Positions 1 through 64,000 of a DNA stretch of 64,000 nt are shown piece after piece. Location of the stretch: positions 1 through 64,000 of the forward strand of contig JAANDG010000352.1 in assembly GCA_036852015.1 (NCBI GenBank). Reading direction: 5' to 3'. The stretch is from Pelodera strongyloides. Taxonomy: Eukaryota > Nematoda > Chromadorea > Rhabditida > Rhabditidae. How positions within the stretch are numbered: position 1 is the first letter of the stretch; every line of letters begins with the position of its first letter. Under the pieces are notes generated by a model. It had not been told where the DNA came from, searched no databases, and was given only the letters and a program-made list of their open reading frames with translations. Both the position numbers and the translations under genes were made by a program.

Positions 1-13
1 AGTAAACTATTAT

Positions 14-3000
14 TTAAATAGTATTTCCATAACCTCCCCCGCCTGGCGTTTCAATATCGAGAATGTCCTGAAAATATAATATTTAAAGCGAAATACCGGC
101 CGGTCTTTGAAACGTATCGCGTTACGCATTTATGCTAGTTTTCTCGAATTTAACTCGATTTTTTATTCTAATTTATGTTCATTTGCATACGCTGCATAAT
201 AATGCTGATGTACTCGATGTGTTTTTTAAAAACCGGCCGATAATTGACACGCGCGCGCTAAGCGGCCCGTAACCTTTTTTGGCTTACTTTGCATTGTAAG
301 TATGCGGAGAGGTGGTATCTTAGGCTCTTAATTATGAATACCTTCTGAGATGTGTTAATTGCATATCATCAATAAACTATTATATTGTCTCGGAATTGCA
401 ACACTGCTGAAGGATTATACTCGCAAAAAGATCGTAACGCGAAATATCGGACGGTTATTGAAACACATCGAGTACACTTGCACCCTTATGCATCTTATGC
501 AAATGAACAAAAAATATAATAAAAAAATCGAGATAAATTTGAGCAACTTTGCATAAATACGTAAGAATTCAGTTGCCACGATGCGTTGCAAAAACCGGCC
601 GGTGTTTCGCTTTAACGTTAGTAATGTATGTTAATTACTGACAATATACGCAATTTAGTATCTTGTTTTTTGAAGCACATTGTCTTAGGGTACCCTGTTG
701 AACATGTGTGATACTTTTTCTATGTTTCCAAAATGCTCACCCCTGCCTCTAAATCCATAGTAATCTTTCCTCCAATATTAACCGTTCGCTCCTTTCTGAT
801 AAGCAGATTCATGCCTCTCTTGCCTGGGTTGCCACCTTCCAGGCCATACGGTTGAAACGCTCTGAAAAGTTTAAAGTGGTATTGTGCGTAGTTCTGTCAA
901 GAAATGCGCAAATGAAACTAGTTGGCACAGTTGATGATAGTGCTTCAACGCCGCAAATAAATACGCGGTAGGTGGATTTTTATGTTTCATATCCATGGCC
1001 TACGTTATGAAATTCGCACCCAAATTTTAAAAAGACACACGACAGACTAAAACGTAGTTAATTTGTTCATCGCATTTATTCCGTTTGCGAAGTATAGTAT
1101 AACCATGTGATTGACACGGCTTGTAGGATACCAGGCCTGCTAATCCGAATGTTGACGGCGCTCGGTGATTTTCTTGCACCAACCAGGCCTGCGAGAGACA
1201 GTGAAATTAAATTTGCATACCTCCTCTCGGTGAGCAAAGAGAGCGATAAGGGTTTTCTGAATAAAAGCCTTCTGATAACCCCGTCTCCACCTTTCCACTT
1301 GCCGTTGCCACCCGAACCCGGACGAAGGCAGAAAGTTCGTAGAATTACAGGGTATCTGAACGTTAAAATTAACCGGGCGATTTTTGAAACACATCGAGTA
1401 GGCCAGCATTCTTATGCAGCTTATGCAAATGAACATAAATTAGAATAAAGAATCGAGCTAAATGCATAAATGTAGGAATTCAGCTGTCCACGATTCAAAA
1501 ACCGGCCGGTATTTCGCTTTAAAGGGAGAGGCCCATGAGAATAAAGTTTTCCTCAATTCACTTGTAAAGAATGTCCGGAATTTCAGAAATATTAGTGTGA
1601 AAATATTAGTGTATATTAGTGTGAATAACTCTGCGAGTTCGAGGCTTCACGCAATGCGGTTTTCACAGTAACATTTCTGAAATTCCGGACATTCTGTGCA
1701 AGTAAATTTAGGAGAACTTTTTTTCTCATGGGCCTCTCCCTTTAACACTGCACTAACAACGCGAAACCTTGCCTATGAGAATTAATATTAAGTGCAACCT
1801 GCATCTCGCCGCGCACTTCGCGCATTCTCCACCAGACAGGCCGGTTCTCGCGAAATATTTTTTTACAATTATGAATAATTAATAGATCTAATTTTTTTTT
1901 CACTTTCGCGCTAAAGTTTCGCCGCTCACCGCCAGAGTTCCGTCAGTGAACTGACCTTGTTTCTAAAATCTCGGGATCGGTGATTCTAGTGTTTGTCATA
2001 TGTGTATGAACACCACTGCGTCCGTCAAAACCAATTCCAGCCCCAGCACCTCCTAAAATTACGATTATGGATAATTAATGAATCCAAATTATGCATAACG
2101 ATAAGTGTATATCGACTCATTATGTTTAAAGGGAGAGGCCCATGAGAATAAAGTTTTCCTCAATTTACTTGCACAGAATGTCCGGAATTTTAGAAATATT
2201 ACTATGAAAACCGCATTGTTTGCAGCCTGGAACTCACAGAGTTATTCTCCGGCAAACAGTTCGGCCAGGTACCGTTGTCAGGATCAATTTTCGCGCTTTT
2301 AGGGCATTCCGGTGTTGGAAACGCCTCTTTATAATTTTAGTAATGATCTATATTCGTTTGAACATTATTACGTTGAAAAAGAATGCAAGTGCACGGATAT
2401 AAACCGTAAAAAAACTAATTTTTGTGTTGCTGACTACGGTACCTGGTCGAACTGTTTAGCATAGAATATCTTTGCGAGTTCTAGATGCAAATTTATGCGG
2501 TTTTCACAGTAATATTTCTGAGATACCGGACATTGTGCGCAAGTAAATTGAAGAAATTCTTTTTCTCGTGGGCCTCTCCCTAATCAAGTAACCACTTGTT
2601 AAAGCGAATATGTAGGCACTCAAAATGAGCAAAAAAAAGCGAAACTAGCGTTTCCATACCAGACGTTAATTTAAATAGGCGACTGAATATGTAAATACGA
2701 AATTGGAATGCGCTGCATCTTGAATCTTGCTATTTGCCGATTTAAACTGAAATTTATTCAATCAGACCCAAATTTATGCAAGGGTTCCGAATTAGCGTTT
2801 ACTATGGAAAAGGCTAGCTTTGTAATTGATTTTCTTTTAAGTGGGTAATTGTAGACAACTTTTGTTATTGTTTCCTTAATGGGCAACACGCATTCTATTA
2901 ATACAGCTTAACTTCAAAAAGAGCCTACATATTCCCTTTAAAGACTTCTAAATCGAATAACAATCAATTATATATAGTATATGAGCATGGTATAGGTACA

Positions 3001-3595
3001 GTATAGAATTCAACTTATACTACATTTTATCACTATTCAAATTTATTACCGGACTTAACTATAATTAAATAAATGCATTCCATAATTTTAATTTAGTTCT
3101 ATTTAGAAAGATGAATATATTCCAAGCTACGAAGCATTTGTTATTCACAAGCCAGTGAGTTACGCTCTCATTTTAGTTAAAAAAATATTTTAGTAGATAA
3201 GTATTTTTCAATTTTCTGCGCTTTCTTTATCATTCTGTTGAGCGGGTGCCATTCTGTCTGAACGAGCACTGTGCGTTCTCTGGTCGCACGCATGGTGTTG
3301 ATACGCCGCGAAAACAGAGGCTCATATATAAGAGAGCGTTCCCACAAAGCTAACAACAACGTTTAGCATTAGGCGATGATAATCATACCATCTTTCGACT
3401 GAAAATTGTGATGCTTACATACCTACATTATATGAGCCTGTTCCTTTTTTTATTCGTTTTGGTAAAAAAGTAATACCTAGGTAATTAGTTCATTATTCCG
3501 GTAATAAATAACACTAAAAAAAATGGAACTTCGCATTAGCAAGTACATTTTTACAGTTTCATGATATTTCGTGCGTTTTTTTTTTACATTTTTTT

Positions 3596-3643
<48 letters not shown>

Positions 3644-6600
3644 CATCATCTCCAAAAGTAACATTGTTCATGCAACCTAAAATAAATACTTTCACAATAC
3701 GTATACTGGTGTTAACTATAAGTAAGGCGACAAAGACAACAAAGAAGTATGACATGCAGGTCCAACCGATACGCTGAACAACTGCTACATGTTTCTTTCT
3801 CATCAGCCAGGTTAGGAATTTTCTAGCAAGATTAGCATGGTGTATGTGATCGACGGGAAAGAGTTATCTAGCAGAAACCACGTACTATATATGTTTAATT
3901 TGGACAATGTAAAATCTTACCCTGACTCGCTGCCACAGCGTTGAACGCCTTGAACACGACATCGCATAATCTTTGGGATGTGAGTACGTTTCCAGCCACC
4001 ACTGGGGCACACTCTGAGGGACTCAGAAGCGAATTTGGTGGAATATTAATCTGAAAATGAAGAAATGGACGTGTGGACGTTTCAAGGTACCCAATCCGTA
4101 TTAGTTACAACTTGATAGTTATGTCGTTAAACTTGGCCTTTCGGGAATATGGCGGTGTTTGTATGAAGGTTGCAATATATTATTAGTTAATTGAAAAATA
4201 CTATACTATGGAAAAGACGATAAGAAACAGCTACAGTTACTTACCTTAACTGGCGCTAAGCATCCGTTATTGAGCGGAATCTCCTTGGCTACCAGACATC
4301 GGAGACAGTACGTGACTGCTGACAAGCTGACAGCCAATGGGGCATTGGTAGAGTGGAGGGACTCAGGTCCCGTACCGGAGAAGTCAAACAGTGCTTCGCC
4401 CTAGAAAGATAAGGACCGAATTGAACTACATTATTATTCTATTGGCAACTTTAGATCGATTATAAAAAGAATTATTGACATTTTGATGACAGAAACTTCA
4501 AAGGCAGATCGCGGAGAGGGTACCAGGGATGAGCCACAGGTGCCCCAACCATAGTCAACTTTTGACCGTAGTATACCCTTCGTACCCTTCGCACATCCGT
4601 CGGTCAAAAGCCATTTTTTTCGCTATGTTATGAAGTTCAAATTTCAAATGTTTGAGAATGCTGATGTACGCAATGCGTTTCAGAAACCGGCCGGTATTTC
4701 GCTTTAAAGGGCGTCTGAACAAACGGCCAACCTTTTCAATATCAATCTCGACGGTCAGCTTGATCTCCGTGCCGTCGTCCATGTAGTCGATTGAGTGAAG
4801 TGTGGAACTGCCAGTCTCGTCAAGAACTTTCTTACCGACCTATACCTTATGTTTATTTATATTTATTTACATTGTACAACATTTATTCTCGTTTGCTTTC
4901 AATTTTCATAGTATCCATGTTCCATGTGAATAGTAGAATAGTAATAATAAAAATAGTGATGAATAAAGAACAATGTTTACTAGTGCTGTTTTTCTAGTCA
5001 CTAGTCGGTAATGTGATTTACGTAGTAATATTTACTTACGTTACGCAAGTACAAAGATCAGACTTCAGCACACATAATGGGAACTATGACCCCATCCAAA
5101 CCACAAGTCCACCGAATATTTCAGAAAAAGTTCACTAACCCGTTTCAGTAGATCCCGTACGCTCTCCTCTGCAGTAGTTTGAATGTGTTGCATGTAGGCT
5201 TGGACAACCTGTAATTAAATTAAATCACTCAGTAATGACAAGTTACTCAGAAGTACATTGTTGCAGGCTACACTTGTCAGCAAAAACAGGAATGCGGAGT
5301 AACAAAAAACCAGCAAAAACAGGAATGCGGAGTAACAAAAAACATGACTCTAACATTTGTACTTGAGAAAAAATCACACCTCAAGTCCATATTCATCAAT
5401 AAGTCCGCACACAAGTTGTATGCCCTTGTTATTAGCCGCGATTTGTGCTTTTAAATCGGAAATATTATCACCAAGGAGTCGAGTACCGGAACAACCTAAA
5501 TACTGTTACATAATTAATTGGTAAAGTAAAGCTAGCTGGGTTTAAACTCCCAACTTTGATAGCCCGCGGTGAAAAAGGCGCGCATACTTCTCGCGGCGCG
5601 CTTACTATTGCGTTCCAGAGAAAGTGGCCATGATCGGGCATAATCGTCGCGCTCCTTTTTGTACAGTTTTTACAAAGACTTCGTCAGGTTTTCACCGCGT
5701 CGCATTTTTGCGAAATCTCGCGACGTATCAGCAGAGTGCGAGTAATTCACTTTTCGATTACGCCAACAACTATGGCCTCAAATCGTGGCTCCGCAGATAC
5801 TACCAAAATGCTACGTTTTCTGAACCTTCAATCTTTCCCGGAGCTTGAAGTAATTCAGTCAATTCCTCCTCCTGGAATACGCCTCGATCGACAATTTTGA
5901 ATGAAATGAACGCAGCGCCTTCCTGAAAGAAGCTATTTTATAAATGAACAACGTTTGTCTATCTGTGAGGCTTAGGCTTAGGCTCAGGCTTCTAGGATCT
6001 AAGGCATAATTGTAACGTATTCAAAGCCTACTGCCTAAGATCCAAGGTTTAAGATAAGCAGGTTGCTAGGTGCTAGGTATGTAACGCGGCCTCATAGCTC
6101 AAGTACCTGAAGTAAAGTTGTCGCATTCGGTGGCATACTTCCGGGCACCAGTCCCCCAATATCTGCATGATGGCCTCGATTTGCCAGGAAGAAAACCGGA
6201 TGTTTATTTCCTTTGAAGAATACCTGGAATGTATATTAATTATAAAATAGTTATTAACACACTAGCTCCTACATCAGTTTGAATTAATTGTATATTTTAT
6301 GATTCACGTTTGCATGGGTTTTCTTATTGTTAGAAGTTTTATATCTTAAAACTAGAGCAAATTGCAATGATGAAATGCTGTTTGTGAAACATTTGCGCTT
6401 GAGGTTTGAAAATTTGAAACTACGACACTTTGACGGGTAAAATATTCTCTATATATTCTAATCTCTCGCTTACCGGTGTGATAACGGTGAGGTCCGGTAG
6501 ATGACTACCGCCAGCCTTTGGATGATTTGATAAGATCACGTCACCATCATGGATATTATCAAGCCCAAGCGAGTCGATCTGGTACTTTACGGCATACTGC

Positions 6601-9600
6601 ATACCACCTGAACATTAAGCTTTAAAGACTGGGTTTTCTTCTAAAGTAATCCGTAGCTGACTATTTTTACGAAGAGCAGCCCTCAGTTCCTAGGGCCACT
6701 TTTCTGTTTAGTCGAAAATACACCGTAAGACTGCAGGAACATTAAAAACATTTATTTAAAAAAAGTGCGACGTTTCAGTTACTCTATTACCCATGTTTGA
6801 TTTTTCAGTTGCCATGTTTGATGTCCCTAGGGCCACTTTTCTGCGTAGTCGAAAATACACCGTGAAAAACTAGCGTCCAAAGTGCGATTTTTCAGTAACC
6901 CTATTACCCAAGCAGTGGAACGAAAACAGTATTATGCTTGATAAAAAATGTGGTGTGAACGATAGAGAGTGTAAAGAATAACTGTGAACGCCCGCATTGG
7001 AACAATTCCAGTGTTTTGCACCGTAAACCTGAGAAAATGTAGCACATCATTCTCACCTCCATCAACTAAAACTTTTCTCTAATCCCTAAAGCGGTATAAC
7101 ACCCGTTTTTTGAGACTAGTGCTGTATTCGCACGCCGTATTCCCAGGAAATAGATCCTATTGTAACACTTATGTTCATGTGTGTCGCCGCCAAGGCGACC
7201 TCATCTCCGTCTGCGCGCCCCACTTCGCCGGCGCGCCCCGCTGCTCGTCCTACTTCACCGCCGCGCTATATATAAACGAGGATCCGGCGGTCATCTCGCT
7301 TCTCTCCCTGTTCACAACTGTACCGCTTTGCTCCGTTACACCGAACTACCGTAATCCAACCCTCTCATTTATACTCTCAATAAACTGTTATTGCTCTGAC
7401 CGTTCTTGCTTAGCAACCCCTGCGTGGATATAGACTCCGCGAGCATTCTACACTACAAACACATTCTATATTCACCACAATTGGTGCACCGTCCGGGAAA
7501 CGAACCCGGGCCGCCCGCGTGGCAGGCGAGCATTCTACCACTGAACGACAATTTGCATACATATGGGGATGCATTTGTCCAAAATTCATCAAGAACCGGT
7601 AGTTATATCGCTTTAAAGTAAATATTAATGAAAGTAAAGCCTCACCCAAATGTACTGGAATATGCGGCGCATTGGCAATCAGACCTCCGTCTGGACCAAA
7701 AAGAGCACAGGAAAAATCAAGGCGTTCCTGAACATCAATACAAAATAAATAAAAATTTATTATTAATATTTGATAACATAAAAAGATGCACAGAAAATAC
7801 AATAGTAGTCAACCCTATAACTATAAGACAAAACCTCACAACAGATAGGATACTTAAATTTTTTGCTAGTTTTGCTCTTGTGCTTACAAAATTTTCTTGT
7901 GCCGACCTAGCAGTACGAAGTAACACTGGTTGAAACGGCAGCCTATATAAGCACTTGTTGAAACGTATCCCCAAAGGTTGTCACCTTGATATTGGTCGAT
8001 ATGGACGTTCTTTGGAGTACTCTTCCCATTTGCTCGGCTATCGACATGAATCTATTACTGAAGATAGCCAGCCGGATCGGATCAACCTGGATTTGGAATG
8101 TATTATATAAGGTACCTGTGTATAGTGTATATGATGTGATGAAGAAAAGTAGATAACATATATGCCTTAGCGCATTGGAGCAAGGGACGAAATAGTGAAA
8201 GACAGAGTAAAACATTTTTAGTTTGTTCCCTAGCAAGTACCATCGCGGTGACATAGGGATAAGGGACATAAGGTTCACTCTGGTTGACGTTCTTTCTTTT
8301 TATTGCTTGTTGACCAATAAAGCACTATTAGACTGATACCACTATTACAATTCAATTTCTTAAAAATAGAAAAAAAAATAACAGTACACTCACCTCAACG
8401 CCTGCTTGATAGTCAACTTTGGATGCTACCGTAATACGCACGTTACCCTCACCGCTTATCGTTGCAGTACACTTTGGCTCAATGACGATTGTGCTGAAAT
8501 TGTGTATTTCCTTTATTTATTCGTTTCGCTTTCTTTATATTTGTGTTACTGTTGCTTTACTCGACAAAACTGTACGTTCCATATATTTTTCTCATGTTGC
8601 ATGTGTGTGTGCGTAATAAATCATTATTATTATTATTACCAGCCGTTCGAAGAGCCCTATGGGCTCTTCTCCGACTGAAGGAATCGGCCTTCGGCCGATT
8701 GTTGCCCTACTTAAAACATACACACGTCTACAAAGTCATTTATGATTGGGGAAACGTATAATATGTGTCTGGATCTCCATTAGACAATGGTACCATGCAA
8801 ATTTGCCATTGAAGGCTATATGTAGAGCAGCTATATGTAGAGCAGCGGGCAACGTGCCATACGCTAGCATAGCTCAACTGGTAGAGTGTTGGACTGTGAA
8901 TCGAGAGTTTGTGTGCTGATGTGGGTTCGAATCTCGCCAGCGGCAAAGATTTTATGCTCTTTCGATCGAAGAATTTTCTTTATAAAGGGATTTCGTTGTG
9001 CACATAAAAACAAACCCGTGACAAACTCTTCTCCTTTATATAATAAGATTATAAAATAGGCAAATTGCACAATTTGGAAGAATATACTGAAGAAAACAAG
9101 AAAGTGCTATTTCCATAAACATTCACCTGTTGGCATCTATAATCAGTGCAGGTCCTTTGATAACATGACCCGCTCGGAGGTTTTCAATCTGGTAGAGTTT
9201 CGTATCTAAGGAGCCAGCCTGAAATTAGGAATAGATTTAACACTGCTCAGAAATGGACCGTCGTTCAAATAAATGGTCCCCCAGTGCAGGGCCGCGGACG
9301 CGGAACTCCCTTATTCTATGGTGTGCGTCAAAGTGTTACTCTTCACACATTACTGACACACTCCTTATGCGCACCATGACACGGGTTCTGAGGTCCACCA
9401 ACACGCAGCGAGCCCTCCCTGGCCTCCCCAGGGAACTAAAGAGTGCGTAGAGAGTGCTAGAGCAAAAGATATTCAGAGCGCTCGCGAGCCTAGGGAGATC
9501 TCCCTGTGTTGGTGAATATCGTCTCTGAACATACCAAACGCTCACCTCAAAATAGCATTCTCTCGTTTCTGCTACAGGAGGGTTCATTGGGTCTTCGGCC

Positions 9601-12600
9601 TTGTCAATTCGCTCGTTGACGGCAATGTGACTTTTTCCGACGTTACGGATTCTGAACAGAAAGCAAAGTTGATTTTCTTCAGGAAACATACTTCGTGCTA
9701 CTAGAACGCCCTATCCTGACATTTGACAAAAAAATGCAGCACTATACGACACACACTAGTAATAGAAAAGAACAACAAGGCGTAATGTAGTATATATAAA
9801 AAACGTAAAAATAAGAAAACAAAAAAATGTATTCATATCTTACCTAATATCATCGACTAACACATCTCGTTTCTCCAGCACGAAACCAAATTCCCTCTTG
9901 TAATTGGTCCTTGAAAATATAATATAATCTAATTAGCTGGCTGAAGGCTACTGAAGGGACAATTTATAAAATTCAAATAATATATGTTATTCTAACGATG
10001 TCAGTAATCAATGCATTTAAATGAAGAATGTTTTCAATGGGCGGGATTTACGCAACTCTTAAAGCTAGCCGCTTTAGAAAATTTGCATAAGCAAATCCTA
10101 TGTATCCTATGCTAATTTTGTACGATCGTCCACGGCAATCGTACAAAATTAGCATAGGATACATAGGATTTGCTTATCATATGCACATTTTCCAGAGAGG
10201 CTAGCATTTCGCTAGCCTCTCTGGATGTTGTGATCAGGCACTAAACAAGGAAATCATTAGTTAATATTTATATTACCTGAAGTTGTCCATGAATTTATTG
10301 ATTGATTCAATATTTTCCGGATCAAAGTCTGCAGTGGTCATAATTGCACAGTCCGTCTTCTCAAAACGCAGGTGCAGATAGTATTCCGGAACGATATTCT
10401 TGTCCTAAATCAGTATTGATTATGTCTACATAGCACTAATTTTTTGGAAATACGAGAGTGAGATAGGAGAGACAAAGCGAAAGAGAGAAGGGAGGAAAAG
10501 AGGAGAGAGAGTCATCTTCCCGGAGAGACAGAGAGAAAGAGAGAAGGGAGGAAAAGAGGAGAGAGAGTCATCTTTCCGGAGAGACAGAGAGAAAGAGAGA
10601 AGGGAGGAAAAGAGGAGAGATAGTCATCTTCCCGGAGAGACAGAGAGAAAGTGAAATGGGAGGAAAAGAGGAGAGATAGTCATCTTCCCGAGACAGAGAG
10701 AAAGTGAAAAGGGAGGAAAAGAGGAGAGATAGTCATCTTCCCGCAGGAGGCAGGAGTCGAACCTATGACCTTTCTGGTGCAAACTAAACACTAACTTCGA
10801 AACCCTGTTCCTTCAGTTCCTTCGTTGTGCTTTCCAGAAGAGCCGCCAAGCGATCAGCGAGAAAGTGGAAATTTTCTGAATAAAAAGAAACATTTTTCCG
10901 ATTCCACAAGATCAGCACGCGAAATTCTGCGCAGTTGACACGCCCCATCTCCAGAGTGCATTTGTGTGCGCAAAGTGTGCACAAATCCAAAGGCGCACAT
11001 GCACGCAGCCTTATAAATAACGAAGCAATTTGTCACCTGGAACTCGTCGTCTACTGCTCAGGACCTCAAATAAACACAAAAAAAAACGTCATAAACAAAA
11101 ACCCTTAACACCATATTGTACCCCCTTGAATTAAGGTCCACGTTGTTGAAGCGTGAAAATTTTAAATAATAATCCCCTCACCCTTGTCAAACTTCTTCTG
11201 TGCTGGTTCTTGTGCCTCGGCCACCACGTCAGCTAGAGCAATGCCGTATGCGGAGAGTACGCCAGCATACTTATGGACGAACACCTCGCGGATACCTGCA
11301 GATGGGATTTCTACGTAACTGTGTACACAAATGCGTGTCAAGAACAAACATGGACGGAAGTATGACCATGCTCACCGTGTATAGTGATCATTTTGTCTAG
11401 ATTAAGTTAGTTAGTAAATTATAACAGCTACAACAAGTAAAACGAATCAAACTCTCGAGTTCAAGGAGAATTAGTAAGGAAGGAAGTACGATTTTTTTAA
11501 TTGGTTGTATTAACTCACCAAGTGTTTGTGCCACAGAACAGGCATGTTGTCCTCCCGCTCCTCCGAAACAAGCCAATACATGTTCAGAAGTGTCGTATCC
11601 TTTTGCCTAAACTTAAGTAAGATGAGAAAACCCGTAGACATCTATTTTCAATAACCCACGGAAAAGGAGCGGTCAACGGATAAGTATTTCAGCATAAGAT
11701 TTCTAGGTCCAGGTTGACCAAGAGTACGAAAGGAGCGTAGGTGTTAGACCAAGAGAACTGTACATATCGTCAAAGGTACGGGAGTTACCCCTGGAAACGA
11801 TGTCTTACCTGTGTAAGTGCTCTAATTGGTCGGCACATTTCCTCATTTGCAACAGAAATGAAACCAAGAGCGACTTCTTGAACAGTGTACTTTTTCTGAA
11901 AGTACATGTTGTGAACAATTGTATGAACCAACATCTGCCAAAACGAACCGGCCAGGTCCATAGCTGTGGCTAGAATCCTACTAATGGAGCCCACTACTTT
12001 ACTTCAACCACAGCTACACTCTTCTGTCATCTATGAGTATACGGTATACCCGACAAACAGTGGAATCTTTGTCAAAGCTAATAGTTCTAACCCGAATTGC
12101 ATCAGGATTGGACTCAACGTAGTTATTGATATCCTCCGTAAATTCTTCCATTGATTTGAAAGCAGATACTCTGAAATCATCTAATTATCGTAAAAATTAG
12201 AACGAAAAGAAGGATGTGCGTGTTTATTGTAGTTAAATTGCCTGTAATTATCTGATCATTAATTATATTTTATGCGTTATAACTAACTTGTCCAGTGGCT
12301 CATTTGCATGCGGTCCAAAGATATGGGGAAAGTAGTCGGGTAGAATTCGCCCCAGCACAAGATTAGCATCAGTGACGGCTAGATATCCATTCTGAAATTA
12401 GTTCAACTTACAATTGCCCCACAGTCCAGCTACCGTAGTCGTGGTTACATTCAACTCTGACGTAAGTGTGTATAATATAGTTTCAGTGTTTTCTTGTGCT
12501 TGACTTTTCTTTATTTCTTACTTTCCACACACGCACACACATGCACGCACACGCACACGCACGCATACACACGTACGCACGCACACACACATGCACAAAC

Positions 12601-15600
12601 ACACACACATGCACACGGACACGCACACACACACATACACATACACACATATACACACTTACACACACACACATAGGCGCACACACACAGTTACATCACA
12701 TACCTTTTTGTAGCAAATAGGTCCCGGATGTGCCCCGGCGGACTCTGGTCCCACCACGAAAAGTCCATTTGTGAAGAACAAACGAGAACCACCTCCCGCA
12801 GCTACAGTATGAATATCCAACTAAAAATGAACAAGTTAAACATATTTAATTTGCTTGGCTAAATTAGTTAAAAGTATTTTAAGAAACCTGGTAGACTACA
12901 GTTAGAAGATATTGACTAGGCTTGTGATTTATATATATTTGTATATTTACGCTGTCTAGCGCCAAAACTAAATGGTAAACCTAGGCTAGAAGTCGACTAA
13001 TTATTTGCGGACAAACGTGATGTTGCATCAGTTTATAAATAAGAGATTTTGATAGATTTTAGTTTTCACCTGGACGCAATGCCCACCGACAACATAATTA
13101 TAAATAACGGACGTAAAAATTATTTACCTGAGGCGCTTGAATAGTCACTCCAGCAGTAGTTGTTTCCATAACGTGTTCAAGTTCGCCTGAATAACGGCAC
13201 ACCTGCAAATACCAGAAATAAAGAGGGAGACACGAAACTCGGGTTGCGCGCAGCGAAAACACCTTGCGTAGCCGAAGTTAGGCGCGGTGAGTGTGCGCAA
13301 ATGCGAGGTGCGCCGCGAAACGTCGGCGCACCCTATTTTTTCGCCGCGCACCATCAGATGAACGAGTTATATGGTGGGTCCTTGGAGCATATTCGGCAAA
13401 TATGGATTTCATAATTTTGCCAAGATAGCGTAACAGTAGCAAAACAGCTCACATCAGTACTCGTTCCGCCCATGTCAAATCCAATCACTGGCTTATTTGT
13501 ACTGGGGTCGAAAGCGGTTCGGGCAATGCCCACGACTCCTCCCGCGGGACCAGAAAGGATGGCACGGGAACCACAGAAACTGGAATGTGAGAGCATGAGA
13601 GAATGTGAGAATGTGAGAATGAGACAATGACCGCAGAAACTATGCGACCATATGAGTTTGTGAGCAGGAGAGTGCGAGAATGTAAGAATGAGTGCGAGAG
13701 ATAATAGGGGATCCGCATATAAGAGCATTAGAGAATATTGCATTAATTCATAAGAACTGGAGCATAAGAGTGTGAAACTATGATATCATGAAAGAATTAA
13801 AGTATGAGATCACAAGCTATTCAATTTCCTAGTTTTCACCCACTTCATTTGGAGTTTTATATTTTACTTACAATTAGTGAAGCTCAACTTTTCTATTTTA
13901 AAACACTGATACCCTATAAAACCAAAATGACCGTTTATTAAGTCATTAATTCCAGTACATCAGACGAACGCAATAAACCTTGCAAACCACTGAGATTGCA
14001 TAGATTAGCCATGTTCTTTCGGTCGTCATTCTCAATTAACCGTATGATCATCTCGAAAAAAGGGAAAGGGAGGAATAGGAAAAAGAAAGAGGAAAAAAGA
14101 AAAGAAAAAGAAAGAGCAATGGACGCGGGTCATTTAACCGAGAAGTTATTATGAAGACCTTCTACCTCTTAGTGTAATTAGCCATAAAGAAGCAAGGAGA
14201 CCTATTTTCACTGTCGTCCTTTTTAACTCGCATTTTGAAAACTTTACTTCCAAGAGTCTGGATACTTCATCTCTTCGACCTACTCTTTTCTTCTTGTAAA
14301 TCTTTCAGTTATTTTCCATACAGCAGCTTGGAGGCGTGGACAGTACATAGCTTTGATGACCTTACCAAGTAAACGTAACAAATTACTAAAAAGAAAAACA
14401 CTGAATGTTAAAGCGAAATACCGGCCGGTTTTTGAAACGCATCGTGGACAACTGAATTCTTTCGCATTTATGCTAAGTTGCTCGAATTTAGCTCGATTTT
14501 TTATTCTAATTTATGTTCATTTGCATAAGCTGCATAAGAACGCTGGTCTACTCGATGCATTTCAAAACCGGCCGGTATTTCGCTTTAACAAATAAACTAA
14601 CTTGTGCACATCGCACAATCCTCCATCGGATTGCATGAAATTAACCGTGACGCCCTCAACGTTGTTCTGGAAACCACCGGAAAAACCGCGAATGTAGTCG
14701 CCAATTTTTGGCGTCAAGTAGGCGTCCGCACAGACTGAAAAAAGACAAGTAACGCCATCACGCACAAATATAAAGTTTGGTTCACACTCTATGTGATATG
14801 TGGGTGTGCCTTTTTATGATTTGGTTTCATATTAGCTTTTATATCTATCGAATATTGTGAATAACTCGTTCAGCATAACTTTTCGATACATTTAGTGATA
14901 ATTTATGATTTTGCTATCAGACGCTTCCACATCTATCTTCACTCAGTATCCAAATTTCCAAGTCAGAAGATTCAGAAGGATTATCGTTTCACAACAATGG
15001 GTGCCACACTAATAGCTATAATGAAACATAGGTATTTAGGTGAACTCGATAACCTCAGTTAGCTAGTTTTATGAAGCTAACCGGCCACTTACCCTCTTAC
15101 CTCTTGCCCTTTTACCCTCTTACGGTACAATTACCTGTGAATCCTCTTGGTACCGCTTTGATCATCGGCATAACTTCATGAGATAACGAAATGTTAGCGA
15201 ATCCAGCCTTTTCGGCTATTCTTTTTATTATCAACTCGTGATTTGGATACCTAAAGTACTGTAGAAGTAAAAAAGAAGAAGCGTCGAACTATGGCTCCTA
15301 TGACTGTTTTTGAAGGATGTTTGTATTTTTATCCAAAAATTAAATTTAAAAATAATTAACCAGGCGGTTAGTTAAAGTGGCCATGCAACATTAAAGAACC
15401 GAACAGCTATGATTACGCATATTGTTGATAAACGGTTACGGTAATGTGAGGACTTATATCATAAACTTTACAGTATCCAATGAGCAATATAGAAACTCAC
15501 ACATAAGAATGAAGGAGTAAAACAGCTATTGATTTGATTCCCCTTTCTTTGATTGATTCCAAAAGATGGAGCACTTTTTCTTCATCGATTTGCTTTTCGA

Positions 15601-18425
15601 CAATCATCTGAAGTTAAGGAATTGATTGAATTTTTTGAATGTAAAAGAGCGCGTGACGACAAAAAAAAAGCGGCTTATTGATTAATCTTGTTTCTTCGCT
15701 AGTTAGGAAAGCCCCAAAGTTAATAAAAATGGCAAAAAAACTCCTACTGAAACTGCAGAACTCGTTTGAGAATGCTGTACTGATGACGTACGAAAGCATA
15801 TTTGCCACGTTTGCTCAATTGACTTTAGCAGACAAAGAAATAACTGCCTCAAATTCACCTCAGGGTATTATTTGAAAAGGCAACTATAGCTAGAAGAGTA
15901 AACCCTACCTTATGCCCATTCGTGGCCACATCTTCGGTGCCAAAATTTCCCAATTCACATTTTTCATTTGACGGAACCACTCTTTCGTCTATTTCGATCA
16001 CTTCTGTGTATAGGACCTAGAAGTTATGTAGTATTATATAATCTAATTATCTAAATATTATCATGGGGGGCCTAGAGGTACATGTGTTTGATAACCCCGA
16101 CTGGTATATTATTTAAAATCAAAAACGGTGCATCATTAAAACAAGTCCTGCGCACCCCAGTATTTGAAATACCCTCCAGTATATCAAATAACTTCCAGTG
16201 TTTAATCTGCCATTGTTTGCTAGTACACAACTACTTTAAAAAATCAAAATCCATTCAACTAACGTTCCAACTAACAAAACACACTATTGTGAGTTTTCAG
16301 TCTAAAATAATACTCTTCATGTTCGGGAACATCGAGTCGTCACCTAGTCAGACAAATTCACATCGAAGCAAGAAAAGTACAACCCTAATTAGATAATTAC
16401 GAAAGATAATTATATGGCTCTAAAGTGAAAGAGAATAATTATGGTGGGAAAACAAACCACTTTTTAGGTTTTCTTAAAATTTCTAGGTATCTGCCGTTTT
16501 CATTAATAGTTAAGGTTGGTACTGAAATTACCTGCCCTTTTCACTTTAGTAGTTTAGTCTGCTACTGACATTGCTAACGCACTTTGCTGTTATTTATCCT
16601 TTTTGCGCAGTTTTATTTATGTGGTAGTAAGAATTTAGTAGTGTGTGGGTGTGGGTTTAATTACTCCCGGCCTGTTAGCCGTAGTGAAGAAATAATTACA
16701 AAATTGGCACCGTAAACAATCAGATAATAGCACATTTACTTTCCGCGTTTTCGTTTTACCATTAGCTGTATAGTATAAAGTGAGCAAAGTGTTAAAAGCC
16801 AAGATTAAACTAAACGTCCATACTGCCCCGGTATTAAAATACCGTATTTTTGAAATGTTACCGTACCTTTACACATCACTTAATTTCTAGAATGCCACCA
16901 TTTCCAGATGTTCACTCAATTTAATTCAAAACTTTTGTCTTCATTAATCCGTACTCCGTACTTTTATCTTCATTTATCAGTATTGTACCTACTCTGATAA
17001 ATTTGCATATGATACTAATATCCTTGTTAATTTGGTGCCGGAAGCTTCGGACGGGCACCAAAAATTTGTATAGGAAACGTAGGAAATTCGTATCATATTC
17101 AAATTTCGCAAAGTAGGTAAAATACGGCTTTAAAAGTCGTTGTTTAGAAGAAACTAACCTCAGGAATTTTGATATCAAAATCGAAGATGCGTGGCCGTGA
17201 CTGATTTCCAATGTAGAGGAGGTCTAAAATATTTCCTAATATTTTTTTCTCTTTTCTATTTAAATTTTCCTGAGCTTCTATTCTATTTCTATGTATTGAA
17301 TGACAAACTTTACTCACGTACACTTTGTACATTTCGTGTGTTCGCAACAAACTTTTATACATTATACATATTCAGTGGATCCCAAAGAAATCTCAAAAAC
17401 ATGAAAATACCTTTAAATCCCTTAGTAATAAGTAGAGCCGTTGCTTCGCCTTTTCTCTCCAAGAGTGCATTAGTGGCTACCGTAGTGCCCATGCGAATCC
17501 AAGCAATATTTCCTGAATGATGAAATGAAGTACTGTAGCTGGTTTCCAAGACTATCCTGAACTATGGTAATGCAAGCCTAGAAACGTGCCCCTCCTATTA
17601 AAATATTGAACTTGGTGCCCTTCTAACTTCCAAAACTGTGTACTGTCCATAGGCCATAGGGATCAATTTTTAATGACATATTTTAGTTGAAACATTGCAA
17701 TTTTAAGTTCAAAAATTGCAATGTTTCAAGTGGTTCCTAATTTGCCCGGAATCTAATTAGCATAGGAGAAATGGAGTAATTATCGGTAATTACCCGTAGG
17801 TATGGGCGTTCCCCGGGGAATATCTCCCCCCATTTCTTCCTCCAAAACCCTCCGGATCGCCTCGGTGGGAGCGTCGGCATAGTTGTCCGGGTCCTCACTC
17901 AGCAATTTCAGAACCCTGAATATTTTTTATATGTATATGCTAATTTTTGTAATCAGTATCCACTTAAACCTTTGCTTTACAGTTAGTCCCCGGCATAATA
18001 TTTTTCGTTAGCTCATTTATACAGGTAGATAATGAAGTCAGGGTTTTATATGAAAACTGTAGATAGTGGCGGCGCTAACAATAAGTCACCAAGTACACGC
18101 TCTCTGCAAAGAAACCACCTAATTTTTTTGAGTGTGTGGTCAGAAAAAGAGGAGCGCGCGCCCAGTTGCAGCCGCCCGCACAAAAGTGGGCACAGTGCGC
18201 GCCGCCCACCGAGAATGTTTCCCCAGCGTGCCCACCGAGAATGTTTCCCCAGCGTATGCGCCACTGAAGAAGGAGAAAAAAATAAGTCCATTCATTTTAT
18301 TCACTAACTACTTATCTAATTATCTCACTAATTCTAATCACTCACCTCGTCCGTCCATTCGGATAGAAAACGCAAACATCGGTGAAAGTGCCACCGCGGT
18401 CGACGGCAAATCCAAGTCTTGTCAT
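14..18425 (-). CDS. OPLAH: 5-oxoprolinase (ATP-hydrolysing), complete, ~37 exons
   Basis: Cytosolic enzyme of the gamma-glutamyl (glutathione) cycle: 5-oxo-L-proline + ATP + 2 H2O gives L-glutamate + ADP + Pi. I joined exons by splice sites and codon phase; the product is about 1,278 residues against ~1,290 for the vertebrate enzyme. Seen: N-terminal HyuA phosphate-binding DRGGTFTD (~9-16), [11 protein letters not shown] (~80), [10 protein letters not shown] (~310-319), GGGSRLFF, then the HyuB half with [10 protein letters not shown] and the C-terminal ETPGGGGYG. Exons (descending): 18346-18425, 17794-17915, 17411-17512, 17159-17223, 15909-16016, 15501-15607, 15135-15250, 14602-14734, 13453-13579, 13128-13202, 12704-12820, 12288-12391, 12092-12170, 11809-11895, 11519-11606, 11182-11295, 10796-10875, 10277-10404, 9844-9909, 9546-9651, 9127-9218, 8394-8493, 7985-8086, 7646-7727, 6474-6607, 6107-6223, 5826-5922, 5380-5495, 5140-5208, 4732-4839, 4245-4400, 3921-4050, 3555-3676, 1956-2052, 1221-1355, 741-861, 14-67. 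All junctions keep phase except 3555/2052. The start ATG follows a TTTTCAG acceptor by 12 bases. Confidence 0.95.
83..246. mobile_element. MITE family A, copy 1 (degenerate right end)
   Basis: Begins TTAAAGCGAAATACCGGCCG and ends with the inverted copy AAAACCGGCCGA, losing the last bases. The interior has the family's AT-rich segment with TTTATGTTCATTTGCATA. It lies in the last intron of OPLAH. Non-autonomous; no transposase seen. Confidence 0.75.
434..615. mobile_element. MITE family A, copy 2
   Basis: Left end TAACGCGAAATATCGGACGG (diverged), right end GGCCGGTGTTTCGCTTTAA. About 180 bp, in the last OPLAH intron. Confidence 0.75.
1363..1522. mobile_element. MITE family A, copy 3 (abuts family B)
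   Basis: Left end degenerate from ~1363, right end CCGGCCGGTATTTCGCTTTAA at 1522. The terminal TTAA (1519-1522) also serves as the left flank of the family B element that follows. The left part overlaps the acceptor region of the OPLAH exon ending at 1355. Confidence 0.7.
1519..1745. mobile_element. MITE family B, copy 1 (~227 bp, long inverted repeats)
   Basis: TTAAAGGGAGAGGCCCATGAG at the left and its reverse complement at the right. The arms continue for about 90 bp (AATGTCCGGAATTTCAGAAA recurs inverted) around a short spacer. TTAA at both ends. Confidence 0.8.
2126..2583. mobile_element. MITE family B, copy 2 (~458 bp)
   Basis: Same terminal arms as the 1519 element, with a longer, unrelated interior. 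The right end reads GGGCCTCTCCCTAA, so the right TTAA has decayed. In an OPLAH intron. Confidence 0.75.
3555..3676 (-). other. OPLAH: Oxoprolinase exon with poly-lysine tract and unresolved 3' junction
   Basis: The exon opens after TTTTAG with the conserved [12 protein letters not shown], then runs in frame through a 43-base A homopolymer (plus-strand T run 3597-3639) and a further A-rich stretch, giving about 20 mostly lysine residues, and resumes with YHET, where the family has YYET. The frame stays open throughout. A GTAAAA donor after YHET ends in phase 0, but the next recognised exon (1956-2052) needs phase 1, so about 7 coding bases (expected V/I-A/C-G) are not accounted for. Possibilities are a microexon between 2053 and 3554, an intron hidden by the homopolymer, a homopolymer-length error, or real damage to the gene. 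Confidence 0.6.
4640..4709. mobile_element. MITE family A, right half only
   Basis: GCGTTTCAGAAACCGGCCGG followed by TATTTCGCTTTAA. The left arm is not recognisable. It ends 22 bases from the GTTGGC donor of the OPLAH exon 4732-4839. Confidence 0.65.
5282..5343 (+). repeat. 31-bp tandem duplication
   Basis: GCAAAAACAGGAATGCGGAG plus TAACAAAAAAC occurs twice in direct tandem inside an OPLAH intron, essentially identical, so it is recent. Confidence 0.85.
5560..5735. repeat. GC-rich patch in OPLAH intron
   Basis: CG-dense segment (GGCGCGCATACTTCTCGCGG and similar) in otherwise AT-rich intron sequence, one of several such patches. No conserved protein seen. Confidence 0.4.
6690..6920 (+). repeat. 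~137-bp direct duplication in OPLAH intron
   Basis: CTAGGGCCACTTTTCTG followed by AGTCGAAAATACACCGT occurs at 6690 and 6827. Each copy is followed downstream by TTTCAGT and CTATTACCCA. Diverged direct repeat of unknown origin. Confidence 0.65.
7161..7479 (+). mobile_element. Solo LTR (319 bp)
   Basis: Begins TGTAACAC and ends CACCACA (TG...CA). It has a TATATATAA box at 7267-7275 and an AATAAA signal at ~7379-7384, in the expected U3-R-U5 order. It is followed after two bases by a primer-binding site for tRNA-Gly. The GC-rich U3 contrasts with the intron around it. TGTAACA ends are common in BEL/Pao and Ty3 elements; the class is undetermined because no internal coding region is present. No second LTR and no clear target duplication are seen. 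Confidence 0.7.
7482..7546 (-). pseudogene. tRNA-Gly(GCC) complement fused to LTR (65 nt, with CCA)
   Basis: Read on the minus strand this is tRNA-Gly(GCC) from G10 to A76: D-loop TTCAGTGGTAGAATG, anticodon GCC in CTGCCACG, variable and T arms, acceptor 3' strand ACGGTGC, discriminator A and encoded CCA (7482-7484). Nuclear tRNA genes do not encode CCA. The 5' acceptor strand (positions 1-9) is absent, so it cannot be a functional tRNA gene. T-loop position 58 is T (base 7500) where the gene should have A. The join to the LTR has exact primer-binding-site spacing. Confidence 0.8.
8815..8846 (+). repeat. 15-bp tandem duplication upstream of tRNA-like head
   Basis: GCTATATGTAGAGCA occurs twice in tandem just before the tRNA-like sequence. 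Confidence 0.7.
8861..8945 (+). pseudogene. tRNA-like sequence (His-GTG-like), probable SINE head
   Basis: Pol III box A TAGCTCAACTGG (8870-8881) and box B GGTTCGAATC (8924-8933) are intact. The D arm pairs well and the anticodon loop would read CTGTGAA (GTG). The anticodon stem has a mismatch, the variable region is ~15 nt and the acceptor stem pairs only in a shifted register, so a working tRNA is unlikely. The downstream tail contains AACTCTTCTCCTTTATATAA, found again at ~23010. In an OPLAH intron. Confidence 0.5.
9390..9517. mobile_element. Inverted-repeat element family H, diverged copy
   Basis: ACCAACACGCAGCGAGCCCT near the left and TGTGTTGGTGAATAT at the right, with CTGGCCTCCCCAGGGA inside. 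Similar to 58705-58807. In an OPLAH intron. Confidence 0.45.
10059..10226. mobile_element. MITE family D, near-perfect palindrome (copy 1)
   Basis: TTAAAGCTAGCC then arms of ~60-65 bp: CAAATCCTATGTATCCTATG and GCTAATTTTGTACGATCG recur inverted around a GTCCACGGCAATC centre. The right end adds a second hairpin, CCAGAGAGGCTAGC / GCTAGCCTCTCTGG (10191-10225). In the OPLAH intron between exons 9844-9909 and 10277-10404. Confidence 0.8.
10473..10743 (+). repeat. Purine-rich minisatellite, ~56 bp x 5
   Basis: Unit GAGACAGAGAGAAAG...GTCATCTTCCCG. TCATCTT recurs at 10512, 10568, 10624, 10680 and 10732 (periods 56, 56, 56, 52). In an OPLAH intron. Confidence 0.85.
12528..12690 (+). repeat. (CA)n-rich microsatellite
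   Basis: Imperfect CACA/CGCA run of ~160 bp in an OPLAH intron. It creates spurious Thr/His and Val/Cys ORFs on both strands. Confidence 0.95.
13215..13345. repeat. GC-rich patch in OPLAH intron
   Basis: GGTTGCGCGCAGCGAAAAC and GTGCGCCGCGAAACG-type sequence, compositionally unlike the flanks, similar in style to patches near 5600, 18150, 19580, 23800, 48070 and 51250. Confidence 0.4.
14408..14588. mobile_element. MITE family A, copy 5 (intact, 181 bp)
   Basis: TTAAAGCGAAATACCGGCCG at the left; ACCGGCCGGTATTTCGCTTTAA reversed at the right. TTAA at both ends. It lies 13 bases from the donor of the OPLAH exon starting at 14602. Confidence 0.85.
16975..17133. mobile_element. MITE family E, copy 1
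   Basis: Inverted-repeat element with core GGAAGCTTCGGACGGGC, left GTACCTACTCTGATAAATTT and right AAAGTAGGTAAAATACGGCTTTAA. Similar to 25660-25821. In an OPLAH intron. Confidence 0.65.
18130..18260. repeat. GC-rich patch in first OPLAH intron, with 24-bp duplication
   Basis: CACCGAGAATGTTTCCCCAG plus CGTG/CGTA occurs twice in tandem (about 18207 and 18232), beside GCGCGCGCCCAG. No protein recognised. Confidence 0.5.
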
Positions 18426-18437
18426 TTTTAGTGAAAA

Positions 18438-18440
18438 CTG
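18438..18440 (-). promoter_or_regulatory. Probable trans-splice (outron) acceptor of OPLAH
   Basis: TTTTCAG on the minus strand ends 12 bases before the OPLAH ATG, with no upstream coding exon in phase. This is the usual arrangement of spliced-leader addition in nematodes. A 182-bp inverted-repeat element begins only 27 bases further upstream. Confidence 0.6.
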
Positions 18441-18466
18441 AAAACATTGCCTACTTTTTTCATTCC

Positions 18467-18648
18467 TTAAAGCGAAATACGGGCCGGTTTTCGAAACACA
18501 TCGATTACATCAGCATTCTTGTGAAGCGTATGCAAATGAACATAAATTAGAAGAAAAAATCAGGCTAAAATCGAGCAACTTTGCATAAATATGTAAGGAT
18601 TCAGCTGTCCACGATGCGTTTCAAAAATCGGCCGGTATTTCGCTTTAA
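18467..18648. mobile_element. MITE family A, copy 6, at the OPLAH 5' end
   Basis: TTAA at 18467-18470 and 18645-18648; AGCGAAATACGGGCCGG arms. It starts 42 bases upstream of the OPLAH ATG, so it occupies the likely outron/promoter. Confidence 0.85.
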
Positions 18649-18815
18649 AGCGAAATGCTAGCCCCTTTGGAAAATTTGCATATGATAAGCAAATCCTATG
18701 TATCCCATGCTAATTTTGTACGATCGTCCACGGCAATCGTACAGAATTAGCATAGGATACATAGGATTTGCTTATCATATGCAAATTTTCCAAAGGGGCT
18801 AGCATTTCGCTTCAA
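18645..18815. mobile_element. MITE family D, near-perfect palindrome (copy 2)
   Basis: Shares TTAA 18645-18648 with the family A element on its left. Arms of ~75 bp, from AGCGAAATGCTAGCCCC to GGGGCTAGCATTTCGCT, differ at only one or two bases. The centre is the same as in the 10059 copy. Confidence 0.85.
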
Positions 18816-20570
18816 CGATATGCGCTTATTTCAAAACATCTTGATCGGAGATACAGGGAAACAGGGTTCAGAGTGTGATTATATATTCCCCTTTCTTTAG
18901 AAATCACTAATAATCGACACACAAGTGACCATTTGAGATGACTCCATCCATTGTAGACAATATAGTTATTAGAAGACCGAATACAACGAACAATGTGTAA
19001 GCAGAAGAACAGTTTCTATGAAATTTTACAAGCTTGTAATTTGTTAAGAGCATAGAAACAAACAACATCCCACTTCTTGTGTTAGCCTTGTTTCTTCAAT
19101 ATTAATTGCGAATTAACTGTGAGCTGTCTTCATTTTTATGATAGTATTTATATAACAATAATGTTTGATTTTACTTGTTTTCTTGTACATATAGAGAGTT
19201 GCTAGGGTCATTTTTATTCTCGGCGTTTGAACGAAAAAAAAAAAAGATACAGAGAGAGAGAGAGAGAGAGAGAAAACGAAAATAAACAAGAAAAACACGT
19301 TCTGTGTAATGGCGATAAGGGATTACGTCAGACACGAAATGACTAGAAAATAGAAAATACAAACTATAACTTCTCCGAATAGCGCCTGCCTATCCCTCAT
19401 AAAACTATTAAAGAGGAATCTTTGAAGAGCTAGTTGAAACAATATATATTAGTATATATATATCATGAATCCTACATATATTCAACTTTTAATTTCAAAG
19501 AGAGAACGTTCACGAGGCTTAGATTCGTATGCGATGCAGAATTAAATTCATTGGAAAAAGAGCAATTGTCTGTGCGCCGGGGGTGCGCAATCAGTGCGCC
19601 GCAAGTACGCCGCACCCCGTGCGCACCCTGAGGACTGTCTTTTTTGTTATGATTTCCCTATCAACCTTGCCCAAGGGGAGTCTCCTCCCCGTGAATGCGA
19701 GCTCTGGTCTAATAACGTAATGAACCTAAGTACCAAACCCATTTATTCCATAAGAGTACACGAAACAACAATAAATATTGACACTAGCAATGCCCTCTTC
19801 AACCTTTTATACATTGATAAGATCGTATATTTTGATTTGTGATTTTTCAAGATTTTTATCTCAGAAACCCTAGCTAATAGAATAGAAATACTAAAAAATA
19901 TTCATAAAACAACAAGTCGAAAACCAAACGTGCTAAATTAGAAGAAATAAGCTGAAGTTCTCGCTGAAGCACAAACATGTTCAGATTTTCAGAATTTAGA
20001 GCTAGCATGAACAATCGTAAACGTACCAAACATGCATAGTAATAATATGGTTTGATCAAAATGCAAAACATTGTGTTTCAAAACACAGATAACTTGACAA
20101 GTTATTTAGTGAGATAATTTAGAAAAAAGTAAACTGTAAAGGATCATAAACATAGTATACATTGTTCATTCGATTACGTAGTTTTATGAATTTGATTCAC
20201 CATTATTGTGTTAATACAATTTATTAATATTATTAATCATATTATATTAATATGAATAAATAAGGCTTTAGCTTTAGTGGAGCGGTCCGGGCTGGGGGCT
20301 GGGGGTATCAGTGATTGTCTTTCTTTTCTTGCAAAGGTGTATCAAGCCTTTTGCGAACAGCAGGGTGCAAATAGCACGGAAGTTCCGGAAACTCAGATCA
20401 AAAAGATAGGAGATAGTGTTAAATCTAGGAGATATCATACAGTTTCCTGTTTCTTCGATTTGCTACAAAGAAAGTGAAAACGCTTGAAAGAGGTTGAGAA
20501 ACTAGAATAATCATTAAGAATAGAGAACTCTGATGTTAATATGTTTGTTGTTCGTCTATTATAGTAGAGG
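18816..20570. other. Intergenic, AT-rich; (GA)n tract only
   Basis: No gene recognised. Holds a (GA)n run at ~19250-19274 and a GC-rich patch at ~19565-19640 with GTGCGCCGCAAGTACGCC-like sequence. Long ORFs here have no recognisable domain. Confidence 0.6.
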
Positions 20571-20574
20571 ACCT

Positions 20575-20920
20575 GGCTTCACGCGCCCGCGAGAGCAGAA
20601 ACTCCATTGACGAAAATTGGCGTGCAAGCCGCGTGAGAACGGCATGCAAGATGCATTTGACAACGTGGTGACGTGCAAGAATGCACGCGGAATGGAAATG
20701 GCGTGCAACTTGCCCGCCGGTAGCACGCCGCTTGCACGCGAAAAGCCCGAGGTGAAAAAATATGGCGTGCAAGCGGCAACATTATTGTACGTCTTTACGG
20801 CGTGCAAGCGACAACGTTACGGCGAGCAACTTGCACCCCAGAACCCAACGGCGTGCCGCTTTTTCCACGCCGCATGCGCGCCGTACCGTTGCCGCTTGCA
20901 AGCGAATTTTCACGTATCAT
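20575..20920. repeat. GC-rich array of GGCGTGCAAG motifs
   Basis: GCGTGCAA or close variants recur at ~20620, 20645, 20673, 20701, 20764 and 20799, and inverted as CTTGCACG, between GC-rich spacers. Composition is quite unlike the surrounding ~65% AT DNA. ORFs on both strands are low-complexity. Confidence 0.55.
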
Positions 20921-21189
20921 TCTTTAACTACGTCTTGGGTAAATAAACGAAAAAATATATGAAATATGACGTTGTTTTTAGTTTTCATGTTTTGTCACCC
21001 AGCACAGGAAAGTATTTTTCTGATGTAAACCGGGAAGTAGACTAATTGCTCTGTGAAACCATGTACGGAATTGTATGTATTGAGTAAAACTTTGTATGAA
21101 CACCACTTTATTTAGACATATAATACAATCATCCACATAGACTGTTGAATACCTGCATTCCCATGGATTTGATATGATAACATATGATT

Positions 21190-21288
21190 AAAAATGCAAA
21201 AAATAACTCGCCTCTCGCTCTGCATAAATAACTAGAAACGAAGCTCTCCAAGATACGTTTCAAAAGCCTTCTGTTATACCGCTTTAAA
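21190..21288. mobile_element. MITE family A', right part
   Basis: Ends CAAAAGCCTTCTGTTATACC then GCTTTAA, matching the right ends at 7617 and 52398. The left end was not found. Confidence 0.5.
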
Positions 21289-22374
21289 ATTTTAAATTCC
21301 CGGTTGGCAAAACTCGGGTTTGTTGAATTCAATTAGACATCTTCTTGTCGTTCAACAATGAAGCCAAACAATATGTTTCATCGTATTTAGAAAGTGGTAA
21401 CAACTTTCACATATTCACTTAGCATAGGGCTTTGGTTTTGGAATATTCACTTCGTAGAGAACTTCGTGTTCGTGATACGGTATATTATCTGGAGAACCTT
21501 CTTCGTAAGAAACGCATACTAGATTTGTTTATCATTTCTCACTGTCGACAAAGGAGGTTCATATGTTTGTCTTCTATGTTCCCGCATGGTTTGGAAATAT
21601 TTCCTTCTGTCTTAGCAACATTTGCATAAGTTGTAGAAATGACAAGTCTGGATTCTCCCGTATATATTAGAACCTCTGCAGCTCTGCTTGCCGTATGCAT
21701 GGCCCTAGGCAATATGAGAAGAACTGTGCATAGATTTTTGCTTTACGCACCCAATATTGTGGCTATTTGATCATTTAAACTCCCCTGCAAGAGATAATAT
21801 ACCTCCTTGCAATATTACATACATCATAACCAGATAAAAACCTGTGTTTTCTAATAGAGAACCCAGAGAAAGAGAGTACTTCCTGTAATTTTCCCAATGC
21901 AAATTGTGTGCACAATTCGTGTAAAAATGAACACTTATCGTTTTGGTTGGAGACGAAAACATCATAAAGTATTAGTACCATTAGTTTCATGGATACACAC
22001 CATAGCCATAGCTACCGTGGCACAACTTGATTTACTGCGGTACAACTCGCTGTTTGCAAAACGAATCCTGGACCACTCCCACGCAGAATGTATATGCACA
22101 GTGCTCCAGTTGTGCCCAGACCAAAGATGCACAAGTTTCACAACGTTTCGAGAATTATGATCATAATTTAGAAATCAGCAACAAATACTGTAGGTTACCA
22201 TTAGCTAGAGTTCGCTTTCATAGACTTTTAAATGCCATTGCTCGTTCACTGAGAGCCGATGAGTTGCGCGCCGCACCATTTCGGGAAACAAAATGCGCGC
22301 CGCGAAGGAATGGGAAACAAAATGCGCGCGGAATAGAAATGGCGCGCAAAGTGTTTCCCTAAAAGGTGCCGAAA

Positions 22375-22437
22375 AGGTGCGGAAATGGTGCGGGGCGCAA
22401 CTTGCGCCCCGCACCATTTCCGCACCTTTTCGGCAAC
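22375..22437. repeat. Perfect GC-rich hairpin, ~31-bp arms
   Basis: GTGCCGAAAAGGTGCGGAAA followed by TGGTGCGGGGCGCAA, then its exact reverse complement TTGCGCCCCGCACCATTTCC and on. The preceding 22255-22350 has CGCGCCGC- and GGGAAACAAAATGCGCG-type repeats. Confidence 0.8.
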
Positions 22438-22520
22438 GTTTTTGAAAGCACTCGGAGGACTTGCCGTAAGTGCAATTGTTGTACTAATGTTTTTCCGCAA
22501 GCACAGGTCTCACATGTGTT

Positions 22521-22598
22521 GTGTGGCCGAGTGGTCTAAGGCGCTGTTCAGAGAAAGTATCTAACCAGAGTGTAAGTTTCGAATCCAAGGCGCTGCTT
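22521..22598 (+). pseudogene. tRNA-like sequence (Leu/Ser class), degenerate
   Basis: Box A TGGCCGAGTGGTCTAAGGCG and box B-like GTTTCGAATCC are clear. Anticodon arm and acceptor do not pair. It is flanked on both sides by the GC-rich hairpin family, suggesting a composite or SINE-like repeat. Confidence 0.45.
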
Positions 22599-22617
22599 TC
22601 TTTTTGCAGTTGCTACT

Positions 22618-22790
22618 TTTCCCGCACCGTTTCCGCACCTTTTCGGCAACGGTTTGGGGGTGTTTCCCGCAACAGTTTGGGGGTGTTTCCCGCACCAAAA
22701 CGGCAACCAGAGTCGGTGAAAAAACTTTTGCGGCGCGCATCAAATTCTTTTGCGGGAAACACCCCCAAACTGTTGCCGCGCGCCACTCTT
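22618..22790. repeat. GC-rich inverted repeat downstream of tRNA-like sequence
   Basis: CAGTTTGGGGGTGTTTCCCG (twice in tandem) and inverted CGGGAAACACCCCCAAACTG at ~22753-22772, plus CCGCACCTTTTCGGCAACG shared with the 22375 hairpin. Confidence 0.7.
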
Positions 22791-22799
22791 GAGTTTCGT

Positions 22800-25520
22800 T
22801 GTTTTCTTTTTTTTTTTTTAAATTCTTATGTACCAGACGGCTACCGCCGCCTGAGGCGACTACTCAGGCGATCCTACTAAAATTATCCTACAGCGTACTT
22901 ACATGAAACGTCTGAAACGTATCTTCCAAGTTTATGTAATGTATATGAATAACTATTTATACCAAGCACCAGAAACGTAAAATTCCGTTTCGTTCACACA
23001 AATAAAAAAGTAAACTCTTCTCCTTTATATAATAAGATTGCGTGGAGTGAATTTATATTTCGAATACTCTAGGATAACCAAATATTTTTACTTTTCCAAT
23101 GCAAGGCCGATATTCAGATGTAATTTGATCTCTTCAAAACAATTGACCATTATGATGGCTCTGGTTGTTATGATTAGTCATGAATTGTGAAGTTATTTAA
23201 TGTACTTGCAATTGTACGTATGCCTCATTTTGTGTTAATACTAGATCAAACAACCAGAAACACTGTGTACTTTACTCTCGTACTGTAGTAATTAGCTTGC
23301 ATACTAGTAGAATTTTCAACCGTAAAACTTCTGTCGCAAAACACCCCATTTACACCATTACCATTTTAGCATAATGTTTTCAGGGTAAATCGAAAATCAA
23401 TCGATAATGATGCTCGTCCGATCGATAATCTTCTGTCTATTCATCGCACTATCGACCGCATTTCTAGAAAATCGATACCGAAGTGGATTCCGGTCATTCC
23501 TCAATGCCGCCGACACCAATGAAGAGTCAGTCGAGTTTACTTTACAAACAATACTTTTCATTTTCACGGTACGTTTATGACATCTACACACATTGATTGA
23601 AATTATAATCCAGTTGTAAGTCTAGAAGTCGGTTGTTTATATCAATTCCACGCTAGAAACTATAGCATCTCATCCTTTATGAAGAAACTGAAATGGCGCG
23701 CAACTGTACCACAAACGGTACGCTAATTGTCAATTATGGTCTCAATCTTTAAAAGTACGGTTGCGTGGTGAGGCCGCTATATTATATGGCATGTGGCGAA
23801 CCAACCGCGCCACCCTAAAATGGGAGCGCACTCGCACCCTTGAGTGGGTGCGCCGCCCCGCTCTTCCCGCCGCGGGAAGGAGCTTCATCAATGTACTACA
23901 AATTTTAGCGCTCCAACTCTCGGTGGCAACGATTTAGACGACATTCTAATGCGACACACACGCGCCGAGAGTAAGTTATGTCAAATACTGTATAACCTGT
24001 CAATTTAGAAAACGGACGGAAAATGTTCCATGCGCAGGCTATGCTATCGCTACATTTTTCTTTTTTAAATTCTTCTTTTCTCTAACATTTATGAATTGCT
24101 TTGTAATTTTTTTACAATACAGCATACCGTCCATTTGAAAAACATTACTAACAGACAAAGGCTTGCTTATAACATTTTTAAGCGACATCTACTATTATTT
24201 AAATGTTTTTATAAATAGTTGCCGTACTCCAAAAATTACAGTATACGAAATTTCAGTTGGCGCAGTTGGGAACGTACGCCGCAGGTTTCCCTTCTACTCA
24301 GGGATCGCAAAGGGACGCAAGTAACTTTACGCCGTGAGTAAAAGATAGGGCCAACTTTCCGCCTTCCAGGAACATCCTGTTACAATTACCCATAATACAT
24401 ATTGTCAATAAGTGTCCTAATTGCGCGGAACGGCCACAAAACTATAATTATTCCTTGATTTCTATGCAATAAACATGTTTACACATTTCTATACTGCGGC
24501 AATAATGTGAACAAAATACACAACGTTTCAAGAGTTTATCCTCATATATTCAACAACATAGGTTAAATCACAATGTTGTACGGAAAGTTTCACGATCATA
24601 ACCATTAAAAATCAATATAAAATTTAATTACTTACATCCGAAATACTACAGTGAAGTTCGCATTACTCTTATTGTACACAAAGTACACTGCATTAATATA
24701 CATCAATACTGACATTACTATTACTTATTCTAATCAATAAAAATCAACCATAAAAATAACAACTTTCAAAAATAATAAATAAAAATCAACTCAACAAATA
24801 AACGACAATCAAATAATGAACGATGATACCCAAGTAGAGATCAGTATCTGAAACAAATACTGTTATTATTTGATTCAATTTCCAATTTCCTACATGCCCA
24901 AACTGGGTTGACTAGGCATCACATATTAAAGAGGTATGTTACGTGGTTTGCGAATCGTATACTAATACTGGACAGCAACAACTGCACTATCATATATTAC
25001 AGGCTCAGAGCTTCAATATGAAAATAAACCCAATAGTGCAGTTTTCCAGCTTACACACGTATCATAAATCACATACAATACCGCTAGCATTTCTGCCTCT
25101 GGCTATTTTTGATCTCATAGATATGGATGTCAACAATGTTGGGAGCAAAAAAAATTTGCTCACATTCTACTTTATTTAAAACACTAGTTAGACGCCTTTA
25201 TAATATACATCTCCTCAAGTGCTCATGCACATAGGGCCATTTCAAGGCAAACCCTATTGTTGACTATATGACATTTTTTAACTTTACTATTATTGTAGAA
25301 AGATATACACGCGAATTTCCAGAAAAAACATCGTTCACATAAATTATCTTAATTATTTATACCCATAAACAACTATATACCGCATATTGCAGGCGTGCAC
25401 TATAGAATGGTAGTATGCGCGGGGTGCGCGTGTACTCTTTCTACATTAATAGTAAGGAAAAAATATTGCATAGTCAAAAATTAAAACAAATCCATACCTT
25501 AGAGCTTCCACCTTCCACTT
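22800..25520. other. Intergenic 3' flanks of SF3A2, AT-rich
   Basis: No gene recognised. ~23010-23036 repeats the AACTCTTCTCCTTTATATAA tail of the tRNA-like element at 8861. ~23800-23880 is a GC-rich patch with CGCCACCC and GGGTGCGCCGCCCC. 24400-25500 is plain AT-rich sequence. Confidence 0.6.
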
Positions 25521-28500
25521 TTATCCAAAATGGTGCGGTACGAACATTGGAGGCGGGGGAGGCACGGGACCACCTGGAAAATACAGACAAAATCACAAAA
25601 GGTTACAATTTACAGTTCGAAAATATATAAGGAACCATTACAGAACAAGATTAATATTATTAAAGCAATGTTGTACCTACCTAGGGAAAGTTGCATGATG
25701 CGTATTTGTATTTCCTATATATCCTATGTAAATTTGGAGTCGGAAGCTTCGGACGGGCCCCAACAATTTGCATAGGATACATACGAAAGTAAAAGTAGTA
25801 CAAGGTACAATACAGCTTTAATGTGAGGAGCTGACCCTATTAAACAATGGCACCAGTACCAATTGATTGAACCGTACAGACACGAGCATTCCTAATTCCC
25901 AGCCTAGGTACTGTATGCAAATTGAAAAATTAGAATGCTCTTGTCCAGCATTCAAAACCACGTTCCACATATTGCTACAAAGCCTGCCGCTCGCTCGTCT
26001 TAGTAAGAAATACGAAGAAAATACTACATCAGCGTAGCGTCCATCATGCGTTTCAAAACCCGGATGTTATACCAATTTAAGAAACATGTCAAAATAGCTT
26101 GCGTACCCATCATTCCATGGTGCGGCGGCATCATGGGCGGGGCGGGCGGTAGATTTATCATTCCCATCCCATGATGAGGTGGTCCATCCATCATTGAATC
26201 TACCCTCTGCTGCTCCACACGGAACGCTACCTGAATAAAGAAAAATGAAATCCAGCAGTGTATGACACGTGGTTTGCGAAGCTCAGGCTTTGTTTCGCAA
26301 AAAAATGTACCCTACCACTTCAAACAGATTTTCATACAACAAACTTTCTTACTAAATTGTTTTCCTAAAACTGTTCTTCATTCAGCAGAGTATTTTTTAC
26401 GAAATGTACCATTTAAAGAGCAATCTATACTTTGCAGATATGTTAAATCGGTGTTGTTGTTTTCTTATTACTAAATTGTTTTCCTAAAATTGTCTTCGTT
26501 CATCAGAGTATTTTGTTTACGACACGTATCGTTTGGAGAGCAAGAGCAAACTATGCTTCGTCGTATAAAACGAAAAACACCACACCAGCTATTAATGGAA
26601 AGATAATCGATAAGTAACAATAAATACAGCACCTATTATATCATAGGCGAGACAAGGAAAAGCCACTACGCTTATAAAATATAATTTTAATAATAATCAT
26701 AGCTCAGACGGGGAGATTGGAAATGAAATGCTATAAAAAAGCATACCTGTACAAAGAATTGTTTCGCTTCTTTGTTCCACAGTGTCCAGAATTTGTTCTC
26801 AGACTTGTCGACTTCCCTAAACATAACATCAATTTGAAATTCTTTTTGTTTTTCGTTCATATCCTTTTATTAAACCGGTAATGGTTTACATATCGTATCC
26901 TTGTATTTATTTGCTTATTTGCAATAAAGTTGTGTATAAATTATAAATACAGCATTGAATAGCAACTTAAACATAAAAACACCACTGCACCACCTAAGGA
27001 ATCGGAATGTGGGAGTTATTCCCCCACCCCACATCTTTAGTACGAACTGGTTTATTCATAGCTTTATTTTTATTTATTGCTACTTCCTATGTAGTACAAC
27101 GAAGCTCCAATATGAAGTATGAAGTCGTACATGTACAATAAACTCTCATTATCCACGCATAAAAATATCCAATGCGTCCCATTGAGAAAGAGAAATAATT
27201 CTTCAACCTTTATCAAAGACCAAAAATCTACAAGAATTCCCTTACTTGGATGGAATCTTGAATGCAATAGTCTCGTATGGTTCGGCGGCGAACAACAAAT
27301 ATTGATACTTCTTCTCTGGAGGCTGGATTTTCTGCTCATACGCCGACATGAATCTGAATTAAAAATAGTTACGTTACAAGTTACAATAGTAAGAATAGTT
27401 ATGCCCATTACCTTATACGGTAACTGTATACGGTCAACCCTGTTCTGTATAGAACCTTTCAGAGAAATATTACTGAGCACTGAGCAGTTGTTCGATGAAT
27501 TCGATCATTCGGTGAAAATAAATTCGGCACCAACATACACAACTCCTATCAAGTGAAATGATAAAAAAAAAACAATAATTGTTTAAAGTACACTCAAGTA
27601 TAAAATCAAGAAGCATTATAATTCAAGAAGCAAGAAGTAGCAAACAAAATGCCGACATTGGTGCATAACCACACACACACACCCACCACCCACGGATTGA
27701 CTCAAAAGTCAAAAGCTCTTGGGAGACTATTCATATACCGTTAACAATAGAAGTTGCTGAAGCAAAATAACCTGTGCCTGGGCGCCACTCCATCAGCAAT
27801 TTCTGGATAATCAATTTGGAAAAGCAGAGCAAGTTGTCCGTTAGTTGGGTCACGTTCTCTTGTCACCTAAAGATTTCATTATTAGCATACGACGTAAATG
27901 GACCAGCTGAGAGTGAAACAGTAAGGGCGCTCGGGATGCGCTTTCCGAAAGGTTCTCATGCAAATTCATCGTTCGGGATGGACATTTTGGAAACGTTCTA
28001 ATAATGCTTGGAGAAAGCAAAAAATACAATATGAATTAGCATGGAAAAAAGATGAATTGTTATGTTTTGCATGCTGATTCCTATTGTATTTCTTGCTTTC
28101 TCCTAGCATTAGAACCTTTCCAAAATGACCAAAATGTCCATCCCGAACGGCGAATTTGCATGAGAACCTTTCGGAAAGAGCGTCCCTAACACGCCCTAAA
28201 CTCCAATCCAAATGTGCATGAGTGTATCTTATTTTATATTTTAAAGGCGTTACAAAGAACCGAGACCTAACGAAACTTATAAATATCAAAAACGAAGTAC
28301 CTTGTAACCAGGTCGTCCGATTTTCACGAATTTCTTAATGTCAACTTTAGCTTGCTGTGGTGCCGGCAGGAACGGTTGTTCTTGTGCCTCCTTAGCCGCT
28401 CGCCGAGCCAAATTTGCCTGATGCTTTTTGCCTTGAGTATGGGCCAGGTAGGAGCCTAAAAAGCAAAACGTATTATAATCATCACAGTCCTACAGGATAA

Positions 28501-29013
28501 GCATTCAGGCGAAATGTCTTAGGCATAATACATCTATTGTAAAGAGGGCAAAATCGAGAAATGAAGAGGCAAAGTGCACTTTGGTTACATTGCGCGCACA
28601 CACTTTATATAACGATTTTTTGTGAATGAGAGGACGACACATTTTGTTTGGAACTCAACAACTAATTAATACAAATATATAATGACCTAAGCGATTACAA
28701 AACTTGCCTTCATTATTGTGTAGAGTCAAGCAAAGTTTGCACTCATATCCGCCCAAGTGATTACGCATAAAATAAGGATCCTTGTTCAAATCGATTGTTT
28801 CCAGAGCCAATTGCCTAAACATTCAGAGGTAAAGACATACTTTACTTTATTTATGCATAACATGGAAACCATCTCATGTTGATAGTAATCTGCGCCCCGA
28901 ATTTATGATTTGCAAACGTACCTGAGACGTTCACGTCGGTCAACACCGGCATCTTGTGCAGAGGCAACACCTCCTCCTCCAGTTTTACCACCAGCACGGT
29001 TTTGAAAATCCAT
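25521..29013 (-). CDS. SF3A2: Splicing factor 3A subunit 2 (SF3a66), complete, 8 exons
   Basis: Nuclear subunit of SF3a, part of the 17S U2 snRNP that binds the branch-site region during A-complex assembly (C. elegans orthologue is called repo-1). The 267-residue product starts MDFQNRAGGKTGGGG, the family's hallmark. It has a matrin-type zinc finger (C56, C59, H72, H78; YECKLC...AHTQGKKH), the conserved IDYPEIADGVAPRHRFMSAYEQ block and a short Pro/Met/His-rich tail ending HHFG. The tail is much shorter than the vertebrate proline-rich repeats. Exons (descending): 28922-29013, 28708-28814, 28301-28455, 27772-27866, 27246-27353, 26747-26816, 26107-26230, 25521-25573. All phases agree. Intron 2 has a GC donor (AAG|GCAAGT). 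TTTGCAG directly abuts the ATG, as expected for a trans-spliced mRNA. Divergent from the RBM34-like gene. Confidence 0.97.
25660..25821. mobile_element. MITE family E, copy 2 (TTAA ends)
   Basis: TTAAAGCAATGTTGTACC at the left, GGTACAATACAGCTTTAA at the right, core GGAAGCTTCGGACGGGC. 162 bp, in the last SF3A2 intron. Confidence 0.75.
26020..26081. mobile_element. MITE family A', right end fragment
   Basis: CATCATGCGTTTCAAAACCC then GGATGTTATACCAATTTAA, in the last SF3A2 intron, 25 bases from the donor of exon 26107-26230. Left half not found. Confidence 0.45.
27925..28196. mobile_element. Foldback element in SF3A2 intron (~272 bp)
   Basis: Arms of ~110 bp: TTTCCGAAAGGTTCTCATGC, GGACATTTTGG and CTAATAATGCTTGGAGAAAG recur inverted. 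TAA on each side (27922-27924, 28197-28199) fits a 3-bp TWA target duplication. The sequence is in the SF3A2 intron between exons 28301-28455 and 27772-27866. Confidence 0.75.
28700..28707 (-). other. GC-AG intron donor in SF3A2
   Basis: The donor GAAG|GCAAGTTTTG is required by phase: G|GC restores the conserved Gly before SYLAHTQGKKH. Apart from the C it is a perfect donor consensus. Confidence 0.85.
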
Positions 29014-29016
29014 CTG
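29014..29016 (-). promoter_or_regulatory. Probable trans-splice acceptor of SF3A2
   Basis: TTTGCAG ends immediately before the ATG, leaving no cis-encoded 5' UTR. Confidence 0.6.
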
Positions 29017-30355
29017 CAAATCCACCAAATTAGAAAAGCGAAAAGTTAACAATGATCGAGTGATCGAGTTTGAATGGAAATATTGTATTTCGGTAGGTGC
29101 ACCGTCAAACAAGCCAACTGCAAAAAACGTGGGCACACTATGTGGTTTTGATCCAACATCATATCAAACACCTTAAAATTAAAACAAATATAGCAAATCA
29201 GCACAATACAGGCGAATCCGCCGCGCCGGAAGCATTCGGACGTCAGAAATTTGCGGCACCGAAAATCAAAATTTGCGTCGAGGAGGCGGGGCCAATGGCT
29301 ATGCGTTCGCGATATTTTTCGAACGCGCCTATTTTAGTGAAAAATCATATCCTCACGCTACCGTAAGCTAAGCAGTGTTTTACTCTAATGAAGTTTTTTA
29401 CCTTTTATTATCAACTTATTTCAGTTAATTATCTATATAAGTTCTCATGTGAAAATGTCCACACACAACCCCTGTCCCTATGCGAAAATAGCTGCCCCCA
29501 CATATTCAGATGTGTTTCCCATACATAGTGTATGCACGGGAGATTTGACCCTAAGACTCCGCCCAGAGTAAGCGCGGGAGGTTTGACCCAGCTGACACTC
29601 CGCCCCCCTTTTGCGACTCATATATATGCTCGTTAGAGCTCTGCGCGCTATATATTAATCCGTTTCGAAATATGTAAGCCTTGCTATGATGTTCGCTTGT
29701 ATTGGCATTGTGTGAATGCGCCCACCACAAGACCCAAGCCAAGCTGAGACTTTGCCCTTGTCCACTCTCATATTGATTGATTCCCCAGATCATAGGATAT
29801 TGTCAAATAGTTTTATATATTTTGTACCTTAGTACATTTAGGCCGTTTGTTGTCTCGGTGCAGCTAAGCATTATAAGTTAAACAAAATGACGTTTCAGGA
29901 GTAGTGGAACCTGGAACCCTTTTTTCACAAACTGAAATAATTTTAATATAATATTTAGGTACTATTGTACTTGAGTGGCCCCACTTTGCGAAAAAAAAAA
30001 TATTTTTCCAAAATATTTTTTATAACTGTCTTTCTTGCAGTAGTTGTTTTCCTAATCCCTAGTACAGAATTTCCTTATCAAAATCGTATTTGCGAGTATT
30101 CAAGTATTCTATTTCTATGCAATTTTTCCGTAAATAAGGTTCAATAACGCTTCTAAAACGTCGTGATCATGGATTAATGTGATAAATGTATTGCCTCAAG
30201 TTCAATGTAAGGCATACGCTTTAGCGGTTTCCCCTGTCCCACGTCGCTTCTGTACAGGGAGGTAGTACGTAGTACATAATACAGTAGTAGCCTCAGGGAA
30301 TACAGATGTTATTTCTTTCCCATAAATCGAGTGTGCGCGGTCTTTTGGCCCGCAC
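29017..30355. other. SF3A2 upstream region, no recognised gene
   Basis: AT-rich, with a GC-rich patch at 29215-29325 and a diverged pair of AGACTCCGCCC / ACACTCCGCCC segments at 29550-29605. Probably contains the SF3A2 promoter; no specific element is recognisable. Confidence 0.5.
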
Positions 30356-30359
30356 TCAC

Positions 30360-30505
30360 CACTCATCTTTATCGATCCCTTTAATAATACACTTGCCGCG
30401 AGTTTCAAATGTTGCTTTTTTTTCTTTGCGTCCTTCTGTGGTTCTGGTTTTCATTCCTTGCCATCGATAACGAACATAAATCCACTGCTGAGGAGAACCC
30501 TCCAT
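30360..30505 (-). CDS. Unassigned possible first exon (49 codons)
   Basis: An ATG-initiated frame MEGSPQQWIYVRYRWQ... continues with a lysine-rich middle to ...GIDKDEW. After GAGTG it meets a strong donor, GTGAGTG, in phase 2; without splicing it ends at TGA directly after TGG. The codon pattern and the clean donor make it look coding in AT-rich DNA. I found no convincing next exon and recognise no family. Confidence 0.3.
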
Positions 30506-30571
30506 TTACGATTTACCTAATTGGTGTTTGCGCAACCGACGACTCTGCTTGACTTTTCGTGCTCGAAATTT

Positions 30572-30749
30572 TTAAAGCGAAATACCGGCCGGTTTTTGAA
30601 ACGCATTGCGTACACCTGCTTTCTTGTGCAGCATATGCAAATGAGCAAAAATTAGAATAAAAACTAGACCCCACGTTGCATAAATGCACAGGAATAGGAA
30701 TACAAGTACTTGAGATGCATTTCAAAAAACGGCCGGTCTTTCGCTTTAA
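30572..30749. mobile_element. MITE family A, copy 7 (178 bp)
   Basis: TTAAAGCGAAATACCGGCCG at the left, ACGGCCGGTCTTTCGCTTTAA reversed at the right, TTAA at both ends. Confidence 0.85.
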
Positions 30750-30795
30750 TGTTTTGTTGAATGTCAATTTCGATTCTGTTCCGCGTAACAACTAA

Positions 30796-31402
30796 TGGGG
30801 TCTCGATGTATGGCAAAAACAGCGCATTTTGCTTCCAAGTATCAAATGTGCATCTCGTGTACGATTTTGCATACACCTTTGAAAGTTAGAAAATGCACCA
30901 TTGATAATACTAGAGGAGGCGAAAATGCACAGTTTATGCACGCTCGAAAAAAATAGTCCTGTGGCTACCGCCGCGGGACAATTTTTTGAAGGCGCATTTA
31001 AGATGGGAAAAAGTTGAAGAATTCCGGAAAAAGTTGGTTCAAGTTGGACGGAAAAACATGCAGAAAAATCAAAATCTACCGTATTGGAATCGTTGTGGGA
31101 TATTAATTTTAACACTGCCGGATCCAAGAATGGATCGCCCGTTCGAAGTTGACACCGACGGTTGGGGCTATATAGCGGAAAAACAGCGCTTTTCCATTAC
31201 GGTGCATTAACTTTTCCAGTAAGTGAAATTTACGTTTCCGATGTCCATCTTGAACCAAACTTTTCCGGAATTCTTCAAACTTTTCCCAACTCGAACGCGC
31301 CTTGACGGTCCTGTAGTTGTTGTCGTGTAGTGCCAATCTACGGTAATTAAAGCCATACTTGGAAGCAAAAATCGGCAATTTTTGCAATACATCGAGACCC
31401 CA
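30796..31402. mobile_element. Inverted-repeat element family G (607 bp, TAA duplication)
   Basis: TGGGGTCTCGATGTATGGCA at the left and ATACATCGAGACCCCA at the right, flanked by TAA (30793-30795 and 31403-31405). Sub-terminal inverted segments include AGAATTCCGGAAAAAGTTGG / CTTTTCCGGAATTCTTCAAA. The TWA duplication and TGGGG end resemble PIF/Harbinger-type MITEs. No transposase seen. Confidence 0.8.
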
Positions 31403-31788
31403 TAAACAAGGCGGAAGTTATATATTCCGATATTTTCAGGTGATTATGTGGTGATTGTTCGAAAAAGTACCGTCATATGAATACGCATAAACATTATTAC
31501 TACCGCCATTTCCGCTTTACTTCGGTGTACGCTGAATAAAGTATTCATTTATTAGAGGACAGCAGTGCAGAATATCTTCCTTATCGAAATTGACCGCCTG
31601 GAACTCTTGTGAGCCTTACAATAATATGTTTGTAAACTACCGTGCATTTTATATTAAATTACATTAGAAGAAAATAGCCATTGGCATAGCGTTGGTGCTA
31701 TATATACGCATAGACTGAGATTTATATTTAGAATGCGCTAGAAGTTGTGCGCTGAAGACTTCGCACTTATCAATATGTTTCGTCATAT

Positions 31789-32218
31789 CATTTAATCCGT
31801 GGTAGTATAAGTTAGGAGGGTGCATTCTCTCGGGTGATCTTCCTGCGGTACCCTTGCCTAGCCGCAGGAATTAAGTAGGATAATTAGCGTGAAGCTTAAA
31901 TATTTTTCGTCATATCAATTAATCCGTGGTAGTATAAGTTAGGGTGCATTCTCTCGGGTGAGCTTCCTGCGGTACCCTTGCGTAGCCGCAGGAATTAAGT
32001 AGGATAATTAGCGTGAAGCTTAAATATTTTTCGTCATATCAATTAATCCGTGGTAGTATAAGTTAGGGTGCATTCTCTCGGGTGAGCTTCCTGCGGTACC
32101 CTTGCGTAGCCGCAGGAATTAAGTAGGATAATTAGCGTGAAGCTTAAATATTTTTCGTCAAATCAATTAATCCGTGGTAGTATAAGTTAGGGTGCATTCT
32201 CTCGGGTGATCTTCCTGC
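31789..32218 (+). repeat. Tandem repeat, 117-124 bp x ~3.5, with internal hairpin
   Basis: Unit starts CGTCATATCAATTAATCCG at 31791, 31908, 32032 and 32156. Each unit has CCTGCGGTACCC...GTAGCCGCAGG, able to form a short stem. Units 2 and 3 are nearly identical; unit 4 is truncated after CTTCCTGCG. Confidence 0.9.
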
Positions 32219-32422
32219 GTTCTTCTCAACGCGCTCACTGGACCACTTCGACATTAAACTGTGACTGACGTTAGAGGATCGAGCACACATCTCTCATTTC
32301 TCAACATGTACCCTAATGCTATGTTGTATGTATTTAAATGAACAAAACATTAACTGCACTTTGTCGTTACTCACTCTAATGTCATCTGTTTATTCTGTTT
32401 CTACAGTTTGACTAGTAAATTA

Positions 32423-32571
32423 TGGGGTTTGCAAATATCAAAAAAAAATTCGGTGTGATTCTGTCAAAACCACCGTATTTCTGCACGAAAAATGTATATA
32501 TAATATGGAAAATTAAAAAAAATTCTCGTGTAGTTCCAATATACTGTAAATTTTCAGTCTTGCAAACCCCA
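32423..32571. mobile_element. Inverted-repeat element family F-related (149 bp, TTA duplication)
   Basis: TGGGGTTTGCAAATATC at the left and CTTGCAAACCCCA at the right, flanked by TTA (32420-32422, 32572-32574). 387 bp upstream of the RBM34-like ATG. Confidence 0.75.
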
Positions 32572-32957
32572 TTATGGAGGAGCCACCAAGAAAATCATGT
32601 AATGCAGCGAATTTTCGTCCTTTGTACGGTCGCGTAGGCTTTATTACAACATTCGATCGCTCGACCTCCGGACAAAATAAAACGAAAGACTGCATTTTAC
32701 GGTATTATCGTGTTACTACTGGATTTATTACCGTAGTGGTTCACATTTTTCGTTTTTTTTTCAATTTGCGCGCTCTCCTCCTCGCCGTCCATCCATTTTA
32801 CTACTAAAACTTTGTATTTCTGTTGAAATACTTTCGAACACATCTGTAAAACTGTAGTCTGAACTTGTTGCCCCCGTGCCTACCGCCAGAGAACCCTGTT
32901 TGGCACTGTAGTTTTCGTACACTAAAAGCTTATTTTCTAAACGTTTCTATTTTCAGT

Positions 32958-35900
32958 ATGGGTAAAGTTAAGGCACTGGAGGTCGCTCAGAAGGTCAAGG
33001 TATGTTTTGCAAATTATACTATCTTGTTTCGTTGCCGCACTATTCAATCGTACTTTTAATTGCACGTTCAGTCGTAATCGTACGTTCCCTCCTTTAATAA
33101 CACGTTACCTGCTACTATTTAACTTTAATTTAGGGCAAGGAAAAGAAACCAAGGAAAGTCTTGTTTGAGGATGAAGCGTCTGTGGACTCTGGAAAGGTAA
33201 ACTTTCGTTGTCTACTAAGTAGTATAGTCTACTTACTTTCAGTCCTTCCTCTCCTAATTTCTCCAACTCCAACTGATGTACTAAGTACTATTCGTTTGGA
33301 TTCTTTAATTAATAATTGTTCTATGAGAAAGAATCAGTTGTCTTATTTGTATTACTTTGACTTCTCCATAGCGGAACATAAATTAAATTTTAGGTGAAGG
33401 TAGCAAAGAAACCCAAGAAGAGAAAGCACCAACTGTCCGCCAGTGAGGGGCATGAAAATGACTCTAGCGAAACTGTGGAAGTCAAGGTTTGTATATCCAT
33501 CCATATTTTAAAGCGGTATGGATCGATTGTAACTGCTTTTGGGACTTTGCTGGACAATTCCCTCAATTCTCCATCTCATGCATTTTGTGCAAATTTCTGA
33601 TCCTGTATATGTAGGAAGGGTACATAATTGCATATAATATATGCGAATGCATTTGTTCAGTATTTGTCCCGCAGACCAACCCCCATCCCCATCCCATTCA
33701 TACACTTTCCTCTTGCATTGAACATTGCCGTGATCTTGTGTCATATGTAATGTGTCAATGAATTATAATTATTATAATTATAAATCTGCATAACTCTGAA
33801 CTCGACTATTAATTGAACACGCAGGTGAATTTTTATTTTCACAAACAAGTCATAATTAAAAAAAACATTTAAGAAGAATCCATTTGCGGCACTGAAAGCT
33901 GCTCCAGCTACGGATTATGTTCCTGGAGCTCTGTCTGCTTCTCTGGGTCTCGCCCCGCAGTCATCCAAGAAAAGCCGAACGGTCAGTTTAATGTTAATAC
34001 GAAAACATGTCTAGCGGGATCGTGGTATCTGCTTAAATGTGTGCGTCCAGCGTATAAATTCCGTGCGTAAATATAGGTAGTTGGAGGCGGAGCTTAGTGA
34101 TAGATTAGTTATTAGTGTTAGTGATAATTGCTTCCGGAGGTGGTCAAAACCAAGCCGGAGGTGGTTCGTGCGTGTTTTCACGCACCAACCTGTACTCCTG
34201 GTGTGCGTGCCGCGTCCGCGTTGGAAACTCAAAAGACACCTTGATGTAGCTGTAACTATATTTGTGTCTTTTCAACCACTTGACAACAAACAACAACATT
34301 TGTGTTTTATTGACGTGTTTGTTATAATAGCGAATAAGTGCATACGTACAAATGAACAAACCCAAGTATTGTCCGCAAGAAATGATGATCCCTAGCAAGA
34401 GGGTCTGAACCTGAGTAACGTACTTAAGCCTTAGTGTCTTATTTTCAGGAGACTGACAGTGATTCTGATTCCACGCCAACTGGAGCTGATGCAGACAAAC
34501 CATGGCTAAACGCAACCACTGTCATTCAAGCCAAAAACATGGATGTAAGTTTTCTTTTGTTGTACAGGTTACCAAAAGACATTACTTGTTGGCGCGATAC
34601 CGCTAACATAGTTTTTCAACTTGTTTTGTTTCATTAATAATTATTATAGTAGTCGGTATCAAATTCAACTTGGCCACTCGGTGTGACAAATCTTTATGTG
34701 GACCTCAGTCAGATCTCCGACCGTCCGACCCCATGTTTTTTTGGTGTTTTTGTGATACCTCCAACATTGTCTGTTTAATATAATGTACGTTTAGGAATAC
34801 CTCGAGCTAGACGAAGAAGAAAGTTCACAAACTGCGGCTCCGATCCCTGAAACAAGTGAACCGAAAGACGTAGAAGAGGATGGAAAAGAGAAGAGGGATA
34901 GAAAGCAACAGAGGTTTGTGATTGGTCAATATTTAATTGTCATCAGTTTGGGCGAATTAGCTGATTGGCTTTCATGGTATGTTCGGTGCTCCGTGTTCGC
35001 ATTGTTGTGTAGTTGTGTTAGTTTACCGTTGCAAATTAAATCATACATACAAACCATATTTTAAGTTCAAGACTCTTTTCATTTGACGAGACGATTATAT
35101 TTGTCGTGTGCTGTGAATTGTTAGGATATAGATATATGCTGCGGGCTGAAGTGTTATGTGTTAGTAGCTTGTGTAAAATGTGTAGACTACGGAACACAGG
35201 AACAATGGTCGAAAAAAGCATTGAATTGAGTATGTCTGGACCTATTTGTTCAGTAGTTTCTAGTTTCTAGACGTGTGTAGCATAGTATATATAAATACTT
35301 GATTCACACATAAAAACATGCAAAATAAAGTGCTCGGAAGAGCAGGAAGACGAAAAGGTAGGTTTTTATACCCGAAGACAAACAGTAAGAAACAAAACAC
35401 GAACAATGAGAGAATGTTAGATAATATTATGAGATCAAGCACCAATGTGAAGGTCTGCCTGGTCACTCAACTCAACGAGATCTAGCGCGTCAATTTTCGA
35501 CTTGAACGATTCTATCGTTGAGCTGCGGACAGTCGCTTCGTCAAGGAGATTCCAAATTCTAGTGACTCGATGTTTAAAAAAAGATTTGGTTTGTAACGTA
35601 GAAACCCTTTCCTGTCGTATATATAAAGAGTTACCATCTCTCCTCTGTCTACCACCTAAAATGAACATACTATCGAGCACTCGGTGTTTATGCAACCCAA
35701 AACCTCGGACAATCTTAAAACATTCAACGAGATCGTACACAATTCACCTGTGTTGTAGAGATTTTAGACTGAACACTGTTAACCGTTCCTCTTTAGTGAA
35801 GTTATGATACATTTCATAATCGATTTTATTGAGTGCAATTTTAGTGAAACGATTTTGCACTCATTCTACCAAGAGGATTTCGTTTTTAGAATAAGGAGAC

Positions 35901-38900
35901 CGATAGTAGCATTGTTTTGAAATGATTCCTGTCCATTTTAGGGAAAATCGCAAAAAGAAAACCCCCGAAAAGATGACCGATGAAGAAAGTTTGCGCACAA
36001 TTTTTGTGGGAAATGTGGACAAGGATACGGATGATAAGCAGATCAAGAAGCTTTTCTCAAAGTTAGCCTTTTCTGTTACGCTTGCAATTTAACAGGATAT
36101 TGATTGAAATGTGTACGGTAAGCTGATTGTTTTAAGCGTGTAATATTGACTTAGCGGTTGTTATTCTAATTGTAAGAGTCTTAGCCTGCTTAACGTTTTG
36201 TCTTTTGTCATTACAATGCGAGTGAACTTAGTTAACGGGACACTCGGGTGAGCTAAACTGGATTGCTCTATTAGTCTACAATATGATCGCAGAAAGAGAG
36301 TTGTTTTGGTAGTTAAACGAAAAATATTAATTCCTACCAATTTAGGTATGGCGTAGTGGAGTCGGTTCGCATTCGTAATGTGATTCCAGCCAAGAAATCT
36401 GTTGATAAGAAGGTTTGTTTATGGTATTTGATAATTACTCGATAAATCACTCGTTATGCCACGCTGCTCGATCTGTGTGACTGTTTTCATAGTATGGGTT
36501 CGGTAATGGGTGTTCTACACGTTATTCCACCACAGTGGGACATTCTGTTGTGATCAGTGGCCAGTGAGCCTGATTTTTTTTTGTCTGAACTAAGATTTTT
36601 TGTATTAGTGCATTATCATAGATATAGATAGATGAATTAATATTTTTCGTTTAACTACCAAAACAACTAACAACCTCTTTCTGCGATCATAATGTAGTCT
36701 AATAGTATAATCATAAACAGCTCACAAGAGTGTCCCGCTAGCTACTCTTGCAACGCTACAGGCTAAGTCGCTTAGAATAATAATAAACGTTTAAAGCGAC
36801 TCATTGATTACTAGATTTCATGTATTTTCAGGCCTCATTCTTGTACTTTTCAGGTCTCATTCTTGTGCTTTTCAGGTCGCAAAGATCGGTAACTTACTGT
36901 CGAAGCACCAGCGAACCGTGAACGCCTACGTGAAATTCAAGGATATTGCCAGTGTTGAGAAGGCTGTCGTTGAGTGAGTTTGACAATTTGTTTTTCTGTT
37001 TTCGCGATTTTCTGACTATCGAACTGTCTATTTATGTATATAAGTAAATATGTAAACTCGTTGCTTTTAGCCCGTGCACTCTTTTCCGAAGGCGGCTATC
37101 ATTTAAGCAATTTGGGCTCCTACATAGCATAAACACCCTGCCAAATGCGGACGAGCACCTCCCGATCCGTAATGCATTACATGCAAATTAGTCCAAATCA
37201 CCTCCCCAAAATTTTGAGATGCGTACCTAATTTGCTGCTGTTCTGATTGCTCTCTTCCTCCCTTGTGTTACATACCAGAAATGCTCATGTTTCTATATTG
37301 GTATAAAGTTGACATGGGGGATAATTGTACGCTCGAGCAGTTGTTACCGATGATCAGTATAGTTTGTACGTTTGTAGTATTATTGTGAACCAGTGGCCGA
37401 ATGCACGAACACCGGGAACATTCTCCCAGCTCCCATTGGGCGGCATGGGAGGTGAGAGCAAGAGAGGGATCACACGAATCAGAGACACGCAGAGACAAAT
37501 TCTCCCAACCGGGAATGCTCCCACTGTTCGTGCATACGGCCACAGTAGTGGTCAACAATTCTGCAAGGAGATGACTTGTTTCATTTATTTGTTTACATTT
37601 TCAGGAACGGTGCTGAGCATTGGGGTCACAAGTTGCGCGTTGACACTTGTAATAGTAAGAAGTATGATTACTCGAAGACGATCTTCCTCGGGAACGTTGC
37701 AATGAACGCAGATGAGGATTCACTGGTAGGGTTTTCAATATTGTGTTCTAGATATTTTATAGTAGTATTGTCTTAATATGCTTTTCAACTCCTAGTATGT
37801 AGTATCTTTTGTGGCTATTGTGGTAGTTGTGATCTATGCAACCTGCACTTGCCGTTATTTGTTTTGCCTGATTACTGATTACTAGTACTGGCACAATCAT
37901 TAGCATAGGATGTGTTAGTATTCGGCTCGGCATAGTACAATACTTACTTGCAACGATAAAACATCGGTTAAATTATGCTTTCTATTTTAGCGTTGTTTCG
38001 TTTATCAAACCTATTTCACTGTTTCTTTTTCTATTTTTCAGGCGAAAACCTTTGAGGGTCTTGTTGGTGGTGTGGAGTTTGTCCGTTTGGTGCGCAATCC
38101 ATCGAATGGTGCGTGTAAAGGAATTGGATTTGTCGGATTTAAGGTATGATGCGTTTTTGATGATTTTGTAAGTTATAGTGTTGTAGGCTTGTTCGTATTT
38201 TGTGTTGTTGGCGATTTGTTGACGTTGACTATAACACCCAGGTGGTTGTATGCTTCTCGGACATGACATTTTCATTCGACTGTATAATGTGTGCTTTGCT
38301 ATGTGTGTAAAGTGTAAAGGTTCACAATTAGTCAATCTGAAAATTTGAAAATATATATGTAAGAGCCAGCCAGAGCATATTCTTGTGCAATTAATCCGCT
38401 AATCCCGGTCTTGGCTGTAAAGTAAACTGTAATTAGGAGAATACGCTTTGTACATTTGTATTTCAATTTCAGGATAGCGCTTCGATCCCCCTGGCTCTTC
38501 AGTTGCCAGAAATCACATATAAGAAACGGGTACTGCGAGTCACGAAATTACTGAAGAAGAAACAATTGGCCACGGTAGGTTATTGCCATATTTCTGTGGT
38601 TTACAGTTTACATATATAAATAGTCAAATCATAAGTAATCTGCCGTGTAATCTGCCGTAGAATTTTGTGATTTGTGATTTATGTATACTACTCAACTGTA
38701 TAACTTATGTATACTACTCAACTTATGTATACTACTCAACTAACCTACATAGTCAATGTATTAATGAAATGTGCATTTTCGTTCCAATTTTTCCAACTCA
38801 CCGTGTTTTATTATAGGCGGAAGTCACCTACGTTGCATAACTGTATTCGTGTTGGGAACGCTGGTTATTTTGTGAGATTTTACCTCTTCCGTATAATTTT

Positions 38901-39658
38901 TTTGTTCTAGATGCAAGCCAAGGCCCAATTGAACAAGGGCAAAAAGAAGAAGCAGCAGCCACAGGAAAAGCAACCAAAACACGGTGACGCAGTAGACGAG
39001 GAGGGCGATCCCAAGTCTATCAGGGTGAGTTATTTGAAAGGGAGATTATTGATCGCTTGGTTAATCATTAGCTCTAGCTCTTAGGTGTACGGTAGTTAGT
39101 TAGACTTGAATCTTTTAGGACTTCGTAGGACAAAAATGTATGAAACTTGTGTTGAGTTCCCTTTGTGCATGCCAATTAGATGTTGAATTGTAGATGTTTA
39201 ATTGTAGAATGAGCAGATGATGTGTTTTTCTGTGCTGAAATTTCTAGGCGTTATAATTACTTCTTTGCTTATTTTCGGTTACTTTTACTTATCTTTTGTT
39301 AGCGTGAGTTAATATAGTTTGGGGTGGGGTTTTCTATGTTTCTGTTTGAAATTCTGTGTATCCGCGGTTGTTAGTCTGTGTTTGCTTTGGCTCAGCGGAA
39401 TGTTTCAATATGGAGTTAAAATGAAGCACTGCTGCGTACAAAACTATTAGTTCTGAGCTGTGCTATTATTGTGGGGATCGAAAGGGATGGTGTATATCAA
39501 GGGATTTCCAGAGGGATATTTGCAATAATATGTAATTTGAAGCTGCTTTCTAATTATAAACATGGTTTGTCTGCAGCTTTCTCTCCCGTCGGGTGGTTCA
39601 GTGAAGATCAAGTCGCAGTTCTACCATAAGGGAGTCAAGGAGACAAAGAAGGTGAGGG

Positions 39659-39689
<31 letters not shown>

Positions 39690-40056
39690 GTATTAGTTTT
39701 GTTATTATTATTATTAACACAGAAATATGATAGGTTTTCCTATTCGACAATACTCTAAATGTTAGGCTATATGTTTCTTTAATTCCCTGCATAATAACGG
39801 TTTATTGGTTAACAATCAATACAAAAAAGAACGTTAACCAAAGGGAACCCTAAGACTCCGCGCTGCATATTACCAAAAAAAGTTAGTGGGTATTGTTTGG
39901 GTTGGGTGGACATAACTTTTGTCCGAGTTTTGAATATTTAAATTTATAAAAGTGAAATTCCAGATTCCCCTACATGAAGTGAAAATGAAACAACACATCA
40001 GAAAGGTACGCGAGAGGAAGAGAAATGCTGGAAAGCCGAAGAGTTTAATGACATAG
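32958..40056 (+). CDS. RBM34-like nucleolar RNA-binding protein, complete, 15 exons
   Basis: A 470-residue protein: Lys/Glu-rich N-terminus, then two RRM domains (RNP2 TIFVGNV ~193 and TIFLGNV ~290; RNP1-like IGFVGFK ~325) and a very basic Lys/Arg C-terminus. This architecture matches RBM34 / yeast Nop12, which acts in large-subunit rRNA maturation in the nucleolus; function here is inferred. Exons: 32958-32999, 33134-33196, 33394-33486, 33874-33981, 34449-34544, 34795-34913, 35942-36061, 36346-36412, 36876-36973, 37605-37725, 38042-38143, 38473-38574, 38911-39024, 39577-39651, 39964-40056 (TAG). Phases agree throughout. Exon 4 uses an ATTTAAG acceptor, so its start is the least certain. TTTTCAG ends one base before the ATG (likely trans-spliced). 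Intron 6 holds an antisense LINE fragment. Confidence 0.9.
35260..35910 (-). mobile_element. LINE (non-LTR retrotransposon) 3' ORF2 fragment, antisense in RBM34 intron 6
   Basis: The minus strand encodes the region after the reverse-transcriptase domain: SPYSKNEILLVE-stop-VQNRFTKI, then EERLTVFSLKSLQHR-stop-IVYDLVECFKIVRG, then FFKHRVTRIWNLLDEATVRS ending in DALDL. This order is typical of CR1/Jockey-like ORF2 C-termini. Two in-frame stops and absence of the catalytic part show a dead 5'-truncated copy. Confidence 0.8.
37140..37210 (+). repeat. Segment shared with the 55.5-56.7 kb tandem unit
   Basis: CACCTCCCGATCCG and ATGCAAATTAGTCCAAATCA followed by CCTCCC match the end of the tandem unit (ATGCAAATTAGTCTAAATCA, CCTCCCGATCCCG), suggesting a common retroposon 3' tail. 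Confidence 0.5.
37394..37542. mobile_element. Inverted-repeat element family H (149 bp)
   Basis: TGGCCGAATGCACGAACA at the left, TGTTCGTGCATACGGCCA at the right, CAG on both sides. Interior AACATTCTCCCAGCTCCCAT / GGGAATGCTCCCA. In RBM34 intron 9. Confidence 0.75.
39660..39716 (+). repeat. (TTA)n microsatellite
   Basis: TTATTATTATTATTA run with one interruption, in the last-but-one RBM34 intron. Confidence 0.95.
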
Positions 40057-41340
40057 AGAGGGTATTGAGGTTCATTGTTTTAATTCTATTGTTATTTTTA
40101 TGTATTCTATGTTTATGCCTTACCGTCGACTACTATATGACTGGATTGTCTTAATTGTCATTTGTTTTGTTTTAATAATCTATGAGTTTAGAGATCTTTT
40201 GCTAACTATTGTGGGCCTGTAGGCCTGCCGATTACTCTGCGTAGGATATATAAGTTAGCACTTTTACGAAATATTGGTCCACATTAGAATTTTGAATCTT
40301 TGGTAGTTTATGCTGTTATCTCTGTTGTTGATTTGTTGTGCTTTGTTTGTTAATTAGTTATTGTTTGTTGGAAATACATATTTCGATTATTTGTTGTTTG
40401 TGAAAGATGGGGAAATGGTTGAATGTAAATGTGAAATGTGACGGGTAATGTTTTGCTATTCTGTATACGGTATATGATTCTGTATACGGTAATGATGGAA
40501 AAAAGCAAAGCATGGAAAGTTGAATGTTTCAGAGAGTTGTTATCAGATGAAGTTTGGCGCGTAAGTTGTTGAGGGATTTTTTGTAGTGGTCAGACCTTGT
40601 TTAGTTCATTTTTGTATGTATGATGTTCATGTAAAATGTAAGCCAGGTTGAGCTACATAGAATGGCTGACAACCGCAGAGTGCAAGCACAAGACTATCTG
40701 TCGTATATTAGTGGTGGGCGTCGGTACCAAATCAATTTTATACCTGGTACGCATCACATTCTGCGCGTCGAATTTACGGAAGCGACGTTAAAGTTCACGG
40801 AAGTTCTTCTCCATTTACTATAAAGACCGACGCAGTGTTGCGAACATAACACTAATAATGTTTGACTGTTGTCATATTGCGGCTTTCTGCAGTACTATCT
40901 GTCGTATACAAGGACGAGATTCTATGGTATTTCAGAAAAAGGGGAAGAAACACTGATGGAACTGCGTGCCATCGTCGCGCACACTGATGGGGTGTGCCGC
41001 ACCGCTCTGGCGGGCCCGCTTATTGTGCGCGGCGATGGCGCGGAGTTTCACATCGCTGTGAGCAGACTGTCTACTCCTGCTTTCTAAAACAACTACAGTA
41101 TGCAGATTCGTTCTTCATGTACTGCTAATTTAGCATACAAATTAATATTTATGCAGAATTCATATAATATCATTCTAAATTATATGTGATATGATATGAT
41201 TCTATGTTCCTCATCCGCAGTTTAGCGGTCGCAATCCCACGTTTCCTCCCAAACAAGCGGGAAACGCGGGATTAGGCTCTTAGTGCGAGCGCTAATTAGG
41301 GGCCTTACCGCTAACACAAGGCCTTGCCTAATGTTTAATT
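40057..41340 (+). other. RBM34 downstream region
   Basis: AT-rich 3' flank; no tRNA or other RNA recognised. A GC-rich patch lies at 40960-41060. Confidence 0.5.
40662..40823 (+). CDS. Unassigned small ORF, 53 aa
   Basis: MADNRRVQAQDYLSYISGG... to ...FTEVLLHLL-stop. It has mixed codon use and no low complexity, but no recognisable domain and no clear splice context. ACTATCTGTCGTATA recurs at ~40892 at the start of a second frame (40869-41087) whose second half is GC-rich. Could be chance. Confidence 0.2.
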   Translation: MADNRRVQAQDYLSYISGGRRYQINFIPGTHHILRVEFTEATLKFTEVLLHLL

Positions 41341-41347
41341 GCGGGAC

Positions 41348-41470
41348 ATGATTGGCTAATCTGTCAGGAAACATGCGACTTTTCTTTTTGCGTGGGATTG
41401 GATGCTAGCCTGCCAGGAAACGAGGGATTTATTTTTGTTTCGCGGGAAACGTGCAGTAGAAGAACAGAGT
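41348..41470 (+). repeat. Dispersed 123-bp repeat, copy 1
   Basis: GATTGGCTAATCTGTCAGGA through CGTGCAGTAGAAGAACAGAG matches 47233-47355 with only a few differences. Confidence 0.85.
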
Positions 41471-44400
41471 ATAGCGTAGTCGTAAACTCGCGGTTTTATG
41501 ACTACATTTAGTTGGACGAGATCTAATCGAACTTTTTGTACTGTGTCCATTTTCTATGCTCTTTTTAATTTCATTCCTTGCAGGTTACTGTGACTGTGGA
41601 ATTCGATTGAAATGCGAAAACAAAGGAGAAAATGGAGACTTTCGAATAGCGCAAGCGGAACAAATAACCAAATTGGTAGGAGTATATCTTAGTGCCTAAA
41701 CGCCGCATACCCTTTCGCTACTACGATGTTCCGAATTTAATATACTTCTTCTATAAAGAACACGTCTACACGACCCACGTACTTTGTTTGATTTGGAAGA
41801 CCTATATGACGCTTCCGGTTCCGGGGTATACTGTATAATTAATATTACGTAGCTAATTAGCATATGGGGCCAGGTACCATCCGCCCCGGTATAGAAGCTG
41901 TCGACCCCCGCAAGCAGGCGCTAATATATGCGGGTGGCATTTGTGTTCTGTACGTCTCCTCGATTGTCACGATCTTTCGTTGGCATCTGTCGTCTCGTTC
42001 TCTTCCAAACGCTCACTCTCTCCTTCGAACAGCATCAAAACCATTGATTCTAGGCCGTTCTAGGCTTGAAATCCCTTCTGCCTAAGGCAAATGGACCGTT
42101 TTATTTATTTATTTATTTAGCCTATTTTAGAATAACCCAAACCCAAACAAACAAACATCCATTTCTTTATTTAATTAACACAGTGTTTAACTGCATAGCC
42201 TAGAGTTTACAAAATCAACGTAAAATCGTAATAAGCTTCAGGATTGACCATAACTTGGAATAAACTGCACTAGGTGGTAGTGAAATAAACAAATTGCTTT
42301 ACTTTTGTTGGACGCTAGACATGAGTTCCTTAGGTATACGCCTACGCAGTCTCTACCCCTACCTAAAAGTATACTATAAATCATTTAAAAAAAATAGTAT
42401 ACGGCGAACTCTTTACTGCATAAAGTTGATCTTCTTCTTTTGCTTATTTTGCGATTCATACCGTTTTTATTGCACCTCGGCATGACAACATGCATGACCG
42501 TATTATTTATGTGTGCCTTTATACTAAAATCGATGCACGTTTTTGCTTACTAATACGCATGTATAGATATTATCGCTTCGCATGGACATTGTATACTAAC
42601 AACACTTTATTTATTTTATGCACTGAGTTTTTATACGAAGCAAATATGTTTTGAAAAGAATGGAAACATCAGTGTCACAGTGGACGAAACTTGCGGAAAA
42701 TCGAGAATAAGATATATTACCTGAATACATTTACATTTCATTGTACGGAGTTTGTGTTTGCGGCTTCGCCGTCGCCCACGCTCGAGCGCGCCGCAAACTT
42801 TTCGCCCTTACAACTTATACTGTTCACACGCGCAAGGACTCAAAATTTCTTCTTCATTGTGACGTACAAAAAAATTACGTGTTCGTCATAACTATTCCTC
42901 AAATTTATAGTTATCTGATGCCTAAAAGTGTGTCCTTTTGCTTATCGAATTATCAATGAGAACGTTGTTCTTATCTTCTATAAATTTGTATTTGTTGTCA
43001 GCGGTACACACCCACTCCAGGCCTAGAATTGAGGGCGTTGGACGCAGAATTTATTATTTAAATATTTTCTTATCTATAAGTATAAAGTTTATTTTTTATC
43101 GATATCTATGACTATAAAGTTTATTTTTTAATTGTGTAAATATACGTCGACTTATTACTTCCTATTATGCCATAAATTCAAGTGCAACGTATAGGTATAG
43201 TTTTAATTTGTAACTCATCAATTTGTAAACCTATTAAAAATAAAATAAAATTGGCACCGAATGGCACAAGAGCAGTATGCCTTTGAAATGTTTTTTTTTT
43301 CTGCATTATTAATCATCATCAAATCAAATCGTACGATAACGATATGCCTGGTACTGATAGGGATGATTTTTTATAATTATTTTCACGTCTGTTTAGATAA
43401 TTACAAATATAATTTTTTTTTCAAAATATATTATTATTATTCACATTAAACTTGGGGTGATTCAAGGAAACGAACTTTTATGGCTTGTTCTCGTTTATGA
43501 AAACCAATATTTCTCGATTACTTTGCACACTTTGTGTTGCCGTGCAACGTGGGCTTCTTGCTTCAAATCACATTTTTATGTCTTCATATTTGAGAATTAG
43601 AAATTAAAGCTTTTATTTATTTTTTTATTATATCTTGTTTTATCCATTAGCTTCTTACTTATTCAACAACATCAGGAACTATTCAATACTAGTCTTAGGC
43701 TTAGGGTCAAAGCAAGAGTACAGTAATTGCATTAGTTTTACGATATGTTATGTCCCGTTTGCTGTCCTACTTCAATCATAGAAGGATAGAAAACACTTGC
43801 ATCTTTGTAATTTCTTATTAGTTACGGAGGGTGGCTAGTGTTTTGTAGAAGTACTTTTCTATTCCTGCATGACATTGCAGTTACTTGTAGTTGTAAAGTC
43901 ATATAATTACTTGTAGCTTACATCTAATTGCAAGTAGATTTACAGTGGACACATATGAGGAAGGATACAAATTACCTATCTCATACCTTCTTCGTAGCGC
44001 TAAGTTCAGCTTACGTCGGAAACGTTACCTTTATGACTTGACAAAATTAGGTCAGAGGTCAATAAATGACTATATATATATTTGTAATCTAAGTGGAGGA
44101 TCTTTCAAATCAGACCCCAAATCTCCCACTCTCTTTAATAAAACTTGGAACAAATTCTAGTTTATCCCCCTTTATCGTTTTGGCACATCGGGGAAAGTTT
44201 TCCTGCTCGAGAATCGGCCCAAAATACCCAAAGAATCCTGAAAAATATTCCTAAGCTTTACTGGAATTTATTGTAAACTAACGAGTACTCGACCATCATG
44301 TATTACTTGAAAGGTAGTTTTTTTTAACAAGACGAGCTGCCTGATCGACTTTGGTAATAGTTTGGGATCTTTTTCTGTTACCAAATCGAGTTGTTGGAAG

Positions 44401-45180
44401 TTTTTTTATCTCTAATAAGTAAGCCTCCAAGGTAGTACTATTTTATGTATCTCATAAAATACAGATTAACACTTTTACTTGTTTTAAAATAAGGGTTTCA
44501 ATGAATATCTCAACTTATTCAGGTTCTATCATGCTCAAATTAAACTCTTTTCTCTCTATTTTCACTTTGACTTTCTTGCCTTTATTTAGTGGAGGTGATA
44601 TTAGTCCCTCTAGGAAGTTACCAATAAGGCAATTAGGGAACTGTAGCAATTGCCCTGGTCATTATTACAGTTTTGATTAGTATTTTTATGCAAATTGCAT
44701 ATTAAGGCCTTGTTGGCATCCAAGACGACAACAACGTGGAAATGTCTGCACAGAATAACGGCGACACACATGAGGTAGACGAGAATAATCGATAATTTGA
44801 TTATTGACTATTGATTATTTTTATTTATGGGATGGGATGGGTATGTGATCGACAGATCAAGATATTTGATTTAAGAGGAATTGTGCTTAGTTTGTGAAAC
44901 ATATTCTTGATATGCTTATGCGTAACATGGTTATGCTTATGCGTATGAACAAGGTGAGACGATATACACATTATATGCAAATTTCACAATCTAGGTGCAA
45001 TACGTTTTAAGACGAATTAACTTTCCGCGTCTAATTAGCGAGTTGATCGCGGTGCGTGCTTCTATACATAGAAAAAAAATACTAGTTTAGCGAAAAAAAA
45101 TCAGAACCTGGTTTGTGTCAGCTTATCAAACTGTAGTTGAAAAGAAGAGATGACCTCTGATCAATTATCATATTTTAAAT
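41471..45180. other. Intergenic, AT-rich; nothing recognised
   Basis: A 73-codon frame at 41864-42085 and others to 44160 have no recognisable domain. GC-rich patch at 42765-42800. No RNA gene recognised. Confidence 0.5.
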
Positions 45181-45189
45181 ACAATTGGA

Positions 45190-45468
45190 CTATTTCATAA
45201 ACACGGCAAATAATGAAATTTCCATGTTTCCAATCACAATCGCCCATTGTTCCCATCTGAATTGGGGACGTGGCTCGCCTTTTTGTGGGCCCATTTTATT
45301 ATGATATCCAAACGGAAAATAGCACATTCGCCCGCCACGTTGTCGAAAACGGAAACAGTGCCGCATTTGTTTGAATAGTGTATTTTCCCCAACCATCCGA
45401 CATTTGTATTTCATATCGTTGAAATCCGGACATTTGGATTTTGCCAGAACTACTGACATTTCTACCAA
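45190..45468 (-). CDS. Unassigned ORF upstream of the dehydratase gene
   Basis: About 90 codons, Cys/Arg/Gly-rich: ...CFRFRQRGGRMCYFPFGYH... ...FRWEQWAIVIGN.... No in-frame ATG at the extreme 5' end (first codon TTG; ATG three codons in). No family recognised; chance ORF or repeat-derived sequence are both possible. Divergent from the GMD gene start 58 bases away. Confidence 0.2.
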   Translation of the reverse strand: MVEMSVVLAKSKCPDFNDMKYKCRMVGENTLFKQMRHCFRFRQRGGRMCYFPFGYHNKMGPQKGEPRPQFRWEQWAIVIGNMEISLFAVFMK

Positions 45469-45525
45469 ACTCTACATTGTTTATTTATTCATTCCTGATT
45501 AGGGAATCTTTATTAGACAAGAACG

Positions 45526-51991
<6,466 letters not shown>

Positions 51992-52234
51992 ATGTTTTTT
52001 GAATATTTTTTTTTATTAATTGTTCCTTTTATACTATCCATGTATGGATGTCCTTACCCTAATGTTGCGGAGATATGGTTTGCGTTGAATTCGTAAGTCC
52101 ACTAATATTTATATTTTGTAGCGAGTTCTTACGGTACCAAAAAGGTACATAATTTAAAACTTTACCTACTCATGTGCAATTGGCGTCTGTAGCTTTACAT
52201 GACATAAAATCAGTGTATTTGTCTTTTTTTCTGT

Positions 52235-52398
52235 TTAACGCGGTGTAACATCCGATTTTTGAAACCTGGTTTAGATAACTGCTTTCCCGTGCGTCATATA
52301 GTATGCAGGCGAGTACGAATAGAATAAAAATTCGAGCTGACCATAGGAATGCAATTGTCCATCATACGTCTCAAAAACCGATTGTTATATCCCTTTAA
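52235..52398. mobile_element. MITE family A', intact copy (164 bp)
   Basis: TTAACGCGGTGTAACATCCG at the left, CGATTGTTATATCCCTTTAA at the right, TTAA at both ends, in the 3' flank of GMD. Confidence 0.75.
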
Positions 52399-52849
52399 TC
52401 TATTATTTTATTTATCAGTTAATCAGGAATAATGTGATGATCCTATCGAGATTCATTCTTGAACAGTTGGCTTCCGTATTGTCTGTGATATGTTTTTGAA
52501 TTGCCACGCATTTTCGATTTTATAAATAGTATTTGTTTTTCTGAAAATTTGGTAACTGGTGATTATTTATTTAATTTTGCGATTGTTAATAAAGAATTAT
52601 CAATTGGATGTGTTGAATGGGCTCTAAGTCTTTTTTAGAGTACAATGAACTGCGTAAGCTCCCCCAATGGCGTTGAGTATGCTAGCACCAGAGCTGGTTG
52701 TCTGCATTGCGAGAAGGATGATTTACGTTGACATGTAGCGTGTGGATAATGTCTGTATTTGCTGCGGTAACGAGGTAGGGTGCTTTGGCGTTTGGCTTAA
52801 AAAAATTTGTTTGTGCTTGTTTTTTTTTGCCGCTGATAGAAAAGTATAG

Positions 52850-52992
52850 GAGCAGCAGGTATGTTAGTAGTAGCATGTGTTGGAGTAAACAGCATAAGCT
52901 GAGAAGCACAACGACTATTGTAAAATATCACAAACACCTAAGTACAAACTCATTAATCACCTGCTAACTTCTTCTCACTTACATGGTGCTTT
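52850..52992 (-). repeat. Diverged repeat shared with 55225-55385, copy 1
   Basis: CACCTAAGTACAAACTCATT then AATCACCTGCTAACTTCTTC and TCACTTACATGG. The 55.3-kb copy has the same order of blocks. Confidence 0.6.
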
Positions 52993-53524
52993 GCGGAATG
53001 CGAAGAGAACAAAGATGCATAAAGTGTATGTGTATCACGTTCTTTAACATTTAACATGGTAACCCCCGTTTCGACCCTGATCGTATACAAGGAATTTTTC
53101 TGCGATTGGATCTCGTCGTACGATGAACACATCTTAACAGATAAAGGTATGCAAAAGAGAGTGGGAGACAAAAAAAGGGGTAGAAGTTTCAACACTAAAA
53201 AGGAAGTGTAGGTTATGGTTATTGATTGTTCACTTATTGATGTGTGGGTGTTCGGTTTTTACGTCGCGTGTAATTGTATTGCATAATTGTTCAGTTTTTT
53301 AGTTTGGCGATAAACCCAAAAATGGGTAGTAGCGCATTATTCGTTCTATCAAAAGGATGGCTCAAAACAGCTTCTTTTCGTCATTTGTGGTCCCTCGTAG
53401 GCTCTAAGCTCTCAAAACCGCCACGCACGCGCAGTATCTAGCCCCTCCCTTCTTTATTTGAAATTTTGAAAAATTCTAGTGCGAAGATTTATTGCTAAAT
53501 GACTTGGGATTTAAAGAGTAGTTA

Positions 53525-53784
53525 TGGGGTTTGCAAGTATGCCCGATTTTCCTTGCAAGTATCGAAAAATTTACCGTATCTTGGCACTACACGAGCATAT
53601 CTACAGGCAGTTTTTACGACCGATCGCCACGGGACCAATTGTTCAACAAAAAATGTCTTTGATGGCGGATTTTCTATAGTGCGGATGTGTCAAAGTTACG
53701 GTAAAGTTGTGTAAAAAGCACACGATTTTGCGAATTGATACTTGCAAGGAAAACTCGCGGTTTTTGGCATACTTGCAAACCCCA
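53525..53784. mobile_element. Inverted-repeat element family F, copy 2 (260 bp)
   Basis: Same length as copy 1 and nearly identical in reverse orientation (ATGGCGGATTTTCTATAGTG, TTGTTCAACAAAAAATGTCT). Flanks TTA and TCA, so one target copy has mutated or the duplication is imperfect. Confidence 0.85.
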
Positions 53785-53899
53785 TCAAACTTGACACAGT
53801 TGGAATTGCCATACAAACTTTTGGTGGTAGGATTTGCGCGCCAAAAGTACGCATAATTACAAATTACGAAAACTTAGGCGAAAAACAGGAATTAAAATT

Positions 53900-54425
53900 T
53901 TAAAAAACTATTTTTGTACTTTGCTACAAAAATAGAATATGTTAAACTTAATGGAATTTAATAAAAATGATTTGCTAAAAAATTCAAAGTTTTCTGAACA
54001 TTTTGAGACCATTGCCAGCTCCTGAAACCCAGTAGTCGCTGAGAAAAAGTTCGCACCGTTATTCATATCGAGACACAGAATTTTTTACATCAACCTTTGA
54101 TACAAAAATATAATATAATAAACTTTATAAAAGTGTAGAAAAATTTTGCTAAAAAATTCAGATTATTCTGAAGGTTTTGAGACCATTGCCAGGTCCTCAG
54201 ACCCAATGAGCACTGAGAAAAAGTTCGCACCGTAATTCGTGTCTGTGATTTTTCGAGTGACAAGCATGAGAACTATCGTTTAAACTAATTTTCTGTATTT
54301 TAAACTGAATGAATTTCAATAAAAGTTGTTTGCTAAAAAATATAGGATATTCGGAACATATTTCGACTATTTGCAACGTCCACTAACCCTTGGAGGCCGA
54401 GAAAAAGTTCGCACCGTTATTCACC
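53900..54425 (+). repeat. Satellite-like array, three diverged ~170-190-bp units
   Basis: GAGAAAAAGTTCGCACCGT ends each unit at ~54041, 54211 and 54398. Each is preceded by TTGCTAAAAAAT, a TTCTGAACATTTTGAGACC-like block and ATTGCCAG or its variants. Units are clearly homologous but diverged. Confidence 0.8.
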
Positions 54426-54730
54426 AAGCATTACTGGCGGAAGTGGTAAACGCGCGCATTGTAACCCGCAAGCGCAGGCATATGTTATAAGGAGGGACAG
54501 AGACAATGTAGAGAAAGAAACTATGACTATCGAAAGTGTACCTCCTTTTTCCAGTTTCTTTTTACGTTTGGTTATTTATATTAATAGTCAAACATAATTA
54601 AAGTTATTATGACATACATATTAAGTTTCAGTGTAAATACAAAAAATTATTTGCAGGCACTCACTGTTTTCCGAAATTACATGAAATCCGAAATCTTATG
54701 TTGAAATCTCTAACACATGATAAAACTAAC

Positions 54731-55230
54731 AATCAGTTGTGTGGTTACGTTGTCCGAGAGCGCCAGCTCTCGGCGGGGCGGCCGCTAGCTAATTCTAGTT
54801 TATTAACACATGCGGCTACTAACATCAGTTGTGTGTGTGCATTGACCTCTACAACTCAACTACAACTCTTTTCATTATTATGTTAACTGGATTAGCTCAA
54901 TATTCTTCAACTAAGTAAGCAGATATGAGTGCCTACGATGTATGTACTAAGGAAACGTCTGAAGATTGTACAACGTCCCACGCGGGCAGACAACGCGAAA
55001 CGTTTGCCAGTATGCGGACTACAATACCAGAGGAGCCAGGCATTTCGGGTGAAGAACTAGCTAGCGGCCGGCCCCGCCGCTAGCCATTCTATGTAGAATA
55101 TATCTGTATATACATTATGTTGTAGATATTTAAATATATATACACAAAGAATAGCCATATACTTTATCCTTGCCCTTGGACCATGGCCAAGAGCGTGTGC
55201 TCTTGGTCAGCGTAGCACACACAACTGAGT
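54731..55230. mobile_element. Foldback-like element with hairpin ends (~500 bp)
   Basis: Left CAGTTGTGTGGTTACG followed by hairpin CCGAGAGCGCCAGCTCTCGG. Right end, on the other strand, CAGTTGTGTGTGCTACG followed by hairpin CCAAGAGCACACGCTCTTGG. Inner CGGCCGCTAGCTA / CTAGCTAGCGGCCG arms. No ORF of note. Class unknown. Confidence 0.5.
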
Positions 55231-55390
55231 GAGGAGTGGTAGGAGTATGTGTTAGTAAACAACATAAGATAGAGAGAACTGCAATATATCTAAAGAACGA
55301 CTAACTATGAACGCATCACACACACACGTCACACACCTAAGTACAAAGCAATTAATCACTTGCAACTTCTCCTCACTTACACGGGCATAG
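55231..55390 (-). repeat. Diverged repeat shared with 52850-52992, copy 2
   Basis: CACCTAAGTACAAAGCAATT, AATCACTTGCAACTTCTCC and TCACTTACACGG in the same order as copy 1, plus GTATGTGTTAGTAAACA upstream. Confidence 0.6.
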
Positions 55391-55648
55391 GGCCTAGTGT
55401 AGGTTGTAGGTGGCGCACGGCCACAGAGTGGCCCTGATTGAGCTATGCGTCAGTGTGGCGATCCCAAATTTTGCGGGCATTTTCCTTGATCGTCCATCAG
55501 GCGCGCCGGCTTTCCTATTTCTCTTAAGAAATTAGGCGAGGAATAGTTATTTCGGGCTCCATGTAGGCACTCACCGGCCAAGTTTCCTCAATTGAAGTCT
55601 GAATGACAACCCTGCGTGTATTATCGACCTACACCTCGATAAGATAAG

Positions 55649-55790
55649 GTCATATCTTATGCCGACGACATAACCGTATGGGCCTCTGAACCCACCATCT
55701 CGGCTGCGGCTGACCACCTTCGAGCTGCTCTTCCAGCAATTGAAGACTTCTTGAAGACGCGCAAGCTCCCCCCCCCCCAGGATGGCTGGT
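55649..55790 (+). pseudogene. Non-LTR reverse-transcriptase fragment, unit 1
   Basis: The frame VISYADDITVWASEPTISAA continues with a leucine-rich helix to FLKTRKL, the catalytic YADD motif and following thumb-side segment of LINE-type reverse transcriptase. The frame has a stop three codons upstream and is broken downstream by the poly-C run and a TGA, so it is dead. Confidence 0.75.
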
Positions 55791-56195
55791 GGCTTGAGTG
55801 TGCGTTTTTCCTCGGCGACTGCTATGGTGTGGACTGCGCCGGCTACTGCCTTTGCGCAGCTTGGGTCGGAGGCTCCTGCGATAGCTGCTATGACCGTGTT
55901 CTTATGGGCCATGCGGGTGCTCGCTTTCATGTTGCGAGGCGGTAGGGGCTTCTGCAGGATTCCGTGACAGGTCAACATCCGATCCTTATAAATTATATGC
56001 AAATTAGTCTAAATCACCTCCCGATCCCGACGAAGGCTTGTACCATGGCGCGCCGGCTTTCCTATTTCTCTCAAGAAATTAGGCGAGGAATAGTTATTTC
56101 GGGCTCCATGTAGGCACTCACCGGCCAAGTTTCCTCAATTGAAGTCTGAATGACAACCCTGCGTGTATTATCGACCTACACCTCGATAAGATAAG

Positions 56196-56336
56196 GTCAT
56201 ATCTTATGCCGACGACATAACCGTATGGGCCTCTGAACCCACCATCTCGGCTGCGGCTGACCACCTTCGAGCTGCTCTTCCAGCAATTGAAGACTTCTTG
56301 AAGACGCGCAAGCTCCCCCCCCCAGGATGGCTGGTG
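56196..56336 (+). pseudogene. Non-LTR reverse-transcriptase fragment, unit 2
   Basis: Second copy of the YADD-bearing segment in the tandem unit, essentially identical to unit 1 but with a shorter poly-C run. Confidence 0.75.
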
Positions 56337-56729
56337 GCTTGAGTGTGCGTTTTTCGTCGGCGACTGCTATGGTGTGGACTGCGCCGGCTACTGCCTTTGC
56401 GCAGCTTGGGTCGGAGGCTCCTGCGATAGCTGCTATGACCGTGTTCTTATGGGCCATGCGGGTGCTCGCTTTCATGTTGCGAGGCGGTAGGGGCTTCTGC
56501 AGGATTCCGTGACAGGTCAACATCCGATCCTTATAAATTATATGCAAATTAGTCTAAATCACCTCCCGATCCCGACGAAGGCTTGTACCATGGCGCGCCG
56601 GCTTTCCTATTTCTCTCAAGAAATTAGGCGAGGAATAGTTATTTCGGGCTCCATGTAGGCACTCACCGGCCAAGTTTCCTCAATTGAAGTCTGAATGACA
56701 ACCCTGCGTGTATTATCGACCTACACCTC

Positions 56730-57690
56730 TCAGCCTCTCACGCCGATCGCAAAAGGAGTTGTTTTGCTGAGAACTTAATTAGAACAGAGATGGGACATAT
56801 CTTCTTCTTAGAGGCTACCAGAGAGCTTCCGACAGGCGTACTTACCTTCGAGTTGAATAGATAACGGTGATCGAGTGTTGTTGACATGAAACTGTACTGG
56901 GCTATCAGTGAAATAAAATGATATACATCTGTTATCGTTGTCCTTACCTAATGCCCTACATGCGATGATAAAAAAAGTATTCTCAGCCAATCTATTTTTT
57001 CGTCACAGATCATAAGAAGGCAATAAAAATGGTTACCCCAATCAAGTAAACTTATCACCTCCTTCCATCATTTCTTTAACTACTTATTTATAGATGTGTC
57101 TTGATCGATTGATCTGTTCAGTTATCCACCTATGTCAATCAACAAATATATCCAGTTCGCACAGTTAATATTTACAAAGTTGTTTTATTTTGCAAATGTT
57201 ATAAAAGGACTAAGAACACAATAAGCATTGTTTAGTGTAAAACTTTACAATTTGGTATAGTATGCTGTATCATAATTACCGTAGATTTGGGCGCACCCCA
57301 GAATTGTTATAAACGCACAACCGCGCCTGCCACACCCCCCTCTAAGGCGGGTGTTTTACCTTCTGTTTTATTTCACTTGTTTGATCAGTTCTATTGTTTT
57401 TTTTTTATTAAAATGTTCAATACGAGATTCCACGGCCACTTTCTGCCAGTTGTACACGTCTCATCTTGGAGACGTGAACTTTTCAAAATCGGTTGTAATG
57501 GCATAAAAGTTGGATTGGAGTAGAAAACATGTGCATTTGTATGTATATTTCTATTGTTTCTTTTTATGATTGCGTCTCTCTATCTTCATTGGGTTTTATT
57601 TGAAATAGATAATGCACCATTTCAAACCATTTTTCCGCTGTTGTAACTTGTAACATTCATGTTGGTTCTTGTAATATAATAAACTTATCC
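56730..57690. other. Sirtuin upstream region, no recognised gene
   Basis: AT-rich. Probably includes the sirtuin promoter; no specific element identified. Confidence 0.5.
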
Positions 57691-57704
57691 TTTCAGGGTA
57701 AGCG

Positions 57705-60700
57705 ATGGTTAACGCGAATGAAAATGGCCGAAGGGAAGATCCAATCATTATTGCTGGTGTTGCTCCCGAAGTAGCGGCTAGCGCAGCAGTTGTCGAACAA
57801 AAGTGTAAGATTCAATTCAAATGTTGGTGTGGTATTGTGACTCAGTTTAAATGATGGTGCTCTGCTTAAATAGTGTCTATAGTATGTTACGATGTGCAAT
57901 TAATTTTACATTGGCTGGTTCTAAACCGTGTTTAGCATAGTTTACGTAAAGCACAAACAACATGATTTTCTAGTGTGTTCCGCGTAGTCACGGTGTGAAT
58001 TTTATCCATTGCTATTTTAGCTCCACGCCTCTCGTCACCATCTCGGGTTCATATTGAGGAAAACAACGTGCCGCAATCACATCCGGCGTGCCAGATGAAC
58101 GGCATTCTGGGATCTGCGGAACATGATTCACGTGCCGTACCGACATCTGAAGACACCTTGGGTTCATGCTGGCTGTATGAAGGTGATCCGCCTGGATCAC
58201 ACTTGTGGCTGCCTAAGGTTTGTTTTATTTAACCTTAACGTGGGTCTTCTGTTGAACCTGGACATTGGTCTTTTTGGCCGTTCGAACGGTCAATTCCGTG
58301 TTTCTTCACTGCCCTTGTCCATGATGCATACTTGGTAGGCGACCGAACTATTACCTTTAAAAATGCTGCTCACAGTGCTAACACCTAACTAATCTAATCT
58401 AGTTCCCTATGGGCACATCACACGTATGACCTATTTTTTCTGCCCTAGAGTTTATGGGGGGAGTGGGTATATGTATGTAATTTTGGGAGTGCTATTTCGA
58501 CATTTGCATATGCTCTTTTTTTTTAGAGCGAAGAATGCCAGAGAGCAGAGGACATGTTGAGCCAGGGTATTTCGGTGAAGGAGGTTAGTTTTTATTTCTT
58601 TAATATTTTTGCTCGTTGTTGTATCATCCTAATTCTTAATCCTAGAATTCCATGACTGGAGTTTTCCGTGTGAATATTTACACCAGTGTCGTTTTTCTAC
58701 TGAGAAACCCTGCGGCCGTAATGACCAACACGCAGTGAGCCCTCCCTCCCTGGCCTCCCCAGGGAGCTAAACAGTGCGAGAGCAAAACTGCGTTGGTGAA
58801 TACGGCCTCTGAGCTTCTGGGCTGTTTATATTTATGTTCAAATCCAGGCATTCTATTTATCATTCATTTACCAATTCAAACCCAAACCCAGATACCAACT
58901 CCTCTTTGAATCAAATGGTTTCAGTTAATCATTTACATTTACTACAATTTAGGTCTACCAAACAATTTATCCGGATATCCTGCCATTCGGTTCAATGCAG
59001 ACTTTCTCGGACGAGGAATTGCTGATCATCCTGAAGAACTTTTTGGAGGAACCGATTCCGAGGTGCAAACTCCCGCAGTACAACACCCTCGAGGATGCTA
59101 TCACACTTTTGAGGTAGGGTTTTTTTGTGTTTCCCTTTATTCTCATTCTTGGGTGATGTGATTTGTTTGTATTTGAGATAGTGTATACAGAGTTAGACTT
59201 TTATTATATACACGAGTTATGTATCTATTAAACTTTATCTCTCTGTGAGTTGGTCACTTGTGATGTCATTATTTCAATATTCCATGGAAATATCCGTGTA
59301 TTGAGAGAAATAGTAAAAAAAGATCCTATAAAATATCTTACCGTCTTCTGTTAGTTTACTGCTGAACGTAAACTTCCTTCTCCGTTAATTAGGAACCCTA
59401 GGTGCCTACCTAGTACTAGCCCTTGGCTTTGCTCATAAAGGGAAAGAGTTTCATACTATACTTTACAGAGAAAGCAAGAGGATTATTGTCCTTACCGGCG
59501 CCGGAGTTTCTGTCAGTTGCGGAATACCCGATTTCCGCTCCAAGAATGGAATATACGCAAGGTTGCATAAGGTACGCATTGTTTTGTATATTATGAAGCT
59601 GAATTTCTTGTTTAGATTATTCTTGTCTTCACTTTCTCACTCAGTTACTCTATACGGAGTATATGTCGTCTTGCGTTTATCGAATATCGTTTGTACTAAT
59701 GTAGAATAATACTTTAATATTAACATGTATCTTGCCTTTCAGTATATTGCATATTTGGTAATTTAGTTGATTTGCTGGACTCCGAAATTTATCCTTACGC
59801 TATTCGTGAATTGAAGAGTTGTCACTGTGTAAATTGTCTGTCTCTGCTATATGGGTATATTAATAATGCCTTTAGGATTTCCCGGATCTGCCTGACCCGA
59901 CATCAATGTTCGATATCGAGTATTTCATGAAGAATCCTGCGCCGTTCTTTGATTTTGCGCGGGTAAGTTTTTTTTGTTGTTGTTATTTGAATTTGTTGAC
60001 GAATTGTCAGTTCAACATAGTGAAGCATATATTTATTTCATGAAACATTGTAACTTTGAAGTGAGGTATATGTAGACAGTAGACATGCGAATAGCTTATG
60101 AATAAAACGAAAATGACTGTATGAAAAGTGAAAGGCATGATTTTATTTTTTATTAGAAAAATGTTAAAGACACTATTGTTGTACACACTATTTTCATTAC
60201 CATTTTTGCCAATGTCCTTTACTCGTACATTAGACTTAGGCGGCCTTACAAAAAAGAAAAAAGTATAAAACTAAATTTGAAATCTGATTATTTTAGGAGA
60301 TATTCCCGGGCCAATTTGAGCCGTCAATTTCGCATAAATTCATTAAATGCCTGGAGGATAGTGGGAAATTGTTGAGGAATTACACGCAAAACATTGACAC
60401 TCTTGAGGCACAAACTGGGATAACGAGGAGGGTGGAATGCCATGGTGAGGGTTTTAACATACTTGGACATGCATTTAGCATGGCCATTTTTTTGGCAATG
60501 TTATTTTGCATTTAGCATTTTAGAGTATGTTTTCCGTTTTCCTACAATTACAATTAAATATGTGCATTTTTTGTTTGCCTCTATCGTTTTGCTCTGCCGT
60601 GTGTGTTTTCGTGTTCATAGCAATATTAGTTGACAAAGCGTAATTCACTTGTTTTCCGTTTTTAGGATCTTTCTCAAAAGCAACTTGCTTATACTGTGAG

Positions 60701-63700
60701 ACTAAGTTTCATGGAGATATTCTCAAGGACGATGTGATGCAACGGGTATGTGATTTAGATTAAAGTCATTATTAGTGGTGTGTTTGTTGCATTACTGGGA
60801 GTTTCGGAACTGAATTTCCTTTTTGGCATCAGGATCTTTCTCTATTTCTTGAAACACTGAGTAGTTGAGAACCCTATTCGTTCATTTGTTCAATAAGATG
60901 AACTGATGAACTTTTCTCACGTGACGATGAATCCGTCCAAAGTTCTCTTATTCTTAGTTGCCCGTTGCCCCCTAGAGTAAATTGCGGTATGAGTGGGTCA
61001 AGATTCAGTTGTATTTCGTTAGTTTTGAGGCCGGTTATTGTAGTGCATTGATTTCCTAAGTATTTCGTCAATACTTTCATTTATTTGAAAATTTGATAGT
61101 ATATCGCAACCGCGAAACTAGGATTGTTTTATGCCCGCCAGCGTTGGGGTTTCCCAATTTCCAATTGAACTTTTACTCATTTTCAGCGTGTTTCTCAGTG
61201 CCCGAAGTGCAAGGAAGGCATCATCAAGCCGGATATTGTTTTCTTCGGAGAGGATCTGCCACCTGAATTCCATATGCAAATGGCGACGGATAAAGACAAA
61301 GTGGATCTACTAATTGTTATTGGTCAGTTGCAATTACCTTGTTTTGTATGCAAATTTTCTTATTGTAATTCGTGATGAGATGAGTCGTTAGCGCTAGTGT
61401 CTTTGTTCATTTATGCTTAGTTTAGTAAACTAGTAAACATTGTATCGTTAAGGCGTTTCTTAATTTATGTCAATGCACATGTTAGAATAACACAGCCTGT
61501 GGTGACGTAATGCTGATTGTAAAGTACCTTAATTTTTGTAGCATCGACGTTGCATAAATGCATAGTGTAGACGTAGACAAGTATAGATCTAATTTTGTAA
61601 CATTGTTATGTGAGAGGTTTCCGTAGTCTCACGGTCACGAGATTATGATGTTATTCAGTCCATGGGCTCCGTTTGTCGGGCTGCCAGGCTGCCTGTTTGG
61701 AAACGGAAACGCAAACACATTCTATATCTTTTTCAGGTTCTTCAATGAAGGTTCGCCCTGTCTCACTCATCCCATTTGCCATTGATCACAATGTGCCGCA
61801 AATACTTATCAACAGGTGTGTTTGGATTTCGTATCATGATTTTATATTTTTACGGATTTCGTCTCATTGTATCCTTTAGAGGTGCGGTTGTTTATATGAC
61901 AAGACTCATGTTCTGTTAGTATATTACGTCCAGTGATTGCATTATGTTTCACGACAATGTAATTTCGCTATGTTGTTCGAGAAATTTGCTTTGACTGTGA
62001 TTTTCTGTGATTTTCCTTCCAGCGTATAGTTGTAATGAGTATTGTGGCTATTTCTATTTTCCATCGTTTATTTGTAATGAGTATGGTGGCTATTTCTATT
62101 TTACAAAACTCTATGGTATTTGTTTGCTATTTTACTCACTTTACGGCTATTGTTGTTGATGTGGTATAAGAATGCCACTTAAGATACTATAATTGTATAT
62201 ACTTTGAAATACACTTTACATACTTGTGAGGATGCGTAACAGGAAGTAACGAACTGGCTACCCGCTGGTATATATAGTCATTTTACTGATCTAGGTATTT
62301 AGTATTGTAATACTTCAATTATGTGCTGAGCTGACTCTAAGCAATACTTATACTAAAATCTGAAATTATTTAGGGAAATTATCGGTGGCTTGCGTCCCGA
62401 CATTCAACTACTTGGCGATTGTGATGATATTGTAAAGGACCTTTGCTTGGCAATGGGCGGTCCATTTGAGGAGTTGGTTAGGAAACATGGTTGGTAGTTG
62501 GTTTTATTTTTGAATATTATACTATATTTTTAAATTAACAACTGGGAGACTGGGATTGGGATCCTTATGTGATTTACTAACTGAATATTCATGTTTGAAG
62601 AGATGTTTGTTAAAAAATTGTAACCGTATTGCTTGGAGGGTAGTGTGTGCAAAGACAAAGAGTCCCGTATTTTTTTTAATCGTTTTTTTTTAAATCTGAA
62701 AATCAAGATGTTTCGTGTGCTTGTTATTTTCCATTGATCTGTAAAGTGTGTGATGGTGAATTGGTGAGCTAATGTTGACGTGGTTTAGCTGTCAAGTAAA
62801 AGGATTAGAAATGAGTGGGTATCGTACTATTATTGAGTGATATTCGACTTTGATTACTCTTCTGATTAAATGTTCTTGCTCCAGATGCTGTCCATCCCCC
62901 TCTAATGGGACTATCTGCTCCCCTTGCTATTGTGGACCCAGAACAGCCGAGCACGTCGGGTTGTTTTGCTTCAGGAGAAACACCCCGGGAATTTGTTAGG
63001 GAAAGACGACGTCTCATCGATCGGGAGGAGTTTAAAGCGGTGGGTGTTGGTTGATTTTCTTGGTGCTCATTGATTTGATTTGACTAGTATTGCACGATGT
63101 CGAAACTACGGTATTTCGGAAGTTGATGGTTTCATGTTTATATGATATTCGCTGGATTTTGCTTTACTTTCATTCGAAACCGAAACGGTGACGATTATAA
63201 TTCGGTTATAACTTGCGTAGATGATACTTGATATGCGATATTGTAGCTTGAAACTGATCAACGATTTAAACTCTTCAATTCTAATGTACGGTATAACGTC
63301 CAATGTACGGTACGGTCAGTACATTGTACCGTACGTGGTGCAGTATTATGTGAGGTGCAAAACTGGTTATAGTTCTGCTTTATTTCTTGATTTGTCTCAG
63401 CGGTTCTAAAGTTGCCATTCGGCTTATAATGTTAGGATACATATCTATTGTCATTTGTCTTTATTTGAATTCCTTGTTGTTCAGCTAGTGGATCAACTTA
63501 CCGATGAAGAGAACGCCAAGAATGATGATGATGATTCTATGGATGGGGCACCGGAAGGAACTGGTAGGAATATTGATTTATTGATTGAATGTTTATATTT
63601 TTGAGTTCTGGAACGTGGACAGCTGTGAATGAGTGAATTATTGTATTCCGCATTACTATGTTAATATAATAGACAGAGTACAGAACAATTTAATGATCTA

Positions 63701-64000
63701 ATTTGTAAGTTTGTATTTTTGATTTGTAATCGCTGTCAATTTGGTGCTTTTGGACTTCTAAGGAATTGTCTAGATTATAATGCGGATTGGTTTTGGTGTT
63801 GAATTTCCAAGTTTTCAGTGTGTAACGCTGATGGAGCTCCGGTTGCAAAGAAGGCGCGCACTTTGGCATCGATGTACAAGAGAAGATATGTGAAAGTGGA
63901 CAGTTTACTCCCCGAGAATGCATACTTCCAGGTGAGGGTTTACTTTGTGGGTAATTATCCTTGCTTATTTGATATTTTTTATTTATTACTGTTTCTGGAT
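57705..64000 (+). CDS. sir-2.1: NAD-dependent protein deacetylase, SIR2 class I (SIRT1/sir-2.1 type), 3' truncated by window
   Basis: Removes acetyl groups from histone and other protein lysines using NAD+. 537 residues in 14 exons are visible and the last ends at a donor, so the gene continues. Seen: poorly conserved N-terminus, NAD-binding [15 protein letters not shown] (~182-196), YTQNID (~264-269), catalytic H284 in VECHG, zinc cysteines C292, C295, C316 and C319, and GSSMKVRP. An acidic NDDDD tract follows the core. Exons: 57705-57804, 58021-58217, 58527-58583, 58953-59113, 59469-59571, 59876-59962, 60297-60444, 60666-60745, 61187-61322, 61737-61815, 62374-62489, 62885-63039, 63485-63563, 63819-63931. 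All phases agree. TTTCAG ends 8 bases before the ATG (likely trans-spliced). All catalytic residues are intact. Confidence 0.96.
58705..58807. mobile_element. Inverted-repeat element family H, short copy
   Basis: GGCCGTAATGACCAACACGC at the left and GCGTTGGTGAATACGGCC at the right; interior CTGGCCTCCCCAGGGAGC. In a sirtuin intron. Confidence 0.65.

Follow-up and report, generated by a model that had tools for sequence, protein, structure and literature searches.

LTR-tRNA joins in the genome of the nematode Pelodera strongyloides as probable fossils of reverse transcription through the primer tRNA-Gly

A long terminal repeat (LTR) fused to a 65-nt complement of tRNA-Gly(GCC) was found in 64,000 nucleotides of the Pelodera strongyloides genome (GenBank assembly GCA_036852015.1, contig JAANDG010000352.1, positions 1 to 64,000 of the forward strand), the whole stretch of DNA analysed and referred to below as the window. 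The fusion is likely an integrated product of reverse transcription, in which the strong-stop plus strand was read through the primer tRNA and an unfinished cDNA was joined to it. The preliminary description had presented the fusion as a single fossil. The fusion itself is real, but with 88 joins in the genome it is one of dozens and thus recurrent. The CCA complement at the join, an excess of changes at tRNA position 58, a favoured end of copying at position 10 and, at some loci, LTR ends with target duplications are directly visible in the genome sequence.

The insert in the window

The insert consists of an LTR (TGTCGCC...CACCACA, 7182-7479), a spacer AT, TGG at 7482-7484 and the tRNA-Gly(GCC) complement continuing to 7546; all features of the insert and its flanks are given on the forward strand. 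At 7182 the LTR begins with TGTCGCCGCC, matching the start of the related copy L003 and of the solo LTR L004, and its other end is likewise as in these two. A start at 7161 had been assigned before, which was wrong by 21 bp and was rejected; judging by L003 and L004, 7161-7181 are flank. The remaining LTR features described earlier were present, with a TG start, the end ..CACCACA, a TATA-like box (TATATATAAA, 7267-7276) and the polyadenylation signal AATAAA (7379-7384), both signals read from the sequence. The two-base spacer and the tRNA complement starting from the CCA end were also as described, and alignment bore out the match of 65 nt, tRNA positions 76 to 10 including CCA (7482-7546), together with the changed base at 7500. 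This base is the single difference in the 65 nt, an A where the tRNA genes give T, i.e., a T58 instead of A58 in tRNA sense. The window thus combines an LTR end, a primer-binding site (PBS) with the CCA complement and a contiguous tRNA copy past position 58. The tRNA part is followed by GACA (7547-7550) and then by the right target copy, as seen from the sequence and the MITE comparison; the GACA is possibly a trace of a U5 end ..CACA. The insert has neither a coding part nor a second LTR. Within U5, 13 nt (GCGAGCATTCTAC, 7439-7451) are identical to a part of the tRNA complement, a match that was reached by none of 100 shuffles. Exact tRNA-Gly complement pieces of 12-13 nt 5' of the PBS were observed in the U5 of the window, L031, L032, L045 and L048; an extra pairing between primer and template or leftovers of earlier read-through are possible explanations.

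The earlier proposal that the insertion splits a MITE is supported. The right half of the MITE (7551-7617) matches a repeat found at no fewer than 40 other places in the genome, and the left half (7087-7181) aligns to the other half of these copies. The flanks were compared with eight MITE copies and 50 shuffles. The right flank gave a good alignment to all eight copies; the left flank aligned more weakly to their opposite half, surpassing all 50 shuffles in four copies and not in the other four, and was clearly aligned to L094 (score 79, best of 50 shuffles 55). Since the flanks overlap by exactly 5 bp in five of the eight copies, the insert would most simply comprise 7182-7550, flanked by a target duplication of 5 bp with one base altered since. 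The left copy reads ATGTG (7177-7181), the right copy ATTTG (7551-7555, the sequence of seven of the eight MITE copies), so four of the five bases agree. The view that no clear target duplication is present has to be corrected to a duplication with one mismatch.

ARAGORN annotates 7482-7554 as a tRNA-Gly gene on the other strand. Some LTR elements target tRNA genes, and both points speak for an older tRNA gene or pseudogene beside which the LTR inserted. This explanation was rejected as extremely improbable. The LTR end is directly followed by the CCA complement, which is missing from the genes: it was absent from all 13 tRNA-Gly(GCC) genes fetched, all with A58. A genome-wide pattern matched 119 places; among the 100 that were listed, all 23 gene-type rows gave the same result. 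Gene-type rows have AAT or CAT before TGCACC, and the 23 overlap with the 13 fetched genes. A genomic gene with T58 occurred in neither set. Throughout the genome the CCA complement directly follows U5 ends in 53 groups, which counters the idea of a genuine older tRNA gene, and copying ends preferentially inside the tRNA. In the window, the MITE continues on both sides of the insert. A eukaryotic nuclear tRNA gene has no encoded CCA, a conserved A58 and a full acceptor stem, none of which applies to 7482-7546. Because of the CCA complement, T58 and the missing 5' part, the evidence says that 7482-7554 is not a tRNA gene, despite the ARAGORN annotation.

Elsewhere in the genome, the LTR family of the window was represented by L002 and L003, each with a 12-nt PBS match, and by L004, with GGCTC on both sides. 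The match retained in the normal copy L002 corresponds to the first 12 nt of the tRNA complement at 7482-7546. An inherited 65-nt complement, for which the other copies were checked, was present in none of L002, L003 and L004; a long tRNA copy as a fixed feature of the family was rejected on the basis of these three members among the matches listed. TG..CA termini and a 5-bp duplication are common to the window LTR 7182-7479 (four of five bases) and L004. The pol domains of BEL/Pao elements were seen in a related join, L012, in which a 74-nt tRNA copy is followed by open reading frames with a reverse transcriptase, a Pao peptidase A17, an integrase and a phlebovirus-G1-like match. Gag was not recognised in the reading frames of L012; its second LTR is 99 % identical over 215 bp. 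BEL/Pao domains together with phlebovirus-like envelope domains were found in L012, L025 and L010. The elements behind the joins are probably of the BEL/Pao type, of which the window insert, having no coding part, is a candidate member. The envelope-like domains in these BEL/Pao-type elements include a phlebovirus G2-like match at L010:2499-3704 and a G1-like match at L012:123-2807.

Joins across the genome and the tRNA positions they record

A genome search with a 30-nt pattern including the CCA complement, allowing up to three mismatches, yielded 119 places compared to none for the reversed pattern; 100 of the 119 are covered by the listing and 19 lie outside. Exact matches to the pattern numbered 41, among them 12 with A, not T, at position 58. 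The 18-nt PBS was present exactly at 80 places. Six pattern hits without the CCA complement (L059, L061, L063, L071, L073, L075) were excluded, while five copies on contig C171 (L026), three on C154 (L036) and two on C91 (L060) were counted once each; on C772, two of six copies were fetched. The 88 aligned joins start with the CCA complement, four of them with one mismatch in it. They were reduced to 85 once near-identical junctions were collapsed and form 53 groups by U5 end. Of 63 joins, 34 had an AATAAA in the 100 nt preceding the PBS, compared to 458 of 4000 random windows. Two joins, L054 and L072, resemble tRNA-Gly(CCC). On contigs C857, C26 and C644, SL1-like RNA matches of full length form arrays, with scores under the family cut-off.

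A long PBS with tRNA copy may have arisen a few times and then been passed on by LTR families that transposed and recombined in the ordinary way, most joins thus being inherited. Such a copy is carried by the long element L012, L013 and L023 have one join at two loci, and L033 and L050 have several changes in common. Both pairs look related by descent, therefore the number of separate events is lower than 85. Against inheritance stand the 53 U5 groups, sequences after the tRNA part that differ between most joins, and near-identical clusters limited to three among the 88 joins. The tRNA copies vary in length from 18 to 74 nt, and the window's own family lacks the long copy in L002-L004. We consider this explanation unlikely and retain repeated read-through of the primer tRNA as the preferred reading.

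The base copied from A58 was changed in 23 of 76 events, compared to 150 of 4242 other cells (3.5 %, p = 1e-15); 18 of the changes were to A, three to G and two to C. Near-pristine copies had the same excess, with position 58 changed in 13 of 46 versus 32 of 2434 cells (p = 2e-14). In L105 and L027, one base is missing at or next to position 58. A misincorporation at this position had been suggested for the window, and a changed copy was present in 18 of 46 U5 groups, hence the change recurs. Miscopying opposite m1A would be the simplest cause, with A58 of the primer tRNA-Gly(GCC) probably methylated (m1A58). In HIV-1, m1A58 is the block that defines the plus-strand strong-stop DNA, and its loss lets plus-strand synthesis run beyond A58 (review PMC13191261). 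The excess at position 58 was unexpected, as a review on endogenous retroviruses reports PBS changes that do not fit the known tRNA modifications (PMC7472051). The genome encodes matches to PF08704 (TRMT61 type) and PF01746 (tRNA m1G methyltransferase), with the target base in the tRNA being putative.

At least 24 nt of the tRNA were copied in 70 events. In 14 of 85 events, copying had stopped by position 58, after 18 or 19 nt, a proportion in which short PBS copies are under-represented, the joins having been chosen for their tRNA match. The commonest length was exactly 65 nt, i.e., an end after position 10 (14 of 70 events, p = 9e-11 versus a uniform spread); position 1 was reached by eight of the 70. 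A position-10 end was recognisable in 36 events, of which 17 leave the tRNA there and 19 continue for at least one base, thus the stop is leaky. T was the first base in 10 of the 17 cases where copying leaves at position 9, a weak preference (p = 0.04). The stop at position 9 read from the window sequence therefore holds as a favoured, leaky end, and a methylation of G9 (m1G9) may be responsible for it. In yeast, tRNA-Gly-GCC is a substrate of Trm10 at G9 (PMC10704376). With the CCA complement, the changes at position 58 and the favoured 65-nt end all recurring, the earlier proposal that an aberrant reverse-transcription intermediate was integrated is supported.

Right ends of the inserts and a possible route of integration

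LTR ends with an exact 5-bp target duplication were identified for five of 22 long loci. The clearest closed insert, L011 (duplication GGAGT), comprises a 356-bp LTR, 65 nt of tRNA and about 12 nt of the LTR end, the last 10 exact, and is without a second LTR. In L019 (TATGT), 27 nt of the U5 end follow a shared GAACCAA. In L015 (CTTGG) and L018 (GTGTA), the tRNA part is followed by 679 bp and 155 bp, respectively, and then by a second LTR, 99.7 % and 98 % like the first. A search for exact 5-bp duplications among 18 further long loci revealed one clear case, L026 (ATATT), the remaining hits being chance-like. For most of the 22 long loci, a right end with an exact target duplication was not found, and a search at L012 yielded no target duplication. 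The locus's own 10-nt U5 end occurred again within 1.3 kb downstream in six of the 22 long loci, compared to two of 450 trials with foreign ends. Some loci have other arrangements. L010 has 45 nt of the U5 end and a 65-nt tRNA copy, followed by an inverted LTR related to that of the window, possibly a fold-back product. About 1240-1710 after the first PBS, L026 contains four tandem units of 132 bp inside one LTR-bounded element, each unit made of an internal piece, 21 nt of the U5 end and a 64-nt tRNA copy. A partial flank repeat was present at L014. L031 was rejected as a 99-bp flank duplication: the repeat runs over 259 bp to the edge of the fetched sequence, may be a second, truncated LTR, and was not counted as target duplication.

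Primer tRNA sequences have been found at HIV 2-LTR circle junctions (PMC5618025), and in L015 and L018 an LTR is present on either side. The joins could accordingly be remnants of such junctions with a retained tRNA copy, later inserted or recombined. This is very unlikely. The outer ends of L015 and L018 are LTR ends with 5-bp duplications, internal sequence lies between the tRNA part and the second LTR, and a second LTR is missing from L011 and from the window insert.

For the reading preferred here, a read-through strong-stop product joined to unfinished cDNA, we infer the order of strand transfers and what joined the ends. Plus-strand strong-stop DNA (U3-R-U5) would be copied on through the primer tRNA-Gly(GCC). 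The reverse transcriptase would pass the probable m1A58 with a wrong base and often halt at the probable m1G9. For the over-extended plus strand, the normal second strand transfer should be inefficient, since past the PBS its 3' end finds no pairing partner. An unfinished minus-strand cDNA may then switch onto the tRNA-copied end or get joined to it. As the minus strand starts at the tRNA, an unfinished one would always carry the U5 end. A joining of minus strands to the tRNA-copied end is suggested by the loci, which appear to form a series from very short to long, each U5-ended; the unfinished strand would have about 12 nt in L011, about 27 nt in L019, an LTR plus 155-679 bp in L018 and L015, and would reach into pol in L012. 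Such a product would begin with an LTR start (left) and finish with a U5 end (right), and its integration could leave a 5-bp target duplication. At L020, the 40 bp of flank that adjoin the LTR are repeated (39 of 40 identical) behind the tRNA end, from which 2 bp separate the second copy; in this case the integrase may have joined only the U3 end, with host repair closing the rest (one-ended integration). Avian retroviruses reportedly show aberrant one-ended integration with large duplications, and a murine leukaemia virus circle has reportedly been cloned in which the two LTRs are separated by a tRNA copy. These cases, with a tRNA-bearing or damaged U5 end and a long flank duplication, are comparable to L020, yet they stem from laboratory infections, whereas the loci described here are genome fossils.

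Known systems and meaning

The methyl group of A58 is thought to halt plus-strand synthesis at the right place (PMC13191261). In HIV-1 without m1A58 on tRNA-Lys3, the plus strand runs past position 58 and meets further stops at modified bases (PMC13191261), as it probably did in P. strongyloides; in contrast to this over-extension, the joins are germline insertions primed by tRNA-Gly, with position 58 miscopied and a favoured end at position 10. HIV 2-LTR junctions also have a copy of the primer tRNA after the LTR end (PMC5618025), there in circles, here in chromosomal insertions with target duplications. The primer over-extension sequence of lentiviruses and spumaviruses extends the tRNA match slightly past the PBS (PMC13191261). 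Four joins resemble it (L107, L113, L120 and L121), having a tRNA match to about 24-25 nt and a changed base at position 58, whereas in the long joins the tRNA copy continues past the anticodon arm as far as position 10 or 1. Helenus TRIMs, like the inserts described here, are short LTR elements that contain tRNA-like sequence and are flanked by short target duplications (PMC10886601). Their tRNA-like sequence is, however, inside the LTRs, both of which contain it; in the window the complement follows the single LTR as an extension of the PBS. Primer-tRNA read-through is known from HIV-1 experiments (PMC13191261) and tRNA sequence from 2-LTR junctions (PMC5618025). A literature search of titles and abstracts, mostly outside the subscription journals, retrieved no report of genomic fossils like these.

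The chances are about even that the joining of unfinished minus strands to tRNA-extended strong-stop DNA constitutes a regular second route of retrotransposition in P. strongyloides. Such a route would rescue cDNAs that stop short of the PBS and generate short new LTR elements, which seem to have spread once more (L013/L023); in the germline it would also archive the methylation of the primer tRNA. For genome annotation, the window is a warning, since ARAGORN takes such a fossil for a tRNA gene. The genome of P. strongyloides seems to keep dozens of records of a failed stop at A58, in which the wrong base and the stop that comes after it are preserved. If this is true, the past methylation of a germline tRNA becomes testable from sequence, and so does a rescue route by which new mobile elements would form from abortive cDNA.
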